NCBI GenBank assembly: GCA_028228555.1
Contig: JAOJBP010000002.1
Span: forward strand, 1 to 64,000
Source: Candidatus Thioglobus sp.
GTDB taxonomy: Bacteria > Pseudomonadota > Gammaproteobacteria > PS1 > Pseudothioglobaceae
DNA length: 64,000 nucleotides
Direction: 5' to 3'
The number at the start of each line of letters is the position of its first letter. Position 1 is the stretch's first letter. The position numbers and the translations under genes were made by a program. Below are positions 1 through 64,000 of the stretch, piece by piece. Under the pieces are notes generated by a model. That model made no database searches, was not told where the DNA came from, and worked only from the letters and a program-made list of their open reading frames with translations.

Positions 1-2
1 TG

Positions 3-494
3 CCGTGGGACAATAACAACACGTCTTCTAATAACGGATTTATGGGTGCTTGGAATCCAATGAATGCCGGTACTAGTTTTAATCCATTTAGTGGCGGTTC
101 AAATTTTGGTCCTTTTGATTCTGGATCAGAGTTTAATCCATTTGATGGTGCTACTAACTTGGGCCCTTTTAACGGCGCTCAAAACTGGGGTCCGTTAAGC
201 AACATGAATGACATGACCAACGATGCAGACTGGGGCTTCTATTATAAAAATAAAAATAAGACCTCAAACAAGGGCTATGCCCGTGCTGACAGCAAGTACA
301 CTACAGAAGTAGAAGCGCGTGGCGTTGGCTATGCTGAAGGTTACACTAAAGGCAATGCAGATGCTTATTACAAAGGCCAATTAGACGGCTATGGTAAAGC
401 TCGTGGTAACGGTCGTTTTGAAGGTTATGGTCAAAAAGGTCACTTAGGCTATTTGCCCACTACTGGCAACGACTTTCCTGCACCACCTTATTAA
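3..494 (+). CDS. Gly/Asn/Phe-rich repeat protein, sulfur-globule-protein-like (5' partial)
   Basis: The frame is open to the left edge of the window, so the N-terminus is missing; the ATG at 42 lies inside the repeat and is probably not the start. The visible part begins with about five imperfect repeats of roughly 10 residues built on F/W-N/G-P-F/M/L followed by S/D/N-G (for example FNPFSGG, FGPFDSG, FNPFDGA). The C-terminal half is Gly/Tyr/Lys-rich with GYAEGYTKGNADAYYKG-like steps and ends in PAPPY. Low-complexity, aromatic and Gly-rich proteins of this kind envelop sulfur globules in purple sulfur bacteria and are annotated as sulfur-globule proteins in sulfur oxidisers. That role is inferred from composition and from the sulfur genes at 7.8-13.8 kb; another structural or surface role is possible. 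Confidence 0.6.
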   Translation, partial: PWDNNNTSSNNGFMGAWNPMNAGTSFNPFSGGSNFGPFDSGSEFNPFDGATNLGPFNGAQNWGPLSNMNDMTNDADWGFYYKNKNKTSNKGYARADSKYTTEVEARGVGYAEGYTKGNADAYYKGQLDGYGKARGNGRFEGYGQKGHLGYLPTTGNDFPAPPY

Positions 495-564
495 AAATAA
501 ATACACAAAATAACAGCCTTTTAGATTGACTCATTTTAAAAAGCCGTTATAATTTCAGTTTTAT

Positions 565-640
565 TCCTCGATAGCTCAGCTGGTAGAGCAACGGACTGTT
601 AATCCGTTTGTCGGTGGTTCGAGCCCACCTCGAGGAGCCA
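565..640 (+). tRNA. tRNA-Asn (anticodon GTT)
   Basis: A 76-nt cloverleaf with an encoded CCA end. The acceptor arm TCCTCGA (565-571) pairs with TCGAGGA (630-636). The anticodon stem ACGGA/TCCGT encloses loop CTGTTAA with GTT at 598-600, and GGTTCGA forms the T loop. A strong terminator follows directly, so it is transcribed alone or as the last gene of a unit. Confidence 0.97.
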
Positions 641-647
641 ATTAAAT

Positions 648-679
648 AAAGGCCTACATTGATTGTAGGCCTTTTTTTT
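648..679 (+). terminator. Rho-independent terminator after tRNA-Asn
   Basis: The stem AAAGGCCTACA pairs with TGTAGGCCTTT around a 5-nt loop and runs into eight T residues (672-679). It lies 8 nt after the tRNA CCA end. Confidence 0.92.
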
Positions 680-697
680 CGCCTGCTTAAAAATGAC

Positions 698-717
698 GGG
701 CGTCCAATGGGCGTCCA
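698..717 (+). repeat. 9-bp direct repeat GGGCGTCCA downstream of tRNA-Asn
   Basis: GGGCGTCCA occurs at 698-706 and again at 709-717, separated by AT. It sits just beyond the tRNA terminator in an otherwise AT-rich gap and is much more GC-rich than its surroundings. tRNA 3' flanks are frequent integration sites, so this may be the scar of a lost element, but no integrase or second copy of the tRNA end is visible. Confidence 0.4.
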
Positions 718-841
718 TATATTAATTATTAAATTCCACCACTTCTTTTTTATCGATTATTCATGCATAACTTATATAAATTAATTTATAAGTTTGAATG
801 TTTTGAAAATTGTTTGATATTTTATTTTATAAATGGTATAT

Positions 842-863
842 TATTGCAATTATTATTACAATA
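842..863. promoter_or_regulatory. Candidate Zur operator upstream of the zinc-uptake operon
   Basis: A 22-bp imperfect palindrome, TATTGCAAT-TATT-ATTACAATA, in which 18 of 22 positions are symmetric, ends 10 bp before the zrgA-like start codon. An AT-rich region with TATATT-like -10 sequence overlaps its left side. Fur-family repressors bind AT-rich dyads of this size, and the operon's last gene encodes a Zur-like regulator. The assignment as Zur site is inferred from position and symmetry; it does not match the enterobacterial Zur consensus closely. Confidence 0.5.
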
Positions 864-873
864 GGTAACTACT

Positions 874-1539
874 ATGAAAAAATCAATCTTAGCATCATTA
901 TTAATAGCAATAAGCGTATCAGTTGATGCAAATGAAACAAGACATGCGAGTGCTCATTTGCATGGATTAAATAATGTTGAAATGCTTCTTAGTCAAAATC
1001 AATTAAATGTGATGTATCAAATGCCAATAGTGCAGATTAATGCAGAACACGATCATGATGATCATGAAGAAGGGGGACTGATTTCTTTTATAGAAGAGTT
1101 ATTTGGTCATGGTTACGATGATCATGATGACCATGAGGAAGAAGAGAATCATGATAACAAGAATGAGCATAAGCAATCACATAAAGATGAGCATGGACAT
1201 GAAGATCATGATGAGAACAAGGTAGTAGAACCGGAGAACCTATCAGAAAAATTAGCTGAATTTAAAGACAACACTGAATTGTTTAAATTAGCATCTGCTG
1301 CAAAATGTTCTATTGTAGATTATGATTCTGAACTTCATCAGGTTTCAAGTGAATCTAAGCATAAAGATATTGAGCTGTCTTATCAGTTTAAGTGTAGCAA
1401 TCCTGAGCAGCTTAATAGTGTTGAGTTTACTGCCTTTAAACATTTTCCAGGGCTGAATGCAATTGTTTTAGATGCACTTATTAATAACAAAGCGATTTCT
1501 AAAAAAATAGACTCTGATGATGGTAAAGTTACTTGGTGA
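874..1539 (+). CDS. zrgA: His-rich secreted zinc-uptake protein, ZrgA/DUF2796 family
   Basis: The N-terminal ~19 residues form a Sec signal peptide (MKKSILASLLIAISVSVDA). The mature protein starts with the DUF2796-type segment HASAHLHGLNNVEM. A long His/Asp/Glu-rich stretch follows at about residues 56-118 with many HDHDDH-type clusters, suited to zinc binding. The C-terminal domain has two Cys (KCS and KCSN). In Vibrio cholerae the ZrgABCDE system is a Zur-regulated zinc importer of this composition; the same gene order follows here. The stop overlaps the GTG start of the ABC ATPase. Function as periplasmic zinc chaperone or binding protein is inferred from the family and operon. Confidence 0.8.
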   Translation: MKKSILASLLIAISVSVDANETRHASAHLHGLNNVEMLLSQNQLNVMYQMPIVQINAEHDHDDHEEGGLISFIEELFGHGYDDHDDHEEEENHDNKNEHKQSHKDEHGHEDHDENKVVEPENLSEKLAEFKDNTELFKLASAAKCSIVDYDSELHQVSSESKHKDIELSYQFKCSNPEQLNSVEFTAFKHFPGLNAIVLDALINNKAISKKIDSDDGKVTW

Positions 1540-2198
1540 TTTTAAATACCAATAATCTTCAATACACTTATCAAAATGGGAAGGTTGTTAGCTTTCCCGA
1601 TATTGAGATTAAAGCTGGCCAAAAGGTTCTAATTATTGGTTTTTCTGGATCTGGAAAAACAACCTTATTAAACTTAATTTCCGGTGCTTTAAAGATTCAA
1701 TCTGGAGAGGTAAATTTACTTGGAAATAGCTATTCATCCATGTCTTCTACTGAGCTAGATAGGCTTAGGGCCGATCATATTGGTTATATTTTTCAAACGC
1801 TTAATTTAATTCCATTTTTATCTGTTGCTGAAAATATTGCTTTAGGGGTTAAATTTTCGAATAGCAGGAGTGCGCTTGTTAGCAACTTGACTGTGGAAAT
1901 TGAAAGACTGCTTAAATCGCTTGGACTAGATAAAGAAGTGCTAGCTAGTCCTGTTGATAATCTTAGTATTGGTCAACAACAACGAGTTGCCGTTGCTAGG
2001 GCGCTACTTGGGAGTCCTAATTTGATTCTTGCAGATGAGCCAACTTCCGCGCTTGATCAAAACTCAACCAATAACTTCTTAAATGAGGTGATGCAAACAT
2101 TCAATCCAAAGAGTCAAGCAATACTTATGGTTAGCCACGACTTATCACTTGCACCACACTTTGATACAGTGATTGATTTTAATAAAGCCAATGTTTAA
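1536..2198 (+). CDS. ABC transporter ATPase of the zinc-uptake operon (LolD/MacB-like)
   Basis: A complete ABC ATPase of about 220 residues: Walker A GFSGSGKTT, Q-loop IFQTLNLIPF, signature LSIGQQQRVAVARAL, Walker B LILADEPTSALD and the H-loop MVSHD. It is of the LolD/MacB subfamily that works with FtsX-type permeases. The GTG at 1536 overlaps the TGA of the preceding gene (GTGA), which favours it over the in-frame TTG at 1533. Its 3' end overlaps the permease. In this context it corresponds to the ATPase of the Zrg zinc importer and energises the permease encoded next. Confidence 0.88.
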   Translation: MILNTNNLQYTYQNGKVVSFPDIEIKAGQKVLIIGFSGSGKTTLLNLISGALKIQSGEVNLLGNSYSSMSSTELDRLRADHIGYIFQTLNLIPFLSVAENIALGVKFSNSRSALVSNLTVEIERLLKSLGLDKEVLASPVDNLSIGQQQRVAVARALLGSPNLILADEPTSALDQNSTNNFLNEVMQTFNPKSQAILMVSHDLSLAPHFDTVIDFNKANV

Positions 2199-3438
2199 GT
2201 TACTATTTAAATCAATTCGCTCAAGAATGTTGCCGGTGTCTTTAGTGACAATAACATTGATGGCGTCAATGGTGTTGTTGTTAAGTATCGAGCGTATACA
2301 GCAAGCCACAAAAGAAGGCTTTAATCAAAGTATATCAGGCGTTGATGCGATTATTGGTCCGCGATCAAGCTCTCTAGAAATTGTGCTTTATACGGTGTTT
2401 CATATTGGGAGGCCTACTAATAATATCACCATGAAAACTGTTGATGATATTAAGCAAAGAAAAGATATAGATTGGCTTGTGCCTATTGCCTTGGGAGATA
2501 GTCATAAAGGTTTTAGAGTTGTAGCCACTGAAAAAAATTATTTTCAACATATTAAGTATGCAGGAGATAAGCCGCTTTTAATGTCAAGTGGCTTGGCATT
2601 TAATAAGATTTCTGAGGCAGTAATTGGTGCAGATGTTGCAAAAAAATTAAATTATAAGATAGGCTCAAGTATACAAATTAGCCATGGATCTGGCGAATCT
2701 ATCGGTATGAAGCATGATGATTTTTCATTTAAAGTTTCCGGCATATTGAATAAAACAGGCACTCCAATAGATCAAGCTATTTTTATAGATTTAAAAGGCT
2801 ATGAATTGATCCATATCGGCTGGCAAAGTGGAAAAAAGCTCTTCAGTCTTGATAGGTTTGACATGTCTTCAGTGACGAATGATGAGTTAGCCGCAAAAAC
2901 AGTAACTGCTGCTTTTGTGGGCTTAAAGTCAAAGTTAACATTATTTAAGTTTGCTAAAAATATACAAAAGTATTCAAATGAAGCTATCTCTGCAGTAATT
3001 CCAGGAATTGCACTATCTCAGTTGTGGTCAGTTATTGGTCTTGTTGATAAAGGGTTCGAGTTGTTAAGCTGGATAATTATTGCAATTAGTTTAATTGCTA
3101 TGGTTACACTGATTATCTCCAGCATTGAAAATAGAAAGCGTGAAATGACTATATATAGAGCCAATGGCGCTAGTGCGTTCTTTTTATCTAAATTAGTAGT
3201 ATTTGAAGCGTTGTTAATAGGTATAACTGCAATTATTAGTGCAATTGTATTTGTTACAATTGTTAGTTATCTCGCCACTGACCAAATAAATATAGCCTTG
3301 GGTATCACTCCTAAGTTTGAATGGGTTAGTTTAGAGGAAATAAAGGTATTTGGCATTATTTTATTAGCTGGTGTATTGAGCAGTCTTGTGCCAGCGATAA
3401 TGGTCTTTAGGAAAAACATACATCACGGTCTGAGTTAA
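2191..3438 (+). CDS. FtsX-like ABC permease of the zinc-uptake operon
   Basis: About 415 residues with an N-terminal membrane segment near residues 10-30, a large extracytoplasmic domain (roughly 35-275) and three hydrophobic segments in the C-terminal half, the MacB_PCD plus FtsX layout. The segment NRKREMTIYRANGAS before the last two helices is typical of FtsX permeases. The ATG at 2191 overlaps the ATPase stop by 8 bp; an in-frame TTG at 2173 would add six residues. MacB-type permeases usually act mechanically on periplasmic partners, so its exact role in zinc uptake is not evident from sequence. Confidence 0.85.
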   Translation: MFKLLFKSIRSRMLPVSLVTITLMASMVLLLSIERIQQATKEGFNQSISGVDAIIGPRSSSLEIVLYTVFHIGRPTNNITMKTVDDIKQRKDIDWLVPIALGDSHKGFRVVATEKNYFQHIKYAGDKPLLMSSGLAFNKISEAVIGADVAKKLNYKIGSSIQISHGSGESIGMKHDDFSFKVSGILNKTGTPIDQAIFIDLKGYELIHIGWQSGKKLFSLDRFDMSSVTNDELAAKTVTAAFVGLKSKLTLFKFAKNIQKYSNEAISAVIPGIALSQLWSVIGLVDKGFELLSWIIIAISLIAMVTLIISSIENRKREMTIYRANGASAFFLSKLVVFEALLIGITAIISAIVFVTIVSYLATDQINIALGITPKFEWVSLEEIKVFGIILLAGVLSSLVPAIMVFRKNIHHGLS

Positions 3439-3446
3439 ATAAAAAA

Positions 3447-3977
3447 ATGGTTAATAAATTTATTATTATTGTATTGTTGCTTTTTTCATCTATTTCTTTT
3501 GGTAAAGAAGTTTCAGATGATTATCTAAGTCAATTGGTCGACAGCTGGACTTTATTGGCGCCGCCTGAAATATATGACTTTATGCCGGAAAAGCTAGATT
3601 ATAAAACCATGAACAATCCTGAGTTTCAAAAAAAAATTGACAATGCTGGTAATCAAATTAACAACTTAATGGATGGAAAGGTTATTGAAATTGCTGGATT
3701 TATGGTACCGTTAAAAACTAAAGGGTCTAACGTGAGTCAGTTCTTACTAGTGCCAGAAGCTGGGCAATGTATTCATGTTCCACCGCCACCTTTAAATCAA
3801 ACGCTATTAGTTGAGATGCCTGATAATCCTACAAGTGTTAGAGATATTTACATTCCTATCATTGTTACGGGAAAGGTTTCAGTTGGTTCTCAAAGCTTTG
3901 ATATTGCAGACAGCGGCTATTCATTGACTGATGTAACTGTTGAAAATCTAACTTTTAAATATGAGGATGATCTTTAA
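3447..3977 (+). CDS. Secreted DUF3299 protein of the zinc-uptake operon
   Basis: It is 176 residues with an N-terminal signal peptide (about residues 1-19). The conserved DUF3299 core is visible: GFMVPL, then FLLVPEAGQCIHVPPPPLNQ with one Cys and one His next to a proline run, then IVTGKV and a GYSLT segment. The family often sits beside MacB-like ABC genes and is part of the Vibrio Zrg zinc-uptake cluster. The Cys-x-His pair could bind metal, but this is inference. Its stop TAA overlaps the ATG of the Fur-family gene (TAATG), indicating translational coupling. Confidence 0.78.
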   Translation: MVNKFIIIVLLLFSSISFGKEVSDDYLSQLVDSWTLLAPPEIYDFMPEKLDYKTMNNPEFQKKIDNAGNQINNLMDGKVIEIAGFMVPLKTKGSNVSQFLLVPEAGQCIHVPPPPLNQTLLVEMPDNPTSVRDIYIPIIVTGKVSVGSQSFDIADSGYSLTDVTVENLTFKYEDDL

Positions 3978-4399
3978 TGATTGATAAGAGTGAACTATTG
4001 AACAGGTGTTCAAAGGCAGGAAAAAGTGTCACACCTCAAAGAATGGCTATTATTAAGCAATTGTCAAAATCAAGTCATGGCATTTCAGCCTATGATTTGT
4101 TAGCGCAAGTAAATGCGGCTGGCCATGAATTTAATATTAGTACTATCTATAGAGTTCTTGATTTTTGGGGTGAAATGGGCGCTGTTCATAAGATCGAGTC
4201 TAATAACACATATCTAATTTGCAACGATTCACACGATAATCACTTGCATATTTTATTTCATTGTATCAAATGTCATGAGATTGAAGAATCATGTCAATTT
4301 TCAAAACAAATATCTATCCCTGATAATAAAAAGTTTATAGCTAAAAAAAACCAAGTAGTAGAATTACAGGGGTTGTGTAGTGGCTGTAAAATTGCTTAA
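3977..4399 (+). CDS. zur: Fur-family regulator, Zur-like zinc sensor
   Basis: It is 140 residues. The winged-helix DNA-binding half contains VTPQRMAIIKQL and the recognition region NISTIYRVLDFWGEMGAV. The metal-binding half has HDNHLHILFHCIKC with the CxxC structural zinc site, and a second CSGC pair at the C-terminus. Two CxxC pairs fit Zur and Fur alike; the position at the end of a zinc-uptake operon supports Zur. It probably represses its own operon through the dyad at 842-863. Confidence 0.85.
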   Translation: MIDKSELLNRCSKAGKSVTPQRMAIIKQLSKSSHGISAYDLLAQVNAAGHEFNISTIYRVLDFWGEMGAVHKIESNNTYLICNDSHDNHLHILFHCIKCHEIEESCQFSKQISIPDNKKFIAKKNQVVELQGLCSGCKIA

Positions 4400-4475
4400 T
4401 TGACTGAGTTTTTTTAATTACGAAGCGTGCTTTGTATTGAGCTAACAAGCGTTAAAGATTTAATCGAGGTTTTGT

Positions 4476-5552
4476 ATGAAAAAAATATCTTTTATTTTAA
4501 TAATATTGGGTTTTGTTGCTACATCGGCACAGGCTAAAGATTATCAAATAAACAAAATAGCTAGCGGTTTAGGTGTAGTTTGGGGAATGGATTTTGTTTC
4601 AGAGAATGAGATCATATTTACACAACGCTCAGGTAAGGTTGGCTTGGTTAATCTTCAATCAAAAAAAGCTAGTTATTTAGAGGGTGCCGCTAAAGTACTT
4701 AATGAAGGCCAAGGCGGCATGCTTGATGTCTTGGCGAACAAAAACTGGCTATATTTTACTTATGCAAAAGAAGTGCCGGGCGGGAGTGCAACTGTCTTGG
4801 CGAGAGCAAAAAATAAAAATAACCAAATTACAGATTGGGAAGATATCTTGATTACTAAATCTGTTAATGAAAATACGCACCATTATGGCAGCCGAGTTGT
4901 GACAGATGGTAAGTATTTATATGTGTCAATTGGTGATAGAGGTGTAAGAGAAAATGCACAAGACTTAACTAATCATTTTGGAAAAATACTGAGATTAAAT
5001 CTAGATGGCTCAGTGCCAAAAAACAATCCGTTTGTTGGAGATATAAAAGCATTGGATGAGATTTGGAGTTATGGCCATAGAAATCCACAAGGATTAGCCT
5101 GGGATAAGCAAACTCAGAGATTATGGGCAATTGAGCATGGTCCACGCGGCGGTGATGAGATTAATTTAATTAAAAAAGGCGCTAATTATGGTTGGCCTGT
5201 AATCTCATATGGTAAGGAGTATTGGGGTCCTTTTAGCGTTGGGGAGGGCACACATAAGGTAGGTATGGAGCAACCTATCAAATACTATGTACCCTCGATT
5301 GCACCTAGCGATCTTGTTGTTTATCGAGGAAATGAATTTAAATCTTGGGATGGTGATTTATTAACGGGCGCATTACGCGCCAAACATATCAATAAAATTA
5401 GCCTAGACCCATCTCTAAATACATCTAGCGAAGAACGCTTGTTAACATCGCTCAAACAAAGGATACGAGCAATATTGATAGACAAAACGGGACGCATTTA
5501 TTTTTCTACCGATCAAGGTGATATTTTCATGATAAAAAAAGCTAAAAAATAA
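4476..5552 (+). CDS. PQQ-dependent soluble sugar dehydrogenase family protein (YliI/Asd-like)
   Basis: It is 358 residues with a signal peptide (about 1-20, AQA cleavage site) and a six-bladed glucose/sorbosone dehydrogenase beta-propeller. Recognisable family blocks are WGMDFVSENEIIFTQRSG, GEGGMLD-like GQGGMLDV, HYGSRVV, YGHRNPQGLAWD, EHGPRGGDEINLI and NYGWPVISYG. E. coli YliI uses PQQ to oxidise aldoses in the periplasm; substrate here is unknown. It stands alone 76 bp after the zinc operon and may have its own promoter. Confidence 0.85.
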   Translation: MKKISFILIILGFVATSAQAKDYQINKIASGLGVVWGMDFVSENEIIFTQRSGKVGLVNLQSKKASYLEGAAKVLNEGQGGMLDVLANKNWLYFTYAKEVPGGSATVLARAKNKNNQITDWEDILITKSVNENTHHYGSRVVTDGKYLYVSIGDRGVRENAQDLTNHFGKILRLNLDGSVPKNNPFVGDIKALDEIWSYGHRNPQGLAWDKQTQRLWAIEHGPRGGDEINLIKKGANYGWPVISYGKEYWGPFSVGEGTHKVGMEQPIKYYVPSIAPSDLVVYRGNEFKSWDGDLLTGALRAKHINKISLDPSLNTSSEERLLTSLKQRIRAILIDKTGRIYFSTDQGDIFMIKKAKK

Positions 5553-5581
5553 AAAACCCATCTTTTGGATAGGCTTTTATT
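5553..5581 (+). terminator. Weak hairpin after the sugar dehydrogenase gene
   Basis: CCCATC and GATAGG pair around a TTTTG loop with one mismatch, flanked by A residues on the left and CTTTTATTTT on the right. The stem is short, so it is a candidate only. It separates two convergent genes. Confidence 0.35.
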
Positions 5582-5634
5582 TTAATTGTACATATCAAAC
5601 TAGACTTTATCTTTAAATCAAATAGCAAAAAAAT

Positions 5635-6144
5635 TTAATCGTCTATTGCAAATTCAATTCTTTCAGATAGCTTAGATAAAGCTGTTTGAGCACATGCCGC
5701 GTCTTTGTCACCACCTGGAGCTCCGCTTACGCCAATAGCGCCAATGTTATATCCACCAGCAGTAATTTTCAAACCACCTTCCATGACAATAAGTCCTTGA
5801 ATGTGATTTAATTCTTGCTGTATGTCAGATCGTGCATTTTTAAAAGTACCACTATCTGTCCAAGCCATAACTGTCATGTTGGCTTTGCGTTGGGCAATTT
5901 CTAATGTAAATCGTGAGGCTAAGTCATCACGCAAAGCCGCACGCATTAAGCCAAATCGATCAACGACAACAGCACTAATATGAAAGCCATCATCTCTACA
6001 AGCGATAATTGTTTCATTAGCGATATCGCGCGCTAGATCCATGCCAATACTTTTGTCAACAACAACATCATTTGCATAAGGCGACAGTGGCAATAATGCA
6101 AATATTGAACTGGCTATTATTTTTTTCATGATGGTTTTTTTCAT
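5635..6144 (-). CDS. Secreted GlcG/HbpS (haem-degrading, DUF336) family protein
   Basis: It is 169 residues with a signal peptide (about 1-24, ending SPYAN). The mature part is a single GlcG/HbpS-like domain: AVVVDRFGLMRAALRDD, the helix with AQRKANMTV, then GGLKI and the glycine-rich GAIGVSGAPGGDKDAACA. Members bind haem, cobalamin or small metabolites; a defined function cannot be read from sequence. AGGAG lies 7 nt before the ATG at 6144, which supports this start over the second ATG (6129). Confidence 0.8.
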   Translation of the reverse strand: MKKTIMKKIIASSIFALLPLSPYANDVVVDKSIGMDLARDIANETIIACRDDGFHISAVVVDRFGLMRAALRDDLASRFTLEIAQRKANMTVMAWTDSGTFKNARSDIQQELNHIQGLIVMEGGLKITAGGYNIGAIGVSGAPGGDKDAACAQTALSKLSERIEFAIDD

Positions 6145-6512
6145 AAGATAACTCCTCTTTTAGTTAAGATTGTTTAATTTTTTCAACTAATGTTAAAAAA
6201 AGTTTTATATTATCAGAAAAATTTATATTTTTTTAGTATTAAAAGTATGGGTAATTACAATTGCATTATTTTTTATGTTGATAGGCCTAGCAGTGGAAGT
6301 AACTGTGGCAAAAGAATTGCTTAGTTTAAACCTGGCAGTTATGATATTTTATTTTATGAATCTGATATTAAGTATTATTATCAATAAAGAATTTTTGCCT
6401 TAGAATATTTACTAAAGAATCACTATTTTTATACTATGTCTTAAGCAGATCGTTAAAAGTTAGACTGTCGCAATCGTCGCTCTAAGAATAAAAAGATATC
6501 TATAATGATTCT
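6145..6512. other. 368-bp gap with a possible small hydrophobic reading frame
   Basis: The gap is AT-rich. On the plus strand a frame from ATG 6275 to TAG 6403 would encode 42 hydrophobic residues starting MLIGLAVEV and ending INKEFLP; the frame is open further upstream but without a good start or ribosome site. It could be a small membrane protein or the remnant of one. No RNA gene was recognised. Confidence 0.25.
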
Positions 6513-6842
6513 ATGAAGATTTACTTTACCTTACTCCTCTTATTCTTTTTATCATCGACTTCTTATTCTAGTGTTATTGAAAATTATCTTAACGCTCAAC
6601 CTGAGAAAAGTATGGTTTGCTGGGAAGAAAACAAATGGGTTAAATATGAACTTAGAGGAGATAAATTAATTTTAGGTGGATTATTTGAACTACCCATATT
6701 GGAAAGCAAAGGGGGAATTTATGCTACCAAATACTTTGGTAGTGATTTAATAATAGATTTCAGAAAAACTAGAATTACAATGAAAAATACAATCTTTGCA
6801 TTCGGTGGAGATTTGGTTCTTGATTGCAAAGAGTATCAATAA
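6513..6842 (+). CDS. Small secreted protein of unknown function
   Basis: It is 109 residues with a clear signal peptide (about 1-19, MKIYFTLLLLFFLSSTSYS). The mature part has two Cys (VCWEEN and LDCKE) that could form a disulfide, and alternating hydrophobic and polar residues suggesting a small beta-rich fold. No family recognised. It ends 16 bp before the AlkB-like gene, so the two may be co-transcribed. Confidence 0.6.
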   Translation: MKIYFTLLLLFFLSSTSYSSVIENYLNAQPEKSMVCWEENKWVKYELRGDKLILGGLFELPILESKGGIYATKYFGSDLIIDFRKTRITMKNTIFAFGGDLVLDCKEYQ

Positions 6843-6858
6843 AAATCGAAGTGAAATA

Positions 6859-7605
6859 GTGGACTTATTTGATAATAACAAAGATTACTTTGCGCCATTT
6901 GAATTGCCAAATGAAGATGGTTACTCAATGATCTGGAATGAAAATTTAAATGGTTACGATATCAAAATTCCCAATGGAGTTATGTTTTATTCAGAGCATT
7001 TTTTTGATCAAAAAGAAAGCGATAAAAGTGTGGAGTATTTTTTAGAAAATACAAATAATATTGATAAAAGTGTAGATTGGAGAACGTTTACATCAGAGGA
7101 TTTTTCTTCTATTAATTTTAAAAACATTAAATGGAAGCATGATAGTATTAATTTATACGGAAAAAAAATACCATTACCAAGATACACAGCTTGGTTCGGT
7201 GATCCGGGCAAGTCTTATACTTATTCAGGTATTAATTCTACTCCTAACGAGTGGAATAAAGGTTTACTGCATATCAAACAACAAATTGAAAAGGTTTCAG
7301 ATATAAGATTTAATGGCGTTTTGTTAAATTGGTATAGAGATGGGAACGATTATATGAATTGGCATGCAGATAATGAAAAAGAACTAGGCATTAATCCTGT
7401 TATTGCTTCTGTAAATTTCGGAGCTACACGCGATTTTATTATTAGAAAAAATGATAAATCTTTAAAAATAAAAATTCCTTTGAAGCATGGCTCTTTATTG
7501 ATCATGCGTGGCGAGATTCAACATTATTGGCAACATTCTGTTCCTATAAGAAAGAAAATTAAAAATATACGTTTTAACTTAACCTTTAGAAAAATTATAA
7601 GTTAA
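6859..7605 (+). CDS. AlkB-family Fe(II)/2-oxoglutarate dioxygenase (DNA alkylation repair)
   Basis: The C-terminal 2OG-oxygenase core is well conserved: FNGVLLNWYRDG, metal ligands in NWHADNE (His169 and Asp171 in this numbering), HGSLLIMRG, the distal His in WQHSVP (about 226) and RFNLTFR with the 2OG-binding Arg. It resembles the ALKBH2-like bacterial enzymes that remove 1-methyladenine and 3-methylcytosine lesions. I chose the GTG at 6859 because it gives the N-terminus VDLFDNN, matching the MDLF start usual in the family, and avoids the 47-bp overlap of the ATG at 6796. The N-terminal part is longer than usual, with extra residues around 50-95. Confidence 0.85.
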   Translation: MDLFDNNKDYFAPFELPNEDGYSMIWNENLNGYDIKIPNGVMFYSEHFFDQKESDKSVEYFLENTNNIDKSVDWRTFTSEDFSSINFKNIKWKHDSINLYGKKIPLPRYTAWFGDPGKSYTYSGINSTPNEWNKGLLHIKQQIEKVSDIRFNGVLLNWYRDGNDYMNWHADNEKELGINPVIASVNFGATRDFIIRKNDKSLKIKIPLKHGSLLIMRGEIQHYWQHSVPIRKKIKNIRFNLTFRKIIS

Positions 7606-7669
7606 ATTTTGTTTTCAATAAAAATATGAATAAACAAAGTTAAGACCTAATTGGTAATATCAATAGTGC

Positions 7670-7690
7670 AAAAAAAGGTGTTACCCTTTA
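7670..7690 (-). terminator. Candidate terminator of the sulfur operon
   Basis: Read on the minus strand, AAAGG(G)T pairs with ACCTTT around a 3-nt loop and is followed by a run of seven T including the stem end. It lies about 150 bp beyond the last gene of the minus-strand operon. The short stem with a bulge makes this tentative. The rest of the 231-bp gap 7606-7836 shows nothing else clear. Confidence 0.4.
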
Positions 7691-7836
7691 ATATCATGAT
7701 AGGTTTGTACTAAGAAAGGTAAATAAAAGTATAGCAACCTAAAGACTAAAATTTAAGAGGTTCGACTAAAAAGAGATGACGGCAAATTGCGCAAATCACC
7801 CCCATAACTCTAATTTATTTTAGCAAGTGGCTCGCC

Positions 7837-8034
7837 CTATAAAATAATATTTTTTTCAGAATTGATAATGTGCTTTAACACCTTATCCCAATCTTGATCA
7901 GCCATTTTATCGATAGAAAAATTGGCTGTCATTGAGCTTTTATTCTGTGTTTCAGTGAACTTTAGCTCATTTCTTAGATTATTAGAACCTGAAAAATAAC
8001 CTATATCTAGTACAAAGTATTTTAAGTTAGTCAT
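7837..8034 (-). CDS. Short DsrH/TusB-like protein of the sulfur operon
   Basis: It is 65 residues, the last gene of the minus-strand operon, 18 bp after the preceding DsrE-like gene. The start MTNLKYFVLDIG looks like a first beta strand, and the end DWDKVLKHIINSEKNIIL resembles the closing helix-strand of DsrE-fold proteins; both upstream neighbours end the same way (KVVSI, HILTI). There is no Cys. I infer a shortened third member of a DsrE/F/H-like trio, but the similarity is weak and it could be an unrelated small protein. Confidence 0.5.
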   Translation of the reverse strand: MTNLKYFVLDIGYFSGSNNLRNELKFTETQNKSSMTANFSIDKMADQDWDKVLKHIINSEKNIIL

Positions 8035-8052
8035 ATTATGTATTAAGTGGGG

Positions 8053-8337
8053 TTAAATGGTAAGTATGTGATCAGATTTATCTAGTTCTGCACGAAATTG
8101 ATTCTGGTCTATCCTCTGTATGTTTTCATCAACAAGTATTGATAAGGGCTCAATTTCACACAACTCCAGTAACTCTGCATTTTCGATATTTTCATCATTT
8201 TCTTCAATGGGCCTATCGACAAAAATACAGCTAATATGGTGACCAAATATTGTTAATCCTGCTGCTACACGCATAGCTTCTGCATGGTCACTTATTGCGA
8301 ATACGAGAATATTTTTTTTAGTGTTGGATGTTGTCAT
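8053..8337 (-). CDS. DsrE/DsrF-like small sulfur-relay protein
   Basis: It is 94 residues: a first strand NILVFAIS, a helix HAEAMRVAAGLTIFGHH, a second strand ISCIFVDRPI, an acidic linker and a closing strand DHILTI. This is the DsrE-like fold pattern. Cys residues occur in ISCIF and ELLELCEIE; neither is at a position I can confidently equate with the active Cys of DsrE. Its ATG overlaps the stop of the upstream gene (8334-8337), showing coupling. Probably forms a complex with the two flanking DsrE-like products. Confidence 0.65.
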   Translation of the reverse strand: MTTSNTKKNILVFAISDHAEAMRVAAGLTIFGHHISCIFVDRPIEENDENIENAELLELCEIEPLSILVDENIQRIDQNQFRAELDKSDHILTI

Positions 8338-8624
8338 ATTGAGACCACCTTATCATGGTTAGCAATCATTTCACTTAAGTTAGTTTGACTACCCATAGTC
8401 GCAGCTGAAGTTGTATTAGGGTGATACCGATCCCAAGAGTGGTGGCATGCTACAGAGTTTTCTACTATGGTTAAATTTTGTTTAATTTTTTCATTTTCTA
8501 AAACCTTTACACCCGCACCTGTAAAAAAGCAGCTGTATTGTTTTTTTTGCCTTGTACATGCATCGCTTAATGGTAGCAATAGATCGGCACCATGTTCTTG
8601 GCTAATAATAAATAATAAGTTCAT
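8334..8624 (-). CDS. DsrE-family sulfur-relay protein
   Basis: It is 96 residues with a DsrE-like pattern: strand NLLFIIS, helix GADLLLPLSDACTRQ, strand YSCFFTGAGVKVL, then SVACHHSWDRYHP and a final strand KVVSI. The Cys in VACHHSW is a good candidate for a persulfide-carrying residue, by analogy with DsrE/TusD, and lies in a His-rich context. It follows the 214-residue degenerate rhodanese by 11 bp. DsrE-type proteins pass sulfur between TusA and downstream enzymes. Confidence 0.72.
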   Translation of the reverse strand: MNLLFIISQEHGADLLLPLSDACTRQKKQYSCFFTGAGVKVLENEKIKQNLTIVENSVACHHSWDRYHPNTTSAATMGSQTNLSEMIANHDKVVSI

Positions 8625-8635
8625 TCTCTAACTCC

Positions 8636-9280
8636 TTAATCAATAATAATCTTAACATTTGTATAATCTGAAGCTATAAGGTCAGCAAAAACTGCAAGTG
8701 ACGAAGAAACATCTTTTGTTTGAATGATAATTTTTTCATGTTTTGAGCAAGATTTGGGTTTATCAGTCAACTTCCATTTTTGGTTTTTCATGTTTTGAAT
8801 CTGACTTTTAAGTGCTAAAAATTTTTCTCTCATTTTTCCTAAATAAACTCTAGAACGGAATAATTGCCTCTTAGACCCACTAGCCTTGCCTAACACCTCC
8901 ACCAATTGTTTAATGTTATTATTTGGCCAAATCCATATTTTTTTTTGCCCAGAAAGAAAAAATAATGCAGCTAAAGCTCGGTTCTCTTTTTGATTTTTTC
9001 CATAAATCAATATTTCATCGGTATGAGCTATGTTGGATGTGGAAAAAGCCCAAAAAATATCTCTAAAACTAGCAAGTTGCCCTTGGGACTCGAAGTCATT
9101 AAAAGGGACGCATTTAGTTTTTTTAGTACTATAAAGTTCACATTCTTGTAGTTTGTCAGAGTTAATTGGAACCAGTTTTTCTAAGAAAGCTTTATTTGAA
9201 TTATTTGTATAACTAATATGGGGGTTGGCTATTGATTCACCAAGATGTAGAAAAATACTTATCCCTATAATATAGAGCAT
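8636..9280 (-). CDS. Rhodanese-like protein lacking the catalytic Cys, probably membrane-anchored or secreted
   Basis: It is 214 residues, starting with a hydrophobic segment (about 1-19). The part around residues 70-115, with FRDIFWAFS, DEILIYGKNQKENRALAALFFLSGQKKIWIW, follows the rhodanese pattern in which a strand leads to the active-site loop and then a helix. The loop here reads YGKNQKEN, with no Cys. Three other Cys are present (ECELYS, TKCVP, KSCSK). The C-terminal 100 residues are Lys-rich with a possible coiled segment and were not recognised. It lies between small membrane proteins and DsrE-like genes and may act as a scaffold or sulfur-binding partner. The rhodanese assignment is inference. 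Confidence 0.5.
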   Translation of the reverse strand: MLYIIGISIFLHLGESIANPHISYTNNSNKAFLEKLVPINSDKLQECELYSTKKTKCVPFNDFESQGQLASFRDIFWAFSTSNIAHTDEILIYGKNQKENRALAALFFLSGQKKIWIWPNNNIKQLVEVLGKASGSKRQLFRSRVYLGKMREKFLALKSQIQNMKNQKWKLTDKPKSCSKHEKIIIQTKDVSSSLAVFADLIASDYTNVKIIID

Positions 9281-9283
9281 TAA

Positions 9284-9568
9284 TTAGCAGCCTCCGAATT
9301 GTCGTTCTGGTATTTGTGAGGATGAATTGTTATTAATTACAGGGGGGTTTTCCATGTAGTATCCCATTAAATCAATAATTGGAAGCTCACCATAATCTGC
9401 ACCCATATTGATGTTTAGATCAAATTCTTCAATATTTTTTGGCGTATTCATTTGTTTCATTGCTTCTGGTGATAGCTTGGCAAATGGAAAAATAAGCAGT
9501 AATACAATTAACGTAATTGTTAATGCAGATGAGCAAAAAATTAAACCTATTTTAGTTTGGTATTTCAT
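9284..9568 (-). CDS. Single-pass membrane protein ending in Gly-Gly-Cys
   Basis: It is 94 residues with one transmembrane helix (about 8-29) and a C-terminal part rich in Met, Asn and Pro. The last residues are RQFGGC, leaving a terminal Cys that could carry sulfur or form a disulfide. AAAGG lies 4 nt before the ATG. It lies between the 24-residue reading frame and the degenerate rhodanese gene. No family recognised. Confidence 0.65.
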   Translation of the reverse strand: MKYQTKIGLIFCSSALTITLIVLLLIFPFAKLSPEAMKQMNTPKNIEEFDLNINMGADYGELPIIDLMGYYMENPPVINNNSSSQIPERQFGGC

Positions 9569-9580
9569 AAGACCTTTTGG

Positions 9581-9655
9581 TTAAGTAATACTGATGTACA
9601 TTAAATAAAAAGCAGTCGCAAAAGCAATTAACTGAGCAGTAGTTTCATAATCCAT
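9581..9655 (-). CDS. Very small membrane peptide (24 residues)
   Basis: A complete frame starts at ATG 9655, three bases after the preceding stop, and ends at TAA 9581-9583. It encodes 24 residues beginning MDYETTAQLIAFATAF; residues 8-24 are hydrophobic and would span or dip into the membrane. AAAGG stands about 9-10 nt upstream. It exactly fills the only sizeable gap in the operon, which supports it being translated. It resembles small accessory subunits of membrane complexes such as CcoQ in size only. Confidence 0.5.
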   Translation of the reverse strand: MDYETTAQLIAFATAFYLMYISIT

Positions 9656-9658
9656 AAT

Positions 9659-9877
9659 CTAATTACCTTTAAAATGTTTCACAAGTGTTTCTATTGATAG
9701 TATTTCACCTGATTCTGGATGAATTGCATCTGGTGTAAAGAACGGTACACCATTTTTTGAAATTTTCAAAGATTCAGGGGTTTTAGCGAACATGAAGAAA
9801 AAAGTCACGACCGTCATTATTATGAGTAGTATGGATATCACTAAAAGCTGTTTATCTTTTGCTGTATTAAAAGTCAT
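9659..9877 (-). CDS. Small single-pass membrane protein of the sulfur operon
   Basis: It is 72 residues with a transmembrane helix at about 10-30 and a short periplasmic-like tail containing NGVPFFTPDAIHPESGEILSIE split over a Pro/His/Glu-rich turn. No Cys. It starts 3 bp after the TusA-like gene. No family recognised; it may stabilise the neighbouring transporter. Confidence 0.65.
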   Translation of the reverse strand: MTFNTAKDKQLLVISILLIIMTVVTFFFMFAKTPESLKISKNGVPFFTPDAIHPESGEILSIETLVKHFKGN

Positions 9878-9880
9878 GAG

Positions 9881-10195
9881 TTATTTTTTTTGCATAAGAA
9901 CTTTCCAGCTCTGATTAGAAAAAACTGTACCTAAATGTTTACTACTTAACTCTGACTGCATCGATGCTAAAGATTCCATTGAAGTAGGATTATCAATAAC
10001 TATCTTGATAATTTCACCACTCTTGGCATCACTCATTGCGCCTTTGGTCATTAGCTGTGGTCTAGGGCATGAGAATCCAAGGCAATCAACGGTTTTTGTG
10101 ACATTTATCACATCTCCGTTATCAAGAGTTATCGTTGGATCATTGTCACTTGTATTAGCCACTTTTTCAGTCGTTTTTTTAGTAAATAAACCCAT
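9881..10195 (-). CDS. TusA-family sulfur carrier protein
   Basis: It is 104 residues. A ~30-residue N-terminal extension precedes the TusA domain with the signature VDCLGFSCPRPQLMTKGAM; Cys43 of the CPxP motif carries the persulfide in TusA proteins, and Cys38 is an additional conserved-type Cys. The later segments GEIIKIVIDNPTSMESLAS and the final helix-strand fit the family. The gene overlaps the upstream YeeE-like gene by one base and is the TsuB-like partner expected beside a TsuA-type thiosulfate transporter. Confidence 0.9.
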   Translation of the reverse strand: MGLFTKKTTEKVANTSDNDPTITLDNGDVINVTKTVDCLGFSCPRPQLMTKGAMSDAKSGEIIKIVIDNPTSMESLASMQSELSSKHLGTVFSNQSWKVLMQKK

Positions 10196-10788
10196 TAATT
10201 ATCTCCTGTTGTTTTTAAAGATTTCTTTGCTTGAATTTTTAAATATATGAAAAGTAAAACTCCAAACTGTATTAATCCAAAGAATATTGCCGGGATTCCA
10301 GTTTTTTCTTGAAGTGTTTCCGCATTAGCAAAACCTAATTGAAGTGTTTCTAGATTAGGCTCACCAGTCATTGCAATAGGAGCAGGTGGCCAATAATCAA
10401 ATGACCATAATAATGAGAATAAAAACATGCCTATGAATGTAAATATCAATGCCCAGATAGCACCAACATTCCCTTCACCAGACTTAACCCAAGTTGATAC
10501 GGTGCACGCACCTGCAAGAACCATGCCTATTCCAAATATAAATAAGCCGATAACTTGATTAAGTCCAACATCAAATTTCATGGTCTGGCCTACACCAAAG
10601 GTAATAAATGTTGTAAATCCTATAGTTAAAACCATCATAGCAAGCAATAAGGCTTCAGTATTTCGATAGGTTTTAAATAATATTGCATCTCTTAGAGCTG
10701 CTGTATTACAAAATCTAGAGCGTTGAACTAGCAATCCAACTATAGATCCAAATAAAAATGCGACTAAAATTTCACCAATTACTGACAT
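10195..10788 (-). CDS. YeeE/YedE (TsuA-like) sulfur transporter, first-half type
   Basis: It is 197 residues with about five membrane helices. It contains two of the YeeE/YedE signatures: VQRSRFCNTAALRD (Cys27) and GIGMVLAGACTVSTWVKSGEGN (Cys95). In the thiosulfate transporter TsuA three conserved Cys line the path; two are here and the third is in the neighbouring gene product (10801-11292). The gene follows that neighbour by 12 bp and overlaps tusA. I infer that the two proteins together form one transporter for thiosulfate or another reduced sulfur compound. Confidence 0.88.
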   Translation of the reverse strand: MSVIGEILVAFLFGSIVGLLVQRSRFCNTAALRDAILFKTYRNTEALLLAMMVLTIGFTTFITFGVGQTMKFDVGLNQVIGLFIFGIGMVLAGACTVSTWVKSGEGNVGAIWALIFTFIGMFLFSLLWSFDYWPPAPIAMTGEPNLETLQLGFANAETLQEKTGIPAIFFGLIQFGVLLFIYLKIQAKKSLKTTGDN

Positions 10789-10800
10789 ATCAATCCTTTT

Positions 10801-11292
10801 TTAAAATCCTAAAACTTTTTTATAAATATGAGATCCAACCCAAGCGCCTAAAATAATTCCTGTCATTGACAAATACCCTCCAAGATTTAATTGTGGTGTT
10901 AATCCAAAGAATGTGGAGACGTTACAAACGAAAGCTAGGCGTATACCAATACCCATCATAAGTCCACCTATAGTGATCATTACCCATTCAGATAAACTAC
11001 CAGGAAAGCGCCAAAAGAATTCATTGCTTAACTTTGCTCCAACAAATGCACCAAAAAGCATACCAAAGGAAATGTAAATTTTCCAATAACCAAAATCAGG
11101 TGGGAATACTATCTGCCAGAAGGGTATTTCATTAATTTGATCTCCTATAATTAGCTCAGCAGCCAAACCAGTCATCATCGTTTCACCACCACCAACTGTC
11201 CATGCACCTAAAATTAAAAAAAGAAAAATATCAAAAAAAGCAATAGCTACTAATGCAATTCTTGGGTCAAGTGATTTTTTAAAAAAGTCCAT
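10801..11292 (-). CDS. YeeE/YedE (TsuA-like) sulfur transporter, second-half type
   Basis: It is 163 residues with about four membrane helices. The signature GGLMMGIGIRLAFVCNVST (Cys123) followed by GGYLSMTGIILGAWVGS corresponds to the C-terminal repeat of full-length YeeE/YedE proteins. It is the first gene of the minus-strand sulfur operon. A promoter-like element on the minus strand lies 66-95 bp upstream. The ordering, with the C-terminal-type half encoded first, is worth noting. Confidence 0.85.
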   Translation of the reverse strand: MDFFKKSLDPRIALVAIAFFDIFLFLILGAWTVGGGETMMTGLAAELIIGDQINEIPFWQIVFPPDFGYWKIYISFGMLFGAFVGAKLSNEFFWRFPGSLSEWVMITIGGLMMGIGIRLAFVCNVSTFFGLTPQLNLGGYLSMTGIILGAWVGSHIYKKVLGF

Positions 11293-11351
11293 ATTTGTTA
11301 TTTATTTTTTATAGAAGTTGAGAGTACTATATTTGTTATTTGGAATTTATG

Positions 11352-11387
11352 GGTAGTATTATTGTACTAGTTTTTAAAAAAGGTAGT
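11352..11387 (-). promoter_or_regulatory. Promoter-like element facing the sulfur operon
   Basis: On the minus strand AACTACC is followed after about 18 nt by AATAAT (11363-11358), with AACTAG in between. The same order, ACTACC-TTTT-ACTTAG-ATAAT, occurs in the two plus-strand copies at 11399-11450 and 11755-11806, with 3 nt different spacing. The predicted start would leave a leader of about 55-60 nt before the ATG at 11292. The similarity was found by eye. Confidence 0.35.
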
Positions 11388-11398
11388 TTTAACCTATA

Positions 11399-11450
11399 TA
11401 AAAATATAGCAAATGCTACTACCCTTGCCTATATTACTTAGAGAATAATG
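11399..11450 (+). promoter_or_regulatory. Promoter-like repeat block, copy 1
   Basis: TATAGCAAATGCTACTACC (11405-11423) followed by ACTTAG (11436-11441) and ATAAT (11445-11449). The same block recurs 356 bp downstream in copy 2 without gaps; the 19-nt core differs at one base. The ATAAT fits a -10 element and the core may be an activator site. It does not sit directly before a gene but before the palindrome and possible structured RNA at 11446-11547. Confidence 0.45.
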
Positions 11451-11467
11451 TTATCTGAATAACATTA
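11446..11467. promoter_or_regulatory. 22-bp perfect palindrome, candidate operator
   Basis: TAATGTTAT and ATAACATTA are exact inverted repeats separated by CTGA. It overlaps the right end of promoter-like copy 1, so a dimeric regulator bound here would block or tune transcription from it. The neighbouring ribbon-helix-helix gene (13490-13783) encodes a possible regulator, but no link is shown. Confidence 0.45.
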
Positions 11468-11547
11468 ACTTTACTCCCTTAAAAGTAGTTATTCAACCGG
11501 GTGGCAGTTTCCTTATTTTCTCCTCTAGAGTAAAGTAAGAGTCACCC
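11468..11547 (+). other. Possible structured RNA with pseudoknot potential
   Basis: ACTTTACTC (11468-11476) can pair with GAGTAAAGT (11528-11536). GGGTGGC (11499-11505), inside that loop, can pair with GTCACCC (11541-11547) outside it (one G-U), which together would make an H-type pseudoknot or two alternative hairpins. It starts just after the predicted start point of promoter copy 1. No matching known riboswitch was recognised. Confidence 0.3.
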
Positions 11548-11754
11548 AACTTTATTCTTTATTTCTTAAGCACACTAAAAAAATGTCGTTATTAAGGAGT
11601 ATTTTTACGTCCAAAGTTAATTAGAAAATTATTAAAATACTTTTCTTTAATCTAAAGAATATGCCACATTTTTTGCTGAAATAATAATAAAATTTTTGTA
11701 GAAAAAGTATATAGGTATATTTATAGTTATAAAAATAAGATCGACTGGGTTAAA

Positions 11755-11806
11755 TAAATGTATAGCAAATACTACTACCTTTTAACATATCACTTAGCGC
11801 ATAATA
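11755..11806 (+). promoter_or_regulatory. Promoter-like repeat block, copy 2, upstream of the rhodanese gene
   Basis: TATAGCAAATACTACTACC (11761-11779), CACTTAG (11791-11797) and ATAATA (11801-11806) repeat copy 1 at the same spacing. A start near 11812 would give a 27-nt leader with GAAAGGGG as ribosome site before the ATG at 11839. Together with copy 1 and the minus-strand element this suggests co-regulation of both sides of the sulfur locus. Confidence 0.45.
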
Positions 11807-11838
11807 AAATTTGAAATAATAATGAAAGGGGTTAGAGT

Positions 11839-12786
11839 ATGAGAAACATGAAAATAAAAACGCTTGCTTTTGGTATTGCGTTTTCACTCGGAGGAGTGTC
11901 ATTAGCAAATACACCGTTAGTGGATGTTGATTGGGTGAAGTCAAATTCGTGTAATAGTAATGTCAGAGTTATTGATATTCGTAATGGATTAGATGGTGCA
12001 TCGAAAACGGACTATCTTAAGGGTCATATCCCTTGTGCGGTATATAGTAATTATCTTAAAGATGGCTGGCGTGCAAAGGTTAAAAATGTTGTTGGTCAGT
12101 TAGCACCAAGTCCAAAACTTGAAAAATTAATTGGTAAGCTTGGCGTTGATAACAATACACATGTTGTTATTTATCATCACGGCAAAAGTGCATTAGACCT
12201 TGCAAGTGCTACTAGGGTTTATTGGACATTTAAGGTTTTAGGCCATGATAATGTGTCAATTCTAAATGGTGGCTATCTTGCTTACATTAAAGAAAAAGAT
12301 AGTAAGAAGAGGGTGAAGAATAAAGTTGAAAGAGGTAATTATGCAGTGAGGGCTAAAAATTTCAAAGCTTCGCTACGTACTAATATGATGGCCGACTCAA
12401 ATGATGTTCTAGCAGCTGTTAATGATTCAAGCGTGGCATTAGTTGATCTGCGCCCTCATCATCAGTTTATTGGTATCAATAGACATGGAAAAGCAAAAAG
12501 AAATGGAACCATACCAACAGCTAAAAATCTTTCTGAAAGCTGGTTAACAATGAATGGTGGTGGCACTTTACGTAGTTCAGATGAGATTAAAAAGCTTTAT
12601 AAAGTTGCCGGCGTGAAACTTGGCGGTGATCAAATTAATTTTTGTAACACTGGACATTGGGCTTCTTTAGGTTGGTTTGCTGATAGTGAAATTATGGGCA
12701 ATAAGTCTTCAAGACTTTATGATGGCTCAATGGTTGAATGGTCATCAAACAGCTCTTTACCAATGGAGAAGAAAGTAGATTTTTAA
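11839..12786 (+). CDS. Secreted thiosulfate sulfurtransferase (tandem rhodanese domains)
   Basis: It is 315 residues with a Sec signal peptide (about 1-24, VSLAN). Two rhodanese domains follow: an N-terminal inactive one (VRVIDIRNG, KGHIPCAVYSNYLKDGW) and a C-terminal one with LVDLRPHHQFIG and the active-site loop INFCNTGHWAS (Cys269). The family moves sulfane sulfur from thiosulfate to thiophilic acceptors; the signal peptide places it in the periplasm. It is followed 19 bp later by a cytochrome c gene and faces the sulfur-transport operon across a shared regulatory gap. Confidence 0.87.
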   Translation: MRNMKIKTLAFGIAFSLGGVSLANTPLVDVDWVKSNSCNSNVRVIDIRNGLDGASKTDYLKGHIPCAVYSNYLKDGWRAKVKNVVGQLAPSPKLEKLIGKLGVDNNTHVVIYHHGKSALDLASATRVYWTFKVLGHDNVSILNGGYLAYIKEKDSKKRVKNKVERGNYAVRAKNFKASLRTNMMADSNDVLAAVNDSSVALVDLRPHHQFIGINRHGKAKRNGTIPTAKNLSESWLTMNGGGTLRSSDEIKKLYKVAGVKLGGDQINFCNTGHWASLGWFADSEIMGNKSSRLYDGSMVEWSSNSSLPMEKKVDF

Positions 12787-12805
12787 TAAAAATTTAGTTT
12801 TTCCA

Positions 12806-13453
12806 ATGTTAAGAACAATATTGGCCTCTATAGTACTTATTTTTTTAGGTAGTGCTATAGGGGCCAATTCTGTTGTTGGCATAAAACAAATATCTTTGAT
12901 TGAATATGATAAGCAATTATGCAGCTCAGAGCTGGTTATTCTTAGGGGTGATCTTACAAAGTTAAACAAAATAACAACACCTGAGTTATATAAAAAAGGT
13001 TTAAAAAGTCGAATAGACAGCTCCTTTAAAACGCTGAATTGGATTTGCAGGGGGTTTATTGATAATGACCATAATTTGTCTAGTTTATTTACAAAATTAG
13101 AGTCATTATTTATAGCTAACAAGTTTGAAGAGCTTCACTTTAAGCTTGATTTTTTGATAAAAAAATACCCATTAAATCTTGATCAATATTTGCCAGACAA
13201 GGTGTCAAAAGAAGATATCAAGGTTGGTGTAAAAATTTATCAGCATTATTGCCTTAGCTGTCATTTGAGCCATAATGATCAATTAAAGATGCCGGCATTA
13301 TCATTAGAGGTAATGGCTAAAAGCCTTTCATCCGAAGAGTTTATTGCCCGTATGATTGCTGGAGTTAAGGGTAATGGTAAAATTGCGCTCAGGAATCCTT
13401 TGAATCATAAAGATATTTCTAGTATTTATAGTTACTTACTTTACAAAGAATAA
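12806..13453 (+). CDS. Secreted monohaem c-type cytochrome
   Basis: It is 215 residues with a signal peptide (about 1-20). The N-terminal ~125 residues are an unrecognised helical domain with two Cys (LCSSE, WICRG). The C-terminal part is a class I-like cytochrome c domain with the haem motif HYCLSCH (Cys149, Cys152, His153); Met162 in LKMPAL is the likely distal ligand. The gene pairs with the rhodanese upstream, so it may accept electrons from periplasmic sulfur chemistry. This partnership is inferred from adjacency. Confidence 0.82.
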   Translation: MLRTILASIVLIFLGSAIGANSVVGIKQISLIEYDKQLCSSELVILRGDLTKLNKITTPELYKKGLKSRIDSSFKTLNWICRGFIDNDHNLSSLFTKLESLFIANKFEELHFKLDFLIKKYPLNLDQYLPDKVSKEDIKVGVKIYQHYCLSCHLSHNDQLKMPALSLEVMAKSLSSEEFIARMIAGVKGNGKIALRNPLNHKDISSIYSYLLYKE

Positions 13454-13489
13454 ATTACAATAACACTAAAATTTTTTAGGTATTTAAAT

Positions 13490-13783
13490 ATGTCCCTTTT
13501 ATTTTCTGAGCACAAACTCCAGCACTTATTCAATGTTTGTTCGACTGAACAAGTGTTGGAGTTTGTCCCACTTAAGAGAAGCATTCGCCTTCATGGGCAC
13601 AGTACAACCATTAGATTGGAAAAAGCTTACTGGACAGTTTTAGAGCAAATGGCAGAGGATGAAGAGCTTTCATTGGCAAAACTACTGGAGTTAATTAGTG
13701 ACACCTGTCTTGTGGCAAATGATAAAAATCTTGCCTCTTGCTTGCGAGTGCTATGCTTAAAGTATATTAATATCTATTATTAG
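13490..13783 (+). CDS. Ribbon-helix-helix domain protein (RHH_4 type)
   Basis: It is 97 residues. The segment KRSIRLHGHSTTIRLEKAYWTVLEQMAEDEELSLAKLLELI split by strand and two helices is the ribbon-helix-helix pattern of the RHH_4 family, ending NLASCLRVLCLKYI. Such proteins are presumed DNA-binding. It follows the cytochrome gene by 36 bp and could regulate the locus; the target is unknown. Confidence 0.8.
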   Translation: MSLLFSEHKLQHLFNVCSTEQVLEFVPLKRSIRLHGHSTTIRLEKAYWTVLEQMAEDEELSLAKLLELISDTCLVANDKNLASCLRVLCLKYINIYY

Positions 13784-13875
13784 TACACTCGCTCATTCTT
13801 GTTCTTCAATCAGAAGCTACTTGATAATAAGTTTAGTTGAGAGTACAGTGGGTTAAGAAACAGGAGATTCTTATT

Positions 13876-14064
13876 ATGACAAAAGAAGAGCTTAAATTAT
13901 TAATTCAGTCGAACCCTTGTTATGCTGTACAAGCAATAGGAATGTATTACGAAGACAAAAGAAATTTTGATCCTAGTAGAAAATGGAAAGAGAGATTTTC
14001 TAAATATAATACTTGTAGATATATTGACTACGGCGATACGCATTGGGACTGCAATAAGAAATAA
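13876..14064 (+). CDS. Small hypothetical protein
   Basis: It is 62 residues from the ATG at 13876, which has CAGGAG upstream; the TTG at 13837 would add 13 residues but lacks a ribosome site. The sequence starts MTKEELKLLIQSNPCYAVQAIG and has Cys in NPCYA, NTCRY and DCNKK, with many aromatic and charged residues. No family recognised. It is probably cytoplasmic. Confidence 0.55.
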   Translation: MTKEELKLLIQSNPCYAVQAIGMYYEDKRNFDPSRKWKERFSKYNTCRYIDYGDTHWDCNKK

Positions 14065-14172
14065 TAGCGCTTTAATCCTAGATTAGTGACTTTTATTGCC
14101 CGTACTTATTCAGTCAATGATTAAAGTATAAAATAAGAATGATACTGTTTGGCTAATCTATTAAGAAAAGAT

Positions 14173-14418
14173 ATGATAAAAATTAATACTAAAAAGTTTC
14201 TATTGATATGTTTAATTACACCTTTGTTGTCATCGTGCTCAGAAGGAGGGCTTATGTGGCATGTAACAGCTGACAAAGAGCAGAAAGCTAAGTACTTTTC
14301 TAAAGGCATGCAAAAGCTAAATATGCAAAATGATATGAATGAAAAATTTAATGAAACACCCCTAACAAAAAGCTGCCAAGAGGGTTGGGATGGTAAATTT
14401 AGCTGTACTAGTTATTAA
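14173..14418 (+). CDS. Small putative lipoprotein
   Basis: From the ATG at 14173 it is 81 residues. Residues 1-20 form a signal peptide with the lipobox LLSSC, so the mature protein is likely lipid-anchored. The rest is charged and ends KSCQEGWDGKFSCTSY with two Cys that may form a disulfide. The TTG start at 14149 would put eight residues before the signal and is less likely. No family recognised. Confidence 0.55.
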   Translation: MIKINTKKFLLICLITPLLSSCSEGGLMWHVTADKEQKAKYFSKGMQKLNMQNDMNEKFNETPLTKSCQEGWDGKFSCTSY

Positions 14419-14497
14419 AAAATAAACAATAAAAAAGGCTTAAAAATGAGTTTTACGATTATTAAACCATATGCCTGTTGCTGTATAATTTAGCGTC

Positions 14498-16687
14498 ATG
14501 TCGTTACCCCCTAAAGACCTTCACTCTTACCCAAAATTTTGGCCTCATAAAAAAGGGCTTGTTCCTGCACCATTGCTTCCTATGTCTCGAAAAGAGATGG
14601 ATGACTTGGAATGGGATTGTTGCGATATTATTATCGTTACAGGTGATGCGTATGTAGATCACCCTAGTTTTGGTATGGCGATTATTGGTCGTTTGCTAGA
14701 ATCTCAGGGGTTTAGAGTGGGGATTATCTCTCAACCTGATTGGCATTCTGCAGATGCTTTTCGCCAGCTAGGAAAGCCTAATTTATTTTTCGCTGTTGCA
14801 TCGGGCAATATGGATTCTATGGTGAATCATTACACCGCTGAAAAAAGACCGCGTTCTGATGATGCCTACACTGCAGGTGCCATGGCAGGCAAACGCCCTG
14901 ATCGTGCAACTACTGTCTATACTCAGCGTGCCAAAGAAGCTTACAAAGGTATTCCTGTTATTATTGGTGGTATAGAGGCTAGCTTAAGGCGTATTGCTCA
15001 ATATGATCATTGGTCACAAACCATTCGCCGTTCTATTCTTCCTGATTCTAAAGCTGATTTACTACTTTTTGGTAATGCTGAACGCGCCGTGGTTGAGATA
15101 GCGCATCGAGTTGCAGCAGGCGAAGATATTAAGAAAATGACTGATATTCGTGGCACAGCATTTATGCGCCAAGGAATTCCTGAGGGTTGGACGGTACTAG
15201 ATTCAAGTGAAATTGATGCTGATAAGAGTTTAGTTCACCCACAAACAGACCCTTATGCAGACACATCTGCCAAAGATAAGCAGGGTTGTGGCGATAAGAA
15301 TAATCAGGCTATGCCTATTAAGATTGACCCTAATCAAGGAGCAGTGCAGGTTATCGATTTTGATCACCGCACTAAAGGACTAAAGAGGGAGAATACTGTT
15401 ATCCGCCTACCTTCTTTTGAGCAGGTAGCAAAAGATCGTTATCTATATGCGCATACGTCACGTGTTTTTCATTTAGAAACCAATCCAGGTAATGCACGCG
15501 CTCTTGTGCAACGCCATGGTGAGCGTGATGTTTGGTTAAATCCGCCACCAATTCCTTTATCAATGGAAGAGTTTGATAGTGTGTTTGAATTGCCTTATAC
15601 GCGCAAGCCGCATCCTTCTTATGGTGATTTAAAAATTCCTGCCTATGACATGATTCGTTTTTCGATTAATATTATGCGTGGTTGTTTTGGTGGATGTACT
15701 TTTTGCTCGATTACTGAGCATGAAGGGCGCATTATTCAAAGTCGTTCAGAGGATTCAGTGATTCGTGAAATCGAGACTATTCGTGATAATATTGATGATT
15801 TTAAAGGTAATATTTCAGATCTTGGTGGCCCAACAGCAAATATGTATCGCCTTCAATGTAAGGATACAAAAATAGAAGCTGCCTGTCGTCGACTTTCTTG
15901 CGTCTATCCTGGTATTTGTCCAAACCTGGGGACAGATCATAAGCCACTTACTAAATTGTATCGACGTGCGCGAAAACTAAAAGGTATTAAGCGAATATTT
16001 ATTGCTTCAGGTTTGCGCTATGATCTTGCTGTTCGTGATCCTGAATATATCAAAGAATTAGTTACTCATCACGTAGGCGGGCGTTTAAAAATTGCACCTG
16101 AGCATACTGAAGACAATACTTTGTCAAAAATGATGAAGCCAGGTATTGGTTCTTATCACCAGTTTAAAAAGCTGTTTGATCGCTATTCCAAACAAGCAGG
16201 TAAAGAGCAATACCTTATTCCTTATTTTATTTCTTCACACCCTGGAACCAGTGATGAAGACATGTTGAATCTAGCGCTTTGGCTAAAGAGTAATGATTTT
16301 AAGCCAGATCAAGTGCAAGCTTTTATTCCTACGCCGATGGCGATAGCTTCAGCTATGTATCATACTGAATTAAACCCACTTAAGAAAATTACCCGAGGAT
16401 CAGAAGTGGTAAAAACTCCGCGAAGTGGTCAGCAACGAAAATTACATAAAGCTTTTTTACGCTATCATGATTCTGAAAATTGGGATGTATTGCGACAGGC
16501 TCTTAAGCAAATGGGACGCAGTGATTTAATAGGTGATGGCGATGAGCATTTAGTGCCTTACTCTAGAGCTGGAAATTCACCAAGATTAAAGTTTTTACGA
16601 AAAAATAATAATGACTTTCATCATCGCATTTCTGTAAAAAATAAAAATCAAGGTTTTAATACTAAACTTTCTAATAAAAAAAAGTGA
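14498..16687 (+). CDS. ygiQ: YgiQ family radical SAM protein
   Basis: It is 729 residues, close to E. coli YgiQ (739). The N-terminal YgiQ domain ([23 protein letters not shown]) is followed by the radical SAM cluster motif [17 protein letters not shown] (CxxxCxxC) and the YgiQ segments [19 protein letters not shown] and the long C-terminal [18 protein letters not shown]. The reaction is not established for the family. The last 40 residues are Lys/Asn-rich. The gene stands alone with its own AT-rich upstream region. Confidence 0.95.
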
Positions 16688-16739
16688 GTGATAGTAAATA
16701 AGCTATCATCTGTCCTCTTTAATTTTAACTAAAAAAATT

Positions 16740-18011
16740 ATGCCCCACATGCCAAAACTAGATCTATTCTTACACGTTACTTCACCTCATTTAGAGCAAC
16801 TTGCGCATAGTCTGGGAAAACAAATTGACCTTCAAGATAGACACCAGAAAAAGGGCCTTAGACTGCTTTTGTGTAATCTATATGTGCAAGGCAAAAATAA
16901 GGTAGTTGTTTCTCGTAGAATTCAGTCTTTAGGTGGTGTGAAATATAATCCATTGAACATAGAGTGTGGCGCTATAAATAACTCTTTGGATAAGTTAAAG
17001 ATTGCAGGATATATCCTACAAGTGATAGGCAATCCTAACGAAGGTAAAATGACTACCATGGAAGCCACTGATAAGCTTATTCAGTGGTTTAAGGATACTG
17101 GATGGTCAGATAACTCAATTGATAAAACAGTTGGCTCTCATATATCACTTAGAGAGGCTAGAAAGCAGAATGGCCGAACCGTTTATATTGATTTTAAAGA
17201 CACTAAGTATTCAAAATGGTTAGGTGAGAGAGTAAGACAATATGATCAGCTTTTAAATGGTTGTAAAATTGCATTATTGAACGATGATGGTAGTGAAAAC
17301 AAAGTCTTTAAGAAGTTTACTATTCAAAGAGAATTTATTGAGCAACAATCAACTCATGAAAATATGGAGTTTGCCTTTGGTGGCAAGATAACCTCCCCAT
17401 GGATGGAACTTTCATCAAAATTTAAAAAAAATATTACTATTAATGGCGAGTCTTCTATTGAGATAGATAGAGATGCGACCAACCTTAATGCTATGTATCA
17501 AGTGCTTACTGGTGCGCCTTATCCTCATAATGATGATCCATATCTTATAACATTAGATGATGTGGTTGTGCCTATGCATATAGTCAAGAGTTTTATAACC
17601 TTTATGCAAGGCAGTAAAACACCTAAAGGTGCTGCCCATTCAGTTTTAAACTTTTACAAGAGAAAAGCTTTAGAAGTTAAAAATCCTAAAGAAGAAGACG
17701 TTAAAAAACATGATGAGTATATTGAATTTAAAAGAAATACGAAGCCGACAGATATAGCTCAAGCTATTTTAGATAAACACTCTTTAGTAGTTAGTCGTTT
17801 CAACAAAGGCAACGTTTATGGTGATTTTATTAGTTGTTGGGGTTCAGATATAGCGTTTGAGGTGATTATGGAGCTTACCAAGAAAGAGATTCCTTGTTTG
17901 GTTACTGATGATTCTTTTATTGTGCCACTGCAATACAAAGATTTAGTGATTGAGATGAAAAACACTACAGCTTATATGGATAGAAGAGATGCAAAGGAAG
18001 CTTTAGGATAA
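16740..18011 (+). CDS. Orphan protein with divergent family A polymerase-like palm
   Basis: It is 423 residues without signal peptide or membrane segment. Residues 210-270 read FAFGGKITSPWMEL ... ITINGESSIEIDRDATNLNAMY ... DDPY. I recognise this as the layout of a hypothetical-protein family common in integrative elements and prophages, where the motif is INGEPTVELDYSGLH-LY and corresponds to polymerase motif A. Residues 345-395 have DKHSLVV, GSDIAFEVIMELTKK and PCLVTDDSFIVP, the counterpart of motif C (HDSF). Here the usual YSGLH after the Asp is replaced by RDATN, so catalysis is uncertain. The gene is alone between ygiQ and a terminator, with no phage genes nearby, which suggests transfer followed by domestication. 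Confidence 0.55.
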   Translation: MPHMPKLDLFLHVTSPHLEQLAHSLGKQIDLQDRHQKKGLRLLLCNLYVQGKNKVVVSRRIQSLGGVKYNPLNIECGAINNSLDKLKIAGYILQVIGNPNEGKMTTMEATDKLIQWFKDTGWSDNSIDKTVGSHISLREARKQNGRTVYIDFKDTKYSKWLGERVRQYDQLLNGCKIALLNDDGSENKVFKKFTIQREFIEQQSTHENMEFAFGGKITSPWMELSSKFKKNITINGESSIEIDRDATNLNAMYQVLTGAPYPHNDDPYLITLDDVVVPMHIVKSFITFMQGSKTPKGAAHSVLNFYKRKALEVKNPKEEDVKKHDEYIEFKRNTKPTDIAQAILDKHSLVVSRFNKGNVYGDFISCWGSDIAFEVIMELTKKEIPCLVTDDSFIVPLQYKDLVIEMKNTTAYMDRRDAKEALG

Positions 18012-18067
18012 GAGTCTTAAATGATTGACAGTATGCTTTAATTATAAATAACTAAAAGAGCTTTTAC

Positions 18068-18108
18068 AAAAAAACCTCCATAGATGAATGTCTATGGAGG
18101 TTTTTTTT
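18068..18108. terminator. Bidirectional terminator
   Basis: A long stem, A-run plus ACCTCCATAGA paired with TCTATGGAGGT, encloses a TGAATG loop and has T-runs on both strands. It serves the plus-strand polymerase-like gene and the convergent aminotransferase gene. Confidence 0.92.
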
Positions 18109-18121
18109 GCTTATTAAGTGG

Positions 18122-19297
18122 CTAAACGCTCGCTAACTTTTCTACCGCTTGTTTAATGTTATCCATGCTAGTAGCAAATGAAAATCTCACGTAACCTGAA
18201 GCACCAAAAGCAGAACCTGGCACAAGCGCAATATTAAGCTTTTCTAGGCAATAGGTAGAAAATTCTACATCATCCTTAAGTCCTAGGCGTTTGATCAAAC
18301 CCTCAACTCTTGGGAAAGAATAAAAGGCGCCCTGGGATCTTGGGCATTCGACACCATCAATAGCATTTAATGCATTAACAATATACTCATGACGCTCTTC
18401 AAATGCATTAACCATTGTATTAATGATACTTTGATCACCATTTAGTGCCTCTAGGGCTGCCGCCTGCGCAATAGAAGAAGGATTAGAGGTTGATTGGCCT
18501 TGAATCTTTTTCATGGCCTTAATGATAGCCTCTGGACCGGCACCATAACCTATACGCCAGCCCGTCATGGCGTAACCTTTGGAGACACCGTTAAGAATAA
18601 TGGTTTGAGCCTTTAATTTAGGCTCTGCCATGACGATATTGATAAAGTCATCATCTCCCCAACGAATATGCTCGTAGATGTCATCGGTCAAAATAAGTAC
18701 TTTAGGATGGTTAATCAGTACATCTGCCAAGGCTTGTAATTCGTCTTTTGAATAAACCGCACCAGTAGGGTTAGAAGGGCTGTTAATAATAAAAAGTTTG
18801 GTTTTATCAGTAATGCTTTGTTCTAACTGCTTGGGGGTGATTTTAAAATCTTGCTCTAAGCCAGTTTCCACCACAATTGGTGTGGCATCAGCCAAGATTA
18901 CCATATCAGGGTAGCTCACCCAATATGGTGAAGGAATAATAACTTCGTCGCCTTTATCGAGTATCGCTTGACACAAATTATAAAAAACCTGTTTTCCACC
19001 TGAAGAGGCCATCACTTCAGAATTTGTATAGTTTAAATTATTCTGACGTTTAAATTTATCAATAATAGCTTGCTTTAAAGCAGGTGTACCGTCAACTGCG
19101 GTATATCGAGTCTGTCCATTATGAATAGCTTCAATAGCGGCTTGCTGGATATTAATAGGCGTATCGAAATCTGGTTCACCTGATCCCATTGGTACAATTT
19201 GAACACCTTGGGACTTTAATTCACTGGCTTTTGCAGTGACCGCAAGGGTGGCTGAAGGCTTAACTTTTTGAACTCTTTTAGAAAGGAACTCTGACAT
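18122..19297 (-). CDS. Class I pyridoxal-phosphate aminotransferase (aspartate aminotransferase)
   Basis: It is 391 residues of the type Ib aspartate aminotransferase subfamily. Visible blocks are GSGEPDFDTP near the start, YTAVDGTPALKQAI, SSGGKQVFYN, IINSPSNPTGAVYS, the Tyr/Asp pair LTDDIYEHI, and the PLP-lysine in NGVSKGYAMTGWRIGYG. It converts oxaloacetate and glutamate to aspartate and 2-oxoglutarate, possibly also prephenate. It runs convergent to the polymerase-like gene and divergent from uvrB. Confidence 0.92.
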   Translation of the reverse strand: MSEFLSKRVQKVKPSATLAVTAKASELKSQGVQIVPMGSGEPDFDTPINIQQAAIEAIHNGQTRYTAVDGTPALKQAIIDKFKRQNNLNYTNSEVMASSGGKQVFYNLCQAILDKGDEVIIPSPYWVSYPDMVILADATPIVVETGLEQDFKITPKQLEQSITDKTKLFIINSPSNPTGAVYSKDELQALADVLINHPKVLILTDDIYEHIRWGDDDFINIVMAEPKLKAQTIILNGVSKGYAMTGWRIGYGAGPEAIIKAMKKIQGQSTSNPSSIAQAAALEALNGDQSIINTMVNAFEERHEYIVNALNAIDGVECPRSQGAFYSFPRVEGLIKRLGLKDDVEFSTYCLEKLNIALVPGSAFGASGYVRFSFATSMDNIKQAVEKLASV

Positions 19298-19347
19298 AAT
19301 TTTTTATTAAAAATAGATTAAAATTGAGAGTTTATGTTAATGAAAAA

Positions 19348-21351
19348 ATGCAAGTAGTGGGCAAGAAATTTCAACTAGAATCTAAATTTTCTCCAAGTGG
19401 AGACCAGCCCAGTGCCATCAAGGCGTTGGTTGATGGTGTAAATGCGGGTGAAAAATTTCAGACCTTACTAGGAGTTACAGGCTCAGGTAAGACTTTTACC
19501 TTAGCAAACGTCATCAAACAGACCCAGCGCCCCAGTCTTATTATGGCGCCAAACAAGACTTTGGCTGCTCAACTGTACGCAGAAATGAAAGAATTTTTCC
19601 CAAATAATGCGGTGGAATATTTTGTTTCGTATTATGATTATTATCAGCCTGAAGCTTATGTACCTGCCTCTGATACATTTATTGAAAAAGACTCATCAAT
19701 CAATGAGCAAATTGAGCAGATGCGTCTATCTGCTACCAAATCTCTTTTAGAGCGTGATGATGTAATCATTATTGCTAGTGTTTCAGCTATTTATGGTTTA
19801 GGCGACCCTGAAAGTTACATGTCGATGTTGCTACATTTAAGTGTCGGTGAGATTTCTAATCAAAGAGAAATATTATCTCGACTTACGCAAATGCAATACA
19901 CACGTAATGATGTGACCTTACTTAGGGGAAGTTTTAGAGTTAAAGGTGAAGTGATTGACATCTTCCCAGCGGACTCTGAAGAGCGAGCATTACGTATTGA
20001 AATGTTTGACGAAGAAATTGAAAGGCTGTATTGGTTTGATCCCTTAACAGGTGAAAGGCTTAAATCATTACAACGTATTACTGTTTATCCTCAAACGCAT
20101 TATGTAACGCCAAAATCTAAGATCTTAAATATGCTAGATGATATTAAGGTTGAGCTTAAGGATCGTCGTGGAGAGTTGCTATCTTTAAATAAGCTTGTGG
20201 AAGAGCAGCGCCTTACTCAGCGTGTGCATATGGATATTGAAATGATGCGCGAGTTAGGATATTGTAATGGCATTGAAAACTATTCACGTTATTTATCTTC
20301 TCGTAAGCCGAGCGATCCACCACCTACTTTGCTAGATTATTTGCCTGAAAACTCCTTAGTAATTTTGGATGAGTCACATGTTACTGTTAGCCAAATTGGC
20401 GGCATGTATAAAGGTGATAGAGCGCGTAAAACAACTTTAGTAGAGTTTGGGTTTCGCCTACCCTCTGCGCTGGATAATCGCCCATTAAAGTATAACGAAT
20501 TTGAAGAGAGAATTCATCAGTGTATTTTAGTATCGGCTACCCCTGCACAATATGAGCTTGATGTTTCTACGACAATTGCAGAGCAGTTGGTTCGCCCGAC
20601 TGGGCTATTAGATCCTGAAATTGAAGTGAGGCCAGTTGGCACTCAAGTGGATGATTTACTTAGCCAAATTAACAAGCGTGTTAAAGTGGGTGATCGAGTT
20701 TTAGTGACGACATTGACCAAAAAGATGTCTGAGCAGCTTAGTGAATATTTAAATGAGCATGGGGTTAAAGTTCGATATCTGCACTCTGATATTGATACGG
20801 TTGAGCGAGTAGAAATTATTCGAGATTTACGTCTTGGTGTATTTGATGTTTTAGTAGGTATTAATTTACTCAGAGAGGGGTTAGATATACCTGAGGTGTC
20901 TTTAGTGGCGATACTAGATGCAGATAAAGAAGGGTTTTTACGCTCTGAAAGATCGTTGATTCAAACCATGGGTAGAGCGGCTAGAAACGTTAATGGTAAG
21001 GCAATCTTATATGCTGATCGAATCACCAAGTCGATGAAAAAAGCCATGGATGAGACAAATAGAAGGCGTGAAAAACAGCAACAACATAATAAGGATAATA
21101 ATATCACTCCTAGAGGCATTTTAAAGCCAATTATTAACATTTTAGAGACTGACCTAACCAGCATAGAATTGGATGAGGATACAGGTGAACAAATATTAGT
21201 TCAATTGTCACCCGTGCAACTTGCTAAAGAAATAAAGTCATTGGAAAAACAAATGTATAAACTGGCAAGTGACTTAGAGTTTGAGCGTGCTGCGGATGTT
21301 CGTAATCAAATAAAAAACTTAAAAGATTCTCAATTTAAAACAGCCTTATGA
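19348..21351 (+). CDS. uvrB: Excinuclease ABC subunit B
   Basis: It is 667 residues from the ATG at 19348; the in-frame TTG at 19324 would add eight. Neither has a convincing ribosome site. Start of the family core is [12 protein letters not shown], then Walker [11 protein letters not shown], the beta-hairpin region [16 protein letters not shown]-type LDESHVT, helicase motifs VSATPAQYE and [13 protein letters not shown], and QTMGRAARN. The C-terminal UVR domain binding UvrC is at about 625-660. It loads on damaged DNA with UvrA and positions the UvrC nuclease. Its stop overlaps queE. Confidence 0.97.
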
Positions 21352-21986
21352 ATACCGATTTAAACATTACTGAAATTTTCTATTCACTACAAGGTGAGGC
21401 TAGAGAAGTAGGCCTGCCTAGTATCTTTATTCGCCTAACAGGTTGCCCACTTCGCTGTACTTATTGCGATACTGAATATGCCTTTAAGGGTAATAATATA
21501 ATTAGTATCGATGCAATCATGGCTGAAGTTGGCCAATACAATACTCAATATGTCTGTGTGACCGGCGGAGAACCGTTGGCACAAATTAATTGCCATGTTT
21601 TATTAGATACGTTGATTAAAAATAACTATAAAGTTTCATTAGAAACCAGTGGTAGTATTGACATCGAAGAGATCAATCCAGGCGTTTCTATTGTGATGGA
21701 TATTAAGACACCTTGCTCAAATGAAGTGAATAAAAACTTATACAGTAATGTTGCAAAACTTAAAGAAAAAGATCAGCTGAAATTTGTCATTGGATCGCGC
21801 CATGATTTTGATTGGAGTGTTGATATTCTAAGTCAATACCCAACTCATGCTGGCGTTCTATTCTCTCCTGTGTTTGATCAAATAACACCAACTCAATTAG
21901 CTGATTGGATTCTTGAAGCTCAACTTAATGTGCGAATGCAAGTACAAATGCACAAAATACTTTGGGGTGATGAAAAAGGAAAATAA
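21348..21986 (+). CDS. queE: 7-carboxy-7-deazaguanine synthase
   Basis: It is 212 residues. The radical SAM cluster motif [15 protein letters not shown] (CxxxCxxC) is near residue 31, with [24 protein letters not shown] before it and VTGGEPL after it, all typical of QueE. It makes the 7-carboxy-7-deazaguanine ring in queuosine synthesis. It overlaps uvrB by 4 bp (ATGA). Another queuosine-pathway gene, queH, is at 57824. Confidence 0.94.
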
Positions 21987-21991
21987 ACGAC

Positions 21992-22483
21992 TTACTGAAT
22001 AGTAATTTTGTTTACCAAGGGTTTAGCTTTTTCTAGTTTTGGAATAGAGACAGCTAAGATTCCATTTTTAAATTCAGCGTTAATATTATCTGTATCTGCA
22101 TCATTTGGCAATGAATAAGATTGCGAGAATTTACTCGATGAAGTGCGAGAACTATTAGCTGTTTTCTTAGATATTTGCACACGTCCACTGATATAAATCA
22201 TGTTATTTCTAGTGGTGATATCTAAATTTTCTTTAGCCAATCCTTTCACTTTTATCTCAATCATGTAATGATTAGATTGATCATCAAAATATCGCTTAGT
22301 TTGCGTACTAATAGCATTTTGATTATGAACAGCACGCATTTTGTTATTAAATTGCTGAAACTGTTTATTAAAGTTTGACCAAGAGTTATTATGAAGGCCA
22401 TGACTAGACGAATAGTTATGAAATGGCTGGTGAGCCATGACGCTACTTGATATAAGCAATGCTATTAGTAAAGTGTTTTTCAT
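21992..22483 (-). CDS. Secreted Hsp20/alpha-crystallin family protein
   Basis: It is 163 residues. A signal peptide (about 1-17, SSVMA) precedes an Asn/His/Gln-rich linker, then an alpha-crystallin domain from about residue 65: YMIEIKVKGLAKENLDITTRNNMIYISGR, FSQSYSLPNDADTDNINAEFKNGILAVSIPK. The last block is the classic Hsp20 GILxVxIPK end. Most bacterial Hsp20 proteins are cytoplasmic; the signal peptide puts this one in the periplasm as a holdase for exported proteins. It ends convergently 5 bp from queE. Confidence 0.85.
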   Translation of the reverse strand: MKNTLLIALLISSSVMAHQPFHNYSSSHGLHNNSWSNFNKQFQQFNNKMRAVHNQNAISTQTKRYFDDQSNHYMIEIKVKGLAKENLDITTRNNMIYISGRVQISKKTANSSRTSSSKFSQSYSLPNDADTDNINAEFKNGILAVSIPKLEKAKPLVNKITIQ

Positions 22484-22561
22484 ATCTATATTTCCTTAAA
22501 TAATAAATAAATTCATAGTGGATTAATATAAATTAAAAAAATGCATTAGTCAATAGTTTGA

Positions 22562-24088
22562 TTAAGCTAGCTTATCATCGGCTACATGATATTTTGGATC
22601 TTCTAGGATGTTAACTTCAACCAGGTTTCTGGCCGTTTTTAATAGTAATCGACATTCAGAACTCAGATGCTGAAGATGAAGCGTTTTTCCGATTTTTTTA
22701 TAGCGAACTGCAAGCTTATCAATTGCTTGAATGGCCGAATGATCCATCACTTTTGAATTGTTAAAATCTATATAAACATCGTTTGCATCTTCAGCTGGAG
22801 TAAACAATGCTTGAAAACTATCTATAGAGCCAAAAAACAAAGATCCGTTAAGCTTATAACTTGTAGCGCCATCTTCATTTGTTGATTTATCAGCATGAAT
22901 CTTGCTTGAGGATTCCCAAGCGAAAGTCAATGCTGACATAATAACACCAACAATAACAGCTAACGCTAGGTTATCGGTAAGTACAGTAATAATAGCAACT
23001 GACATGCCGGTAATAATATCCGGCATTGGCACTTTTCCGAATAGACGGAAAGTACACCATTCAAAGGTACCAATCACTACCATGAACATCACGCCAATCA
23101 GAACTGCAATTGGAATCATCTCAATATATTCAGATAAAAATAGAATAAACATAAGCAGCACAAGTGCAGCTACAATGCCTGAAAGTCTGCCTCGTCCACC
23201 AGATTTAATATTGATTAAACTTTGCCCAACCATGGCACAACCACCCATGCCACCAAATAAGCCTGTTACTGAATTAGCAACACCTTGAGCGATAGATTCT
23301 TTATTGGGCTGCCCAACAGTTCCAGTTAAATCGTCAATTAAGTTAAGCGTTAGTAAGCTTTCAATCAGTCCAACAAGAGCCATGACAATTGCATATGGAA
23401 AGACAATTTCAATCATTTCCCAGCTTAAACCACCAACATCTGGAATATGGAAAATAGGTAGACCACCTTTAATTGAAGCGATATCACCAACTGTTCTTGT
23501 GTCTAAGCCCATCCAAATAGCTGCAACACTTCCAATAATAATGGCTGCTAATGTAGAAGGCACGATTTTAGTAAATCTAGGCAAGAAATGAATAATCGCC
23601 ATGGTGCCAGCAATAATGACAAGCATGATAACGAGTGGCGTGCCCGTAATCCAGTCGTCTCCAATTTTAAATTGTTTGATTTGTGCAATAAAAATAACCA
23701 TAGCCAAGCCATTAACAAAGCCTAGGAAAACTGGATGAGGAACAAGGCGAATAAATTTACCCATTTTCAAGACGCCAAACGCGATTTGAATTAAGCCAGT
23801 CATAATAACGGCTGCGAATAAATACTCAACACCATGCTGTGCAACAAGTGTCCCAATAACAACAGCGATTGCACCAGTTGCACCAGAAATCATGCCAGGT
23901 CGTCCGCCAATAATAGAGGTAACTAGACCAATAGTAAAGGCAGCATACAAGCCAACTAGTGGACCGACCCCTGCTAATAGTGCAAAAGCGACCGCTTCAG
24001 GGACTAGAGCTAGGGCAACTGTTAAGCCTGATAAAAAATCATTCTTGGCATTAATAGGGGCGTATTTATTAATCAATGAAAACAACAT
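22562..24088 (-). CDS. SulP/SLC26 family anion transporter with STAS domain
   Basis: It is 508 residues with 10-14 membrane helices. The sequence opens with DFLSGLTVALALVPEAVAFALLAGVGPLVGLYAAF, the SulP start signature, followed by GRPGMISGATGAIAVV. QPNKESIAQGVANSVTGLFGGMGGCAMVGQS is the conserved mid-protein block. A C-terminal STAS domain begins near residue 410 (DVYIDFNNSKVMDHSAIQAIDKL). The family carries sulfate, bicarbonate or other anions, either as symporter or exchanger. In a sulfur-oxidising autotroph both sulfate export and bicarbonate uptake are plausible; sequence does not decide. Confidence 0.92.
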   Translation of the reverse strand: MLFSLINKYAPINAKNDFLSGLTVALALVPEAVAFALLAGVGPLVGLYAAFTIGLVTSIIGGRPGMISGATGAIAVVIGTLVAQHGVEYLFAAVIMTGLIQIAFGVLKMGKFIRLVPHPVFLGFVNGLAMVIFIAQIKQFKIGDDWITGTPLVIMLVIIAGTMAIIHFLPRFTKIVPSTLAAIIIGSVAAIWMGLDTRTVGDIASIKGGLPIFHIPDVGGLSWEMIEIVFPYAIVMALVGLIESLLTLNLIDDLTGTVGQPNKESIAQGVANSVTGLFGGMGGCAMVGQSLINIKSGGRGRLSGIVAALVLLMFILFLSEYIEMIPIAVLIGVMFMVVIGTFEWCTFRLFGKVPMPDIITGMSVAIITVLTDNLALAVIVGVIMSALTFAWESSSKIHADKSTNEDGATSYKLNGSLFFGSIDSFQALFTPAEDANDVYIDFNNSKVMDHSAIQAIDKLAVRYKKIGKTLHLQHLSSECRLLLKTARNLVEVNILEDPKYHVADDKLA

Positions 24089-24124
24089 GTTTTTCCTTGT
24101 AAGTAAATTGAAAGTTAATGGTGG

Positions 24125-25225
24125 TTATAAACTAGAGCTCGGCACAACAGGTGTTAAAGATTTAACATCAGAATTTTGTGCACGATGACGCATCACATGA
24201 TCCATGATTGTTATTGCCAGCATAGCTTCAGCAATAGGGGTTGCACGAATTCCAACACAAGGATCATGGCGACCCTTGGTGATAACCTCAATTGGGTTAC
24301 CTTCTTTATCGATACTTTCAATAGGCAAGCGTAAGCTTGAAGTTGGCTTAAGTGCGATAGATACTAGTAAATCTTGTCCCGAGCTAATACCACCAAGCAC
24401 ACCACCTGCATGGTTAGATTTAAATCCATCAATACTAATAGCATCACGATGCTCAGTGCCTTTTTGAGTAATGGATGCAAACCCTGCACCAATTTCAACA
24501 GCTTTAACTGCATTAATACTCATCATGCCATGGGCGACATCTGCTTCTAATCGATCAAAGATTGGCTCACCTAGTCCAACTGGCATATTTGTAGCTACTA
24601 TGTTGATGCGAGCACCAATGGAATCACCAGATTTTCTTAATGCGTCCATGTAATTTTCTAGCTCTGTAATTTTGCTAGCATCAGGGCAAAAGAATGGATT
24701 ATTATGTACTTCAGACCAATCAAGAGTTTCAGCTTCAATAGGACCAAGTTGCTTTAAGTAACCTTTAATCTCAATACCTAATGTTTCTTTTAGATATTTT
24801 TTAGCGATACCGCCACAGGCAACTCGCATTGCAGTTTCTCGAGCAGATGAGCGTCCGCCACCACGATAATCTCTAAAGCCATATTTTTGATCATAAGTGT
24901 AATCTGCATGACCTGGGCGAAAGGTATTGGCAATATTGCCATAATCTTTTGAGCGTTGATCGGTGCTTTGAATAATTAGTGCGATCGGCATGCCCGTAGT
25001 TTTACCTTCGAAAGTGCCTGATAATATTTTGACTAAGTCCTCCTCTCGGCGCTGTGTAGTGTGGCGAGAAGTACCAGGCTTTCTTAAATCAAGATCCCCT
25101 TGAAGATCAGCTTCACATAAGTTCATACTTGGTGGGCAACCATCAACAATGCCTACCAATGCCTCACCATGAGATTCACCCGCAGTGGTTATTGTAAATA
25201 ATTTTCCAAAAGAGTTGCCTGACAT
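24125..25225 (-). CDS. aroC: Chorismate synthase
   Basis: It is 366 residues. Signature blocks are [26 protein letters not shown]-like [12 protein letters not shown], the FMN-binding [12 protein letters not shown], and [15 protein letters not shown] and [15 protein letters not shown] near the C-terminus. It converts 5-enolpyruvylshikimate-3-phosphate to chorismate using reduced FMN. It lies 36 bp upstream of the SulP gene on the same strand, without obvious functional link. Confidence 0.97.
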
Positions 25226-25393
25226 GTAGATAACCTACGTTTTTAAAATAAATTTGATTATACCTAGCTAGAGGCTTATTTCATTTGTTTGTTATACAAC
25301 TATGTTAGTAAAATTTTATAAAGCTTAATGCATAAATATCTACAAGATGTATAGATGAAGCTAGAATTGAGCGAGATAAGTTAATACCTTTCT

Positions 25394-25909
25394 TTAATTT
25401 TTTGATTGAAGGGCCATTAAATCTTTTAAAACTTCTTGTGCATGTTTTTTAGGGTTAACACCAGTATATTTTTTAACAATTATGCCAGCTGGATTAATAA
25501 TAAAAGTATTTCTAATAGCAACTTTCCAAGTTAAAAAACTTCCTAAAGAATCGTAATTTTTAGATACTTCTCCATTAATATCTGATAACAATGAGAAAGG
25601 TAAAGTATATTTTTTAGAAAACTTTTTATGTGACTCTACGCTATCAATACTAATGCCATATATTACTGCGTTCTTAGCAATAATATGATCAGTTGCATCT
25701 CTAAAGCTGCAAGCCTCTGTTGTGCATCCAGGCGTATCATCCATAGGATAAAAATAAATAATAACCCAGTTGTTGAGATGCTGTTTAAGTGATTTAAGTT
25801 CGCCATTTTGATCTGGAAGTGAAAAATTTGGAGCATAGTCTCCAATTGATAATGCAGAGCTTGAAGAGCTTAATATAAACAACAACAAAGTAATAATTTT
25901 ATTTTTCAT
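25394..25909 (-). CDS. Secreted peroxiredoxin, BCP/PrxQ type
   Basis: It is 171 residues. A signal peptide (about 1-19) is followed by the AhpC/TSA fold: APNFSLPDQNG, VIIYFYPMDDTPGCTTEACSFRD with peroxidatic Cys62 and resolving Cys67, YGISIDSVESHKKFS and FIINPAGIIVKKYTG. Two Cys five residues apart indicate the PrxQ subgroup with an intramolecular disulfide. It would reduce peroxides in the periplasm, useful where oxygen and reduced sulfur meet. Confidence 0.9.
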   Translation of the reverse strand: MKNKIITLLLFILSSSSSALSIGDYAPNFSLPDQNGELKSLKQHLNNWVIIYFYPMDDTPGCTTEACSFRDATDHIIAKNAVIYGISIDSVESHKKFSKKYTLPFSLLSDINGEVSKNYDSLGSFLTWKVAIRNTFIINPAGIIVKKYTGVNPKKHAQEVLKDLMALQSKN

Positions 25910-25969
25910 GTTTTCTTATAAGGAATATTTATATAAATAATACGCTATTTTTGTAAATTCTTAAATCCA

Positions 25970-26013
25970 TTGTACAATAAATTATCTTTTGTACAATAAA
26001 TTTGTTATATAAT
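25970..26013 (+). promoter_or_regulatory. Tandem 14-bp repeat at a promoter
   Basis: TTGTACAATAAATT occurs exactly at 25970-25983 and at 25989-26002, 19 bp apart. Each contains the palindrome TTGTACAA. TATAAT follows at 26008-26013 and would serve as -10 for the small gene at 26047. Two identical sites so close to a -10 suggest binding of a regulator to one face of the helix. Confidence 0.5.
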
Positions 26014-26046
26014 CAAGTTGAAGTTTTTATAAAAAGGAGAGATGTT

Positions 26047-26253
26047 ATGGAAATAGGTAAAGAGAATCTACTAGAAGAGTTGCAGTCAATTAAACATTGT
26101 CTTGATATGACAAATACTAATATTGAACATCCGCATACTCGTGAGCATATTATTTCTGTATTGGAAAAGCGTATTACAGATCTTGAGCAGGAAGTTGATA
26201 GAACCATTTCTGCAAAGGAATTGGGCGCAGATATGAATATGGATGTTGCTTAA
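26047..26253 (+). CDS. Small coiled-coil-like protein of unknown function
   Basis: It is 68 residues from the ATG at 26047, with AAGGAG at a good distance; the TTG at 26002 would lie inside the promoter repeat. The sequence is nearly all helical: KENLLEELQSIKHCLDMT and HIISVLEKRITDLEQEVDRT have heptad-like hydrophobics. It ends MNMDVA. No family recognised. It is a single-gene unit with its own promoter and terminator. Confidence 0.65.
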   Translation: MEIGKENLLEELQSIKHCLDMTNTNIEHPHTREHIISVLEKRITDLEQEVDRTISAKELGADMNMDVA

Positions 26254-26274
26254 TCTAACAAGTATGTTCTAATG

Positions 26275-26304
26275 AAAGCTTTACTTTTTGGTGAAGCTTT
26301 TTTT
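26275..26304 (+). terminator. Rho-independent terminator after the 68-residue gene
   Basis: AAAGCTT-TAC pairs with GTGAAGCTTT (one G-U) around a short T-rich loop, followed by a T-run to 26304. Confidence 0.75.
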
Positions 26305-26421
26305 GTTCAAAAGTTGTTTAACTTAAAAAAATACAATTTTTAAAACCCATAGCGACTCTAAAGAGATTATCAGAGCTTTTTCTTTAAGTTTAGAGTTTAT
26401 TATTTAATTCTTTTTGAATTG

Positions 26422-27615
26422 TTAATTTCTTATTGTGTGCTTAATATTGAATATTTTGGTTGCCAATAGCATAAGCACCCCGCTAAATACTATTAGGGCT
26501 GTAACGTATAGCGCTTGATTATAGTTGCCTGATTGCTCCGTCAAGGTTACTGCGTATAGCGGCGCACTAACTTGTCCTATACCGTAAGCAGTAGTAAGTG
26601 CACCCATTAGCATGACTGGATTTTTGCCAGCAATTTTGCCACCTAAATGCATAAATAACGCTACTAATCCTACAAATGTTCCACCATATAAAATGCCCGA
26701 TAATAAATTAAGATAAAGGTTGTTACTAAGAGTAGGAATCAAAATTCCGATAATTTGAATACTCATGGCAATAATAATAATATTTACGTTGCCATATTTG
26801 TGCGCCAAACGCATCCATATTATCGAAGAGGGGATTCCAGCCAAACCGACTAATAACCAAGTAAATCCAGCAAAAGATTCCAGCCCTGGCAAGGACTGAA
26901 TAATAGTAGGTAAAAAGGTACCTTGGACTACCATGCCAACGCCTGCAGTAAAATAAGCCATAATTAGAATGATTACAAAACTAGAAAATAAATTTTTGTC
27001 TAGAGAGTGGTTGGCGTTATTGGTTTTTATTTTTTGATCAGTCGATAAAATATACCAAGAATAGGGTGCAACCATTGCAGCACTAAAAGCCAAAGCCAGC
27101 CAAGAAACTTGCCAAGTATCAATGGCTAAAACCAATCTAGCAATAATATCTGACACCGCTAATGCAATAGCAATGCCAGAAAAATAAACCCCCATCGCTT
27201 TGGTTTTATCTTCTAAATTAAGCTTTACCATAACAATCGCCGCACCAACTACTAATGTCATGGCAGCGCCAAAGCCCGCAATGATTCTACTTATTATTAG
27301 CAATATATCTTGAGTGGCAACACCCATCATGATGGTGGAAACAACACATAAGACCAGTCCCAGCCTAAAGTATTTGATCTTAGTATTGATGTCTTTGATA
27401 AAAACCGCAAATAAGGCGCCCAATAAATAACCAACGTAATTAGTGGAGGCCAAAACGCCAGAAAAAGTAAGCGACAGAGTTTTGTCATCTAGCATAGATG
27501 GGAGTAATGATGTGTAAGCAAATCGAGCTACACCTACACCAATAAACAGCCCTATAATGCCTGCTAACAAAATATTGAAGCTTTTATTTTTATCGAGTAA
27601 ATTGATGTTGGGCAC
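26422..27615 (-). CDS. MFS transporter, YbfB/YjiJ family
   Basis: It is 397 residues with about 12 membrane helices. The first helix GLFIGVGVARFAYTSLLPSML and the following SGVLASTNYVGYLLGAL are typical of the YbfB/YjiJ (MFS_4) family; GGKIAGKNPVMLMGALTTAYGIGQVSAPLYA near the C-terminus also fits. Substrate unknown. It is divergent from the Tas-like reductase with a 106-bp gap that holds a dyad, so the pair may be co-regulated. Confidence 0.85.
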   Translation of the reverse strand: MPNINLLDKNKSFNILLAGIIGLFIGVGVARFAYTSLLPSMLDDKTLSLTFSGVLASTNYVGYLLGALFAVFIKDINTKIKYFRLGLVLCVVSTIMMGVATQDILLIISRIIAGFGAAMTLVVGAAIVMVKLNLEDKTKAMGVYFSGIAIALAVSDIIARLVLAIDTWQVSWLALAFSAAMVAPYSWYILSTDQKIKTNNANHSLDKNLFSSFVIILIMAYFTAGVGMVVQGTFLPTIIQSLPGLESFAGFTWLLVGLAGIPSSIIWMRLAHKYGNVNIIIIAMSIQIIGILIPTLSNNLYLNLLSGILYGGTFVGLVALFMHLGGKIAGKNPVMLMGALTTAYGIGQVSAPLYAVTLTEQSGNYNQALYVTALIVFSGVLMLLATKIFNIKHTIRN

Positions 27616-27653
27616 AGAAGTGTCTGGATATTGAAATTCAAATGTAAGTATAC

Positions 27654-27674
27654 ATTCAACCGTATAGTTTGAAT
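27654..27674. promoter_or_regulatory. Candidate operator between divergent MFS and tas genes
   Basis: ATTCAACC and GTTTGAAT form an inverted repeat (7 of 8 bp) around GTATA. A second half-site, ATTCAAATGTA, lies just upstream at 27636-27646. The dyad is midway between two divergent starts, 39 and 48 bp from them. Confidence 0.35.
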
Positions 27675-27721
27675 CTCGCTTATCATGTTAATATATTGCA
27701 CTTTATAAACATATTCAAATA

Positions 27722-28762
27722 ATGATCAAATATACCCAGCTTGGAAGTAGCGATTTAATGGTGTCTAACATTTGCATGGGCACCATGACTTTCGGCGAGC
27801 AAAACTCACAACAAGAAGCACATCAACAACTTGACTACGCAATGGGTCAAGGGATAAACTTTATTGATACAGCTGAAATGTACCCAGTTCCCCCGCGAGC
27901 TGATACCGCTTATTCCACTGAAACCATTGTTGGTAATTGGGTTAAAAATAAGCCTCGTGATAAAATTATTTTAGCTACTAAAGCTGCTGGAAGTTCGCGA
28001 GGAATGCCTTGGGTTCGTGATGGTGAACATGCATTTAATAGTACAAACTTAAACAATGCCATAGAAGGATCTTTAAAACGCCTACAGACAGATTATATTG
28101 ATCTGTATCAGCTGCATTGGCCAGAACGCAACACACCTATGTTTGGTCAATATTTATTTGATCCAATGCATGAGAGAGAATTTACAGATTTTGTTGAGAC
28201 GTTAGAAGCATTATCTGGACTAGTCAAAGAAGGTAAGATTAGACATATTGGCTTGTCTAATGAATGGCCTTGGGGTTTAATGCAGTTTTTAAACGCCTCT
28301 GAACGAGAAGGTTTACCACGCGTGGTTAGTATGCAAAATGCTTATAACCTTATTAACCGCACTTATGACTCATCACTCAGAGAAATGGGCTATCGTGAAA
28401 ACGTCCCATTATTGGCTTATTCGCCAATGGCATTTGGCCATCTTAGTGCTAAATATATTAGTGATTCTAAGGCGCAAGGGCGTGTTAATATTTTTGATGG
28501 TTTTGCACAGCGTTATGAAAAGCCCAGTGTTAGTCCAGCAATTAAAGCTTATGCTGCTTTAGCCCAAGAATTAAATATTACATCGGCAACACTCGCCATG
28601 GCATTTACCTATTCACGCTGGTTCTGTGCCAGTACCATTATTGGTGCTACCAATATGGATCAGCTTAAAGAAAATATTAACGCTGTCAATTTTGAATGGA
28701 ATGAAGAGATTGAACAAGCCATTGAAGCCATTCATTTAAAGTTTTTCAATCCTGCACCTTAG
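27722..28762 (+). CDS. tas: NADP(H)-dependent aldo-keto reductase, Tas family
   Basis: It is 346 residues, the length of E. coli Tas. Blocks include NICMGTMTFGEQNSQQEAH, INFIDTAEMYPVPPRADT with catalytic Asp and Tyr, ATKAAG with the catalytic Lys, DLYQLHWPER with the His of the tetrad, GLSNEWPWG, and STIIGATNMDQLKENI. It reduces carbonyl compounds; the physiological substrate of Tas is unknown. Confidence 0.93.
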   Translation: MIKYTQLGSSDLMVSNICMGTMTFGEQNSQQEAHQQLDYAMGQGINFIDTAEMYPVPPRADTAYSTETIVGNWVKNKPRDKIILATKAAGSSRGMPWVRDGEHAFNSTNLNNAIEGSLKRLQTDYIDLYQLHWPERNTPMFGQYLFDPMHEREFTDFVETLEALSGLVKEGKIRHIGLSNEWPWGLMQFLNASEREGLPRVVSMQNAYNLINRTYDSSLREMGYRENVPLLAYSPMAFGHLSAKYISDSKAQGRVNIFDGFAQRYEKPSVSPAIKAYAALAQELNITSATLAMAFTYSRWFCASTIIGATNMDQLKENINAVNFEWNEEIEQAIEAIHLKFFNPAP

Positions 28763-28904
28763 TGATGCAATAAAATTCTTTACTCTAATAGCGGCACTTT
28801 ATTTCATATTTTTTAAAGATTAAAATACTTTAAAAAATATTATTTATATTAAAGAAATATATACTAGAATATGAATTTTTTAAAGTAGACGTTTAACGGG
28901 TGCC

Positions 28905-30308
28905 ATGATGACAGAAATAAATTCAAAATTAATTATTGGAAGTGAAGAATGGTGCGCCTTTCCTGAGCTTGGTATTCCTGCGATTAAGGCCAGGATCGAC
29001 TCAGGTGCTAAAACATCATCGATACATGCTTTTAATATTCAACCATTTAGAAGGGATAAAAAATCTTGGGTTAGCTTTGAAATTCATCCAATTAAAAACA
29101 ATCGTCGTGCAGTGATTAGATGTGAGAGGATTGTTATTGATAAAAGAGTTGTTAAAAGTTCTACTGGTATATCTGAAACACGTTTTGTGGTTAGTGCACC
29201 AATAAGAATTGGTGAAAATACATGGGATATAGAGCTTACATTGGCAAATCGAGATTCAATGGGATTTAGAATGTTATTGGGCCGAGAAGCAATGGCTAGT
29301 CGTATTATTGTTGACCCTTCACTAGCTTGTACACTTGGTGAAGTGACTGATGAAATGATTAAATCCTATTATGGGCAAAAAGAATCTGAAAAAACGGGTT
29401 TAAAAATTGGATTATTAGCTAGTAATGAAAAATTATATAGCAACCAAAGATTGTTAGAAGCTGGCAATGAACGTGGACACGAAATGATCTTTTTAAACAT
29501 TAAGCAAAGCTATATGAAACTTGATGCGCTTGAACCAGAAGTGCATTATCGAGGTGGAAAATTACTAAATGATCTTGATGCTGTTATTACTAGAATTAGA
29601 CCAAGTCTAACCTACTATGGTACAGCGTTAGCTCGTCAATTTGAAAGTATGGCTATATATACAACAAACTCATCTTCTGCTATTTCTCAATCTAGAGATA
29701 AGTTGTTTTCATTGCAGCTTATGCTTAAAGGAGGCATTAGTATTCCAACAACTGGATTTGCAAATTCACCTATAGATACAAATGACCTTATTGAGATGGT
29801 AGATGGCGCCCCATTAATTGTAAAACTTTTAGAGGGATCACAAGGAAGGGGTGTAGTTTTGGCAGAAACTAAGAAAGCTGCAGAAAGCGTTATTAATGCC
29901 TTTAAATCTTTAAAAGCTAACTTATTGGTACAGCAATTTATAAAAGAAGCTAATGGTAAAGATTTAAGGTGTTTTGTTATTGATGGTAAGGTTGTGGCTT
30001 CCATTGAAAGAACAGCTGCACCTGGTGAGTTTCGAGCAAACATACACCAAGGTGGAACGGCGTCTATCGTCAAAATAACTCGCGAAGAAAGGGTTTTAGC
30101 AATTAAGGCAGCTAAAATATTAGGCTTACAAGTTGCTGGCGTTGACATTATTAGATCTAAGTCAGGCCCTCTGTTACTTGAAGTTAACTCATCTCCAGGT
30201 CTTGAGGGTATAGAGTCAGCAACTGGAAAGGATATCGCAGGTATGATTATTTCTTCAATTGAAAAAAAATTAAAATGGAAGAGAGATTTGGCTGATACTA
30301 AAAATTAG
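28905..30308 (+). CDS. Retropepsin-like RimB domain fused to a RimK-type ATP-grasp ligase
   Basis: It is 467 residues. Residues 8-150 are an ATP-dependent zinc-protease-like (RimB, DUF785) domain with the aspartic protease motif [16 protein letters not shown] (Asp32). Residues 165-460 are a RimK-type ATP-grasp domain: [80 protein letters not shown] and [15 protein letters not shown]. RimK adds glutamates to ribosomal protein S6 and RimB is its protease partner, normally a separate gene. Two ATGs stand in tandem at 28905 and 28908. The substrate here is unknown. Confidence 0.88.
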
Positions 30309-30500
30309 GAAGATTTACCAGGGGCTAGGTATTTTTTTCAATTATTCTATTAGCTCATAGGTTTGGTTACACAAATAATTTTTCCTCTAAATTTAGTTTT
30401 TAAGTAAAAGTGTAGAAATTCAAGTAAGTATTAATACTGATATTCGTAATCAAATTTGGTGATAAAACTCTCAAGCTTTGCCTATCTCTTAGACATAAAA

Positions 30501-31412
30501 TTAAAATATAAGAAAGATAACTCCAACTATAAAAACTAAATACAGGAATGCATTTAAAGGCGAGGGTTTTGTTAAAAATGAAAGTATATTCCTAGTTAAT
30601 ATTTTTCGAATAAGAATATAAAAAGCATAAGCTACTAATGTAACTACTGCAATTACTACAAACAACCGGGTTGACTTCTCAAGCTTATCTAAACCAAAGC
30701 TATGATATGCTTTGCCAAAGTTTTCTTCACCGGAGTACGCTTCGCGAACGTATGCTCCACTGAGATCTGCTCCACTAAAACTTGCTTCAACTAAGTTTAC
30801 TTTTCCACTAAAGCTTACTTTACTAAAGTCTTCAGATTTAAGTGTAACACCTGCAAGATATGCTTGACTTAGGTTTGCTTCATTAAGGGTTGCTCCACTA
30901 AGATTTGCCCAAATAAAGTTTGCCTTATTAAGATCTGTTTCACTAAGGTCTGCCCCAACAAGGTATGCACTACCAAGATATGCCTCACTAAGATTAGCGC
31001 CACTGAGAATGGCTTTATAAAGGGCTGTTCGACTTAGATTTGCTCCATTAAGGTTGACCCTACTAAGGTTGGCACGAAGAAGGTTGGCCTCACTCAGATC
31101 TACCTCGCCAAGGTCTGCTTCAATAAAGTTGGCTCCAATAAGATTTGCTCCCTTCAGTTCTGCTCGACTTAGGTTTGCTCCTTTGAAGTTTGCTTTATAA
31201 AGGTATGCTTCAGTAAAATTTGCTTCGCGAAGATTTGCTCCACTAAGATCTACCCCATAAAGACTGGCCTCACGAAGATCAGCTCCACGTAGATTACAAT
31301 TTTGACAAGAATTTGATTCCTTTAATTTCAAAATATTGTCATCTACTTCTCCGGCAGAAGAGATACCTACAAAGCCAATAGATAAAAATAAGATTAGGAA
31401 TAGTTTTTTCAT
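30501..31412 (-). CDS. Secreted pentapeptide-repeat protein with C-terminal membrane anchor
   Basis: It is 303 residues. A signal peptide (about 1-20) precedes 35 or more A(N/D)Lxx pentapeptides from about residue 40 to 225 (LRGADLREASLYG, LSGANLREANF and so on), which form a right-handed quadrilateral beta helix. Residues 250-303 hold two hydrophobic segments separated by a basic loop, so the helix would be held at the membrane. Function unknown. The 192-bp gap 30309-30500 before it shows nothing further. Confidence 0.85.
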   Translation of the reverse strand: MKKLFLILFLSIGFVGISSAGEVDDNILKLKESNSCQNCNLRGADLREASLYGVDLSGANLREANFTEAYLYKANFKGANLSRAELKGANLIGANFIEADLGEVDLSEANLLRANLSRVNLNGANLSRTALYKAILSGANLSEAYLGSAYLVGADLSETDLNKANFIWANLSGATLNEANLSQAYLAGVTLKSEDFSKVSFSGKVNLVEASFSGADLSGAYVREAYSGEENFGKAYHSFGLDKLEKSTRLFVVIAVVTLVAYAFYILIRKILTRNILSFLTKPSPLNAFLYLVFIVGVIFLIF

Positions 31413-31444
31413 AATAGAGCTAACTTTAGAAATGCCGAAGTAAT

Positions 31445-31521
31445 TGGTGCCCTCGAGTGGATTCGAACCACTGGCCTGTCGCTTAGGAGGCGACTGCTCT
31501 ATCCAGCTGAGCTACGAAGGC
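31445..31521 (-). tRNA. tRNA-Arg (anticodon CCT)
   Basis: A 77-nt cloverleaf on the minus strand with encoded CCA. The acceptor GCCTTCG pairs with CGAGGGC (one G-U), the anticodon stem GTCGC/GCGAC holds loop CTCCTAA (anticodon CCT), and GGTTCGAATCC forms the T arm. Confidence 0.96.
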
Positions 31522-31555
31522 AAGATGAGTATTATCTACGCTGCGTGATAATTAT

Positions 31556-32170
31556 TCAAGTAAATATTTGATTTAGAATAGTCTCTGGATTGCTGTAATC
31601 AATTTGAATGACTTGATGAATGCCATTTTTTACTAGTACCAAAGAAGGGAAGCCATTTGCGCCAAGAGATTTTGATAGGACGATGTCTTGATCTAGTTGA
31701 AGTTGAGTGGCATTAGAATTTAAATCTCGGATAAATTGCTGCCTATCTAGTCCGATTGATGTAGCGAGTTTAATAAGTGTTAAAGGCTCAGAAGGATTTT
31801 GCGCTTGTAAATAGTAAGCTTTTTGAATGGTGTTAATAATGATTTTTTCAAACTTTTCAGCTTGATTTTTTGCGGCAATAACAGCTCTACAAGCTGGATA
31901 AGTGGAGCGTATGGGCGAGCATTTTTCCCAAAAATCATAATTAAATTGCGTACCAGGAATGGTTTTTTCGATTTTTTGCCAATTTTTTTGAATGTAATGA
32001 CGCATTTCATCAGGCATAATTTCATGACTATCTGGTGCCAAACCCCCTAAAACATATTGAATGGATATCTGGTCTTTGAGCCGCAACTGCAATTGTTGCC
32101 AGGTTTTTTCAAAACCCCAGCACCAAGAGCACATTGGATCGTGAATATAATAAAGTGATGTCGAATTCAT
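31556..32170 (-). CDS. DsbA-family thioredoxin-fold protein
   Basis: It is 204 residues from the ATG at 32170, giving the family-typical start MNSTSLYYIHDPMCSWCWGF; an ATG at 32248 would add 26 unrelated residues overlapping the next gene's promoter. The CSWC redox motif (Cys14, Cys17) and the DsbA/FrnE helical insertion with RAVIAAKNQ, then GANGFPSLVLVKNG with the cis-Pro, are visible. No signal peptide, so a cytoplasmic oxidoreductase or isomerase is likely. Confidence 0.85.
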   Translation of the reverse strand: MNSTSLYYIHDPMCSWCWGFEKTWQQLQLRLKDQISIQYVLGGLAPDSHEIMPDEMRHYIQKNWQKIEKTIPGTQFNYDFWEKCSPIRSTYPACRAVIAAKNQAEKFEKIIINTIQKAYYLQAQNPSEPLTLIKLATSIGLDRQQFIRDLNSNATQLQLDQDIVLSKSLGANGFPSLVLVKNGIHQVIQIDYSNPETILNQIFT

Positions 32171-32236
32171 GCGATAAATTTCATTAAAAAAGCGTAGAAT
32201 ATATACTACCGTAATTAATTTAAATGGAGTCTTGAA

Positions 32237-32740
32237 ATGAACAAACAACTATTACTTTCTTTGCCATTATTATTGAGCGCACAACTATCATTGGCCGGTA
32301 GTTATACAGATAGTGCAACTGTAACTTCTGTAGACAAAATATACAAAACTCATACGATTAGAGAGCCTTACCAAGATTGTTATATTAAGGAATCTTACCA
32401 GGGTGATGACGATGGTTCTGCAACGAACGAAATTGTGGGCGGGATATTTGGTGGATTAATTGGCAATCAGTTCGGGGGCGGCAGTGGCCAAGATGCAATG
32501 ACGGTTGCTGGTGCTTTATTGGGCGCATCAATTGCCCATGATGATGAAATTGCAAAGGCAAAAACAGGTCGTGTGGTAAGTCGTGAAGTTTGTGAAACTA
32601 GATATCGTACGGAGTCTCAAGAACGCTTAAGTCATTACCGTGTTGAATACGAATATGATGATCGTACCTTTACGTATACAACTAAAAACAAACCTTACGG
32701 TAGCAGTATCAAGGTTAATGTTGAGGTTTCCCCACAGTAA
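32237..32740 (+). CDS. Secreted glycine-zipper 2TM domain protein
   Basis: It is 167 residues. A signal peptide (about 1-20, LSLAG) precedes a Cys-containing stretch and the glycine zipper NEIVGGIFGGLIGNQFGGG, then VAGALLGASIAHD. The family includes the 17-kDa surface antigen and SlyB-like envelope proteins that insert into the outer membrane. The C-terminal YRVEYEYDDRTFTYTTKNKP is a beta-rich soluble end. A structural envelope role is inferred. Confidence 0.82.
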   Translation: MNKQLLLSLPLLLSAQLSLAGSYTDSATVTSVDKIYKTHTIREPYQDCYIKESYQGDDDGSATNEIVGGIFGGLIGNQFGGGSGQDAMTVAGALLGASIAHDDEIAKAKTGRVVSREVCETRYRTESQERLSHYRVEYEYDDRTFTYTTKNKPYGSSIKVNVEVSPQ

Positions 32741-33035
32741 CACAGTGAAATCAGACAAAACTTTTGAGCAGATTTATCAACTTGCACAACAAGGTGAGGC
32801 GCAATATCAATATTCATTGGGATTGGCCTATGATTTAGGTCTGGGTGTCGATAAGGATTTATCTAAGGCATTTGAGTGGTACCAAAAATCTGCCAACCAA
32901 GAATATGCAAAAGCACAGTATAATTTAGGCATTTTTTATGCCTTAGCGAAGTCGGTCGATAAGGATATTGAGCAATCAAAACTCTGGATTAGAAAAGCCA
33001 ATGAAAATGGCTATTCTGGTGGCAGTATTTTTTAA
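32718..33035 (+). CDS. Sel1-repeat protein, short
   Basis: About 105 residues with two Sel1 repeats: AQYQYSLGLAYDLGLGVDKDLSKAFEWYQKSA split over one motif, and AQYNLGIFYA ... KLWIRKANENG. The start is uncertain: ATG 32718 has AAGG close by and overlaps the upstream gene by 23 bp, while GTG 32745 follows the upstream stop by 4 bp. No signal peptide, so cytoplasmic. It ends 12 bp before pyrF. Confidence 0.7.
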   Translation: MLRFPHSNTVKSDKTFEQIYQLAQQGEAQYQYSLGLAYDLGLGVDKDLSKAFEWYQKSANQEYAKAQYNLGIFYALAKSVDKDIEQSKLWIRKANENGYSGGSIF

Positions 33036-33047
33036 ATAGGAATCACC

Positions 33048-33743
33048 ATGAAAGACATTAAACTTGAAGATAGACTTATTTTTGCATTAGATGTTCCGGA
33101 GGTTAATCAAGCCAAAGATTTGGTTAATCAACTAGATGACAGTGTTAATTTTTATAAAATTGGCATGGAGATGTTAATGACAGGCCAGTATTTTCAATTG
33201 ATGGATTGGTTGATCGCTAAAGATAAAAAAGTATTTGTTGATCTTAAGTTTTTTGATGTGCCAGAAACGGTCGGTAGAACGATCGCACGTTTAAGCCAAA
33301 CGGGCGCTACTTTTGCTACCATTCATGGCAATCAAGGATTAATGGAAAAAGCAGCTGAAAATAAAGGCGATCTTAAAGTTTTAGCGGTAACAGCGCTTAC
33401 CAGTCTTGATCGCGGAGATTTAGATGACTTAGGCTTTGATTGTGATGTGCAAGATTTGGTTATTTCTCGTGCTAAACGTGCGTTTGAAGCGGGCTGTGAT
33501 GGTGTGGTTTCATCAGGTCTTGAAGTACCTTTTTTGCGTGAATATGTAGATAACAAGCTGATTGCTGTAACACCAGGTATTCGTCCGGTTGCTAATGATG
33601 ATGACCAAAAGCGTGTGGTTGATGTAGCAACAGCTTTCAAATCAGGCTCTGACTATATTGTTGTCGGTCGCCCGATTAAAAATGCAGATGATCCATATGC
33701 TGCAGCGAGCAATATTCAGGAAACGATTAAAACTTGTTTTTAG
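33048..33743 (+). CDS. pyrF: Orotidine 5'-phosphate decarboxylase
   Basis: It is 231 residues: IFALDVPEVNQAKDLV, VNFYKIGMEML, the catalytic charge network VFVDLKFFDVPETV, VLAVTALTS, GVVSSGLEV and TPGIRP ... YIVVGRPI for phosphate binding. It performs the last step of UMP synthesis. Shine-Dalgarno AGGAA lies upstream. Confidence 0.96.
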   Translation: MKDIKLEDRLIFALDVPEVNQAKDLVNQLDDSVNFYKIGMEMLMTGQYFQLMDWLIAKDKKVFVDLKFFDVPETVGRTIARLSQTGATFATIHGNQGLMEKAAENKGDLKVLAVTALTSLDRGDLDDLGFDCDVQDLVISRAKRAFEAGCDGVVSSGLEVPFLREYVDNKLIAVTPGIRPVANDDDQKRVVDVATAFKSGSDYIVVGRPIKNADDPYAAASNIQETIKTCF

Positions 33744-33835
33744 TAATTTAAACACCTCTTTGTGAAGTGCTTTCTGCTTTTTAAGGGGTATAATTTCCAA
33801 TTCGTTATCGACATCTGTTGATAGCAATTCTTTAT

Positions 33836-33912
33836 AGTCGCGTAACTCAGTTGGTTAGAGTGCCAGCATGACATGCTGGAAGTCGTCAGTTCAAATCTGA
33901 CCGTGACTACCA
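33836..33912 (+). tRNA. tRNA-Val (anticodon GAC)
   Basis: A 77-nt cloverleaf with encoded CCA. The acceptor AGTCGCG pairs with CGTGACT, the anticodon stem CCAGC/GCTGG encloses ATGACAT (anticodon GAC) and GTTCAAATC forms the T loop. TATAAT at 33789-33794 is a likely -10 box. Confidence 0.96.
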
Positions 33913-33962
33913 TATTAAAATATTTTTTATTAAATTTAAATATCTAATAATTCTGCACCAGA

Positions 33963-34892
33963 TTAGCTTACTTTAATAATTATTTTTCCCCTTGTTCGTC
34001 CTGTCTGACTCTGCAAATGCGCATCGGCAATTTGCTCTAATGGAAAGTGATGTTCAACAAATGGCAGGAGTTGATCTTTTTCAACTAACTTATTTAATTC
34101 CCGTAATATGCGACTACTAGACTCTATAAAAACAAATACAGCTTTAGCGTTGTATTGTTTTGCTAGCTCTTCGCTTGGTTGATCGACAATAGAAACCAGC
34201 ATCCCACCTGCTTTTATCAGTGCCCAAGAGTTGCTTTGCACTTCTCCACCAATTGTATCGATAACTAAATCAACAGGCTCTATCTGTTCGAGTAATACTC
34301 CTTTAGTATAATCAACGGCTTGGTCGGCACCAAATTGAGTGAGTAACTCTTGATTAGCGGTTGAAGCAGTGGCAATAACAGTTGCACCTTTTGCTTTCGC
34401 TATTTGTATAGCTAAATGTCCAACGCCACCGACGCCTGCATGAATTAATACACGTTGTCCTGCTTGCAGCTGACCCACATCGACTAAACATTGCCAAGCC
34501 GTGATCCCCGCCAAGGGTAAAGCTGCTGCCTGTTCAAAACTTAATTTAGACGATTTAAAGGCAACTTCATCGGCTTTTACTGCAATATAATCGGCATATG
34601 CACCATCACGATTAATATCAGGACGACTAAAAACTTCATCACCAACTTTAAAATCGGTGACTTCAGATCCTACTTCACTCACAACACCAGACACATCGAA
34701 ACCTAATGTTATGGGCATTTGATATGGAATAAAATCTTTTAAATATCCTTCTCTTATTTTCCAATCAACTGGATTAATTGAAGATGATTTAACTTTAATT
34801 AAAATATCGTCTGTATTAATCTTAGGCGTATCAATCTGATTCAGTTGTAGCGTTTCTATACCACCATACTGGTTAATTCTAATTGCTCTCAT
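33963..34892 (-). CDS. NADP-dependent quinone-oxidoreductase-like protein (MDR family)
   Basis: It is 309 residues of the zinc-free medium-chain reductase type. It begins MRAIRINQYGGIETLQL, with SSSINPVDWKIREGY, LGFDVSGVVSEVG, and the nucleotide-binding HAGVGGVGHLAIQIAKAKGATVIATAS. No catalytic zinc ligands are seen. It overlaps the YhdH-like gene upstream by 4 bp and both are divergent from an HxlR regulator, so they are probably induced by quinones or reactive carbonyls. Confidence 0.87.
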   Translation of the reverse strand: MRAIRINQYGGIETLQLNQIDTPKINTDDILIKVKSSSINPVDWKIREGYLKDFIPYQMPITLGFDVSGVVSEVGSEVTDFKVGDEVFSRPDINRDGAYADYIAVKADEVAFKSSKLSFEQAAALPLAGITAWQCLVDVGQLQAGQRVLIHAGVGGVGHLAIQIAKAKGATVIATASTANQELLTQFGADQAVDYTKGVLLEQIEPVDLVIDTIGGEVQSNSWALIKAGGMLVSIVDQPSEELAKQYNAKAVFVFIESSSRILRELNKLVEKDQLLPFVEHHFPLEQIADAHLQSQTGRTRGKIIIKVS

Positions 34893-35863
34893 AATTTGAC
34901 TAAATATCTTCCAACTGCTTTTGCTGCTAATATTTCTTTATAAGCTTGTTGAATTTCATTGAGGGATATTTCATTAACTAATTTTTCTAAGATGTTAATT
35001 TTAAAGTCGCTGGCAATTTTCTCCCAGGCTTGGGTTTTCTTAGCTAATGAAGCCTCAACTGAATCGATTCCAATTAGCCTTACACCTCTTAAAATAAAAG
35101 GAAAGACATTAGTATTAAATACAGGTGAAGCAGTCAATCCACAACAGGTGGCGACGCCGTCATACTTAATTTGCTTTAAAGCTTCAGCCAGTATGTTTCC
35201 ACCAACCGTGTCTATCACGCCTGAAAATCTTTCCCTGCCCATTGGCCTTTTGTTTTCAACATCAAAATCCTGTCTTAATATTATTTCTTTAGCGCCAATG
35301 GTTTTTAAGTAATCTACTTGATCTTCTTTACCAGAAAGGGCTACAACATCAAATCCAAGTTTGGATAAAATTGCAACAGATATACTGCCAACACCGCCAG
35401 TAGCTCCTGTTACCAGTATTTCACCGCTTGTAATTCCATTATTTAATAGTTCATTAACACTTAAGGCTGCCGTCAGCCCAGCTGTTCCATAAATCATCAG
35501 CTCTCTTAAAGAAATATTATCTGGCTTTTTGATTACCCAGGTATCTGGGGCTTTTACATATTCACTGTGACCACCATTCGTATTCATACCAAGATCATAA
35601 CCGGTGATTAAAACTTCATCGCCAATATTGAACAAATCTGATTTAGATTCTGAAACAACACCACTAACATCAATTCCAGTTACATGTGGGAAAACCTTTG
35701 TTACACCTGGATTGCCAGTGGAGCTTAGGGCATCTTTGTAATTTAACGAGGAGTATGAGGTTTTAATTAAGACTTCATGCTCTGCTAAAACTGGCATTTC
35801 AATCTCTTTAATACTCGCTGTAAATTTTTTCTCTTCAATTTTTTCCACTACAAAAGCTTTCAT
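34889..35863 (-). CDS. YhdH/AcuI family acrylyl-CoA reductase-like oxidoreductase
   Basis: It is 324 residues from the ATG at 35863 (family start MKAFVV); an upstream ATG at 35896 would add 11. Blocks are SSLNYKDALSSTGNPGV, FPHVTGIDVSGVV, GYDLGMNTNGGHSEYV, IYGTAGLTAALSV, VTGATGGVGSISVAIL with the NADP-binding loop, and CCGLTASP. The family reduces acrylyl-CoA or quinones. It heads a two-gene operon divergent from HxlR. Confidence 0.88.
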   Translation of the reverse strand: MKAFVVEKIEEKKFTASIKEIEMPVLAEHEVLIKTSYSSLNYKDALSSTGNPGVTKVFPHVTGIDVSGVVSESKSDLFNIGDEVLITGYDLGMNTNGGHSEYVKAPDTWVIKKPDNISLRELMIYGTAGLTAALSVNELLNNGITSGEILVTGATGGVGSISVAILSKLGFDVVALSGKEDQVDYLKTIGAKEIILRQDFDVENKRPMGRERFSGVIDTVGGNILAEALKQIKYDGVATCCGLTASPVFNTNVFPFILRGVRLIGIDSVEASLAKKTQAWEKIASDFKINILEKLVNEISLNEIQQAYKEILAAKAVGRYLVKL

Positions 35864-35925
35864 TACTTTTACTCTTTTATTAAAATATTTGATCATTGTA
35901 ACTTAAACTGTATATCATTGTAAGA

Positions 35926-35953
35926 ACCTACTTTTTTGTAAGGTACTAACCTT
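35926..35953. promoter_or_regulatory. Candidate HxlR operator in the divergent region
   Basis: ACCTAC and GTAAGGT form an imperfect inverted repeat around TTTTTT, overlapped by the perfect dyad AAGGT-ACTA-ACCTT (35940-35953). Both lie between the two divergent starts, as in other HxlR-regulated quinone reductase pairs. Confidence 0.45.
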
Positions 35954-35984
35954 TTAGATACTATTGATACTTAAAGATAAAAAA

Positions 35985-36317
35985 ATGAACAATAAAGCAA
36001 ATACAAAGCTAGAAAAATGTCCAGTTGAAACGTCAATTGATATTTTGGCAGGAAAATGGAAAATTTTAATATTGTGGTATTTATTATCAGAAACAAGAAG
36101 ATTTGGTGAATTGCAAAAATTAATGCCAAGAATTACGCAAAAAATGTTAATTCAAAAGCTGAGAGAGTTGGAGAGAGATGCGATAGTACATAGAGAGGTT
36201 TACCCAGTTGTTCCTCCAAAAGTTGAATATTCTCTTACAATTTATGGGCAAAGTTTAAAGCCATTACTAAAATCACTTTATTTATGGGGCGAGATACATA
36301 AAAACAAAGCATCTTAA
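35985..36317 (+). CDS. HxlR-family transcriptional regulator
   Basis: It is 110 residues from the ATG at 35985; the TTG at 35964 adds seven. The family pattern [47 protein letters not shown] and [12 protein letters not shown] is complete. Cys12, in the CPVE motif, is the redox-sensing Cys in YodB/HypR/QorR-type members. It probably controls the divergent reductase operon. Confidence 0.9.
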
Positions 36318-36351
36318 ATATTTATCGACTATTAATCATTCAATTTAATTT

Positions 36352-37395
36352 ATGAAATTATTATCTTTATTTTTCTTGCTGTTTAGTGGCATCTTGTTTG
36401 CCGAATCTGATCTTTATGACCGAGCTAAGGCATACTATTATGGCAACGGTGTTGAGCAAAATTATAACAAAGCTTTTAAGGCTTTTTCACATGCAGATAA
36501 AGCGGGTGATTTAGCAGCAAAAACTGCTTTAGGTCTTATGTATATTGAAGGCAAAGGTACTGATCAAAATGACAAAAAAGGCATTGATTTAATAAAGAAA
36601 TCGGCCATTCAGAATCATGCTAAAGCCCAGTATTATTTAGGCAGTATGTACTATCTAGGAATTGGTGTTAAGCGTGATTTAATAATTGCTCATCAATGGA
36701 TTAAAAAATCAGCCAAACAAGGCTATTCAGATGCACAATACAATTTATCTCAGATGTATGAAAAGGGCAATGGTGTTAAGAAAAATTTACTTTTAGCTAA
36801 TAAATGGCGGCTAGAAGCGGCACAATCTGGCAATAGTGATGAGCAGCATCGTCTTGGCGCGGCTTATGCCCATGATAAGGATTATGAGCAAGCTTATAAG
36901 TGGCTAAAAAAATCAGCTAATCAAGGTCATGCACTTGCTCAATATCAATTGGCAGTGTTCTATCAAAATGGCTACTATATTTTAAAAGATAATGAAGAGG
37001 CGCTAAATTGGTATCAAAAATCTTTTGCCAATGGTAATAAAGCTCCAGCTTACGCTCTTGCAAATTATTACGATTCAGGTAAATACATTAACCTTGATTA
37101 TAGCAAGTCACACAAGCTTTATCAGCAATCAATCGAACAAGGAAATTTACAAGCTTATTTAGATATTGCTAGACACTATGAATTAGGCCAAGGTGTTGAG
37201 GTTGATTTAACTAAAGCTTATAGCTTTGTCATTGCAGCAGCGAGAAAAGGTAATCAGGCTGCTTGGCGAAAAGTGGCCGACTTATACTTGCAAGGTAGAG
37301 GTGTTGATTTATCAGTTGAAAAAGCTAAATATTGGCTTAAAAAACTATCAAATTCTGGAGATTTGCAGGCTACCAAAAAACTAAAAGAGTTATAA
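36352..37395 (+). CDS. Secreted Sel1-repeat protein
   Basis: It is 347 residues with a signal peptide (about 1-18) and eight to nine Sel1-like repeats, with motifs such as AKTALGLMYIEGKGT, AQYYLGSMYYLGIGV, AQYNLSQMYEKGNGV and AWRKVADLYLQGRGV. Sel1 solenoids mediate protein-protein contacts, often in the envelope. The stop is 6 bp beyond the end of the convergent methyltransferase frame. A second, short Sel1 protein is encoded at 32718. Confidence 0.88.
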   Translation: MKLLSLFFLLFSGILFAESDLYDRAKAYYYGNGVEQNYNKAFKAFSHADKAGDLAAKTALGLMYIEGKGTDQNDKKGIDLIKKSAIQNHAKAQYYLGSMYYLGIGVKRDLIIAHQWIKKSAKQGYSDAQYNLSQMYEKGNGVKKNLLLANKWRLEAAQSGNSDEQHRLGAAYAHDKDYEQAYKWLKKSANQGHALAQYQLAVFYQNGYYILKDNEEALNWYQKSFANGNKAPAYALANYYDSGKYINLDYSKSHKLYQQSIEQGNLQAYLDIARHYELGQGVEVDLTKAYSFVIAAARKGNQAAWRKVADLYLQGRGVDLSVEKAKYWLKKLSNSGDLQATKKLKEL

Positions 37396-37806
37396 AAATG
37401 GAATAAATCGGCCAGTTTTTTCTTTATATGTTTGATAGTTGTCAAAACGCCTTGTGAGTAATTTTTCTTCAAGCCTAGATTTTAAAATTAAATTCACCAA
37501 TAAAATCAACATTACACCTTGCGAAATGAAGTGAGAGTTTGTAAGCATTAGCGCTAGGCATAATAACAAAACACTAGTGTACATAGGATGTCTAATAAAT
37601 CGATAAATACCACTTGTTCGAAGTTGATGTAACTTCTTTAAAGTGGGTGCTATGTTCAAATTATCTACCTTCATATTAAATACAGCAGTCATTCCAATTA
37701 CCATAGATGTAATGAGTAAGCTTATTACCGTTATATCAACGAATTCATACCGAAAGTTAAGGATTAAATAAATAATACAGCTAAATTGAATAACAACATA
37801 AATCAT
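37390..37806 (-). CDS. Membrane methyltransferase of the isoprenylcysteine/phospholipid type
   Basis: It is 138 residues with about four hydrophobic segments. GIYRFIRHPMYTSVLLL is the PEMT/ICMT signature, and RLEEKLLTRRFDNYQTYKEKTGRFIPFL the conserved C-terminus. It methylates a membrane-bound small substrate with S-adenosylmethionine; the substrate is unknown. It is short relative to family members of 150-200 residues. Confidence 0.8.
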   Translation of the reverse strand: MIYVVIQFSCIIYLILNFRYEFVDITVISLLITSMVIGMTAVFNMKVDNLNIAPTLKKLHQLRTSGIYRFIRHPMYTSVLLLCLALMLTNSHFISQGVMLILLVNLILKSRLEEKLLTRRFDNYQTYKEKTGRFIPFL

Positions 37807-37870
37807 AAGAAGTTGTGAGAGTTGTGAGAGTTATAATAGGAATATTATCTCAAATATTGTGGAACTAAAT

Positions 37871-39097
37871 ATGCAAATAACATACGATATTGTAATTATT
37901 GGTGCCGGCCCTGCTGGATTAGGCTTTGCGGCCTCTATGCTCGATACAAATGTAAATGTATTGATATTGGAAAGATCTGATTTGGAAGATATTTCATCGC
38001 CAAAAGTTGATGGTAGAGAAGTCGCATTGACACACCTTTCATTAAAAATATTAAAGAAACTGGGTGTTTGGGATTTGGTAGATAAAACAAAAGTTTCTCC
38101 ATTGAGGGAGGCTAAAGTGTTTGATGGCGACTCACCTTCTTTATTAAATTTTAAAAGTGATAAGGCTAACATTGAAGCATTAGGGTATTTGGTGCCTAAT
38201 CACAAAATAAGGCAAGCCTTGTATAACAGGGTTAAAGATGCCAAAAATATCACCATACAAACCAATACAGTGGCTGATGATGTTATTCAGCTTGAAAATA
38301 GTGCGCAAATTGTTTTAGTAGATGGTAAATGTATCGAGACAAAACTAGTGATTGCAGCGGATAGCCGTTTTTCTAGCATTCGTCGCAAAGTAGGTATTCC
38401 TACTTTAATGAAGGATTTCTCTAAAGTCATGATTATCACCAAAATGATGCATGAAAAATCTCATGAAAATATCGCACTAGAATGTTTTGATTATGGAAGA
38501 ACACTGGCCTTATTGCCGATGATTGGCGATGCTTCATCAGTGGTATTAACTGTTAAAACTGATGAGTCTAAAAAGATACTAGAAATGAACGAGGCTGAAT
38601 TTAACGAAATGATTACTTCGTCTTTTAAAGCAAGTCTAGGTGAGATGACTCAATCGGGGGAAAGACACTCTTATCCATTAGTGGCAACGCATGCGCAAAC
38701 TTTTATCGCTCAACGCTTTGCACTGATTGGTGATGCCGCTGTGGGCATGCATCCTGTAACTGCTCATGGATATAATTTAGGCTTAAGAGGTCAGGATATA
38801 TTAGCTACTTTGATTAAAGAAGCTTTAGAACATGGGCAAGATATTGGCTCTAGTTCGTTGTTAAAATTGTATGAAAAAAAACACATTAACTTAACTCGAT
38901 TAATGTTTTTTGGCACTAATGGTATTGTTGCGTTATTTACTAATGATGCGCCTGTGATTAAGCAAGTTAGAAGGGCGGTGTTAAAGTTCGCTGAGAATTT
39001 TCCACCCATTAAATACCTCATCTCTAATCAGTTGACCGAAGCAAAGAGCAGTAAATTTACACCTTTTGAAAAAATTCTTAAAAAACTGCCTTTCTAA
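37871..39097 (+). CDS. ubiM: FAD-dependent ubiquinone-biosynthesis hydroxylase, UbiM-like
   Basis: It is 408 residues from the ATG at 37871; a GTG at 37859 adds four. FAD-binding [16 protein letters not shown] at the start, [45 protein letters not shown] and the second FAD motif [24 protein letters not shown]. The pattern fits UbiM, the class able to hydroxylate several ring positions in ubiquinone synthesis, better than UbiH or UbiF; exact position specificity cannot be read. It overlaps pdxH (TAATG). Confidence 0.78.
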
Positions 39098-39735
39098 TGA
39101 CAATAGATTTAAACGCTCTAAGACGTGAATTTACTAGTAATGGTATATCACGCGAACAAATGAATGCAAGTCCTTTTGTTCAATTTGAACATTGGATGAA
39201 ACAGGCGACCGAAGCAGATTTAACCCTTCCTAATGCAATGAGTATTGCCACAAGTTGTGCAGATGAGGTTAGTATTAGGACGGTTTTGTTAAAATCATTT
39301 GATGAACAAGGGTTTGTGTTTTTTACCAATTACAATTCTAAAAAATCTCAGCAAATTAAACAAAATCCAAATGCAGCTTTATTATTCCCCTGGTTAGATT
39401 TAGAAAGGCAGGTAAAGATCTCAGGTCGTGTAGAAAAAATCTCAACATTAGATTCTATTAAATACTTTTCATCACGCCCGAAAGACTCCCAGTTGGGGGC
39501 TTGGGCATCAAACCAATCTGGTTCATTATCATCAAGACAAGTTTTATTGACTCAATTTGAAGCCATGAAAAGCAAGTTTAAGAAAGGCGATATTCCCTTA
39601 CCTGATTTTTGGGGTGGATATAGAGTTGTTCCTCACAGTATTGAATTTTGGCAAGGTAGAGAAAACCGATTACATGACCGGTTTGTTTATCTTAAGCAAG
39701 GCGAAGATTGGGTGGTTGAGAGACTAGCCCCTTAG
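39097..39735 (+). CDS. pdxH: Pyridoxine/pyridoxamine 5'-phosphate oxidase
   Basis: It is 212 residues. Family blocks are [35 protein letters not shown] split across FMN contacts, [30 protein letters not shown] and the C-terminal [13 protein letters not shown] ... WVVERLAP. It oxidises pyridoxamine or pyridoxine phosphate to PLP with FMN. It ends convergently, overlapping aroE by 12 bp. Confidence 0.96.
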
Positions 39736-40527
39736 GTTTTTAATTACTGGGTGTGTATCGGGTTTTATCTGGGTCCAAAACTCAAAACTACTGGCCGCTT
39801 GCTCTACTAACATTCCCAGTCCATCAGAAATGATTAAGGCATTGTTGTCCTTAGCCCAATCCATAAAAGGAGTTTGCTTGCCATACATTAAGTCATAGCA
39901 AATTGCATTGTCAGCACATCCTGAGTCAATCTCAGGCATATTTCCATCTAATGAAGCACTTGTTGCGTTAATAATCAGATCAATAGGCTCTGATTTAATC
40001 TTATCTAATCCAAAACCACTAACAGGGCCATACTTTGAAAATTCATTTGCCAATTTTTCTGCCTTACTAGCCGTTCTATTGGCAATCATAATCTGACTTG
40101 GTTGCTGCCCAAGTAAAGGCAGAATAATACCTTGAGTGGCGCCACCAGCTCCTAGAATAAGAATTTTTTTACCTTTAAGTGACAAGCCAAGATTTTGGGT
40201 TAAATCATTAACCAGGCCTAAGCCATCAGTATTTTCACCAATTAACTTATTTTCTTGAATCTTGATTGTATTAACGGCACCAGCCATTTTTGCATTTAAG
40301 GTAAGTTCAGTAACCAAGTTAAATGCATCTACTTTAAAAGGCACAGTAATATTAAAACCGTTAGCGCCTTTTTCTATAAATTGTCGGACTGAATAATTAA
40401 AACCATCAAGAGGCGCCAAAATTTTAGCATAGTTAACCTTTAATCCAGTTTGCTGGGCAAACTGGATATGGATAGCAGGAGACAGGCTATGTTTAATAGG
40501 ATTGCCAAACACCGCTAATTCATACAT
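39724..40527 (-). CDS. aroE: Shikimate dehydrogenase
   Basis: It is 267 residues: [15 protein letters not shown] for shikimate binding, [13 protein letters not shown] with the catalytic Lys, [14 protein letters not shown] with the catalytic Asp, [12 protein letters not shown] and [12 protein letters not shown] for NADP binding. It makes shikimate from 3-dehydroshikimate. It lies 5 bp downstream of rne on the same strand. Confidence 0.96.
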
Positions 40528-40532
40528 CGATA

Positions 40533-42545
40533 TTATTCCGGTTGTTTTGACTCTACCTGCTTAGTTTGAGGTTGCTGTTCTTTCGAAGAATTTACCTCTG
40601 AAGTTTTAGCAGGAGAACTTGGCTTTTTAATTGGTTGATCAGGTTTATTTACTGGCCCATTATTCGGATTTTTTTTTGGCGCATTACCTTGCTGCTTATT
40701 ACCTTGCTGCTTATTACCTTGCTGCTTATTACCTTGTTGCTTAGGCTTACCTTGCTGCTTATTGCCTTGTTGTTTAGGCTTATTCTGTTGTTGATTTTGA
40801 TTGTTGGATTTGTTTCTATTGCGATTTCTATTGCGATTTCTATTATTTGAATTAGTTTTGCGCTGATTATTGGTTTTTTTCTTTTTCCCAAATAAGGCTG
40901 CCTTGATCTTAGCAAATAGAGATAGTTTAGGCTTAATAGTTTCAGGTACACGAGTTTTTGGTCGATTCATGTTTACTGCTGGAATTTCAGACTCATCTGC
41001 CAATCCATTTTCTGCTAGTACATGCTGTGGTTTTGAGATCCCTTGATAGCTCTTATGTTGCGATTTCTTGTCACCTTTTTGTTTAGTAATGCTAAAGTTA
41101 GGGAATTGCATGTAAGGGTTGGGCAGTAGCGTAATCTTAACACCATGTTTTATTTCTAATCTTGTGACATCTTGGCGTTTTTCATTCAGGATATAAGTAA
41201 TAACTTCAACACTTGATTGAATAGTGATTCTTGATGTTTGAGTACTAGCATTACAGCCATCTTCTAACTGTCTAAGGATCGAAAGAGCTAAGGTTGGAAT
41301 TGTTGGCGTTGTACCACGACCATTACAGGCTGGACAAGATTTTTCAACAGATTCTGTTACAGAGCTCATTAAGCGCTGTCTGGACATTTCAAGCAAGCCA
41401 AATTTAGAAATATTACCAATTTGAATGCGTGCTCGATCTGATTGAGTGGCAACTTCCATTGCTTTTTCAATAGCTTGACGATGCTCTTCAGTAGTCATGT
41501 CGATAAAGTCAATGACGACTAACCCACCAATATCCCTAAGTTGCAACTGAAGGGCGATCTCTTTGGCTGCTTCTAAGTTAGTGTTGTAGGCAGTTTCTTC
41601 AATGTCAGAGCCTTTGGTTGCTCGAGCAGAGTTAATATCAACGGCAGTTAGAGCTTCAGTTGGATCAAAAACAATAGTCGCACCAGAGCGCAAAGCTACC
41701 TCACGATTAAAAACACTTTTAACTTGACTCTCTACACCCATATGGTTAAACAAAGAGTGTTCCGTCACATCAAAGAACTTGATACGATCTAAATACTGAG
41801 GAAGTACAAAGCTTACAAATTCTTTAGCATTTTGAAAGGCTTCTAATTCATCAATAATAACACTGTCAGTGTCTGCACGTAAGTGGTCACGTAGGGTACG
41901 AATGATAATATCACTTTCTTGATAAATTAAGAAAGGTGCTGGGCGTTTTTTTGCCACCGTATTAATAGACATCCAAAGATCAGACAGGTAGTCAACTTCC
42001 CACTGAAGTTCTTCTAAGCTCTTGCCACTGCCTGCAGTACGGATTATTAGGCCAGAATTTTTAGGCATTATAATTTTACCAATAATATCTTTTAGAGATT
42101 GTCTGTCAGATGAAGTGATCTGACGAGATATTCCATGGCTTTTAGGGTTGTTTGGCGTTAGAATCATATAAGCGCCAGCTAAGTTGATATAGGTGCTTAA
42201 TGCAGCGCCTTTATTGCCGCGCTCTTCTTTTTCAACCTGAACAATAATCTCTTGACCTTCTTTTAGAACGTCTGAGATGGTTAGTTTGGCACCTTTTGGT
42301 GTAACACCATTTTGCAGGGATTCTGCAACTTCCTTGAAAGGCAGGAAGCCTTGTTTTTCATTGCCATAATCGACAAATGCAGCTTCTAATGATTGCTCTA
42401 CTCGTGATATTTTTCCACGATAGATATTGCCTTTAGTCTTTTTATTAAGACTGGTCTCAATGTTAAGTCCAGTAAGTTTTTTGTTCTTGACAACACCTAC
42501 TCTGATTTCTTCCTTGTGAGTAGCGTTGATTAAAATGTGATTCAT
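40533..42545 (-). CDS. rne: Ribonuclease E
   Basis: It is 670 residues, shorter than E. coli RNase E (1061). The catalytic half is complete: S1 domain (GNIYRGKISRVEQSLEAAFVDYG), RNase H-like and 5' sensor regions, FDPTEALTAVDINSARAT with the Mg-binding Asp, IGGLVVIDFIDM, and the zinc link SCPACNGRG. After residue ~500 comes a basic tail with Arg/Asn repeats (NRNRNRNRNK) and QQGNK repeats; it replaces the long scaffold region that normally binds other degradosome proteins. It cleaves mRNA and rRNA precursors. Confidence 0.94.
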   Translation of the reverse strand: MNHILINATHKEEIRVGVVKNKKLTGLNIETSLNKKTKGNIYRGKISRVEQSLEAAFVDYGNEKQGFLPFKEVAESLQNGVTPKGAKLTISDVLKEGQEIIVQVEKEERGNKGAALSTYINLAGAYMILTPNNPKSHGISRQITSSDRQSLKDIIGKIIMPKNSGLIIRTAGSGKSLEELQWEVDYLSDLWMSINTVAKKRPAPFLIYQESDIIIRTLRDHLRADTDSVIIDELEAFQNAKEFVSFVLPQYLDRIKFFDVTEHSLFNHMGVESQVKSVFNREVALRSGATIVFDPTEALTAVDINSARATKGSDIEETAYNTNLEAAKEIALQLQLRDIGGLVVIDFIDMTTEEHRQAIEKAMEVATQSDRARIQIGNISKFGLLEMSRQRLMSSVTESVEKSCPACNGRGTTPTIPTLALSILRQLEDGCNASTQTSRITIQSSVEVITYILNEKRQDVTRLEIKHGVKITLLPNPYMQFPNFSITKQKGDKKSQHKSYQGISKPQHVLAENGLADESEIPAVNMNRPKTRVPETIKPKLSLFAKIKAALFGKKKKTNNQRKTNSNNRNRNRNRNRNKSNNQNQQQNKPKQQGNKQQGKPKQQGNKQQGNKQQGNKQQGNAPKKNPNNGPVNKPDQPIKKPSSPAKTSEVNSSKEQQPQTKQVESKQPE
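40682..40790 (-). repeat. 15-bp tandem repeat inside rne
   Basis: The 15-bp unit ATTACCTTGCTGCTT occurs four times in tandem (about 40682-40742) followed by degenerate copies to 40790. It encodes repeated GNKQQ in the RNase E tail. Copy number in such repeats often varies between strains. Confidence 0.85.
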
Positions 42546-42886
42546 GGTTAAGTCCTTTTAATGGTGGACTTAAGTGCGCACATAGGCAATCAATACTAAT
42601 GTATTGATTTGATATTAAAGTGTGATTTGTGTTCATCATAATGATCAAAAAAACCTTTCTTTATAAGGGTTAAACCCTTTTCAGGTCTTTCTACTCTGTC
42701 GCAGAAAGCCGTGAAATATTCTCTTATGTGGCAACAATAAGCCCAAAATATTCTTTAACTTCTGTGGTTTTTTTCTTAGCACGGAAGTATTTTGTAAATT
42801 CTTTTAGCTGATAAAAAATATCAAGCTTCTTTATTATAACACAAATATCGCTCTTAAAGAATTGTAAGATTTTTTATTCAAAAATA
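42546..42886 (-). promoter_or_regulatory. 341-bp gap with a probable long rne leader
   Basis: Read on the minus strand the gap contains AAGGG/CCCTT (loop TTAAA, 42665-42679) and CTTTCT/AGAAAG hairpins around 42690-42715. rne mRNAs of gammaproteobacteria have long structured leaders that RNase E cleaves to regulate itself; this gap has the right length and place. No ORF supported. The leader role is inferred. Confidence 0.4.
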
Positions 42887-43606
42887 TTATTGGTTTAGAT
42901 TTCGTCCACCATCGACAGCAATAATTTGACCGGTGATGTAGTTAGACTGAGTTAAAAATAATACAGTATCAGCGATATCATTTGCAGATCCTTGTTTTTT
43001 TAGAGCGATTTTATTTAGCATAGATTGCTTTTGAGACTGGTTGAGCTCCGCTTCATTTTCTGGCCATATGATAGAGCCAGGTGAAACTCCATTGACTCGA
43101 ATATTAGGCGCTAATTCTTTGGCTAATGTTTTTGTCATCATGGCAATACCCGCTTTAGAAATATTATAAATGGTATGATTTCTGAGTGGTCTTTCTCCAT
43201 GAATATCAATAATATTAACGATAGAGCCATTATTCTGAGCTAGTTTTCTACTAAAAGTGCTTGATAAAAAAAGCGGCCCCATTAAATTGGTATTCATAAC
43301 TTTTTGATAATCAGACATTTTTAAATCATCTATTGGCGTTGGATAAAAAACTGATGCATTATTGATTAAAACATCTAATGACTCAACTGATTGACATAAC
43401 TGTTCAATATCATCAATGTTAGAGAGTTCAGCCTGACTTGTTTTAGCTGATTCTGGTCGAATTGAATTAAGCTCATCGGCTAAATTTTGCGCACCCAGAG
43501 AAGAGGAATTGTAATGAATAATAATATTGAAACTTGCCTTATGTAATGTGCGACAAATTTGTTGACCAATACGGTGTGCACCGCCTGTGATTAATGCTGT
43601 TTTCAT
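42887..43606 (-). CDS. Pteridine reductase (short-chain dehydrogenase)
   Basis: It is 239 residues from the ATG at 43606; a longer frame to 43675 adds a hydrophobic stretch overlapping the divergent gene and is not credible. NADP-binding ALITGGAHRIGQ, LINNASVFYP, catalytic YNISKAG (Tyr, Lys), RVNGVSPGSIIWP and VDGGRNL. The TGGAHRIG and NNASVFYPTP patterns match pteridine reductases of the FolM/PTR1 type. It may supply tetrahydrofolate or tetrahydromonapterin. Confidence 0.85.
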   Translation of the reverse strand: MKTALITGGAHRIGQQICRTLHKASFNIIIHYNSSSLGAQNLADELNSIRPESAKTSQAELSNIDDIEQLCQSVESLDVLINNASVFYPTPIDDLKMSDYQKVMNTNLMGPLFLSSTFSRKLAQNNGSIVNIIDIHGERPLRNHTIYNISKAGIAMMTKTLAKELAPNIRVNGVSPGSIIWPENEAELNQSQKQSMLNKIALKKQGSANDIADTVLFLTQSNYITGQIIAVDGGRNLNQ

Positions 43607-43622
43607 ATAAAATATCGATGTA

Positions 43623-44717
43623 ATGAAGCTTATCGAAGTAATTAAAAATACTATTATACAAAAACAAGCACCCATAGGTTTCGATAAATTTATGGAATTG
43701 GCATTGTATTATCCTCAATTAGGCTATTACCGTTCTGGATCGGAAAAATTTGGCGAAAAAGGAGATTTTGTCACTGCACCTGAAACATCAGACTTATTTG
43801 GTTTTTGTTTGGCAAGGCAATGTACTCAAGTTCTTAATGGTGACAATGATATTTTAGAGTTTGGTGCGGGTAGTGGTGTGCTTGCTGCTCAAATATTGTT
43901 TGAATTAGGTCGATTAGAGTGCCTACCAAGGTTTTATTATATTCTTGAATTGAGTAGTGAGCTAAAACACCGACAGCACCAGACTATTGCTAAAGCGTTG
44001 CCAGAATTGCTAGAACGAGTTATATGGCTAGATAAACTACCAGAAGGTTTTAATGGAGTGGTGATTGCTAATGAAGTATTAGATGCCATGCCTGCTAAGC
44101 GCTTTATGCAAAAAGAGGGTGAATTTCATGAACTTTGTGTTGACATTGAAAATGATCAGCTTAATTGGAAGCTGGATGATGCTGTTTTTCAAAAATCAAC
44201 TATCAAGATGCCCAATGGAACAGATGAGGGTTATACGACTGAGGTAAATCTAAGAGCGATGGCTTGGATTGATTCGCTATATGAGGCACTCGATGAAGCT
44301 GTAGTCTTAATTGTTGATTATGGCATGCATCGAGATGAGTATTTTCATCCTCAAAGGCTTGATGGTACTCTTCGCTGCTATTATCAACATAAAGCCAGTG
44401 ACAATCCTTTTGTGAATATTGGGGAGCAGGATATCACCACTTCGGTTAATTTTTCAGATATGGCTGATCAAGCAAATATCTCAGGTTTTAAAGTAGCTGG
44501 ATATGCCACGCAAGCGTTATTTTTAATCGCACTGGGTATTGATGAGTATCTGCTTGAAGAACAAGATGAGAGTAAACGTATCAGTCTAGCTCAGCAGGTT
44601 AAGCAATTAGTTCTACCTAGTGCCATGGGTGAAAGTTTTAAAATTTTGGCTTTGAGTAAGTCGATACAAGTAAAATTAATTGGATTTAAAGAACAAGACT
44701 TAAGTCATAAGTTGTAA
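43623..44717 (+). CDS. MidA/NDUFAF7-family SAM-dependent methyltransferase
   Basis: It is 364 residues: PIGFDKFMELALYYPQLGYYRSG, GEKGDFVTAPETSDLFG, ILEFGAGSGVLAAQIL for SAM binding, VIANEVLDAMPAKRF and LIVDYGMHRDEYFHPQRLDGTL. These are the conserved blocks of the DUF185/MidA family. Eukaryotic NDUFAF7 methylates an arginine in complex I; the bacterial substrate is not known. It is divergent from the pteridine reductase by 16 bp. Confidence 0.9.
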   Translation: MKLIEVIKNTIIQKQAPIGFDKFMELALYYPQLGYYRSGSEKFGEKGDFVTAPETSDLFGFCLARQCTQVLNGDNDILEFGAGSGVLAAQILFELGRLECLPRFYYILELSSELKHRQHQTIAKALPELLERVIWLDKLPEGFNGVVIANEVLDAMPAKRFMQKEGEFHELCVDIENDQLNWKLDDAVFQKSTIKMPNGTDEGYTTEVNLRAMAWIDSLYEALDEAVVLIVDYGMHRDEYFHPQRLDGTLRCYYQHKASDNPFVNIGEQDITTSVNFSDMADQANISGFKVAGYATQALFLIALGIDEYLLEEQDESKRISLAQQVKQLVLPSAMGESFKILALSKSIQVKLIGFKEQDLSHKL

Positions 44718-44730
44718 ACTTGTTATTATT

Positions 44731-45525
44731 ATGGATTTCATTCAAACAATAGTATTATCTCTCGTTCAGGGACTAAGTGAATTTTTGCCAATCTCTTCTT
44801 CTGCGCACTTAATTCTTGTACCTAAGTTAACTGATTGGCCAGATCAAGGACTGGCATTTGATGTGGTCGTTCATTTAGGTACGTTAAGTGCTATTGTCTT
44901 TTATTATCGAGCTATTATTCGCATCCTTATTCAAGATTTTTTTTATTCAGTGATTAAAATTCAGACCATGGGTCAATCAAAACTAGCTTGGGGTGTTTTA
45001 CTTGGAACTATTCCAGTTGGCTTAGCAGGCTTAATATTTAAAGATTTTATTGAGCTTAATTTACGCTCGACCGAGGTTATTGCTTATTCAACGCTTGCGT
45101 TTGGTTTGTTATTAGGTTTCTCGAGTTGGATTAATACCCAAAATAAAAACCCTAGATCTGAATTAAATTGGCAGGATATTGGATTTATTGGCATCATGCA
45201 GGCTTTAGCATTGATTCCAGGCACGTCTAGATCAGGTATTACCATTACAGCAGGTTTACTGATTGGACTTTCTCGAAATATGTCAACTCAGTTTGCTTTT
45301 TTATTATCCGTTCCTGTTATTACCCTGTCAGCCTTATTAATGTTACTGGAGCTATCTCAACAGCCACAAATGGTTGATTGGCCTATGTTAGCCATTGGGT
45401 TTCTAGTAGCAGGGTTAAGTGCGTATTTTACAGTGGTGTTTTTTATTAAATTATTAGACACTATTGGTTTAATGCCCTTTGTTGTTTATCGAATTATTTT
45501 AGGAGTGTTATTATTAGCAATCTAA
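44731..45525 (+). CDS. uppP: Undecaprenyl-diphosphatase
   Basis: It is 264 residues with about seven to eight membrane helices. The signature GLSEFLPISSSAHLILVP and the second motif PGTSRSGITITAGLLIG are both intact. It dephosphorylates undecaprenyl diphosphate to recycle the carrier for peptidoglycan. Inside its last codons lies AGGAG for the next gene. Confidence 0.96.
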   Translation: MDFIQTIVLSLVQGLSEFLPISSSAHLILVPKLTDWPDQGLAFDVVVHLGTLSAIVFYYRAIIRILIQDFFYSVIKIQTMGQSKLAWGVLLGTIPVGLAGLIFKDFIELNLRSTEVIAYSTLAFGLLLGFSSWINTQNKNPRSELNWQDIGFIGIMQALALIPGTSRSGITITAGLLIGLSRNMSTQFAFLLSVPVITLSALLMLLELSQQPQMVDWPMLAIGFLVAGLSAYFTVVFFIKLLDTIGLMPFVVYRIILGVLLLAI

Positions 45526-48026
45526 CCCCACAGCCAATTTATAGAAAAGACTATAAGCCAAGTAACTATTTGATTCACACTACAGATCTTAGTTTTGATC
45601 TGCGTGAGCATGAAACCTTAGTGAACTCAAAGATTCATTTTTACAAAAATCCTAATGGCCAAATAGCCAAAAATAGTCTTTTTTTAAATGGCGAGGATCT
45701 TGAGTTAATCTCAATTACGATTAAAGGTGTTACGCCTAAGTATGAGTTAACACCAGAAGGGCTGCAGCTTCAAGATTTAAATGATGAATTTGTTCTAGAA
45801 ATATGTAATCGAATTCACCCTGAAAGTAATACCAGTTTAAATGGGCTTTATCAGTCTAGCAAAAACTACTGTACTCAATGTGAAGCGCATGGCTTTAGAC
45901 AAATAACTTTTTACCTAGATAGGCCTGATGTACTAAGTGTTTTTACAACGCACATTAAGGCGCAGAGCGATCGTTACCCTGTGCTACTTAGTAATGGTAA
46001 TTTATTAAAAACATCTTCGGGTCAAGCAACTTGGCATGATCCAACTCCCAAGCCATGCTATCTTTTTGCCTTGGTGGCTGGAGACTTTGCTGTTTTAGAA
46101 GATAATTACACAACATTGTCTGGTCGAGTAGTGGCACTTAAAATTTATGTTAAAGAGCATAATATTGGCAAAACTAAATTTGCCATGGATTCACTTAAGC
46201 GCTCATTTGCCTGGGATGAGTCACGCTTTAATCTAGAGTACGACTTAGATATTTATATGATTGTTGCAGTTGATGATTTCAACATGGGCGCAATGGAGAA
46301 TAAAGGTTTAAATATTTTTAATTCAACCTATGTTTTGGCAGAACCTAAGACGGCTACTGATAAAGATTTTATCAATGTTGAAGCGGTTATTGGACATGAG
46401 TACTTTCATAATTGGACTGGCAACAGGGTAACGTGTAAGGATTGGTTTCAGTTGAGTCTTAAGGAGGGGTTGACTGTTTTTAGAGATCAAGAGTTCACCT
46501 CTGACCTTCATTCACGCTCAATTAAACGTATTGAAGATGTTAATGCTTTACGTACTTTCCAGTTTGCTGAAGATGCAGGCCCTATGAGTCACCCTGTAAG
46601 GCCTGAAAGCTATATCGAAATGAATAATTTTTATACCTTGACAGTCTATGAAAAGGGCTCAGAAGTTATCCGCATGATTCATAGTTTTTTAGGTGAAGTA
46701 GGTTTTCAAAAAGGTATGAAGCTTTATTTTGAACGCCATGATGGTGATGCGGTAACAATTGATGATTTTGTAGCTAGTATGAGCGATGCTAATCAATTTG
46801 ATTTTTCCCAATTTATGACTTGGTACTCTCAACCTGGAACACCTAGTATTAGCATTAAAACAAATTATGATGAGCAAAATGAACGCTTTCATGTTGAAGT
46901 TGAGCAAAATAATGAGTGCAACTATTTTCTTCCACTGAGCTACGCTTTGCTGGATAACCAGGGTAATGAGTTAAAAGAAGGCATGTTAACCATTAAAAAC
47001 CAAAAAGAAGTTTTTGTTTTTGAAGGTATGAAATCACGTCCAACACCTTCTTGGTTGAGAGGATTTTCTGCACCAATTAATTTATTAACAGACGTAACAT
47101 TTGAACAAAAAATATTTTTAGTTGGACATGATAGTGATGCTTACGTGGTTTGGGATAGTGCACAACAAATCTGGTTATCGTTAATCTTAATGCCCAATAA
47201 AGTTCATGAGAAGTTGTTCTTTAATGCAATAGAAAATCTCGCCCAAACTAGGCAAGATAAATCATTAGTTAGTGAGATCTTAACGCTACCTTCAGAACGA
47301 TTTTTACATCAAAAAGTAGCCGTGATTGATGTGTTTGATATTTACCAAAAGCGCGAAGAAATGGCGAACAAGGTGTTAAATAGATTTAAACCTTTATTGT
47401 TAGAGCTTTATCATTCATCAAATAATAATAAAACTTACCAGTTAACACCTGAAGCAGTGGGAGAGAGATCTTTGAAGAACACATGCTTGTATTATCTGAG
47501 TAAAGATAAAGAGTCTGATTTGGCAAGCATCCAATTTAAGCAAGCAAACTGCATGACCGATCAAATTGCAGCTTTTAGTATATTAGTGTCTAGCGACAAT
47601 ATTTATAAAAAACAAGCGATATTGGATTTCTATCAAATGTTTAAGCAAGATGCTCAAGTGATGGATAAGTTTTTTGCGGTTCAGTCGGCCTCAATTACAA
47701 GCGACATAGAAAGTATTAAGTTGTTAATGGAGCATGAATTATTTTCTTTTAATACGCCAAATCGATTACGAAGTGTCGTGGGTAGTTTTGCGCAAAATTA
47801 TGTTAATTTTCATCATCAAGCTGGCTATGAGTTTTTTACGGACATTATTTTAAAGTTAAATAAATCAAATCCACAAATAGGCGCTCGCCTGGTTTCAGTT
47901 TATAACCATTGGAAGCGCTTTACACCAGAATTAAAAAAACTACAAAAACAGCAGTTGGAGAAGATCATTCAAAGTGATGATTTATCAAATGATATTTTTG
48001 AAATCGTTCAGGCGGCACTAAAGTAA
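45513..48026 (+). CDS. pepN: Aminopeptidase N, probably starting at ATT
   Basis: Zinc-binding HEYFHNWTGNR with the distal Glu (LKEGLTVFRDQEF) and substrate motif MGAMENKGL identify the M1 aminopeptidase PepN. The first standard start in frame is TTG 45570, but it would cut off residues matching the family N-terminus. Reading from ATT 45513 gives (M)SNLTPQPIYRKDYKPSNY, which lines up with the PepN start, and AGGAG is 7 nt upstream at 45501-45505. That yields 837 residues. The frame has no ATG, GTG or other TTG in between. ATT as a start is rare (infC, pcnB). Confidence 0.9.
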   Translation: MSNLTPQPIYRKDYKPSNYLIHTTDLSFDLREHETLVNSKIHFYKNPNGQIAKNSLFLNGEDLELISITIKGVTPKYELTPEGLQLQDLNDEFVLEICNRIHPESNTSLNGLYQSSKNYCTQCEAHGFRQITFYLDRPDVLSVFTTHIKAQSDRYPVLLSNGNLLKTSSGQATWHDPTPKPCYLFALVAGDFAVLEDNYTTLSGRVVALKIYVKEHNIGKTKFAMDSLKRSFAWDESRFNLEYDLDIYMIVAVDDFNMGAMENKGLNIFNSTYVLAEPKTATDKDFINVEAVIGHEYFHNWTGNRVTCKDWFQLSLKEGLTVFRDQEFTSDLHSRSIKRIEDVNALRTFQFAEDAGPMSHPVRPESYIEMNNFYTLTVYEKGSEVIRMIHSFLGEVGFQKGMKLYFERHDGDAVTIDDFVASMSDANQFDFSQFMTWYSQPGTPSISIKTNYDEQNERFHVEVEQNNECNYFLPLSYALLDNQGNELKEGMLTIKNQKEVFVFEGMKSRPTPSWLRGFSAPINLLTDVTFEQKIFLVGHDSDAYVVWDSAQQIWLSLILMPNKVHEKLFFNAIENLAQTRQDKSLVSEILTLPSERFLHQKVAVIDVFDIYQKREEMANKVLNRFKPLLLELYHSSNNNKTYQLTPEAVGERSLKNTCLYYLSKDKESDLASIQFKQANCMTDQIAAFSILVSSDNIYKKQAILDFYQMFKQDAQVMDKFFAVQSASITSDIESIKLLMEHELFSFNTPNRLRSVVGSFAQNYVNFHHQAGYEFFTDIILKLNKSNPQIGARLVSVYNHWKRFTPELKKLQKQQLEKIIQSDDLSNDIFEIVQAALK

Positions 48027-48496
48027 TGTCCAAGCTAAACCGACTCATTGATCTGTTAATAGAGAAGAAGCTAACCATAGCGGTAGCTGAGTCTTGCACA
48101 GGCGGTGCGCTAAGCTCCTTGTTAACAAGCCAAAGCGGCTCATCTGTTTATTTTGACAGAGGATTTGTTACCTACAGTAATCAATCAAAGACAGATATGC
48201 TAGGCGTGCTTGAAAGTAATCTAGAAGCCTTTGGAGCAGTGAGTGAACAGACTGCTAAGCAGATGGTTAGTGGGGTTGTTAAGCAGTCAAAGGTAGATAT
48301 TTCAGTTGCTATTACAGGTATTGCAGGCCCACATGGTGGTAGTCAAGAAAAACCAGTTGGCATGGTTTGCTTTGGTTTTTACATTTTAGGTAAATATTTT
48401 ACAACTACGCAAAATTTTACGGGAGATAGACATCAAGTAGTTGATGCTAGTATCGACTTTGCATTAACAACATTAGTACATGAAATTTCAAACTAA
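48026..48496 (+). CDS. pncC: Nicotinamide-nucleotide amidase (CinA C-terminal family)
   Basis: It is 156 residues: LTIAVAESCTGGALSSLLTSQSGSS, GGFVTYSNQSK-like RGFVTYSNQSKTDMLGV and AVSEQTAKQM, VAITGIAGPHGGSQEKPVGMV. This is the CinA C-terminal domain that deamidates nicotinamide mononucleotide to nicotinate mononucleotide. The start overlaps the pepN stop (TAATG). Confidence 0.92.
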   Translation: MSKLNRLIDLLIEKKLTIAVAESCTGGALSSLLTSQSGSSVYFDRGFVTYSNQSKTDMLGVLESNLEAFGAVSEQTAKQMVSGVVKQSKVDISVAITGIAGPHGGSQEKPVGMVCFGFYILGKYFTTTQNFTGDRHQVVDASIDFALTTLVHEISN

Positions 48497-49448
48497 ATTT
48501 TCAGTCGCCCCAATGATGGATTGGACAGATCGACATTGTCGATATTTCCATCGTTTGATGTCCAAAAATGCACAGCTATGGACTGAAATGGTCACCGCTA
48601 AAGCTATTATCCATGGGGATAAAAATCGCCTACTTGATTATGATGCACAAGAGCATTCATTAGTCTTGCAACTGGGGGGTAGTGATCCTAAAGAGATGGC
48701 AACTGCTGCTAAGGTGGGCCAAGACTGGGGTTATGATGAAATTAATATTAACGTTGGCTGCCCTTCAGACAGAGTTCAATCAGGCAGTTTTGGTGCCTGT
48801 TTAATGCAAACACCAGACATTGTTGCCCAATGCATAGAAGCAATGGGTGATGCTGTTGATACACCACTTAGTGTTAAGTCACGGATTGGTGTGGATGATA
48901 TGCAGAATTATGAAGAGCTAACAAACTTTATTGAAATTGTTAACAATGCAGGTTGCGATAACTTTGTTCTTCACGCGAGAAAAGCTTGGCTTCAAGGACT
49001 TAGTCCCAAAGAAAATAGAACTGTTCCCCCGCTAAATTATGATTGGGTATATCGAGTTAAAAAAGACTTTCCAAAATTAACTATTGGTATTAATGGTGGA
49101 ATTACATCTTTAAATGAAGTTAATGAGCATTTGAATCAAGTTGATAACGCTATGCTAGGAAGAGCGGCTTATCATCAGCCTTATCTTTTGGCTAACGTTG
49201 ATCAAGAAATCCATCAAAGCTCTCGATCAGTTATTTCCCGAGAGCAAGTGCTCTTAGAGTTTGTAGCGTATATGGAAAAACAGCAGGCTAATTCTGTGCC
49301 TATTAGATCTATGACTAGGCATATTTTGGGTTTGTATCATGCACAACCAAATGCTAAAAAATTTAAACGTTTACTGAGTGGAAAAATCGTTGAAATAGAT
49401 CATTTATATCAATGGTTAGATCAAGGAGAGACATATGTCGGATCGTGA
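48480..49448 (+). CDS. dusA: tRNA-dihydrouridine synthase A
   Basis: It is 322 residues, starting FSVAPMMDWTDRHCRYFHRLM, the DusA-specific start. FMN-binding VLQLGGSDP, DEININVGCPSDRVQSGSFGACLM with the catalytic Cys, FVLHARKAWLQGLSPKENR, and GINGGITS follow. It reduces uridine 20/20a in the D loop. It overlaps pncC by 17 bp and ftsA by 14 bp. Confidence 0.95.
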   Translation: MKFQTKFSVAPMMDWTDRHCRYFHRLMSKNAQLWTEMVTAKAIIHGDKNRLLDYDAQEHSLVLQLGGSDPKEMATAAKVGQDWGYDEININVGCPSDRVQSGSFGACLMQTPDIVAQCIEAMGDAVDTPLSVKSRIGVDDMQNYEELTNFIEIVNNAGCDNFVLHARKAWLQGLSPKENRTVPPLNYDWVYRVKKDFPKLTIGINGGITSLNEVNEHLNQVDNAMLGRAAYHQPYLLANVDQEIHQSSRSVISREQVLLEFVAYMEKQQANSVPIRSMTRHILGLYHAQPNAKKFKRLLSGKIVEIDHLYQWLDQGETYVGS

Positions 49449-50652
49449 TTTCTTTGCCAGTATTGACGTAGGTTCCAGCAAAATAGTAGCATTAATAGCG
49501 GATATCGAAGATAATAAATTTCATGTACTAGGTCATGCAATCGGACCCTCTTTAGGTGTTAAAAATGGAATTATTGTTGATGTTGATAGTGCCTCACAAG
49601 CAATTAAACAGGTGGTTGATAAAGTCAACAAAAAATGTAATCGAAAACCTAAGTTTGTTAACATTAATGTGTCTGATTCAAATCTAAGAACTAATAATCA
49701 AAATAGACCTATTAGCTTTAATGGCAATACAAAAGTTATTACTAAAAAAGATGTAGAGCAAGCTATTCAAAACTCTTCAGCAGGTATTATGTCTGCCAAT
49801 AAAAAAGAGCTTGATCCTATTGTTAATAATTTTACAATTAATGATGAAGTAGAAATGCTACCAATTGGCATGGAGGCTGTTTTTCTTGGTGCTCAAGTGC
49901 ATCTTACCTCGGTGTCTAATCAGGCGATTAATAATATTAGCCAGAGTCTTATTTCAAGTGATTTAGGCGTTGATAAAATCATCCTAGATTCTATTGCTAG
50001 TAGCTCAATTTGTATTACTCAAGAAGACAAAGATAGAGGTGTTTGTTTGTTGGATATAGGCGCAGGTGTGAGCAATATTTCAGTTTTCGCCAAAGGTGGT
50101 ATTGTGTTTAGCCAAGTATTTAATGCAGGTGGTAATTCTGTTACTAATAATATTGCTCAATCATACAATACAACATTTGATGAAGCTGAGCGCTTAAAAA
50201 TATCATTCGGAATGATTCAGCTTGATCCAATCACTAAGGATCAGCTGATTAAGTTTGAACAAATTGGGTCTGTCGAAGCGCGTTACTTATCGCTGCATGA
50301 GTTGATTTCGGTGATTGAGAAATCTTATAAAGAAATCTGTACATTGGTTAAAAGAAGCTTGAAGAGTGAAAAGCTAGATAGGACTATCAAAGAAGGGTTT
50401 GTGGTTATTGGTGGTGCGAGCAAGATAAAGTATTGTGAGAGTTTTTTGATAAAGGAGTTTCGTTCACGTAGCAAAATTGCTACCATCAACAGAGATTTAG
50501 TTAGCGGTAATGAAAATATTTTAACCAATACTGACTATTTTTCTGCACTCGGCTTACTAACCTGTAACATACCAGACTCTTATTTACAAGAGTCAGATCA
50601 AGTGCAAAAAGGCGGCTTGTTTGGTACAATGAAAGATATATTTAGTCTATAA
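49435..50652 (+). CDS. ftsA: Cell division protein FtsA
   Basis: It is 405 residues: the actin-like phosphate-1 motif [18 protein letters not shown], the SHHA-type 1C domain ([18 protein letters not shown]), the second phosphate loop [17 protein letters not shown], and [14 protein letters not shown]. The end [12 protein letters not shown] is an amphipathic helix for membrane binding. FtsA ties the FtsZ ring to the membrane. Usually ftsZ follows; here lpxC comes next after 7 bp. Confidence 0.9.
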
Positions 50653-50659
50653 AAAACAA

Positions 50660-51571
50660 ATGATCAAACAAAGAACTATTAAAAAAGCAGTTAAGGCTCG
50701 AGGTATCGGTATTCATAGCGGCAGCGTTGTAAACATGACGCTTATTCCAGCGAAAATTGATCATGGTGTAGTATTTAGACGCATGGATGTGGGCGGAAAA
50801 TTAGTACGTGCACATAATGCATTTGTGAATGAAGTTGTATTATCAACAGGTTTAGAAAATCAAGGCGTAAAGGTTTCCACTGTTGAGCATCTGATGAGTG
50901 CTTTTTCGGCGTTAGGAATTGACAATGTATTGGTGGAGCTTGACTCGTTTGAAGTGCCTATTATGGATGGCTCATCCGCACCTTTTGTGTTTTTGGTTCA
51001 ATCTGCTGGTATTGAAGAGCAAGACGAACATAAGCATTTTTTTGTTATTCATGAGACAATCCGTGTGGAAAATGGAGATTCGTGGGCCCAAGTGTCTAAG
51101 CATGATGGTTTTAAAGTTTCATTAGAAATTGACTTTGATCATAAAAAAGTAAAAGAAAGTGGTCAACAACTGAGTATTGATTTCTCACAGCAGTCCTATT
51201 TAAAAGAAATTTCACGGGCAAGAACTTTTGGCTATATGAAAGACGTAGAAATGATGAAAAGACAAAATCTAGCCTTAGGAGCAAGTATGGATAATGCGAT
51301 TGCACTGAGTGATGATGATGTTCTGAACGAAGATGGTATGCGTTATCAAAATGAATTTGTAAAGCATAAAATTTTAGATATTGTTGGTGATCTGTACTTA
51401 CTTGGCTCTAATTTAATTGGACATTATGAAGGTTATAAGACTGGACACTTGCTAAATGACCAATTATTATCAGCTATTCTAGAGAGGCCAGACACGTGGT
51501 CAATTGAGACTTTCGAGGAAGAAAATTCACCAATTCAATTTTACTCAGAAGATTGGCAAAACTCCTTGTAA
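50660..51571 (+). CDS. lpxC: UDP-3-O-acyl-N-acetylglucosamine deacetylase
   Basis: It is 303 residues: [41 protein letters not shown] with zinc-ligand His, [21 protein letters not shown] with catalytic Glu, ARTFGYM and [19 protein letters not shown] with the second His/Asp ligands. It commits lipid A synthesis. It lies 7 bp after ftsA. Confidence 0.97.
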
Positions 51572-51597
51572 TAGTAGGCATATCCTTATGTTTCATT

Positions 51598-51606
51598 TGG
51601 TATAAT
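51598..51606 (+). promoter_or_regulatory. Extended -10 promoter of ilvB
   Basis: TGGTATAAT is an extended -10 element 30 bp before the ilvB start, in the only gap (65 bp) between lpxC and the ilv genes. A clear -35 hexamer is not seen. Confidence 0.5.
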
Positions 51607-51636
51607 TACTGAGTTTTTTATACCTAGATTAGAATA

Positions 51637-53370
51637 ATGAAATTAAATGGTGCGCAAATACTTGTAAATAGCCTTAAAAGTGAAGGTGTAAGTCATATTT
51701 TTGGCTATCCAGGTGGTGCTGTCTTGCATATTTATGATGCATTGGATGCTTGTGAGGATATTAAGCATATTTTGGTTCGCCATGAGCAAGGTGCTACACA
51801 TGGTGCTGACGGCTATGCCCGTGCAAGCGGAAAATGTGGTGTTACACTAGTAACCAGCGGTCCTGGTATTACTAATGCAGTCACAGGCATAGCTACTGCC
51901 TATATGGATTCAATTCCAATGGTTATTATTTCTGGCCAAGTGCCTTCAGCTTTAATCGGTAACGATGCCTTCCAGGAAGTTGATGCAGTAGGTATTACTC
52001 GCTCATGTGTTAAACATAATTTCTTGATTAAAGATATTAATCAAGTTGCTAGCACAGTTAAAAAAGCATTTCACATTGCCACGACTGGTAGACCAGGCCC
52101 TGTATTAATCGATATTCCAAAAGATATTACTATTGAGACTATTGAAGAGCAGTCTTACCCAGAGACGGTTGAAATGCGCTCTTATCAAACAGCTGGTCGT
52201 GCAGCTGCTGCTCAAATTATTGCAGCAGCTGATCTCATTGCTCAAGCAAAAAGCCCAATTGTTTATGCAGGTGGTGGTTGCGTCATTGGTAATGCTGACA
52301 AAGAGCTTAGAGAATTTACACGCAATTTAGGCTTTCCAATTACTCAAACATTAATGGGTTTAGGTGCCTTTCCAGCATCAGATAAACAATCATTAGGCAT
52401 GCTAGGTATGCATGGTACTTATGAGGCAAATATGGCTATGCATGGCTCTGACTGTGTTATCGCTGTTGGCTCAAGATTTGATGATCGAGTGACTGCTAAT
52501 ATTGATAAATTTTGTCCAACTGCTAAAATTATTCATATTGATATTGATCCAACCTCAATCTCTAAGAACGTGGCTGTGGATGCACCTATTGTTGGTGATG
52601 TTAAATCTGTATTAATAGATCTTATTGCAGCCATGAAAGATAGGTCAATTCAAAATATTGATTCATGGTGGAAACAAATTGATGAATGGCGTAGTGTTGA
52701 TTCAATGGCTTACACAAATAAAGAGGGCGTTATTAAACCTCAGCGAGTTGTTGAAGCTTTGTATGAAGTTACTAAAGGCCAAGCTATTGTGACATCAGAC
52801 GTAGGGCAGCATCAAATGTGGGCAGCGCAATATTACCCATTTGATGAGCCACGTCGTTGGATTAACTCAGGTGGTTTAGGCACTATGGGTTTTGGACTTC
52901 CAGCTGCTATGGGCGCTAAGCTTGCTTGCCCTGATTTAGATGTAGCCTGCGTAACGGGTGAAGGAAGCATTCAAATGATGACTCAAGAATTGTCAACTAT
53001 GTTGCAATATGCAACACCTGTTAAAATTATTAATTTAAATAATGGTTATTTAGGAATGGTTAGGCAATGGCAAGAGTTTTTCTATGAAAAACGCTATTCT
53101 ATGTCTTATATGGAAGCTTTACCAGATTTTGTTAAGTTGGCAGAGAGCTATGGTCATTCAGGTATTAAAGTTGAGAAAGAGTCTGATCTTATACCTGCTT
53201 TGGTTGAAGCGTTTAATCAAAAAGACAGAACAGTCTTCTTAGACATTATTACTGATCCTTCGGAAAATGTATTCCCAATGATTCCATCAGGTGCAGGACA
53301 TAATGAAATGCTGCTAGCAGGTAGAGATGAAATGTCTTCTACTAATGATGCGGGATTAAACTTGGTATAA
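51637..53370 (+). CDS. ilvB: Acetolactate synthase large subunit
   Basis: It is 577 residues: the N-terminal glutamate motif YPGGAVLHIYDALD ... LVRHEQGATHGADGYARA, FAD region SDCVIAVGSRFDDRVT, and the thiamine-diphosphate motif GEGSIQMMTQEL-NNGYLGMVRQWQ. Makes acetolactate or acetohydroxybutyrate for valine, leucine and isoleucine. The small subunit follows after 2 bp. Equally similar to IlvI, so the symbol is by convention. Confidence 0.96.
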   Translation: MKLNGAQILVNSLKSEGVSHIFGYPGGAVLHIYDALDACEDIKHILVRHEQGATHGADGYARASGKCGVTLVTSGPGITNAVTGIATAYMDSIPMVIISGQVPSALIGNDAFQEVDAVGITRSCVKHNFLIKDINQVASTVKKAFHIATTGRPGPVLIDIPKDITIETIEEQSYPETVEMRSYQTAGRAAAAQIIAAADLIAQAKSPIVYAGGGCVIGNADKELREFTRNLGFPITQTLMGLGAFPASDKQSLGMLGMHGTYEANMAMHGSDCVIAVGSRFDDRVTANIDKFCPTAKIIHIDIDPTSISKNVAVDAPIVGDVKSVLIDLIAAMKDRSIQNIDSWWKQIDEWRSVDSMAYTNKEGVIKPQRVVEALYEVTKGQAIVTSDVGQHQMWAAQYYPFDEPRRWINSGGLGTMGFGLPAAMGAKLACPDLDVACVTGEGSIQMMTQELSTMLQYATPVKIINLNNGYLGMVRQWQEFFYEKRYSMSYMEALPDFVKLAESYGHSGIKVEKESDLIPALVEAFNQKDRTVFLDIITDPSENVFPMIPSGAGHNEMLLAGRDEMSSTNDAGLNLV

Positions 53371-53372
53371 GT

Positions 53373-53849
53373 ATGAGACATATAATTTCAATACAATTAG
53401 AAAACGAAGCGGGCGCTCTTTCAAGGGTAGCAGGCTTATTTTCTGCACGTGGTTTTAATATTGAATCACTAACTGTGGCTGCGACAAATGATTCAACACT
53501 TTCAAGAATGACTATTGTTAGTGTGGGAGATGATGGAATTATTGAGCAAATTGTCAAACAGCTTGATAAATTAATTGATGTAGTTAAGGTAGTAGATTTA
53601 ACAGCTACTGAACACATTGAGCGCGAATTATTGTTGGCTAAGATTAGTATTGCGAGTGACACTCAAGCAGATGTTGAAGCTAAGCTTGATCAGTTTAATG
53701 CCAAGATTATTGATGCAGCTGAAGAAGCTTACATTGTTGAGTTGGCAGGAAAAAGTCAAAAAATTAAGGATTTTCTAAATGCGTTTAATGCAGAGCAAAT
53801 CATAGAGGTTTCTAGAACAGGCGTTACAGGCGTTTGTCAGAAAATATAA
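53373..53849 (+). CDS. ilvH: Acetolactate synthase small subunit
   Basis: It is 158 residues with an N-terminal ACT domain (ISIQLENEAGALSRVAGLFSARGFNIESLTV), then KQLDKLIDVVKVVDLT, RELLLAKI and the C-terminal AELAGK-type VELAGKSQKIKDFL. It binds valine and regulates the large subunit. A dyad GCGTTA-GT-TAACGC (53864-53877) follows in the gap to ilvC. Confidence 0.95.
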   Translation: MRHIISIQLENEAGALSRVAGLFSARGFNIESLTVAATNDSTLSRMTIVSVGDDGIIEQIVKQLDKLIDVVKVVDLTATEHIERELLLAKISIASDTQADVEAKLDQFNAKIIDAAEEAYIVELAGKSQKIKDFLNAFNAEQIIEVSRTGVTGVCQKI

Positions 53850-53874
53850 AATTAAATAAATGGGCGTTAGTTAA

Positions 53875-54903
<1,029 letters not shown>

Positions 54904-54916
54904 ATATACTTAATAA

Positions 54917-54946
54917 GCGCCCAACTTAGTTGGGCGTTTTTATTTC
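54917..54946 (+). terminator. Rho-independent terminator after ilvC
   Basis: GCGCCCAACT pairs with AGTTGGGCG around a minimal loop and is followed by TTTTTATTT. Confidence 0.9.
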
Positions 54947-54966
54947 TAAGGCGTTATAATTAACTT

Positions 54967-55725
54967 ATGAAGACAAATAAAGTAAAAAGAGGCGTCTACC
55001 TTCTGCCAAACATTCTAACTACTTTTGGCTTGTTCTCAGGATTCTTTGCAATTATCCTGGCAACTAAGGGTCAGTATGCAGAAGCGGCAATTGCCATTTT
55101 TGTTGCTATGTTGTGGGATGGTCTAGATGGTCGGGTAGCTCGACTAACCAATACCCAAAGTGAATTTGGTGAGCAGTATGACTCTATGGCTGATATGGTG
55201 TCGTTTGGAGTGGCTCCTGCCTTGCTCATGTATTTTTATTTGTTTGAAGGCTTAGGCAAGATTGGTTGGATTGGTGCTTTTGTTTATGTTGCTGCTGGTT
55301 CACTACGTCTAGCGCGCTTTAATACACAAATTGGCGTGCAAGACAAACGCTATTTTCAAGGATTACCTTCTCCAGCTGCTGCTGCACTTGTTGCTGGCCT
55401 TGTATGGACTAAGGAGATGATGGGGCCTAGTGCTTATGATGAGCAATATTTGGTTACTGGTGCGTGGATTATTTTAGTTTCTGCTGGTATCTTAATGGTG
55501 AGTAATGTTCGTTATTACAGTTTTAAAGAAATCAACTTTAAAGGTAGATCTTCTTTTAAATTACTGTTAATAGCAACTCTCATTATGATTGTTGTTTTGT
55601 TATGGCCTAGCGCTATTTTGTTTATCTTTTTCTTTGTATATGCGCTATCTGGATTGGTGTTTACCACCATTGAAGTTAGAAACAAACGCGCTTTAAAAAA
55701 ACAAGCTAAGAAAAGTTTAAAATAA
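54967..55725 (+). CDS. pssA: CDP-diacylglycerol-serine O-phosphatidyltransferase
   Basis: It is 252 residues with about six membrane helices. The CDP-alcohol phosphatidyltransferase motif WDGLDGRVARLTNTQSEFG-DSMAD is complete, with LLPNILTTFGLFSGFFAI before it. It makes phosphatidylserine, the precursor of phosphatidylethanolamine. It starts 20 bp after the ilvC terminator and has a Lys-rich C-terminus. Confidence 0.94.
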   Translation: MKTNKVKRGVYLLPNILTTFGLFSGFFAIILATKGQYAEAAIAIFVAMLWDGLDGRVARLTNTQSEFGEQYDSMADMVSFGVAPALLMYFYLFEGLGKIGWIGAFVYVAAGSLRLARFNTQIGVQDKRYFQGLPSPAAAALVAGLVWTKEMMGPSAYDEQYLVTGAWIILVSAGILMVSNVRYYSFKEINFKGRSSFKLLLIATLIMIVVLLWPSAILFIFFFVYALSGLVFTTIEVRNKRALKKQAKKSLK

Positions 55726-55727
55726 TT

Positions 55728-55887
55728 TATAATTAGACTTATGGAATATTTAACTCATTTTTATTTTCAAGACTACTTCGTAGACTTACAACGATTACTG
55801 CCGTAGGGCAGATATTAACTCGTTCGGCTTTTAAAGCTAACTACCAAACAATTGAATTAGAAAAAAACACATATAAAGGAGACTTAA
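55728..55887 (+). promoter_or_regulatory. leuA promoter and possible leader peptide
   Basis: TATAAT at 55728-55733 suggests transcription from about 55740. ATG 55741 opens a 21-codon frame to TAG 55804-55806, encoding MEYLTHFYFQDYFVDLQRLL plus Pro, with four Leu and six aromatic residues. The hairpin CTGCC-GTAG-GGCAG (55798-55811) overlaps its end, and a GCTTTTAAAGC palindrome follows. This could be an attenuation leader, but the ATG has no ribosome site and would be leaderless, and no terminator hairpin follows. Confidence 0.35.
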
Positions 55888-57420
55888 ATGTCCGATAAAT
55901 TAATTATTTTTGACACAACATTACGCGATGGAGAGCAATCACCAGGCGCTTCAATGACCAAAGACGAAAAGGTTCGTATTGCCAAAGTTTTGGAAAAAAT
56001 GCGTGTTGATGTTATTGAAGCTGGCTTTGCTATTGCATCACCTGGTGATTTTGAAGCGGTTCAAGCTGTTGCTAATGTAGTAAAAGATTCCACTATTTGC
56101 TCTTTAGCCAGGGCTCTAGATAAAGATATTGATCGAGCAGGAGAGGCGCTAAAGGGTGCAAATTCAGCACGAATCCATACTTTTATTGCGACCAGCGATA
56201 TTCATATGAAGATGAAACTTCAAATGACACCAGATCAAGTGGTTGAGCAAGCAGTAAGAGCAGTTAAAAGAGCTAAAAAATATACAGATGATGTTGAATT
56301 TTCACCTGAAGATGCAGGTCGTTCGAACGAAGATTTCTTATGCCGCGTGATTGAACAAGCTATTAATGCAGGGGCGACAACAATTAATATTCCAGATACA
56401 GTAGGTTATAACATACCTCATCAATTTGGTGCCACTATCAAGTCTCTTATTGAACGAATTCCTAATTCAGACAAGGCAGTGTTTTCAGCACATTGTCATA
56501 ATGATTTAGGCTTGGCTGTGGCTAATTCTCTTTCTGCCGTTTTAAATGGTGCTAGACAGGTTGAGTGTACTATTAATGGCTTGGGAGAGCGCGCTGGTAA
56601 CACGGCTTTAGAAGAGATAGTAATGGCTGTTCGCACTCGTCAAGATGAGTTTAATTGTGATACTAATATTGATGCAACCCATATTTTGTCTGCATCTCGC
56701 TTAGTTTCTTCTGTGACTGGATTTATTGTGCAACCTAATAAAGCTATTGTTGGTGCTAATGCATTTGCACATGAAGCAGGTATTCACCAGGACGGTGTTT
56801 TAAAGCATCGTGAAACCTATGAAATTATGCGTGCAGAAGATGTAGGTTGGAATGCTAATAAGCTAGTTATGGGTAAGCATTCTGGGCGTAACGCTTTTAA
56901 GGCAAGATTGGTTGAATTAGGTGTTGAGTTTGGCTCTGAAGAGAGCCTAAATGACGCTTTTAGACGTTTTAAAGAGTTAGCCGATAAGAAGCATGAGGTT
57001 TTTGATGAAGACCTACAAGCGCTAGTATCAGAGACTCAAGTAGTTCAAAGCGAGCATATTAAATTAGTCTCATTAAAAGTAACATGTGAAACAGGTGAGA
57101 AAAATCAAGCAACGGTTGTATTGTCAGTTGATGGTAATGAAAAAAGCATGACAGCAGAAACTTCAGGCTCTGTTGACGCGACCTTTGGTGCAATTAATAA
57201 ATTACTTGATATGCAAGTTAATCTTCAATTGTACTCTGTATCAAATGTCACTCAAGGAACAGATTCATTGGGTGAAGTTAATGTGCGTTTGGAGCATAAT
57301 GGTAAGATTATTAATGGTCAAGGTGCAGACACAGATATTGTTATTGCAAGCGCCAAAGCTTATCTTCATGCACTTAATAAAGTTTTGGCTGATACAGATA
57401 GGGCTCACCCTCAAATCTAG
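55888..57420 (+). CDS. leuA: 2-isopropylmalate synthase
   Basis: It is 510 residues: [64 protein letters not shown] with metal ligands, [20 protein letters not shown] and a C-terminal LeuA regulatory domain (about 390-505) for leucine inhibition. First committed step of leucine synthesis. Ribosome site AAAGGAG is strong. Confidence 0.97.
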
Positions 57421-57836
57421 TGTCAACACTTAGAGCGCGTTATCTAAATGCATTGGATATTCCTGAGTATTTATATACTCCTAAAAGAGTAGATACTGCA
57501 AATACTCAGTTAATCCAAACCCGTTGTTTGGTGGTTGAGACCCAATGCTCTAAGTCTATTTGTGAGCCTGGAGAGGTGCAAGATTTTTTATATAAAATGC
57601 TTTCAGCAGTAGGGTTAGCAAAAAAATATGTTGTTTGTATTAAGTCTAAACCTGATGCAGTATTACAAGAAATTAGCAAATATAATGCCCAAACTATTTT
57701 ATTATTAGATACTAAGGTTTCTTTAGTAAAAGATAAGGTTTTTTCTATGCAACATCCTAGTAATATTTTAAAAAACGAACAACTTAAGCGTGAAGCGTGG
57801 GAAGTTTTAAAGCAAGTTAAAGTATGTCTAAAATAG
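57420..57836 (+). CDS. HolD-like (DNA polymerase III psi) or UDG-fold protein
   Basis: It is 138 residues from GTG 57420, which overlaps the leuA stop by one base. The start [17 protein letters not shown] resembles the beginning of HolD, where a first helix leads to LGIxxW. The end [24 protein letters not shown] resembles the last helix of uracil-DNA-glycosylase-fold proteins, a fold HolD shares. Two Cys pairs ([14 protein letters not shown]) are present without clear cluster spacing. HolD is the more likely of the two but the match is weak. Confidence 0.5.
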
Positions 57837-58513
57837 ATTACAGTCTTGGTGGTTTTGAACGCCCAAAATTACAAACACCCAATGGTGAAAAAAAATTGCT
57901 CATGCATTCTTGTTGCGCACCATGTGCTGGTGAAATTATGGAAGCTTTAGCGGCTTCTGAAATTGAAACAACTATCTTTTTTTACAATCCTAATATTCAT
58001 CCTAGAGAAGAGTATGAGCTGCGCAAAGAAGAAAACATTCGCTTTGCACAAAAATTAGGCATGCCTTTTGTTGATGCGGACTATGATAAAGATGTTTGGT
58101 TTGATCGAATTAAAGGCCAGGAAGATGAACCAGAACGAGGAGCGCGCTGCACAACGTGTTTTGATATGCGTTTTGAAGTGACTGCTCAATATGCAAAAGC
58201 ACAGGGGTTTGATTTAATTTCTTCAACATTGGGTATTTCTCGCTGGAAAGACATGGGTCAAATTAATGGTTGTGGTGCTCGCGCAACAAATCCCTATGAG
58301 GGAATTTCATATTGGGATTTTAATTGGCGTAAACAGGGTGGCTCATCAAGAATGTTGGAGCTATCAAAGCGTGAAGAATTCTATCAGCAAGAGTATTGCG
58401 GATGTGTGTACTCTTTAAGAGATACTAATCGTTGGAGAGAATCTCGCGGTCGAGATAAGATTGAGCGCGGGGTAAATTTTTATCAAGAAGCCATGAAAAG
58501 TCTTGATAAATAA
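57824..58513 (+). CDS. queH: Epoxyqueuosine reductase QueH
   Basis: It is 229 residues: [18 protein letters not shown] (CC-x-x-C), [52 protein letters not shown] and EYCGCVYSL. The Cys pattern is that of QueH (DUF208), which replaces QueG in the last step of queuosine synthesis. It overlaps the HolD-like gene by 13 bp. Confidence 0.92.
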
Positions 58514-58516
58514 AGC

Positions 58517-59413
58517 CTAGTCTAATAAATATAGTAGTAAAGATTTCTGAGCATGTAAACGGTTTTCAGCCTCATCCCACACCAAGCTTTGCTCACCATC
58601 AATCACCTCAGCCGCTACTTCTTCTCCGCGGTGAGCAGGTAAACAATGCATAAAACTCGCATCAGCATCAGCATTTTTCATTAGATTTTGATCAACTTGA
58701 AATTCTTTAAAGGCAAGCTTACGTTTGTTTTGCTCTGCTTCTTGGCCCATGGAGGCCCATACGTCAGTAACGACTAAATCAGCTTTATTACAAGCTTTTT
58801 CAGCATCGTTAAACAACGAGATATGATCTGCATAATTATCGATAAATACTTGATTAGGTTCATAGCCTTTTGGCGTTGCAATATTAAGCTTAAATTTAAA
58901 GGCTTTGGCAGCTTGAATATAAGTATGGCACATATTATTACCATCACCAATCCAAGCGACAGTTTTACCTTGTATCGAGCCTTTATGCTCCTTATAAGTC
59001 ATCATATCAGCCAATAGTTGGCATGGATGAGACTCGTCACTAAGTGCATTGATAATTGGCACAGAGCCATTCTTTGCAAAGGTATTAATATCTTCATGAG
59101 AAGAGACTCTCATCATAATAGCATCAACCATAGAACTAATCACAATAGCCGTATCTTTAATAGGTTCACCACGTCCAAGTTGAATATCTCGATCTGATAA
59201 AAATAAAGCATGACCACCTAATTGGGTCATGCCTGTTTCAAAAGATACGCGAGTTCGTGTTGAAGATTTATCAAAAATCATAGCTAGAGTTTTATTCTTT
59301 AGCATTTGATTAATCTCCCCAGCCTTATGTTGTTTCTTTAAGCCAATAGCAGTGTCAATAATGCCATTTAAATCTTGGGTTGATAGGTCGTCTAAATTAA
59401 TAAAATGCTTCAT
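58517..59413 (-). CDS. argF: Ornithine carbamoyltransferase
   Basis: It is 298 residues: [21 protein letters not shown] with carbamoyl-phosphate ligands [41 protein letters not shown] and the catalytic [12 protein letters not shown]. Forms citrulline. It ends 4 bp beyond convergent queH and follows argD by 16 bp. Confidence 0.97.
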
Positions 59414-59429
59414 TGTTATTCTCCAGAGC

Positions 59430-60587
59430 CTAAAGTTGGCCCACTATTTCGCAAATGATATCAATCATTTCATCCGCTTGCTCTTTGTTAATAATAAGCG
59501 GTGGCAATAATCGAATAGATTGGCCAGTAATATTTATTAATAGTTTTTTATCCAATGCTTGTTGTAATAGTTGAGTGCACGCTTTGTTTAGTTCAATGGC
59601 AATCATTAAACCTTTTGCGCGAATTTCAACTACGGTATCAATAGTTTTTAATTTTTTTGTAAAGCTAGAAACAATGTAATCACTCATGACATTAACATTG
59701 TTTAAGAGGTCATCTTGTTTAATAACTTCCAATACTGTTGAGGCTACACGACAGACTAGTGGATTACCACCAAAGGTTGAGCCATGAGTACCAGGTGTCA
59801 ATAGTTTGGCAGCATTACCTTTGGCGATACAAGCGCCAATTGGAACCCCATTACCTAGGCCTTTAGCAAGTGTTAAGACATCAGGTGTTATCTGGTTATA
59901 TTGATGTGCAAACATCTTGCCAGTTCGACCAATGCCAGTTTGAACTTCATCAAGTATTAGTAGCCAATTATTTTTTTGACAAATTTCTTGAACATGATTT
60001 AGATAATCAGCATCTGGCACTATTACACCACTCTCTCCTTGAATAGGTTCAAGCATTACAGCTACAATTTGAGGATTATTTTCGTGTTTTTGAATAGCCT
60101 CAACATCGTTAAAGTTCACATGAATAAACTCACTAACGAGTGGTGAAAAACCTGCCTGAACTTTTGCATTACCTGTTGCTGACAGCGTTGCCATGGTACG
60201 ACCATGGAAACCTTGCTGGGCAGTTAAGATTATAGGTTCATTGATTTGGTTGGCATGTGCATGAAGCCTAGCTATCTTGATGGCTGCCTCATTCGCCTCA
60301 GCACCTGAATTACAAAAAAATACAGCATCCATATCAGCAAGCTTGCACAGTGTTTCTGCAAGTGTTTCTTGGTGCTGTATATGGTACCAATTACTGGTAT
60401 GCAAGAGCTGCTGAGCTTGTGATTGAATAGCTTCAGAGATTTTTGGATGAGAATGCCCAAGTCCAGTGACTGCTACACCACAAAGGGCATCTAAATAAAC
60501 TAGACCATTATTGTCTGTTAAATAGCAGCCATTACCTTTTGTAAAGGTAACTGGAAGTGGCGCATAATTTGACATTAAATAAGACAT
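59430..60587 (-). CDS. argD: Acetylornithine aminotransferase
   Basis: It is 385 residues of class [82 protein letters not shown], and the PLP-lysine in [16 protein letters not shown]. First gene of argD-argF. A second ATG four codons in (60575) is an alternative start. Confidence 0.95.
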
Positions 60588-60607
60588 GATGATTTTTCCT
60601 TTAAAAG

Positions 60608-60634
60608 CAAAAAAGCCCCTAGCGGGGCTTTTGT
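60608..60634 (-). terminator. Rho-independent terminator of the 64-residue gene
   Basis: On the minus strand AAAAGCCCC pairs with GGGGCTTTT around a 4-nt loop and continues as T-run. It lies 19 bp after the small gene and before argD, so argD must have a promoter within or just after it, or depend on read-through. Confidence 0.9.
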
Positions 60635-60652
60635 ACCAATCAGAAATTTAAA

Positions 60653-60847
60653 TTACGACTGGTATTGTAGTGGTGGAGCCATTTCGTTATCAACTTCAGC
60701 TAAATCTTTCTTGTAGCTTTCGTAGAAAGATCCTGCTGGTGGATTAATCCATTCTTCATATGAAAAACCATTTACTGCTGTATGCTGCTTAAAGTTTTCC
60801 TGTAAAGCGATTTTTTTTGCAACTAATTCATTAGTCTGTTCATCCAT
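60653..60847 (-). CDS. Small conserved-looking protein of unknown function
   Basis: It is 64 residues, without signal peptide: MDEQTNELVAKKIALQENF, then NGFSYEEWINPPAGSFYESYKKDL and a Pro-rich end PPLQYQS. The AGGAG-like GGAGAT before the ATG (60847) and a strong own terminator mark a compact single-gene unit. No family recognised. Confidence 0.65.
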   Translation of the reverse strand: MDEQTNELVAKKIALQENFKQHTAVNGFSYEEWINPPAGSFYESYKKDLAEVDNEMAPPLQYQS

Positions 60848-61010
60848 TTTGATCTCCTAAATATTTAAATATGTAAAACATAATATTATATATGAAAAAG
60901 TGATTCTGTAAGCCTTTTTATTTACCTATAAAACTAATAAATATACCAATACCATTGGGAAAGTTGTGACACAATATGAGTGCATTTTATAACTAAATAA
61001 AGGAGTACAC

Positions 61011-61307
61011 ATGCAATTGAACATTTCTGGCCACCATCTTGATATAACTGATGCGATCAAGCAACATTCTGAAGAAAAGCTCGCTAAAATTAAACATCAT
61101 TTTGATCATGTTATTAACATTAATATGATTTTAGGTGTTGAAAAAGACGTGCAAAAAGCAGAAGCAACTCTTCATGTTAGTGGGGCAGATATATTTGCAA
61201 AAGCAGAAAGCGACAACCTATACATTTCAATTGATCAGATGGTAAATAAGCTTGATGCCCAAATCGTAAAACACAAAGATAAATTAAATAATCATAGGAA
61301 AAACTAA
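61011..61307 (+). CDS. hpf: Ribosome hibernation-promoting factor
   Basis: It is 98 residues with the HPF/RaiA pattern: LNISGHHLDITDAIKQHSEEKLAKIKHHF, VINI-LGVEKDVQKAEATLHVSGADIFAKAES and DNLYISIDQMVNKLDAQIVKHKDKL. The short form dimerises 70S ribosomes with RMF or acts as YfiA; it is not the long form. Ribosome site AAGGAG. Confidence 0.93.
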   Translation: MQLNISGHHLDITDAIKQHSEEKLAKIKHHFDHVININMILGVEKDVQKAEATLHVSGADIFAKAESDNLYISIDQMVNKLDAQIVKHKDKLNNHRKN

Positions 61308-61365
61308 AAAATTTGATACTCAAAGTGTAATGCTTTAGATTTAATAAATAAGGAATATAAGGTCA

Positions 61366-62718
61366 ATGTCAGAAGTTGAAAAGACTTCTTTTGAAGAGTG
61401 CCTCCAAAGATTGATGATATCTTTGGAGGCTTCTTTGTATGAAGAAGCTACCTCCCAATTATCCGAATTACATTCAGCTGAAATTGCTCGTCTATTGGAA
61501 AGTGTTCCGCCAAAAGACAGGATTAAGCTTTGGTTAAATATTGACAGTGCAACTCAAGGCGATATTTTAAAAGACTTAAATGAAGATGTCTTATCTCAAT
61601 TATTCAGTGAAATGAGTGTTGAAGGTATTGTTAAGGCTACTGAAGGTCTAGACATGGATGACTTGGCAGATATTGTGCCCGAGCTGCCCGAATCCGCATT
61701 ACATAATTTGTTGCTAACGCTTGATCATAAGCATCGAAAAAATCTTAGACATGTTTTGTCTTATCCTGAAGATTCAGCTGGCGGACTTATGAATATCGAT
61801 ATGATCACTGTTCGTGATGATGTTAATGTTCGAACAGTCATTAGATATTTACGCCTTCTTAAAGAAATGCCAATTGACACAGATCAGATTTTTGTGGTGG
61901 ATAGGGCGTACAAATACATTGGCTCTATTTATATCTCTACTTTGTTGACCAATGAGGCTGAACAAAGTATCAAACCTTTGATAAATACTGATCATAAGCC
62001 AGTTTTAGCAAGCTCATCTGATAGTGATGTTGCTAGTTTATTTGAACAACGAGATCTCATCTCTGCGCCTGTTGTTGATAGCCACAATCAGTTAATTGGT
62101 CGAATTACTATTGACGACGTGGTTGATGTTATTCGTGATGAAGCTGAGCACTCGGTTATGTCAATGGCTGGACTTGATGAAGAAGATGACGTCTTTGCAC
62201 CGGTTATTAAAAGTACCAAAAGTCGTAGTATTTGGCTAGGCGTTAATCTGATTACTGTTTTTGTTGCGGTGTTTTTCATTGGACTGTTTGAAGCCACTTT
62301 GCAAGACAAAATTGCTCTAGCTATTTTGATGCCAGTGGTCGCTTCAATGGGTGGAATCGCTGGCACACAAACTCTTATTTTGGTTACTAGAGGTATTGCA
62401 ACTGGCAGAGTAACTACGTCAAATCTTAAGGTTTTAATGAGTAAAGAAGTTGCTATTGGGTTTTTAAATGGCATACTTTGGTCATCAGTAATCGGCCTAG
62501 CTACTTACGTTTGGTTCGAAGATTTAATATTAAGCTTAGTTATCTCTATCGCCATTGTCGTTAATCTAATATTTGCTGCTTTTTCTGGTGCATTCTTACC
62601 ATCTTTATTAATAAGATTTAAGATCGACCCAGCATTAGCAGGTGGTGTAATCTTAACGACTATTACAGATGTGATTGGTTTTGTCGCGTTCTTGGGTTTG
62701 GCTTCATTGGTTATTTAA
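61366..62718 (+). CDS. mgtE: Magnesium transporter MgtE
   Basis: It is 450 residues: N-terminal MgtE helical domain (about 10-125, LHSAEIARLLESVPPKDRIKLWL), two CBS domains (about 130-255, with SAGGLMNIDMITVR), then five membrane helices with MPVVASMGGIAGTQTLILVTRG, the pore signature, and ITDVIGFVAFLGLAS. It admits Mg2+ with CBS-based gating. Confidence 0.95.
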   Translation: MSEVEKTSFEECLQRLMISLEASLYEEATSQLSELHSAEIARLLESVPPKDRIKLWLNIDSATQGDILKDLNEDVLSQLFSEMSVEGIVKATEGLDMDDLADIVPELPESALHNLLLTLDHKHRKNLRHVLSYPEDSAGGLMNIDMITVRDDVNVRTVIRYLRLLKEMPIDTDQIFVVDRAYKYIGSIYISTLLTNEAEQSIKPLINTDHKPVLASSSDSDVASLFEQRDLISAPVVDSHNQLIGRITIDDVVDVIRDEAEHSVMSMAGLDEEDDVFAPVIKSTKSRSIWLGVNLITVFVAVFFIGLFEATLQDKIALAILMPVVASMGGIAGTQTLILVTRGIATGRVTTSNLKVLMSKEVAIGFLNGILWSSVIGLATYVWFEDLILSLVISIAIVVNLIFAAFSGAFLPSLLIRFKIDPALAGGVILTTITDVIGFVAFLGLASLVI

Positions 62719-62741
62719 AAAACCATTGAAGCTGTATAAAT

Positions 62742-63632
62742 ATGCCCTTTGTACTTAAAAAATATCAGGCAATTCAAGGTAAAAAAATTCAACAATTTTT
62801 ACTTGATGAGGCTGGATTATCCTCTTCTATTTCTCAAAAACTTTTATCCAAAAAAAGAGTTTTTGACGATCAGAATAACCCTCTGGAAAATGGCCATATC
62901 CTAAATTGTGAGTATGTGCAAGTTGCAGTTTTTGAAGGTCATACCAGAGGGTTAAACCCTGTTTTTGAAACCCAAGATTTTGCTGTGTTTGACAAGCCTT
63001 CTGGCGTAATGGTTCATCCCACTAGAAAAACAACCGCTTATTGCCTATTAGATGAAATTAGGTATCATTTTGGTGAGCAAGCAGATTTAGCGCATAGAAT
63101 TGACGCCGAAACTTCTGGATTAGTCCTTGTGGCTAAAAATAAACCAGCCAGTACACTCTTAAAAACTATGTTTGAAAAAAGAGAGTTCGCCAAAGAATAT
63201 CTGGCCTTAGTTAAGGGTCATGTGAAAGAATTGATTACTATTGATAAGTTAATATCTAAAGCGAACAGCACGATTGATGTCAAAATGACGTGTGAAAAAC
63301 CACAAGGCAAAGTCTCTGTTACGCATATACAGCCTTTAAAATTTAACAAAAATAATAACACCACTCTGGTTAAAGCAGTTCCAGTAACAGGTAGGCAACA
63401 TCAAATTCGAGTACATCTTGATTCAATAAATCATAATATTTTAGGAGATCCGATTTACGGGGTAGATGAGTCCGTTGCTAATGATTATTTATGTAAAAAT
63501 TTATCAATTGAGAAAAGAGTGGAGCTAACAGGCGCTAATCGTTTAATGCTTCATGCAAATCATTTATCGTTTACTTATAAAGAGGTTAAATACAGCATTA
63601 CTTCAAAATTATCAAAAGAAATTTTTGGATAA
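62742..63632 (+). CDS. RluA-family pseudouridine synthase
   Basis: It is 296 residues. A short S4-like N-terminus (QQFLLDEAGLSSSISQKLLSKKRV) precedes the catalytic domain with FAVFDKPSGVMVHP, AHRIDAETSGLVLVAKN with catalytic Asp and EYLALVKG, and VTGRQHQIRVHLDSI. HRIDAETSG is the RluA signature (usually HRLDxxTSG). RluC or RluD cannot be told apart by eye. Confidence 0.9.
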   Translation: MPFVLKKYQAIQGKKIQQFLLDEAGLSSSISQKLLSKKRVFDDQNNPLENGHILNCEYVQVAVFEGHTRGLNPVFETQDFAVFDKPSGVMVHPTRKTTAYCLLDEIRYHFGEQADLAHRIDAETSGLVLVAKNKPASTLLKTMFEKREFAKEYLALVKGHVKELITIDKLISKANSTIDVKMTCEKPQGKVSVTHIQPLKFNKNNNTTLVKAVPVTGRQHQIRVHLDSINHNILGDPIYGVDESVANDYLCKNLSIEKRVELTGANRLMLHANHLSFTYKEVKYSITSKLSKEIFG

Positions 63633-63813
63633 TTTTGAGAATTAGCCATAAAAACTCTAATTAATTCTTATAAATCGAGTTTTTGTAAGTTTTAATGCCT
63701 AAAAATAGACAAAAATATGATTTTTAGAGTGAAAAAAAGCTATTTTTAGTTAATTATTAAGCTAAATCAGCTAATTTTTCGTAGTAATGTAAAAATTTAA
63801 GAAATAATGATAA
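63633..63813. other. AT-rich convergent gap with weak hairpins
   Basis: AAAAACTC (63650-63657) and GAGTTTTT (63677-63684) form a hairpin with a 19-nt loop; CTAAAAAT and ATTTTTAG repeats follow near 63700-63770. These may terminate the two converging transcripts. No gene supported. Confidence 0.35.
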
Positions 63814-64000
63814 TTAAAAGTCTTTAGTTGAAATATCGTTACTTTCTAGCCAAATTCTAAATTTTTCTTGAATTTCTTTCAAGGTTTTTTCGTCATCTGC
63901 CTCAAATCGCAATACCAAACAAGGCGTTGTATTGGAAGGGCGAACCAAGCCCCAGCCATTAGGGTAATCGACACGTACACCGTCAATAGTCGTAATTTTG
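63814..64000 (-). CDS. Phosphomannomutase/phosphoglucomutase, C-terminal end (partial)
   Basis: The frame enters from the right edge and stops at TAA (63814-63816). The 61 visible residues include TIDGVRVDYPNGWGLVRPSNTTPCLVLRFEADDE, here split into TIDGVRVDY and the phosphate-binding RPSNTTP, the C-terminal domain of AlgC/ManB enzymes. They interconvert sugar 1- and 6-phosphates for polysaccharide or LPS synthesis. Confidence 0.88.
   Translation of the reverse strand, partial: KITTIDGVRVDYPNGWGLVRPSNTTPCLVLRFEADDEKTLKEIQEKFRIWLESNDISTKDF

Follow-up and report, generated by a model that had tools for sequence, protein, structure and literature searches.

In sulfur oxidizers, sulfur on periplasmic carriers reaches the cytoplasm ‘by unknown means’ (PMC11582611). 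A gene cluster in the window, i.e. the whole stretch of 64,000 nucleotides of Candidatus Thioglobus sp. DNA that was analysed, raises the question of whether a set of transport, carrier and small membrane proteins could provide such an entry. A sequence-only reading had proposed here a compact minus-strand operon joining a split YeeE/YedE transporter, a TusA-like carrier, three tiny membrane proteins, a rhodanese-like protein devoid of catalytic cysteine and three DsrE-fold-like proteins, with three divergent genes, for a secreted rhodanese, for a cytochrome c and for a ribbon-helix-helix (RHH) protein. All these genes are present where it placed them (Table 1), and the operon (11292-7837, minus strand) is indeed tight, with gene spacings of -4 to +18 nt.

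Table 1. Features of the cassette and its surroundings, with positions in the window
Feature	Description	Position	Strand	Status
DH	Third trio protein, 65 aa (chp2/DsrH-II position)	7837..8034	-	
DF	Second trio protein, 94 aa (chp1/DsrF-II position)	8053..8337	-	
DE	DsrE-like protein, 96 aa, Cys60 between strand and helix	8334..8624	-	
R214	Tandem rhodanese, exported, catalytic cysteine lacking	8636..9280	-	
M94	Single-pass membrane protein, last residue an invariant cysteine (FGGC)	9284..9568	-	
M24	24-aa mini membrane protein (MDYETTAQLIAFATAFYLMYISIT)	9581..9655	-	
M72	Single-pass mini membrane protein, conserved GVPxxxP...HPxxGE tail	9659..9877	-	
TusA	TusA-like sulfur carrier, 104 aa, N-terminal extension starting MGLF	9881..10195	-	
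YN	N-terminal half of split transporter, 197 aa	10195..10788	-	
YC	C-terminal half of split YeeE/YedE (TsuA-family) transporter, 163 aa, first operon gene	10801..11292	-	
Repeat, copy 1	Repeated element ATAGCAAATRCTACTACCYTT, divergent intergenic region	11406..11426	+	putative
Repeat, copy 2	Repeated element ATAGCAAATRCTACTACCYTT, directly upstream of SecRho	11762..11782	+	putative
SecRho	Secreted two-domain rhodanese, second-domain loop CNTGHW (Cys269)	11839..12786	+	
Cyt	Exported c-type cytochrome, one CxxCH	12806..13453	+	
RHH	RHH_4-family regulator, four invariant cysteines (17, 73, 84, 89)	13490..13783	+	

The cassette, about 12 genes in size, is found in dozens of other Proteobacteria besides the window host. 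Across Alpha-, Beta- and Gammaproteobacteria it keeps a near-constant order in ∼90 loci, a conservation that rules out chance grouping, and the divergent rhodanese, cytochrome and RHH genes travel with the operon as had been suggested. Homologue counts for single genes are given below for 96 loci; the 67 loci with room for the whole cassette are termed complete. All ten operon genes are present in 64 of these 67 loci, and Cyt in every one. The sequence-only reading had been staked on the membrane genes occurring elsewhere with the transporter and TusA, and they do co-occur with both. Among the hosts, Sedimenticola selenatireducens (loci L048 and L049) and Magnetovibrio blakemorei MV-1 are cultured. 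Presence among congeners is patchy (4 of 12). In a tree of the transporter halves the row of the window lies on a long branch, so that no transfer history was drawn. A phage origin was rejected, the cassette TusA being without relative in IMG/VR, and a plasmid search did not find relatives of this TusA.

The split transporter and its carrier are confirmed by domain profiles. YN and YC match PF04143 (Sulf_transp) over profile positions 1-120 (E 1.6e-24) and 172-310 (E 1e-20), respectively. With this domain spread across both halves and three invariant cysteines, i.e. Cys27 (87/87 homologues) and Cys95 (88/88) in YN and Cys123 (84/84) in YC, the pair belongs to the TsuA/YeeE family; YC is 97-99% identical in three congeners. 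The TusA-like protein matches PF01206 (E 1.8e-13) and keeps Cys43 of its CPRP motif in 89 of 89 homologues, and its 14.5 bits on the NCBIfam TsuB/YeeD model (cut-off 147.5) place it outside that type. YedE/YedF-type proteins are also tied to selenium. Handling of selenium or tellurium would suit the weak scores of TusA and YN on selenium-type YedF and YedE models, as well as the two loci of S. selenatireducens (L048 and L049). These scores fall far below the curated cut-offs, however. The hosts have dsr and sox genes in common, their names do not in most cases point to selenium bacteria, and for the small Thioglobaceae-like host sulfur is the best explanation; a selenium or tellurium role is extremely improbable.

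At the distal end of the operon, the AlphaFold model of DE (pLDDT 94.4) finds its top Foldseek matches in the DsrE/F-like family and TusBCD, and Cys60, present in 82 of 82 homologues, is placed by the model at a strand end before a helix. A sequence search of DE against the PDB gave nothing useful; the fold search succeeded. DF has homologues at 87 of the 96 loci, including the YTD-like loci L036, L039 and L040, with a conserved EAMRV motif. For DH the number is 84, the YTD-like loci matching weakly (E 0.001-0.006), and the order DE-DF-DH is kept at no fewer than, i.e. at least, 84 of 96 loci. The proposal of three DsrE-fold-like proteins is confirmed by fold for DE; for DF and DH, putative further members of this fold, the support is homology and position.

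The cassette core yeeE-tusA-dsrE-chp1-chp2 has earlier been described under the names YTD cluster and DsrEFH type II module (PMC13293266, PMC13047784). The sequence-only reading, sound in its grouping and reasoning, missed this precedent, and the function that it assigned stays a matter of inference. In the window, as in that module, YeeE/YedE transporter and TusA genes adjoin the trio, the transporter being split; a dsrE-like gene is followed by two small conserved genes, in a trio homologous to those of L036, L039 and L040; and DE has a single conserved cysteine, Cys60, the putative counterpart of Cys67 of Electronema. This DsrE Cys67 is essential, and transfer from TusA to DsrEFH-II and on to DsrC has been obtained in vitro (PMC13293266). 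The cassette is probably an extended form of this module, serving sulfane-sulfur uptake and relay into the reverse Dsr pathway.

Co-occurrence with dsr, proposed earlier as a check, is nearly constant among cassette hosts. dsrA scores over the cut-off in 24 of 27 cassette genomes versus 112 of 369 in the class (Fisher p 5e-4, genome relatedness ignored), and SoxB in 22 of the 27. The window genome has a complete canonical dsrABEFHCMKLJOPNR operon, its own type I dsrEFH included; its host already has type I DsrEFH beside the second trio. One genome (G343) has a complete cassette and no dsrA, so that Dsr is not the sole destination. This genome would accord with uptake of thiosulfate or sulfane sulfur for biosynthesis, as in TsuA-TsuB, the trio feeding thiolation or cysteine synthesis, and the E. 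coli assimilation pair is indeed built around a transporter of the TsuA family and a TusA-like partner (PMC11073785). Such a role is unlikely in view of the frequencies of dsrA, well above background, and of SoxB. Moreover, the cytochrome c, the secreted rhodanese and the trio are absent from the assimilatory pair, and a patchy presence among congeners is unusual for a biosynthetic need.

Between tusA and dsrE lie four further genes. The three tiny membrane proteins foreseen from the sequence are real conserved entities, the third being the 24-aa M24, whose frame is kept in three congeners and which has homologues at 88 of the 96 loci; its ORF is below the length of ordinary ORF lists. M72, with one hydrophobic segment, has homologues at 91 of 96 loci and no match in a Pfam search. 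M94 likewise has homologues at 91 of 96 loci, with the C-terminal cysteine in 88 of 88 homologues and the full FGGC in 56. When M94 by itself was searched for in 369 gammaproteobacterial genomes, 11 genomes had it, all with DE on the same contig; in these genomes M94 is linked exclusively with DE. An M94-like match in a congener (G071, E 0.003) was rejected, since it falls on the membrane segment of a 222-aa protein that is not related. The SoxY domain was not matched by M94 in Pfam and NCBIfam, and low-scoring hits in these collections (DAG kinase, MapZ, SecE and citrate synthase), all below cut-off, were disregarded. The positive-inside signal for the membrane orientation of M94, M72 and M24 is weak.

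R214 is a tandem rhodanese both by family, with a PF00581 match in 46 of 62 members, and by fold (pLDDT 92.1 for the AlphaFold model; Foldseek to tandem rhodaneses E 1.9e-7); it also matches PDB sulfurtransferases (E 5e-12). Its only invariant cysteines, Cys47 and Cys57, are both outside the catalytic loop, which has none. Hence the protein has the fold and lacks the catalytic-loop cysteine of an active rhodanese, as first described. Its homologues are longer, many with a C-terminal hydrophobic segment. M94, M72, M24, R214 and both mutually exclusive regulators (see below) are apparently undescribed in the open literature searched. Of the earlier claim that the complete set was not known, these extra conserved parts stand and the core does not. 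At least four conserved families without known role (M72, M24, M94 and R214) thereby gain a probable context.

The divergent genes are likewise what they were taken to be. SecRho matches PF00581 (E 9.9e-22) and has its loop cysteine in 72 of 80 homologues, the other eight being without it. A true homologue is found in 59 of the 67 complete loci (cross-matches to R214 excluded; 67/67 with them), mostly downstream within the same operon, and in two congeners the rhodanese is a different paralogue. Cyt matches PF13442 weakly and keeps CxxCH in 78 of 78 homologues. The RHH protein matches PF13467 (E 8.5e-23); its cysteines 17, 73, 84 and 89 are kept in 47/47, 45/45, 45/45 and 44/44 homologues, and in other hosts its gene is usually divergent from YC. 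Two copies of the putative repeated element were found versus 0.02 expected, copies also occurring in the same intergenic region of three other loci (L012-L014). Its 17-base core has a single further genomic copy (G000:C7:42245). In the 67 complete loci, RHH is found in 34, an alternative regulator (a PhnD-like protein with a kinase and a sigma-54 regulator) in 23 and neither in 10, RHH and the alternative never occurring together.

Four invariant cysteines in RHH would be compatible with sulfur sensing, small amounts of imported sulfane sulfur signalling to RHH, or with sulfide/persulfide detoxification, in which the module would remove persulfide, a role already suggested for SoxT1B; this YeeE relative signals in Hyphomicrobium (PMC11582611), and many cassette hosts have full sets of sulfur oxidation genes anyway. 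Yet the transport parts are constant in the complete loci that have the other regulator or none, twelve genes with a complete second DsrE trio are large for a sensor, and a persulfide dioxygenase was not noticed in the cassette. A sensing or detoxifying role is accordingly quite improbable.

For the extended type II module, a route can be proposed. In the periplasm, the secreted rhodanese would take up or release sulfane sulfur from thiosulfate or polysulfide, and the cytochrome would receive electrons as sulfur is loaded as persulfide. Membrane-tethered M94 could carry this persulfide sulfur on its C-terminal cysteine, like the GGC arm of SoxY, while R214, M72 and M24 would dock these components on the channel formed by the split YeeE. 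Sulfur would then move via the three YeeE cysteines to TusA, to Cys60 of DE in the trio, to DsrC and finally to DsrAB, expression being possibly controlled by the cysteine-rich RHH or, in other lineages, by the PhnD-like sensor, kinase and sigma-54 regulator. Cysteines are invariant at each proposed station (YN 27 and 95, YC 123, TusA 43, DE 60 and the M94 C-terminus). That the products form a dedicated transmembrane relay complex, with the M94 carrier cysteine held by R214 and the two mini-proteins on the split YeeE, from rhodanese and cytochrome to TusA and type II DsrEFH, is a tentative proposal with somewhat less than an even chance. If true, it would constitute a complete periplasm-to-cytoplasm sulfur route into the reverse Dsr pathway. 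The direction of flow is not fixed by any sequence feature, and TusA and DsrEFH-II swap sulfur both ways in vitro (PMC13293266), which would also permit an outward relay of cytoplasmic sulfur to periplasmic carriers or sulfur stores. However, all studied YeeE-family members in the cited papers import (PMC11073785, PMC11582611) and transfer from DsrEFH-II to DsrC is one-way (PMC13293266), so that export is very improbable. The cassette is a compact, conserved and genetically testable candidate for sulfur entry, with a cysteine at every step.

Comparison with known systems delimits what is particular to this locus. TsuA-TsuB (YeeE-YeeD) of E. coli and Spirochaeta shares the transporter family, the three cysteines and an adjoining TusA-like partner, but its transporter is one polypeptide and assimilatory, whereas that of the cassette consists of two (PMC11073785). 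SoxT1A/SoxT1B and PmpA/PmpB are YeeE relatives for sulfur import in sulfur oxidizers, and thiosulfate oxidation requires SoxT1A (PMC11582611). Unlike the split cassette transporter, SoxT is a full-length protein linked with sox/shdr genes; PmpAB also comes as N- and C-halves, but these are of ∼130 aa with one cysteine each, in contrast to YN with two cysteines in 197 aa and YC with one in 163 aa (PMC11582611), and YN and YC do not belong to this type. Like SoxY of SoxYZ, M94 presents a cysteine on a C-terminal arm of the GGC type, as a possible functional analogue; unlike SoxY, it is a single-pass membrane protein without SoxY domain and its cysteine is the very last residue, so that M94 is not a SoxY member and may at most work like one. 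Canonical type I DsrEFH/TusBCD shares with DE the fold, the cysteine between strand and helix and three genes in a row. DE is nevertheless not a type I member by sequence, its profile having no significant similarity to the type I DsrE of the same host (hhalign probability 2.4% over 32 columns), which has both sets. With the YTD or type II module the cassette shares a YeeE-family transporter, TusA, a one-cysteine DsrE-like gene and two small genes, adjacent and in the same order. Unlike it, the cassette has a transporter made of two genes, C-half first, M72, M24, M94 and R214 between tusA and dsrE, and an attached secreted rhodanese and cytochrome c. Finally, the YTD module is found mainly in sulfate reducers, whereas the cassette occurs in dsr- and sox-bearing Proteobacteria, the window host having an oxidative-type dsr operon, which extends the DsrEFH type II kind to these organisms.

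The minus-strand genes form a single operon with intergenic spacings of -4 to +18 nt, in which the C-half (YC) and N-half (YN) of a YeeE/YedE transporter are followed by TusA, the mini membrane proteins M72, M24 and M94, the tandem rhodanese R214 and the DsrE-like trio DE, DF and DH. In Pfam, YC and YN hit complementary stretches of the Sulf_transp profile; TusA hits PF01206. The frame of M24, shorter than the standard gene-list limit, is kept in three congeners with mostly silent changes. Together with three divergent genes, the operon constitutes the cassette.

Coordinates of the cassette and of associated or neighbouring features
Feature	Location	Strand	Description
Operon	window 11292-7837	minus	ten genes, YC to DH
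M24	window 9581-9655	minus	third tiny membrane protein, 24 aa
SecRho		divergent from operon	secreted two-domain rhodanese
Cyt		divergent from operon	c-type cytochrome
RHH		divergent from operon	RHH_4 protein
Promoter-like stretch	window 11712-11806		~95 bases, upstream of SecRho
Second copy of stretch	L153:4193-4290		adjoins tRNA-like sequence
Compact gene set	window 874-4399	plus	histidine-rich exported protein, ABC ATPase, FtsX-like permease, small exported protein, Fur/Zur-type regulator; resembles an operon for metal homeostasis
YTD-like locus	L036:2856-9171		gammaproteobacterium
Sensor-like genes	L042:1415-5054		PhnD-like protein, histidine kinase, sigma-54 regulator
Paralogous rhodanese	L013:9736-10611		congener
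Paralogous rhodanese	L014:10448-11323		congener
Further secreted rhodanese	L013:14075-15903		near the cassette in one congener, adjoining a gene resembling a SoxH-type metallo-beta-lactamase-fold protein

Homologue alignments (window numbering) reveal invariant or near-invariant residues at each proposed station of sulfur transfer. Cys27 and Cys95 of YN and Cys123 of YC, all conserved, are the three TsuA cysteines; Cys43 of TusA is invariant or nearly so, Cys60 of DE occurs in 82/82 homologues and the loop cysteine of SecRho in 72/80. M94 ends in cysteine in all 88 sequences, mostly as FGGC, and four cysteines are invariant in the RHH protein. R214 lacks the catalytic-loop cysteine of rhodaneses and retains Cys47 and Cys57; its relatives in other loci are longer, with a hydrophobic C-terminal segment in 63%. 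AlphaFold2 models of DE and R214 are confident (pLDDT 94.4 and 92.1). By Foldseek, DE resembles DsrE/DsrF-like and TusBCD chains, at E-values of 0.003 to 0.013 and a probability near 1; the structural matches of R214 are tandem rhodaneses and 3-mercaptopyruvate sulfurtransferases.

The cassette is widespread and its composition stable. A scan of its TusA against 84,980 species genomes yielded 80 loci in Alpha-, Beta- and Gammaproteobacteria, with hosts such as Sedimenticola, Thiobacillus, Magnetovibrio blakemorei MV-1, Rhodobium orientis and Marimonas. In profile searches, every one of the ten operon genes was found in 84 to 94 of 96 loci (three of them duplicates), in nearly constant order. 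Where there was room for the whole set, all ten occurred in 64/67 loci, Cyt in 67/67 and true SecRho in 59/67. Because the 80 loci had been found through TusA, M94 was also searched alone: among 369 gammaproteobacterial genomes it was seen solely in 11, namely ten cassette genomes and G347, where a divergent cassette shares its contig. Among 399 genomes drawn evenly across the phylum, M94 occurred in two, the second (L148) also having the full cassette. Thus the membrane genes do accompany the transporter and TusA, as the sequence-only reading supposed.

Within the host genus, R214 is present in 4/12 genomes; it is absent from the other 71 family members searched. M94 is distributed likewise, one extra match being discounted as spurious. 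The carriers that were compared differ in what surrounds the cassette, and one has an integrase-like gene nearby, which suggests an accessory, movable unit. The divergent rhodanese of two congeners is another paralogue (30% identity), whereas the transporter halves are 97-98% identical, indicating gene replacement within the cassette.

Regulation is variable. RHH occurs in 34/67 complete loci; 23 others instead have nearby genes for a PhnD-like binding protein, histidine kinase and sigma-54 response regulator, ten have neither type and none has both. This alternative set (L042 and 22 further loci), upstream of RHH-less cassettes, may sense a sulfur oxyanion. The divergent intergenic region of the window contains two copies of ATAGCAAATRCTACTACCYTT (0.02 expected), also present in congeners, which may be operators. 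The promoter-like stretch around ATAGCAAATACTACTACC recurs nearly exactly at one other genomic site, where it precedes a small ORF, putatively for a membrane protein, and a gene for a 104-aa Sel1-repeat protein.

Besides SoxB, the host genome (1.25 Mb, 98% complete) encodes the full canonical set of a reverse-dsr operon, dsrABEFHCMKLJOPNR, of which dsrEFH are type I (names assigned from gene order and sequence). Its gene content and size suggest a member of the SUP05/Thioglobaceae group. Above curated cut-offs, dsrA was found in 24 and SoxB in 22 of 27 cassette genomes. dsrA falls short in a genome that is 66% complete, in another where the gene is partial, and in G343, where its absence seems true; G343, with a complete cassette and SoxB, offers a natural test of the destination of imported sulfur (sHdr or another pathway). 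Against a class background of 112/369, dsrA occurs in 9/11 cassette genomes of that draw (Fisher p 5e-4, only a guide given kinship among genomes). The findings are most simply explained by import of sulfane sulfur for oxidation through reverse Dsr: the periplasmic steps would fall to SecRho and Cyt, M94 may be a tethered sulfur carrier, R214, M72 and M24 a scaffold and split YeeE the channel, with TusA and the trio as putative cytoplasmic relay. The genes present, their folds and the conserved residues are observed; the sequence of transfers, the substrate, the direction and the carrier function of M94 are inferred. Assimilation, signalling or detoxification, a role in selenium handling and sulfur export are given lower weight than import for oxidation.

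The cassette core is that of the YTD cluster, yeeE-tusA-dsrE-chp1-chp2 (PMC13293266; PMC13047784). Work from 2026 showed that the three small proteins of this cluster assemble into a DsrEFH-like complex (type II), which exchanges sulfur with TusA and hands it on to DsrC (PMC13293266; PMC13047784). As the 985 genomes surveyed include 4.7% with oxidative dsrAB, and subtype 1 lies partly in Pseudomonadota (PMC13293266; PMC13047784), the cassette trio probably belongs to this diversity. DE alone, searched against the same 369 genomes, gave 12 strong matches besides the window. Nine are cassettes in the same order; the remaining three (L036, L039 and L040, the last a short contig) have the trio without M72, M24, M94 or R214. 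L036 and L039 show the classical YTD arrangement, full-length YeeE and TusA upstream of the trio; in L036, apparently unrelated amine-oxidase-like and radical SAM genes intervene between tusA and the trio. A YeeE relative, SoxT1A of Hyphomicrobium, imports sulfur for oxidation, and the entry of SoxYZ-bound sulfur into the cytoplasm has been termed unknown (PMC11582611). No description of M72, M24, M94, R214 or their constant association was found in the open literature that could be searched. The cassette is real and conserved, and extends a module recognised only recently by a gene set that largely lacks annotation.
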